8,137 nucleotides of DNA from Candidatus Altarchaeum sp. GTDB taxonomy: Archaea > Altiarchaeota > Altiarchaeia > Altiarchaeales > Altiarchaeaceae. The notes under the pieces are model-generated. The model saw only the letters and a program-made list of their open reading frames with translations, made no database searches and was not told the DNA's origin. Below are positions 1-8,137 of this stretch, piece after piece (the stretch's first letter is position 1; each line of letters begins with the position of its first letter). The stretch lies in assembly GCA_018260755.1 (NCBI GenBank), contig JAGTWP010000059.1:1-8137 (forward strand), given 5' to 3'. Both the position numbers and the translations under genes were made by a program.

Positions 1-17
1 ATTTTTTAATACCTGCG

Positions 18-39
18 ATTTTCAAACTTGTTTGAAAAT
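18..39. repeat. Perfect inverted repeat (10-bp stem, 2-nt loop)
   Basis: ATTTTCAAAC and GTTTGAAAAT are exact reverse complements separated by TT. The hairpin is followed by CACGAACGAAGTGAGTG. Similar hairpins centred on TTTCAAA/TTTGAAA occur at 2814-2838, 7924-7946 and 8081-8110, all in spacers, so this looks like one member of a dispersed small-repeat family. Confidence 0.7.
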
Positions 40-60
40 ACACGAACGAAGTGAGTGTAA

Positions 61-113
61 AATTTCAAAAAATTTAAAAAAGTCAAAAAATTTACCTTTA
101 ATTTTTTGGGTGG
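61..113. terminator. Bidirectional T-tract cassette, likely acs terminator
   Basis: On the minus strand, the direction of acs transcription, there are three T6 runs at 90-85, 81-76 and 72-67, spaced exactly 9 bases apart. On the plus strand the cassette ends in ATTTTTTGGGTGG (101-113). Archaeal RNA polymerase is known to terminate at clustered T-stretches without needing a hairpin, so the three runs are a plausible acs terminator about 140 nt past the stop. The whole cassette recurs inverted at 3546-3593 with T5 runs at an 8-base period. That the function is termination is inference. Confidence 0.5.
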
Positions 114-136
114 CTGAATAGTTACTTTATATATGT

Positions 137-154
137 ATTACCTAAATAGGTAAT
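137..154. promoter_or_regulatory. Perfect palindrome ATTACCTAAATAGGTAAT
   Basis: The two 8-bp arms are exact reverse complements around AA. It lies 1 nt downstream of a plus-strand TATA-like TTTATATATG (126-135), where an operator would block a start site near 156. A second half-site, ATTACCTAAAT, is at 203-213, 66 bases on. A relative, ATACCTAATT, is at 2391-2400 beside the acs TATA candidate. The sequence resembles a dimeric repressor site, but no gene is seen to be driven from it. Confidence 0.35.
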
Positions 155-230
155 ATCTATTCATCCATTTTCCTTGCGCAGCATAACGAAAAACATGATT
201 ATATTACCTAAATTGTGCGGAGTTATGGTT

Positions 231-2309
231 TTAATATACCTCTCCTTGAACAAGTTTTTGTATTTTTTCAACGACATCCGGATTCACTAGTGTTGTTACA
301 TCGCCCACATCAGTTCTGCCATTTGATAGCACAGCAAGAATTCTTCGCATAATTTTTCCGCTTCTCGTCTTTGGCATGTCTGGAACAATATATACATTCT
401 TTGGTCTTGCGATTGGTCCAATTATGTCTGCAACTGCCTGTTTAACTTTGTTCTTTAATTCTTCACTGGATTCAAATCCGGGTTTTAGAGATACATACAA
501 ATCAGGAATGTGTCCTCTGAGTTCATCCCCTTTCGGTACAACGGCTGCCTCTGCTATTTCCTCACAGGTTATTGCTGCCGATTCAATTTCTTTTGTCCCT
601 AATCTATGCCCTGCAACATTAATAACATCATCCATTCTACCTAAAATCCTAAAGTATCCGTCCTTTGCCTGCATTCCACTGTCTCCAGACATATATGGCC
701 AGTCCTGCCATTCCTTGCTGTCTTTATTTTTACAGTACTTTTCATAATATACTTTCACCATTCTTCCGGGATCTTTCCATATTGTAAGCATTCTTCCGGG
801 CCATGGATTTTTTATACAAATACTTCCTGCCTTTCCGCATCCTGCAGGAAGTTCCTTTCCATTTTCATCATATATAATCGGATAAATTCCTGGCACACCA
901 GGGCCTGCACTTCCCGGTTTCATTGGTTTAACAGCAGGAACTGTGCTGCATAAAAACCCTCCGTTTTCTGTTTGCCACCAGGTATCAACTATTACTGCTT
1001 CCTTCTTTCCAACCACATTATAATACCATCGCCACACATCAGGCTCTATAGGTTCTCCAACAGTTGTCATGTGCTTAAAGTGACAGTTGTATGCAGAAGG
1101 GTCAGAACCCATTTTTCTTAACATACGAATAGTTGTTGGGGCAGTATGGAATATATTTATTCCTAATCGCTCACATATTCTCCATGACCTGTTTGCATCA
1201 GGATATGTTGGTACTCCTTCATATATTACACTCGTTGCGGCAATTGCCAATGGCCCATAAACAATATAAGAATGCCCTGTAATCCATCCGATGTCTGCCA
1301 TACACCAATATACATCTTCGGGATGAATGTCCTGAATATATTTTGATGTTCCCGCAACATACGCCAGGAAACCACCGGTACTATGTAAGCATCCCTTTGG
1401 CTTTCCTGTTGAACCACTTGTATACATCAAAAAAAGTCCTGCTTCGGCTGGCATTGAAACCGGCTTTACAATTTTTCCTTTATGATTTTTAAGCAAGTCC
1501 TCTACAAGAAAGTCCCTTCCTTCAACTAACTTTGTCGGCGAACTATATTTATTGGAATATCGGCTCCATATAAGTACTTTATCTACTTTTTGTCCCAGTT
1601 TTGCTGCGGTTTTAACTGCTATATCTGCATTGACTTTGTGATCTATTAATTTTCCACCCCTGAAATATCCGTCTATTGTTACTAAAATATTGCTTCCCGA
1701 GTCAGCAATTCTTTCTCCGCATGCTTTTCCGCTGAAACCTCCGAAAACCTCCGAGTGTATTATTCCAAGTCGTGCACAGGCAAGCATTGATACAGGCAAT
1801 TCCGGAACCATTGGCATCTGGAATGTAATTCTGTCTCCAGCTTTTAAACCAAGTTCCCGGAGTAATGAAGCAAATTCATTGACTTTTACATATAACTCCT
1901 GATATGTTATAACCCTATCATGTTCTCCTTCCGGTTCCGGAACCCATATAATTGCGGCTTTATTTTTATACTTTGCCAAATTTCTATCAACGCAATTGTA
2001 ACAAGCATTCAATTTTCCTCCGACAAACCATTTAAAGAATGGCGGATTACTAGTATCAAGCGTTGTTTTCCAATACCTGTCCCAAGTCAACAAATCAGCA
2101 TATTCCTTAAAACACTCTGGAAAATTTTCCTCTTTAAATCTTTCATATATTGACTCATCTTTTACATTTGCCTGTCTGATAAATTTCTCCTGCGGCTCAA
2201 AATATTCTTCCTCCTGCCAATGTGCTCCTATTTCCGCCTCGCTCAATGCCATTTTGTCCCCATTTCCATTGTTGTTTTCATTCCCTGTTTTTTTAATTTC
2301 TTCGGCCAT
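231..2309 (-). CDS. acs: Acetyl-CoA synthetase, AMP-forming
   Basis: This cytoplasmic enzyme activates acetate with ATP and CoA through acetyl-AMP, giving acetyl-CoA, AMP and PPi. At 692 residues it is slightly longer than the usual 620-660. The ATP-binding loop YTSGSTGKPKG is at residues 296-306. DTWWQTENGG is at 442-451, where W445 matches the tryptophan that limits the pocket to acetate in Salmonella Acs. The hinge and CoA motif GRMDDVINVAGHRLGT follows YMSGDSG. PKTRSGK ends in K652, the catalytic lysine that is also the regulatory acetylation site in homologues. Residues 1-19 are low-complexity (Asn/Gly/Lys), so Met20, preceded by GGGGACAAA, is an alternative start. It is a single gene with its own AT-rich upstream region. 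Propionate is possible as a side substrate. Identification is firm. Confidence 0.96.
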   Translation of the reverse strand: MAEEIKKTGNENNNGNGDKMALSEAEIGAHWQEEEYFEPQEKFIRQANVKDESIYERFKEENFPECFKEYADLLTWDRYWKTTLDTSNPPFFKWFVGGKLNACYNCVDRNLAKYKNKAAIIWVPEPEGEHDRVITYQELYVKVNEFASLLRELGLKAGDRITFQMPMVPELPVSMLACARLGIIHSEVFGGFSGKACGERIADSGSNILVTIDGYFRGGKLIDHKVNADIAVKTAAKLGQKVDKVLIWSRYSNKYSSPTKLVEGRDFLVEDLLKNHKGKIVKPVSMPAEAGLFLMYTSGSTGKPKGCLHSTGGFLAYVAGTSKYIQDIHPEDVYWCMADIGWITGHSYIVYGPLAIAATSVIYEGVPTYPDANRSWRICERLGINIFHTAPTTIRMLRKMGSDPSAYNCHFKHMTTVGEPIEPDVWRWYYNVVGKKEAVIVDTWWQTENGGFLCSTVPAVKPMKPGSAGPGVPGIYPIIYDENGKELPAGCGKAGSICIKNPWPGRMLTIWKDPGRMVKVYYEKYCKNKDSKEWQDWPYMSGDSGMQAKDGYFRILGRMDDVINVAGHRLGTKEIESAAITCEEIAEAAVVPKGDELRGHIPDLYVSLKPGFESSEELKNKVKQAVADIIGPIARPKNVYIVPDMPKTRSGKIMRRILAVLSNGRTDVGDVTTLVNPDVVEKIQKLVQGEVY

Positions 2310-2370
2310 TTTCGTGTTTTTAAATTTTTTATTTTTTATTATTATACATTATGATTAAATAAATAAGAAG

Positions 2371-2393
2371 TTTATTTAAATATTTAATATATA
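2371..2393 (-). promoter_or_regulatory. Candidate acs promoter (TATA region)
   Basis: Read on the minus strand, GGTATATATTAAATATTTAAATAAAC holds overlapping TATA-like boxes, and TTTAAATA near 2380 is the better placed. A start about 26 bases downstream would give a leader of about 45 nt before the ATG at 2309. No Shine-Dalgarno precedes that ATG. The box overlaps the end of the transposase-like remnant. Confidence 0.35.
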
Positions 2394-2644
2394 CCTAATT
2401 TCCCCTCATAAATTAACTTTTTCACGCTCAGTTTTTTGAATCTCACGAAGGAGTTGTAGTTTGTAGTTTTTGTTGGTGGTTTTAACGATTTAGACAACAT
2501 ATTGTTTTATTATCCTTAAATTCAAAATATAACTCCCTTGTCTTTCCATTGAAATACTATGCGTATGTCAAGATGCCTTTTCAGGTCTCTGAAAATCCTC
2601 TCTGTTTTGCCATTGTGCGTACTAATAGTTCGTGTTTCAAACAT
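2384..2644 (-). pseudogene. Frameshifted transposase-like remnant
   Basis: Two short minus-strand frames lie end to end. The first (2644-2522, 40 codons from ATG) begins MFETRTISTHNGKTERIFRD and continues LKRHLDIRI. NGKTER followed by LK resembles the region around the last catalytic glutamate of rve/DDE-type transposases (NGxxERxxxxLK). The second (2500-2384, 38 codons) is basic: KPPTKTTNYNSFVRFKKL, then SVKKLIYEGK. Between them another frame reads YFEFKDNKTICC, as expected if indels broke one gene. There is no N-terminal domain or first Asp, so this can only be a C-terminal scrap. The family is not determined, and it could be chance coding-like sequence. The MITE-like element 100 bp away supports a mobile-DNA origin. 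Confidence 0.4.
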
Positions 2645-2744
2645 TTTAATAAGTATTTTATAAATATTACAAGTAAAAATTACGTTTAACTACGGGAAGT
2701 TGGGTTATATCTACCTGATTTTGGCTCTAAATGAAATCCAAATA

Positions 2745-2940
2745 GTATTTGTTTAGCTGCTTAAAAAATTAAGTGTCAAAAATATGAAAAAATCACCTCG
2801 CTGTTGCTCGGAGATTTTCAAAATTTCATTTTGAAAATAACTGCAAAACCAAATATGACGAGGTAATTTAAAAATTTCATAAATTTTTAAAGATTGAAAA
2901 CCTGTAGTTTTCAGTAAAATCCAATTAGCTAAACAAATAC
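2745..2940. mobile_element. MITE-like element, 196 bp, 14-bp TIRs and 8-bp TSD
   Basis: The ends GTATTTGTTTAGCT (2745-2758) and AGCTAAACAAATAC (2927-2940) are exact reverse complements. Immediately outside them lie TCCAAATA (2737-2744) and TCCAACTA (2941-2948), direct repeats identical at 7 of 8 bases, as left by transposition. Inside are an inverted pair ACCTCG (2795-2800) / CGAGGT (2859-2864), a perfect 11-bp-stem hairpin (2814-2838) and a 7-bp-stem hairpin TGAAAAC-CTGTA-GTTTTCA (2895-2913). No protein is encoded, so movement would need a transposase in trans. An 8-bp duplication fits several IS families; the end sequence does not let me choose one. Confidence 0.65.
2814..2838. repeat. Perfect 11-bp-stem hairpin inside the MITE-like element
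   Basis: ATTTTCAAAAT and ATTTTGAAAAT pair perfectly around TTC. The hairpin sits at the centre of the 196-bp element. A 24-base stretch of it (2816-2839) recurs exactly, inverted, at 8083-8106. Confidence 0.75.
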
Positions 2941-3092
2941 TCCAACTAAATTTAAAAATTTGTTGTCCTATATTTTTGACTTCGGAATTATTTTTATTTG
3001 TGTTAAAAATCGGATAACTTATTTTTGGGACAGCAGACAAATTTTGAAATTTTTACTTGTCTTATGATGTTGAAAATAAGAACCAAATTTGT

Positions 3093-3512
3093 TTAATCCT
3101 TTGCCATTAATTTAATAATATCTGTTACGGATAAAATTCCGACAGGTCTTTTTGGAAGTGATAATACTGAATCTTTATAATCTTCTTCAAGAACAATGAC
3201 TATGTGATGAAACTTTCGCTTTACCATAATATCAACCACTTTTCCAACATAATCTTCCCCGGAAATAGTTACAACTTTGTCACTCATAATCTCTTCGACG
3301 GTTACTTTGTTAATATCTCTGTTAAATGCCTTTATAACATCCATTCCAGAAACAATTCCTGCAATCTCTCCGAATTCGTCTGTTACGCAAACACTCTGCA
3401 CATGCGACTCTACAATAATTTTTGCAATATCTTTAACACTTGTATTTAATGACATTGTTATTACGCCTCTTGTCATAACATCTTTTACCTTTAAATTTTG
3501 AGATATGCTCAT
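3093..3512 (-). CDS. Two-CBS-domain protein
   Basis: This small soluble protein of 139 residues consists of almost nothing but a CBS pair (Bateman module). CBS1 spans about residues 10-65 (VKDVMTRGVITM to GIVSGMDVIKAF). CBS2 spans about 73-137 (VEEIMSDKVVTI to GILSVTDIIKLM). Such modules bind adenosine ligands such as AMP, ATP or SAM in the cleft between the repeats and usually signal energy state to a partner. The partner is not identifiable here. The gene lies between the MITE-like region and the secY unit, with a 141-nt spacer to the sRNA that contains its own TATA box, so it is probably transcribed alone. CBS2 carries a slightly long insertion (EEDYKDSVLSLPKRP) before its last strand. The fold is certain, the role unknown. 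Confidence 0.88.
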   Translation of the reverse strand: MSISQNLKVKDVMTRGVITMSLNTSVKDIAKIIVESHVQSVCVTDEFGEIAGIVSGMDVIKAFNRDINKVTVEEIMSDKVVTISGEDYVGKVVDIMVKRKFHHIVIVLEEDYKDSVLSLPKRPVGILSVTDIIKLMAKD

Positions 3513-3535
3513 TTTATGGTTTTATTACTTTTAAC

Positions 3536-3543
3536 ATAAATAT
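3536..3543 (-). promoter_or_regulatory. TATA box of the CBS-domain gene, leaderless geometry
   Basis: On the minus strand GGGGATATTTATGTTAAAAG contains ATATTTAT centred near 3540. The usual 26-base distance puts the start at about 3514, only 2 bases before the ATG at 3512, so a leaderless mRNA is expected. The box directly abuts the T-tract cassette that ends the secY-sRNA unit. Confidence 0.5.
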
Positions 3544-3545
3544 CC

Positions 3546-3593
3546 CCACCCAAAAAATCAAGGATATTTTTGACTTTTTAAATTTTTGAAATT
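3546..3593. terminator. Second T-tract cassette, likely secY-sRNA terminator
   Basis: This is the inverted, slightly shorter relative of 61-113. On the minus strand it ends in a T6 run (3557-3552) followed by GGGTGGGG, which suits termination of the secY-sRNA transcript about 100 nt past the sRNA. On the plus strand it carries three T5 runs (67-71, 75-79 and 83-87 of 3500) at an 8-base period. Termination is inference from T-runs and position. Confidence 0.45.
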
Positions 3594-3653
3594 CGGACAA
3601 GTCCATTTTGTTAACCTCTGAATAGTTACATCTTACACTCCCTATATATTAAC

Positions 3654-3716
3654 ATGTTCTCAGAAGCTACCCTTCTCATCACTGCTCAGACTGGGACGGT
3701 TTCATCACGGAACACA
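3654..3716 (-). ncRNA. Box C/D guide sRNA (dual guide, predicted 23S PTC targets)
   Basis: On the minus strand the order is: stem GTGTTC, one C, box C GTGATGA (3708-3702), 12-nt guide AACCGTCCCAGT (3701-3690), box D' CTGA (3689-3686), GCA, box C' GTGATGA (3682-3676), 12-nt guide GAAGGGTAGCTT (3675-3664), box D CTGA (3663-3660), stem GAACAT. All four boxes are consensus, both guides are exactly 12 nt as archaeal C/D RNPs require, the C'/D' loop is 3 nt, and a 6-bp stem closes the k-turn. With L7Ae, Nop5 and fibrillarin such RNAs direct 2'-O-methylation at the target base paired to the fifth guide nucleotide before D or D'. The 5' stem begins 9 nt after the secY stop, so it is probably processed from the operon 3' UTR. 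Confidence 0.93.
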
Positions 3717-3725
3717 AAATTAAAT

Positions 3726-5123
3726 TTATACGTGTTTCCCGAATAACCCTCTGAACCACATAGGCATACTTCCCATTTCTTCCTTTTGAAGTTGTTCATA
3801 CATCCTATATAATATTCCGACAGTTAGCAAAATTCCTGTTCCGCTTCCGAAAACACCGAGTAAGTCGGCAGATAATGCGAGTAATCCGACAGCAATGGAA
3901 CTTATTACTACCATCTGTGGAATGTATCTTTCAAGCACATGTTGTATAACTCTTATATCCCTTCTGAATCCCGGAATCTGCATTCCTCCTTGATGTATTT
4001 GCTGGGCAACCTTTTCAGGTCCGATGTTTGTTGTTGCGGCCCAAAATTTTCCGAAAAGCACACACAACCCAAGGAAAACCGCACCGTATATGAGTATATG
4101 CATTATAACCGTAATATCTCCTAATCTATATATTGAAGACGGATTAAGGACTCCGTATATGTTATTAGCGCCACCATAACCTGATGTAATATAAGAAAAG
4201 AAAATATATACTCCGTATTGTAATGGATTCATCTCCTGAACAGCCATTCCTGCATGTATGCCGAATATTGAAGGAATTAACTGAAGTGATTGTATAAGTG
4301 CTGCTGCCAATATTACAGGAATATTTGAAACATAGAAAAATTTTATCGGATATCTGGCACTTATTCCTCTGATTGTTCCGTAAGCAAGAGGTATTTCAAG
4401 TCGCATTGATTCCCCGTAAACAACCACCAGAAATACAATAATTGTTGCTATAATCGGAAAAAGCAAAAATGGATCTAAATTTCCCGTAACTAATTTTGAT
4501 ATGAAGTTTGGAATTGCTCCGGCATAATTTCCGACTGCTCCTGCTGTTTGCAATGGATTTATGGTTGCAGTTATGATTGACTGTGAAACCCCTCCAGCAA
4601 TAAATAATCCTATTCCCGAACCAATTCCGTATTTTGACACAATTTCATCAAGAAACATTAAAATTATACTGCCCATAGCAATTTGTAGGACAACGAGCCA
4701 GTACATACCTCCGCCCAACTGGAATGCTATGCTCATTGCCGCTGCTTCAAGAATAGAAAATATAACTATCAAAATCTTTTGTGCCCCCTGAAATAACGCC
4801 TTGTCTTCATTTCTTGTTAAGTCCAGTTCAAGTGCTCCTGTTCCAACTAATAGTTGAAGCATAATTGAACCCACAACAATTGGACCTATACCTACAGTTA
4901 ATAACGAGCCAATGTGACTCGCAAAAATCATCTGCATCAGTTCAAATCCAGATTTATTTATTTCTGCCTCGGTAATTCCGAAAGGGTAAATAACTCCTAA
5001 AACATAAAATAAACCCAGTGCCAATGCCACCCATAATACCTTGTCCTTTAAAGGTAGTGCCCTGGAAGGTCTTTTTACTTCTGGAATATACTTTAAATAT
5101 GGTCTGAGAAATTCAATTTTCAT
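3726..5123 (-). CDS. secY: Protein translocase subunit SecY
   Basis: This is the channel subunit of the archaeal SecYEG/Sec61 translocon in the cytoplasmic membrane. At 465 residues it is a little longer than the archaeal norm (about 435-460) and shows about ten hydrophobic segments. The N-terminal amphipathic helix (EVKRPSRALPLKDKVLW) precedes TM1 near residues 30-48 with YPFGI. The plug and TM2 region includes GIGPIVVGSIMLQLL (78-92), and the second SecY signature LDEIVSKYGIGSGIGLFI is at 158-175. The long cytosolic loop GGMQIPGFRRD (379-389) is the conserved arginine loop that binds the ribosome. It follows rpl15 by 57 nt, the usual archaeal order, but the expected next genes (such as adk) are absent: a C/D sRNA lies 9 nt past the stop. 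No Shine-Dalgarno is seen before the ATG. Confidence 0.97.
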   Translation of the reverse strand: MKIEFLRPYLKYIPEVKRPSRALPLKDKVLWVALALGLFYVLGVIYPFGITEAEINKSGFELMQMIFASHIGSLLTVGIGPIVVGSIMLQLLVGTGALELDLTRNEDKALFQGAQKILIVIFSILEAAAMSIAFQLGGGMYWLVVLQIAMGSIILMFLDEIVSKYGIGSGIGLFIAGGVSQSIITATINPLQTAGAVGNYAGAIPNFISKLVTGNLDPFLLFPIIATIIVFLVVVYGESMRLEIPLAYGTIRGISARYPIKFFYVSNIPVILAAALIQSLQLIPSIFGIHAGMAVQEMNPLQYGVYIFFSYITSGYGGANNIYGVLNPSSIYRLGDITVIMHILIYGAVFLGLCVLFGKFWAATTNIGPEKVAQQIHQGGMQIPGFRRDIRVIQHVLERYIPQMVVISSIAVGLLALSADLLGVFGSGTGILLTVGILYRMYEQLQKEEMGSMPMWFRGLFGKHV

Positions 5124-5180
5124 CTTTTAGGAATTTAGTTTCTATTTTTCAGTAATATCTTTTTCGGTTATATTTTATTT

Positions 5181-5675
5181 TTAGCTGCTTTCGTTTGTAT
5201 TTTCGGTTGTATTATCTGCTGCTATAACATCCCTGTCTTCTTTTGTTTCGCTTTCTATCAGCCCTCCTGCACCTTCAATTTTTTTCCTTGCTCCTTCCGA
5301 AAATGAGTCGGTTTGTATTATAAATTTATGTGAAATTTTTCCATCTCCCAATAATTTATCGTATCCGAGTGATGCAAGATTCAGATAATATGTGTCTTCT
5401 TTAATTGTTACTTTTCCTTCATTAACAAATTTTTCCAGATTTCTTTCAATATCCCTGATATTTATTGTGCTAATATCTACATCGGAAGAGTGTCTGGTAA
5501 ATCCATGACTTCCGTGTATATCTTTAAAGTATTTTGAATATTTGCACCATTTTTGTTTATACCATCCGGACTGTCCTGCACCTCCTTGACTTCCTGTTCC
5601 TCTGTGCTTCTGAATTCCCCATCCGTGATGATTTGAACCCCTTAATTTTCTTGTTTTTCTATCTTTAACCGCCAT
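5181..5675 (-). CDS. rpl15: Large-subunit ribosomal protein uL15 (L15)
   Basis: This is a 50S subunit protein of the archaeal/eukaryotic L15 (L27a) type, 164 residues. The basic Gly-rich N-terminal tail that threads into 23S rRNA is clear: RKTRKLRGSNHHGWG then HRGTGSQGGAG (residues 6-34). The HGFTRH motif follows at about 57-62. The globular domain ends in the L15 signature region, KISHKFIIQTDSFSEGARKK (113-132) then IEGAGG. The last 25 residues are acidic and Thr/Asn-rich (EDRDVIAADNTTENTNESS), an unusual tail for an RNA-binding protein and probably disordered. It lies 61 nt after rpl30 and 57 nt before secY on the same strand. Upstream sequence is almost pure A/T with no Shine-Dalgarno. Confidence 0.96.
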   Translation of the reverse strand: MAVKDRKTRKLRGSNHHGWGIQKHRGTGSQGGAGQSGWYKQKWCKYSKYFKDIHGSHGFTRHSSDVDISTINIRDIERNLEKFVNEGKVTIKEDTYYLNLASLGYDKLLGDGKISHKFIIQTDSFSEGARKKIEGAGGLIESETKEDRDVIAADNTTENTNESS

Positions 5676-5736
5676 TTTAAAAATTTTATAAAAGAAATTT
5701 TAAAAAATTTAATCTTAAATTTATTTATACTATTAT

Positions 5737-6255
5737 TTATATCATTCTTTTCAACAAACCGTTGATTGCCGTTTCTCTGTTTCCGAGAGCACCGCCCATA
5801 GTATAAGGAATTTTTATGCCTTTTCGCTCAAAGCCCTTTGCAGGTGGCGTAAGCCGAAACGGTAATTTTAAATTTATATCACTTAATTTTGCATTATTTT
5901 CAAAAAATGCGTCAACGAATTCGTCAACCGACTTAAAATTCTGACTGAGTGATTTTATCGTTTCATCGTTTATTTTTGTCGTTTCTTTTTTTGCATCCTT
6001 TGTATCTTTTATTTTTTCTTTTGTTTTGTTTTGTAAAATTTCCCCCCTCTTTAAGAGCATCTCTTTAAATGTTTCTTTATCAATTTGCCCGTAAGCCACA
6101 TAATCCTTGACTTTGTTGAGCATTCCTTTGTATGTCTCATCTAATTCCACAACATTACAATTGTTTTTGTATTTTATTTTAAGTAAATCAAGCGTGGTCT
6201 TTATTCTTCCGTCTACATTTACTGTTCCTCTTACTCTAACTACCGCAACCTTCAT
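5737..6255 (-). CDS. rpl30: Large-subunit ribosomal protein uL30 (L30), archaeal type
   Basis: This is a 50S protein homologous to eukaryotic L7. The N-terminal strand VAVVRVRGTVNVDGRIKTTL (residues 3-22) and YGQIDKETFKEMLLKRGEI (55-73) are the archaeal/eukaryal hallmarks; bacterial L30 lacks this extension. The C-terminal LPFRLTPPAKGFERKGIK (131-148) with GGALGNRE is the conserved rRNA-contacting part. At 172 residues it exceeds the usual 150-155 because of a Lys/Thr/Asp-rich insertion at about 75-98. It is the first gene of its unit here, with its own promoter 50 bp upstream and divergent dys beyond. In most archaea rps5 would precede it directly. No Shine-Dalgarno precedes the ATG. Confidence 0.95.
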   Translation of the reverse strand: MKVAVVRVRGTVNVDGRIKTTLDLLKIKYKNNCNVVELDETYKGMLNKVKDYVAYGQIDKETFKEMLLKRGEILQNKTKEKIKDTKDAKKETTKINDETIKSLSQNFKSVDEFVDAFFENNAKLSDINLKLPFRLTPPAKGFERKGIKIPYTMGGALGNRETAINGLLKRMI

Positions 6256-6305
6256 TTTAGCAAAATTTGTTTTTATCGTATCAAATTATTAAATTTTTTG
6301 AATTG

Positions 6306-6314
6306 TTTTATAAA
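6306..6314 (-). promoter_or_regulatory. Candidate promoter of rpl30-rpl15-secY-sRNA
   Basis: The minus-strand TTTATAAAA is a near-consensus archaeal TATA box. A start about 26 bases downstream (near 6284) gives a leader of about 29 nt to the rpl30 ATG at 6255. It supports rpl30 as the head of the unit. Confidence 0.5.
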
Positions 6315-6397
6315 TTTGTAATACATAAATAAATATTTGATGTTTTTTGTTTTGAAAAATTTATACTCCAAAATTTAATTTTTTTCCCATTAATCTT

Positions 6398-6492
6398 AAT
6401 AAATTTAAACACCTTGATAAATTTAAATATAATAATAAATTTAAACACCTTGATAAATTTAATAATAAATTTAAATACCATAACAAATTTAA
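6398..6492 (+). repeat. Three-copy 29-bp direct repeat upstream of dys
   Basis: The unit runs AATAAATTTAAACACC-TTGA-TAAATTTAA. Copies at 6398-6426 and 6434-6462 are identical over 29 bases; a third at 6464-6492 differs at 4. Start-to-start distances are 36 and 30 bp. Each copy flanks a CACC/TACC core with TAAATTTA arms. The array ends 13 bp before the dys ATG and spans the expected TATA positions (TTTAAATATAA 6422-6432, TTTAAATAC 6469-6477), so it could be an operator array or a slippage product. Confidence 0.7.
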
Positions 6493-6505
6493 GCAACATA
6501 AGAAA

Positions 6506-7639
6506 ATGAAAGTTGTTCCAAAAATTACGGAAAAAGAAAAAAAGGAAAAAGAAGAAACAACGGGAGAAAATGAAAAAGAAGAAACCACAAAAGAAAATGA
6601 AAAAAAAGAAATACTCAGCAATGAACTAAAGCATATAGATATAGAGAAATTTAATGCTGTGCCTATTATTGAGGAATTTGAAAACAGCGGATTTCAGGCG
6701 AGAAATTTAGCGATGGCTGCAAAAATTTATGAAAATATGCTTAATGACAAGGAATGTTCGGTTATATTGTGTTTAGCCGGCTCGCTTTTTAGTACGGGCT
6801 TAAAAAAGGTTGTTTATGATTTGGTTAAATTTAACATGGTTGATGCTATTGTTTCTACTGGAGCAATTATTGTAGATCAGGATTTTTTTGAAGCACTCGG
6901 ATTCAAACATTACATAGGGACAAATTTAATTGACGATGAAATGTTGCGGAGAAATAGTATTGACAGAATTTATGACACTTATATTGATGAGGACCAATTG
7001 CGGATTTGTGATGAGACCATTAGAAAGATTGCCAATGAATTGAAACCAAGACCTTATTCATCAAGAGAATTTATAACTGAAATGGGAAAATTTTTAGATA
7101 ACAAAAATATTGATAATGATTCGGTTCATTCGGTTGTGCTTGAATGTTATAAAAAAGGAGTTCCGATATTTGTGCCTGCTTTCTCCGATTGCAGTGCAGG
7201 ATTCGGATTAATAGAATATCAGTTTAACTTTCCAAACGAGGAAAAAGTTACTATTGACAGTGTAAAGGATTTTCTTGAATTAACAAAAATCAAACTTGAT
7301 GCAAAGGAGACTGGATTAGTTATGATTGGCGGAGGAGTTCCGAAAAATTTTGCCCAGGATATCACGGTTGCGGCAGAGGTAATAAATGATAAATCTAAAA
7401 TGGTGAAAGATGTCCGGATGCACAAATATGCAATTCAGATAACAGTTGCAGATGAAAGAGACGGGGGATTATCCGGCTCAACATTAAAAGAGGCACATTC
7501 ATGGGGAAAGGTTGATGATAAATACACACAGATGGTTTATTCGGAAGCGACAATAGCACTTCCGTTGCTCGCGAGTTATGTGTATCATAAAGAGGCGTGG
7601 AAAAACCGAAAAGCAAGGAATTACAATAAAATTTTGTAG
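6506..7639 (+). CDS. dys: Deoxyhypusine synthase
   Basis: This NAD-dependent enzyme moves the aminobutyl group of spermidine onto one lysine of aIF5A, the first step of hypusine formation. It is 377 residues, longer than many archaeal forms (about 310-350). Landmarks are LAGSLFSTGLKKVV (90-103), VDAIVSTGAIIVDQDF (112-127) and VPAFSDCSAGF (223-233). Then come GLVMIGGGVPKNF (270-282) for NAD binding, TVADERDGGLSGST (313-326), and SWGK (332-335), where K335 matches the covalent lysine K329 of the human enzyme. Residues 8-35 are a charged low-complexity leader with a tandem nonapeptide EETTGENEK/EETTKENEK. No Met follows until residue 69, inside the fold, so this start stands although no Shine-Dalgarno is present. 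Transcribed divergently from rpl30. Confidence 0.96.
   Translation: MKVVPKITEKEKKEKEETTGENEKEETTKENEKKEILSNELKHIDIEKFNAVPIIEEFENSGFQARNLAMAAKIYENMLNDKECSVILCLAGSLFSTGLKKVVYDLVKFNMVDAIVSTGAIIVDQDFFEALGFKHYIGTNLIDDEMLRRNSIDRIYDTYIDEDQLRICDETIRKIANELKPRPYSSREFITEMGKFLDNKNIDNDSVHSVVLECYKKGVPIFVPAFSDCSAGFGLIEYQFNFPNEEKVTIDSVKDFLELTKIKLDAKETGLVMIGGGVPKNFAQDITVAAEVINDKSKMVKDVRMHKYAIQITVADERDGGLSGSTLKEAHSWGKVDDKYTQMVYSEATIALPLLASYVYHKEAWKNRKARNYNKIL
6551..6604 (+). repeat. In-frame 27-bp tandem duplication in dys
   Basis: Two adjacent 27-base units (6551-6577 and 6578-6604) match at 23 positions and encode EETTGENEK and EETTKENEK (residues 16-33). The duplication builds the charged N-terminal leader outside the conserved deoxyhypusine synthase fold. 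Confidence 0.8.
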
Positions 7640-7718
7640 GAATAAATTGTTAAAATTTTGGATAACTGCCGATGCTATGTGCCGTATGGGATAGTGAGTT
7701 GTTATGTAAATACATCTA

Positions 7719-7725
7719 TTTTTTT
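7719..7725 (+). terminator. T7 run, possible dys terminator
   Basis: A run of seven T about 80 nt past the dys stop, following CATCTA, is of the type archaeal polymerase stops at. No hairpin precedes it directly. Confidence 0.35.
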
Positions 7726-7896
7726 AATCTCTTAATTTCACAAATTTACGAATTATTGGTTCTGTTTCTTATCCGTTAATAAGACATTTAATAGACATGT
7801 TGTGAAATAATTTTCAATCTATTGTTATTTTAAATTTATTTTCATATTTTCCAGCATAAAAAACAATTTTTTAGATTGTTTATCTATTGTTATTGT

Positions 7897-7946
7897 AAAA
7901 ACCTCCCAGGTTTTTAGAATACTCAAAAATGTTTCAAACATTTTTG
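7897..7946. repeat. Two adjacent perfect hairpins
   Basis: AAAAACCT-CCC-AGGTTTTT (7897-7915) has an 8-bp stem and ends in T5 on the plus strand. CAAAAATGTTT-C-AAACATTTTTG (7924-7946) has 11-bp perfect arms. The second contains TGTTTCAAACATTTT, also present at 2633-2647 at the start of the transposase-like remnant. Confidence 0.7.
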
Positions 7947-8030
7947 ATGTGGTATAAAAAGAGAGGTATAAACTATTTCGCAACAACTCTAATATCTTGA
8001 TGTCGGTCTTTTTAGCATGAAGCATATTTA

Positions 8031-8063
8031 GATAAATAGATGATAAATAAATGATAAATAAAT
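8031..8063 (+). repeat. 11-bp tandem repeat, three units
   Basis: GATAAATAGAT, GATAAATAAAT and GATAAATAAAT follow one another without gaps; the first differs at one base. This could be a short AT microsatellite. Confidence 0.75.
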
Positions 8064-8080
8064 AATCTAACTATTAAGAG

Positions 8081-8126
8081 AGTATTTTCAAAATGAAATT
8101 TTGAAATACTGAAATCTTTTGATTTC
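8081..8126. repeat. Second copy of the MITE-internal hairpin plus GAAATC hairpin
   Basis: 8081-8110 forms a near-perfect hairpin with AGTATTTTCAAAAT pairing to ATTTTGAAATACT (one base missing). Bases 8083-8106 equal the reverse complement of 2816-2839 inside the MITE-like element, 24 of 24. Directly after it GAAATC-TTTT-GATTTC (8111-8126) forms a 6-bp perfect hairpin. The element is cut by the window end. Confidence 0.65.
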
Positions 8127-8137
8127 GATTTCAATCT

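Follow-up and report, generated by a model that had tools for sequence, protein, structure and literature searches.

Genomic context of the sRNA gene

The window, i.e. the whole stretch of 8,137 nucleotides that was analysed, is contig C16 of a 1.32-Mb genome in 78 contigs. The relatives of the encoded SecY at 86-93% identity are those of Candidatus Altarchaeum (Altiarchaeota). On the minus strand, rpl30 (uL30; 5737..6255; PRK06049.1, 8e-46, above cut-off) is followed by a probable rpl15 (uL15/L18e superfamily; 5181..5675) and by secY (3726..5123; NCBIfam PRK08568.1-5, 2e-88; TIGR00967, 1.5e-78). The name rpl15 was given mainly because the gene lies between uL30 and secY; its L18e match is weak (6.5e-5) and below the cut-off. 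A complete box C/D sRNA follows directly downstream of secY, in the same orientation, at 3715-3654. An initial reading of the letters and open reading frames (the sequence-only reading) had placed it 9 nt behind the secY stop codon, and this distance was confirmed (end of secY at 3726, spacer to 3716). A deoxyhypusine-synthase-like gene is located on the plus strand of the window (6506-7639); its best NCBIfam equivalog, above the cut-off, was PRK02492 (1,9-bis(guanidino)-5-aza-nonane synthase).

Structure of the secY-linked sRNA

Read directly, the minus strand from 3716 to 3654 is GTGTTC-C-GTGATGA-AACCGTCCCAGT-CTGA-GCA-GTGATGA-GAAGGGTAGCTT-CTGA-GAACAT. The closing stem of 6 bp is formed by GTGTTC (3710..3715) and GAACAT (3654..3659), with a G-U at the outermost pair. 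The C box is GTGATGA (3702..3708; RTGATGA in all orthologues) and the D box CTGA (3660..3663). Internally, the D' box CTGA (3686..3689; invariant among orthologues) is separated by the inner loop GCA (3683..3685; likewise 3 nt long in each of the four Altarchaeum genomes) from the C' box GTGATGA (3676..3682). The C' and D boxes were assigned from the sequence and by orthologue comparison. The D' guide AACCGTCCCAGT (3690..3701, 12 nt) has as its predicted target 23S rRNA G2251 in the P-loop (E. coli numbering throughout), and the D guide GAAGGGTAGCTT (3664..3675, 12 nt) 23S rRNA U2438.

The sequence-only reading had described all four boxes as consensus, both guides as exactly 12 nt, the inner loop as 3 nt and the stem as 6 bp; all of this was borne out (guides 3701-3690 and 3675-3664, loop 3685-3683, stem 3715-3710 with 3659-3654). 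The features of the box C/D class were found together: terminal C and D boxes and internal C' and D' boxes, guides of 12 and 12 nt, a D'-C' spacer of 3 nt, a terminal stem adjoining the C and D boxes, and complementarity to rRNA with a Watson-Crick pair at N+5 in both guides.

Conservation in Candidatus Altarchaeum and the Altiarchaeota

An orthologue was present behind secY and on the same strand in all four Ca. Altarchaeum genomes examined. Unconserved boxes within alignable flanks had been named beforehand as evidence against a gene. The opposite was seen: between species of the genus, the 63-nt RNA with its boxes and guides showed 90-98% identity and the flanks 47-80% (60 nt after the RNA, 55-62%; 30 nt before it, 47-80%). 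Within the genus, the guides varied only at positions 1 and 12 (numbered from the D or D' box), which are unpaired or end positions. Anatomy and conservation together lend good support to the earlier claim of a box C/D sRNA gene that ORF annotation had missed.

The closing stem was compared across 11 C/D sRNAs of the genus. Compensatory double changes occurred in all six pairs, and 98% of cells were paired, a value reached in none of 500 shuffles; the covariation was lost when the alignment was slid by one column. A covariance model built from the C/D sRNAs of the genus was searched against 29 Altiarchaeota genomes and gave relatives in 25 of them. The D guide (GGGTAGCT core) followed by a D box, in a complete C/D layout with consensus boxes, was found in 18 of the 29 genomes, with positions 2-9 invariant. 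In genomes outside the genus, position 7 of the D' guide forms an A-G mismatch with the P-loop, and methylation there may therefore be weak.

In one further genome (G027), the orthologue (L074, ~1501-1563, plus strand) carries a swapped D' guide, GCGAAGTAG, directed to 23S C2498, with the D guide unchanged. The same swapped core was seen on the minus strand in G019 (L069/L092). C2498 is the Cm2498 site of E. coli.

Chance expectation, Rfam comparison and folding

In a 1.3-Mb genome of the same base composition, the four-box motif with the same geometry is expected ~0.0005 times. A strict three-box pattern occurred at 4 places in the genome and at 3-4 places in each of three congeneric genomes, with 0 matches in the reversed control and 0 in the control of the congeners. 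The AT-richness of the genome and the lack of an Rfam match at gathering score could be taken for signs of a chance resemblance or a decayed relic. This explanation is hardly credible in view of the low expectation, the empty controls, and boxes that are intact and conserved at genus and phylum level.

Scoring with a C/D sRNA covariance model had been suggested by the sequence-only reading. In Rfam, no match for the sRNA was obtained at gathering score; below it, nearly all matches to the sRNA strand were C/D-box families, with snoPyro_CD and SNORD31 at the top. The scores were 37.8 bits for snoPyro_CD (E 8e-7; gathering cut-off 45 bits) and 34.7 bits for SNORD31 (E 1.5e-6; cut-off 40 bits), and the sRNA was therefore assigned to neither family. 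The isolated RNA fold was not significant (z -0.77), which is expected since C/D RNAs are held by k-turns.

Predicted rRNA targets

Targets were predicted in the organism's own rRNA by the archaeal N+5 rule (PMC4644070), under which the methylated nucleotide pairs with the fifth guide position counted upstream from the D or D' box. Positions 2-11 of the D' guide form 10 consecutive pairs with 23S CCTGGGGCGGTA, 9 Watson-Crick and one U-G (-20.1 kcal/mol), and the nucleotide opposite position 5 is equivalent to E. coli 23S G2251. Positions 1-9 of the D guide form 9 contiguous Watson-Crick pairs with 23S AAGCTACCC (-15.3 kcal/mol) and point at U2438. Both predicted targets are located in domain V of the 23S rRNA, ~190 nt apart. 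Of 1500 trials with composition-shuffled guides, 0.13% matched both scores jointly and 0.07% did so with the two sites no more than 200 nt apart. Taken singly, the matches are modest, random 12-mers equalling them in 8-13% of cases (wider rRNA loci).

Ribose methylation of G2251 is known from bacteria, halophilic archaea and eukaryotes (PMC11542601). Guide sRNAs for this nucleotide have been predicted in three archaeal species (PMC4644070), as has one in Haloferax (PMC2584109). The assignment of the D' guide to G2251 is much strengthened by this methylation and by guides for the site in other organisms, eukaryotes included. The D guide is predicted to act on U2438 on the basis of complementarity, the invariance of positions 2-9 in 18 genomes and a target region that is conserved among the 23S genes compared; no report of archaeal U2438 methylation was found in a literature search. 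An alternative D-guide site, 23S AAGCTACTATTC (11/12, with an internal mismatch), ranked first by total matches. It was dropped in favour of U2438, to which contiguous-run scoring through position 5 led, backed by the conserved positions 2-9.

The two targets in domain V would also suit an RNA that acts mainly as an rRNA-folding chaperone and forms a bridge from the 2438 region to the P-loop (H80 region), one of the two sites being methylated weakly or not at all. Such a role has been proposed for dual-guide sRNAs (PMC4644070), and the U-G pair in the D' duplex, the A-G mismatch outside the genus and the replacement of the D' guide in G027 (same core in G019) with retention of the D guide would be in line with it. 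Against this, both duplexes have a Watson-Crick pair at position 5, which in the D' guide lies exactly opposite G2251, a nucleotide methylated across bacteria, archaea and eukaryotes (PMC11542601). A mainly chaperoning function is considered improbable.

Comparison with known guide RNAs

The archaeal dual-guide RNAs of Pyrococcus, snoPyro_CD (RF00095) and sR12 (RF01147), resemble the secY-linked sRNA in boxes, spacing, length, the presence of two guides and the terminal stem, but their covariance models match it only below threshold and their guide sequences are different. Its host differs as well: it belongs to a cold-subsurface lineage in which only about four C/D sRNAs are recognisable.

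In the Rfam model alignment, the D' guide of SNORD31, ACCGCCCCAGU-CUGA, is nearly identical to that of the secY-linked sRNA, ACCGTCCCAGT-CTGA. Human SNORD31/U31 and yeast snR67 also have the predicted D' target nucleotide as their target (28S G4166, PMC6466398; 25S G2619, equivalent to E. coli G2251, PMC11121408). In eukaryotes, the RNA is longer and, unlike the secY-linked sRNA, has a degenerate C' region. Similar guides can evolve separately where the target is conserved, and the likeness therefore does not establish common descent. Methanopyrus sR13/sR45 (PMC4644070) and the Haloferax Gm1934 guide (PMC2584109) belong to the same RNA class and share the predicted G2251 site; the comparison with them was made at the level of the site.

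Protein components and proposed function

Genes for fibrillarin (PF01269, 7.6e-78) and Nop5 (PF01798, 2.5e-52) are encoded in the genome. The anatomy, the conservation, the targets, the covarying stem and these two genes together argue for a real archaeal 2'-O-methylation guide of an ordinary kind. As a whole, the locus is best explained, with high confidence for a reading made from sequence, as an archaeal box C/D sRNA gene of ~55-63 nt whose product would guide 2'-O-methylation of rRNA. The individual gene and its phylum-wide orthologue group are new; the kind of RNA is thoroughly known.

L7Ae would bind the C/D k-turn and the C'/D' k-loop, and Nop5 and fibrillarin would assemble on the sRNA. 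2'-O-methylation of the 23S rRNA would then be directed to G2251 in the P-loop by the D' guide and, beside the peptidyl-transferase ring, to U2438 by the D guide. With less certainty, the mature RNA may be cut from the 3' end of the rpl30-rpl15-secY transcript and trimmed to the protected RNP.

Further C/D sRNAs of the genome

A second C/D sRNA is located on contig C40 (L003, 1494-1556, plus strand) and is present in all four genomes of the genus. Its guides are CTCTTCGTGCCT and TATCGCCAAACC, with predicted targets at 23S ~2056 and 2606. Position 2606 is the most shared archaeal site in PMC4644070. The third sRNA (contig C76, L005, ~1478-1542, minus strand) is predicted to act on 16S C1402 (D') and 23S U2552 (D), and relatives were observed in several other Altiarchaeota. 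In bacteria, 16S C1402 and 23S U2552 are methylated by stand-alone enzymes. The fourth sRNA (contig C65, L004, ~1478-1541, minus strand) lies directly behind tRNA-Arg(TCG) (1546-1621, minus strand), with which it likely shares a joint transcript. Its D' guide has a 12-nt match at 23S ~576, and no orthologue was seen in the other three genomes of the genus. The three sister sRNAs behave as expected of real guides, their predicted targets including the classic sites 16S C1402, 23S U2552 and 23S 2606.

Position behind ribosomal protein genes

Archaeal C/D sRNA genes are mostly without promoters of their own and often overlap or follow ORFs; as a rule, the sRNAs are co-transcribed and matured from longer transcripts through RNP protection (PMC7994747). 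The 9-nt spacing behind secY fits well with such maturation. In the four genomes of the genus, the spacer between the secY stop codon and the stem measured ~9, 50, 55 and 345 nt. A T-run of about nine was found between secY and the sRNA in one congener (G001), and TATA-like AT-rich stretches precede the sRNA in G001 and G003.

Occurrence of the same arrangement in relatives, also raised by the sequence-only reading, was confirmed for all four genomes of the genus and not beyond it: a search of other Altiarchaeota families for an sRNA behind secY found none. No relevant paper on secY-linked C/D sRNAs in archaea came up in a literature search. In family f4, the orthologous sRNA is located behind a prefoldin-beta gene (L067, L073, L076, L077, L078 and L081, near 1100-1570), and in G008 (L067) the gene string upstream of it begins with rpl37ae. 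In G005, the sRNA adjoins a topoisomerase I gene.

Boxes C and D are k-turn motifs, and archaeal L7Ae-mRNA binding has been reported (PMC5539422). The conserved element could accordingly be pictured as a k-turn in the secY 3' UTR that binds L7Ae and regulates mRNA stability or termination, with no guide RNA being made. This is very unlikely, as the guides equal the boxes in their conservation and are complementary to rRNA, and the same RNA occurs at other loci elsewhere in the phylum.

The sequence-only reading had further suggested that processing of the secY 3' UTR couples production of the guide RNA to the expression of ribosomal proteins. The identification as a C/D sRNA stood; the coupling is plausible but unproven, the spacer varying from 9 to ~345 nt and the placement being genus-specific. 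The variable spacer, the T-run, the TATA-like stretches and the other loci outside the genus disfavour a tight, selected coupling. Two independent placements behind ribosomal-protein gene strings (secY; rpl37ae...prefoldin-beta) are suggestive in its favour and are no test of it, and the coupling is therefore rated as a plausible idea.

Possible guide set of the Altiarchaeota

These observations can be joined in a wider, tentative reading that we regard as possible rather than probable. The near-minimal C/D sRNA set of the Altiarchaeota would cover four ribose-methylation sites of E. coli stand-alone enzymes (16S C1402; 23S G2251, C2498 and U2552) in addition to 2438 and 2606, with C2498 covered only in genomes outside the genus. 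The P-loop guide gene would have been re-sited at least once to the 3' end of a ribosomal-protein gene string (secY; rpl37ae...prefoldin-beta in another family), guide supply thereby tracking ribosome production.

An unannotated RNA gene, conserved phylum-wide, is added to abundant uncultured subsurface archaea, and two methylated nucleotides at the P-site and catalytic centre of the ribosome are put forward as a testable prediction. The few guides found here have functionally central sites as predicted targets, which is the pattern expected if guides are kept for function and not for heat stability.

Additional C/D-like elements

In G019, the sRNA is closely followed by a second C/D-like model match in the same orientation. 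An extra but partial copy of stem and C box, tgttctgtgatgaa, lies just before the sRNA in strain A3 (G002; L056, ~4720-4751) and is perhaps a relic of a duplication.
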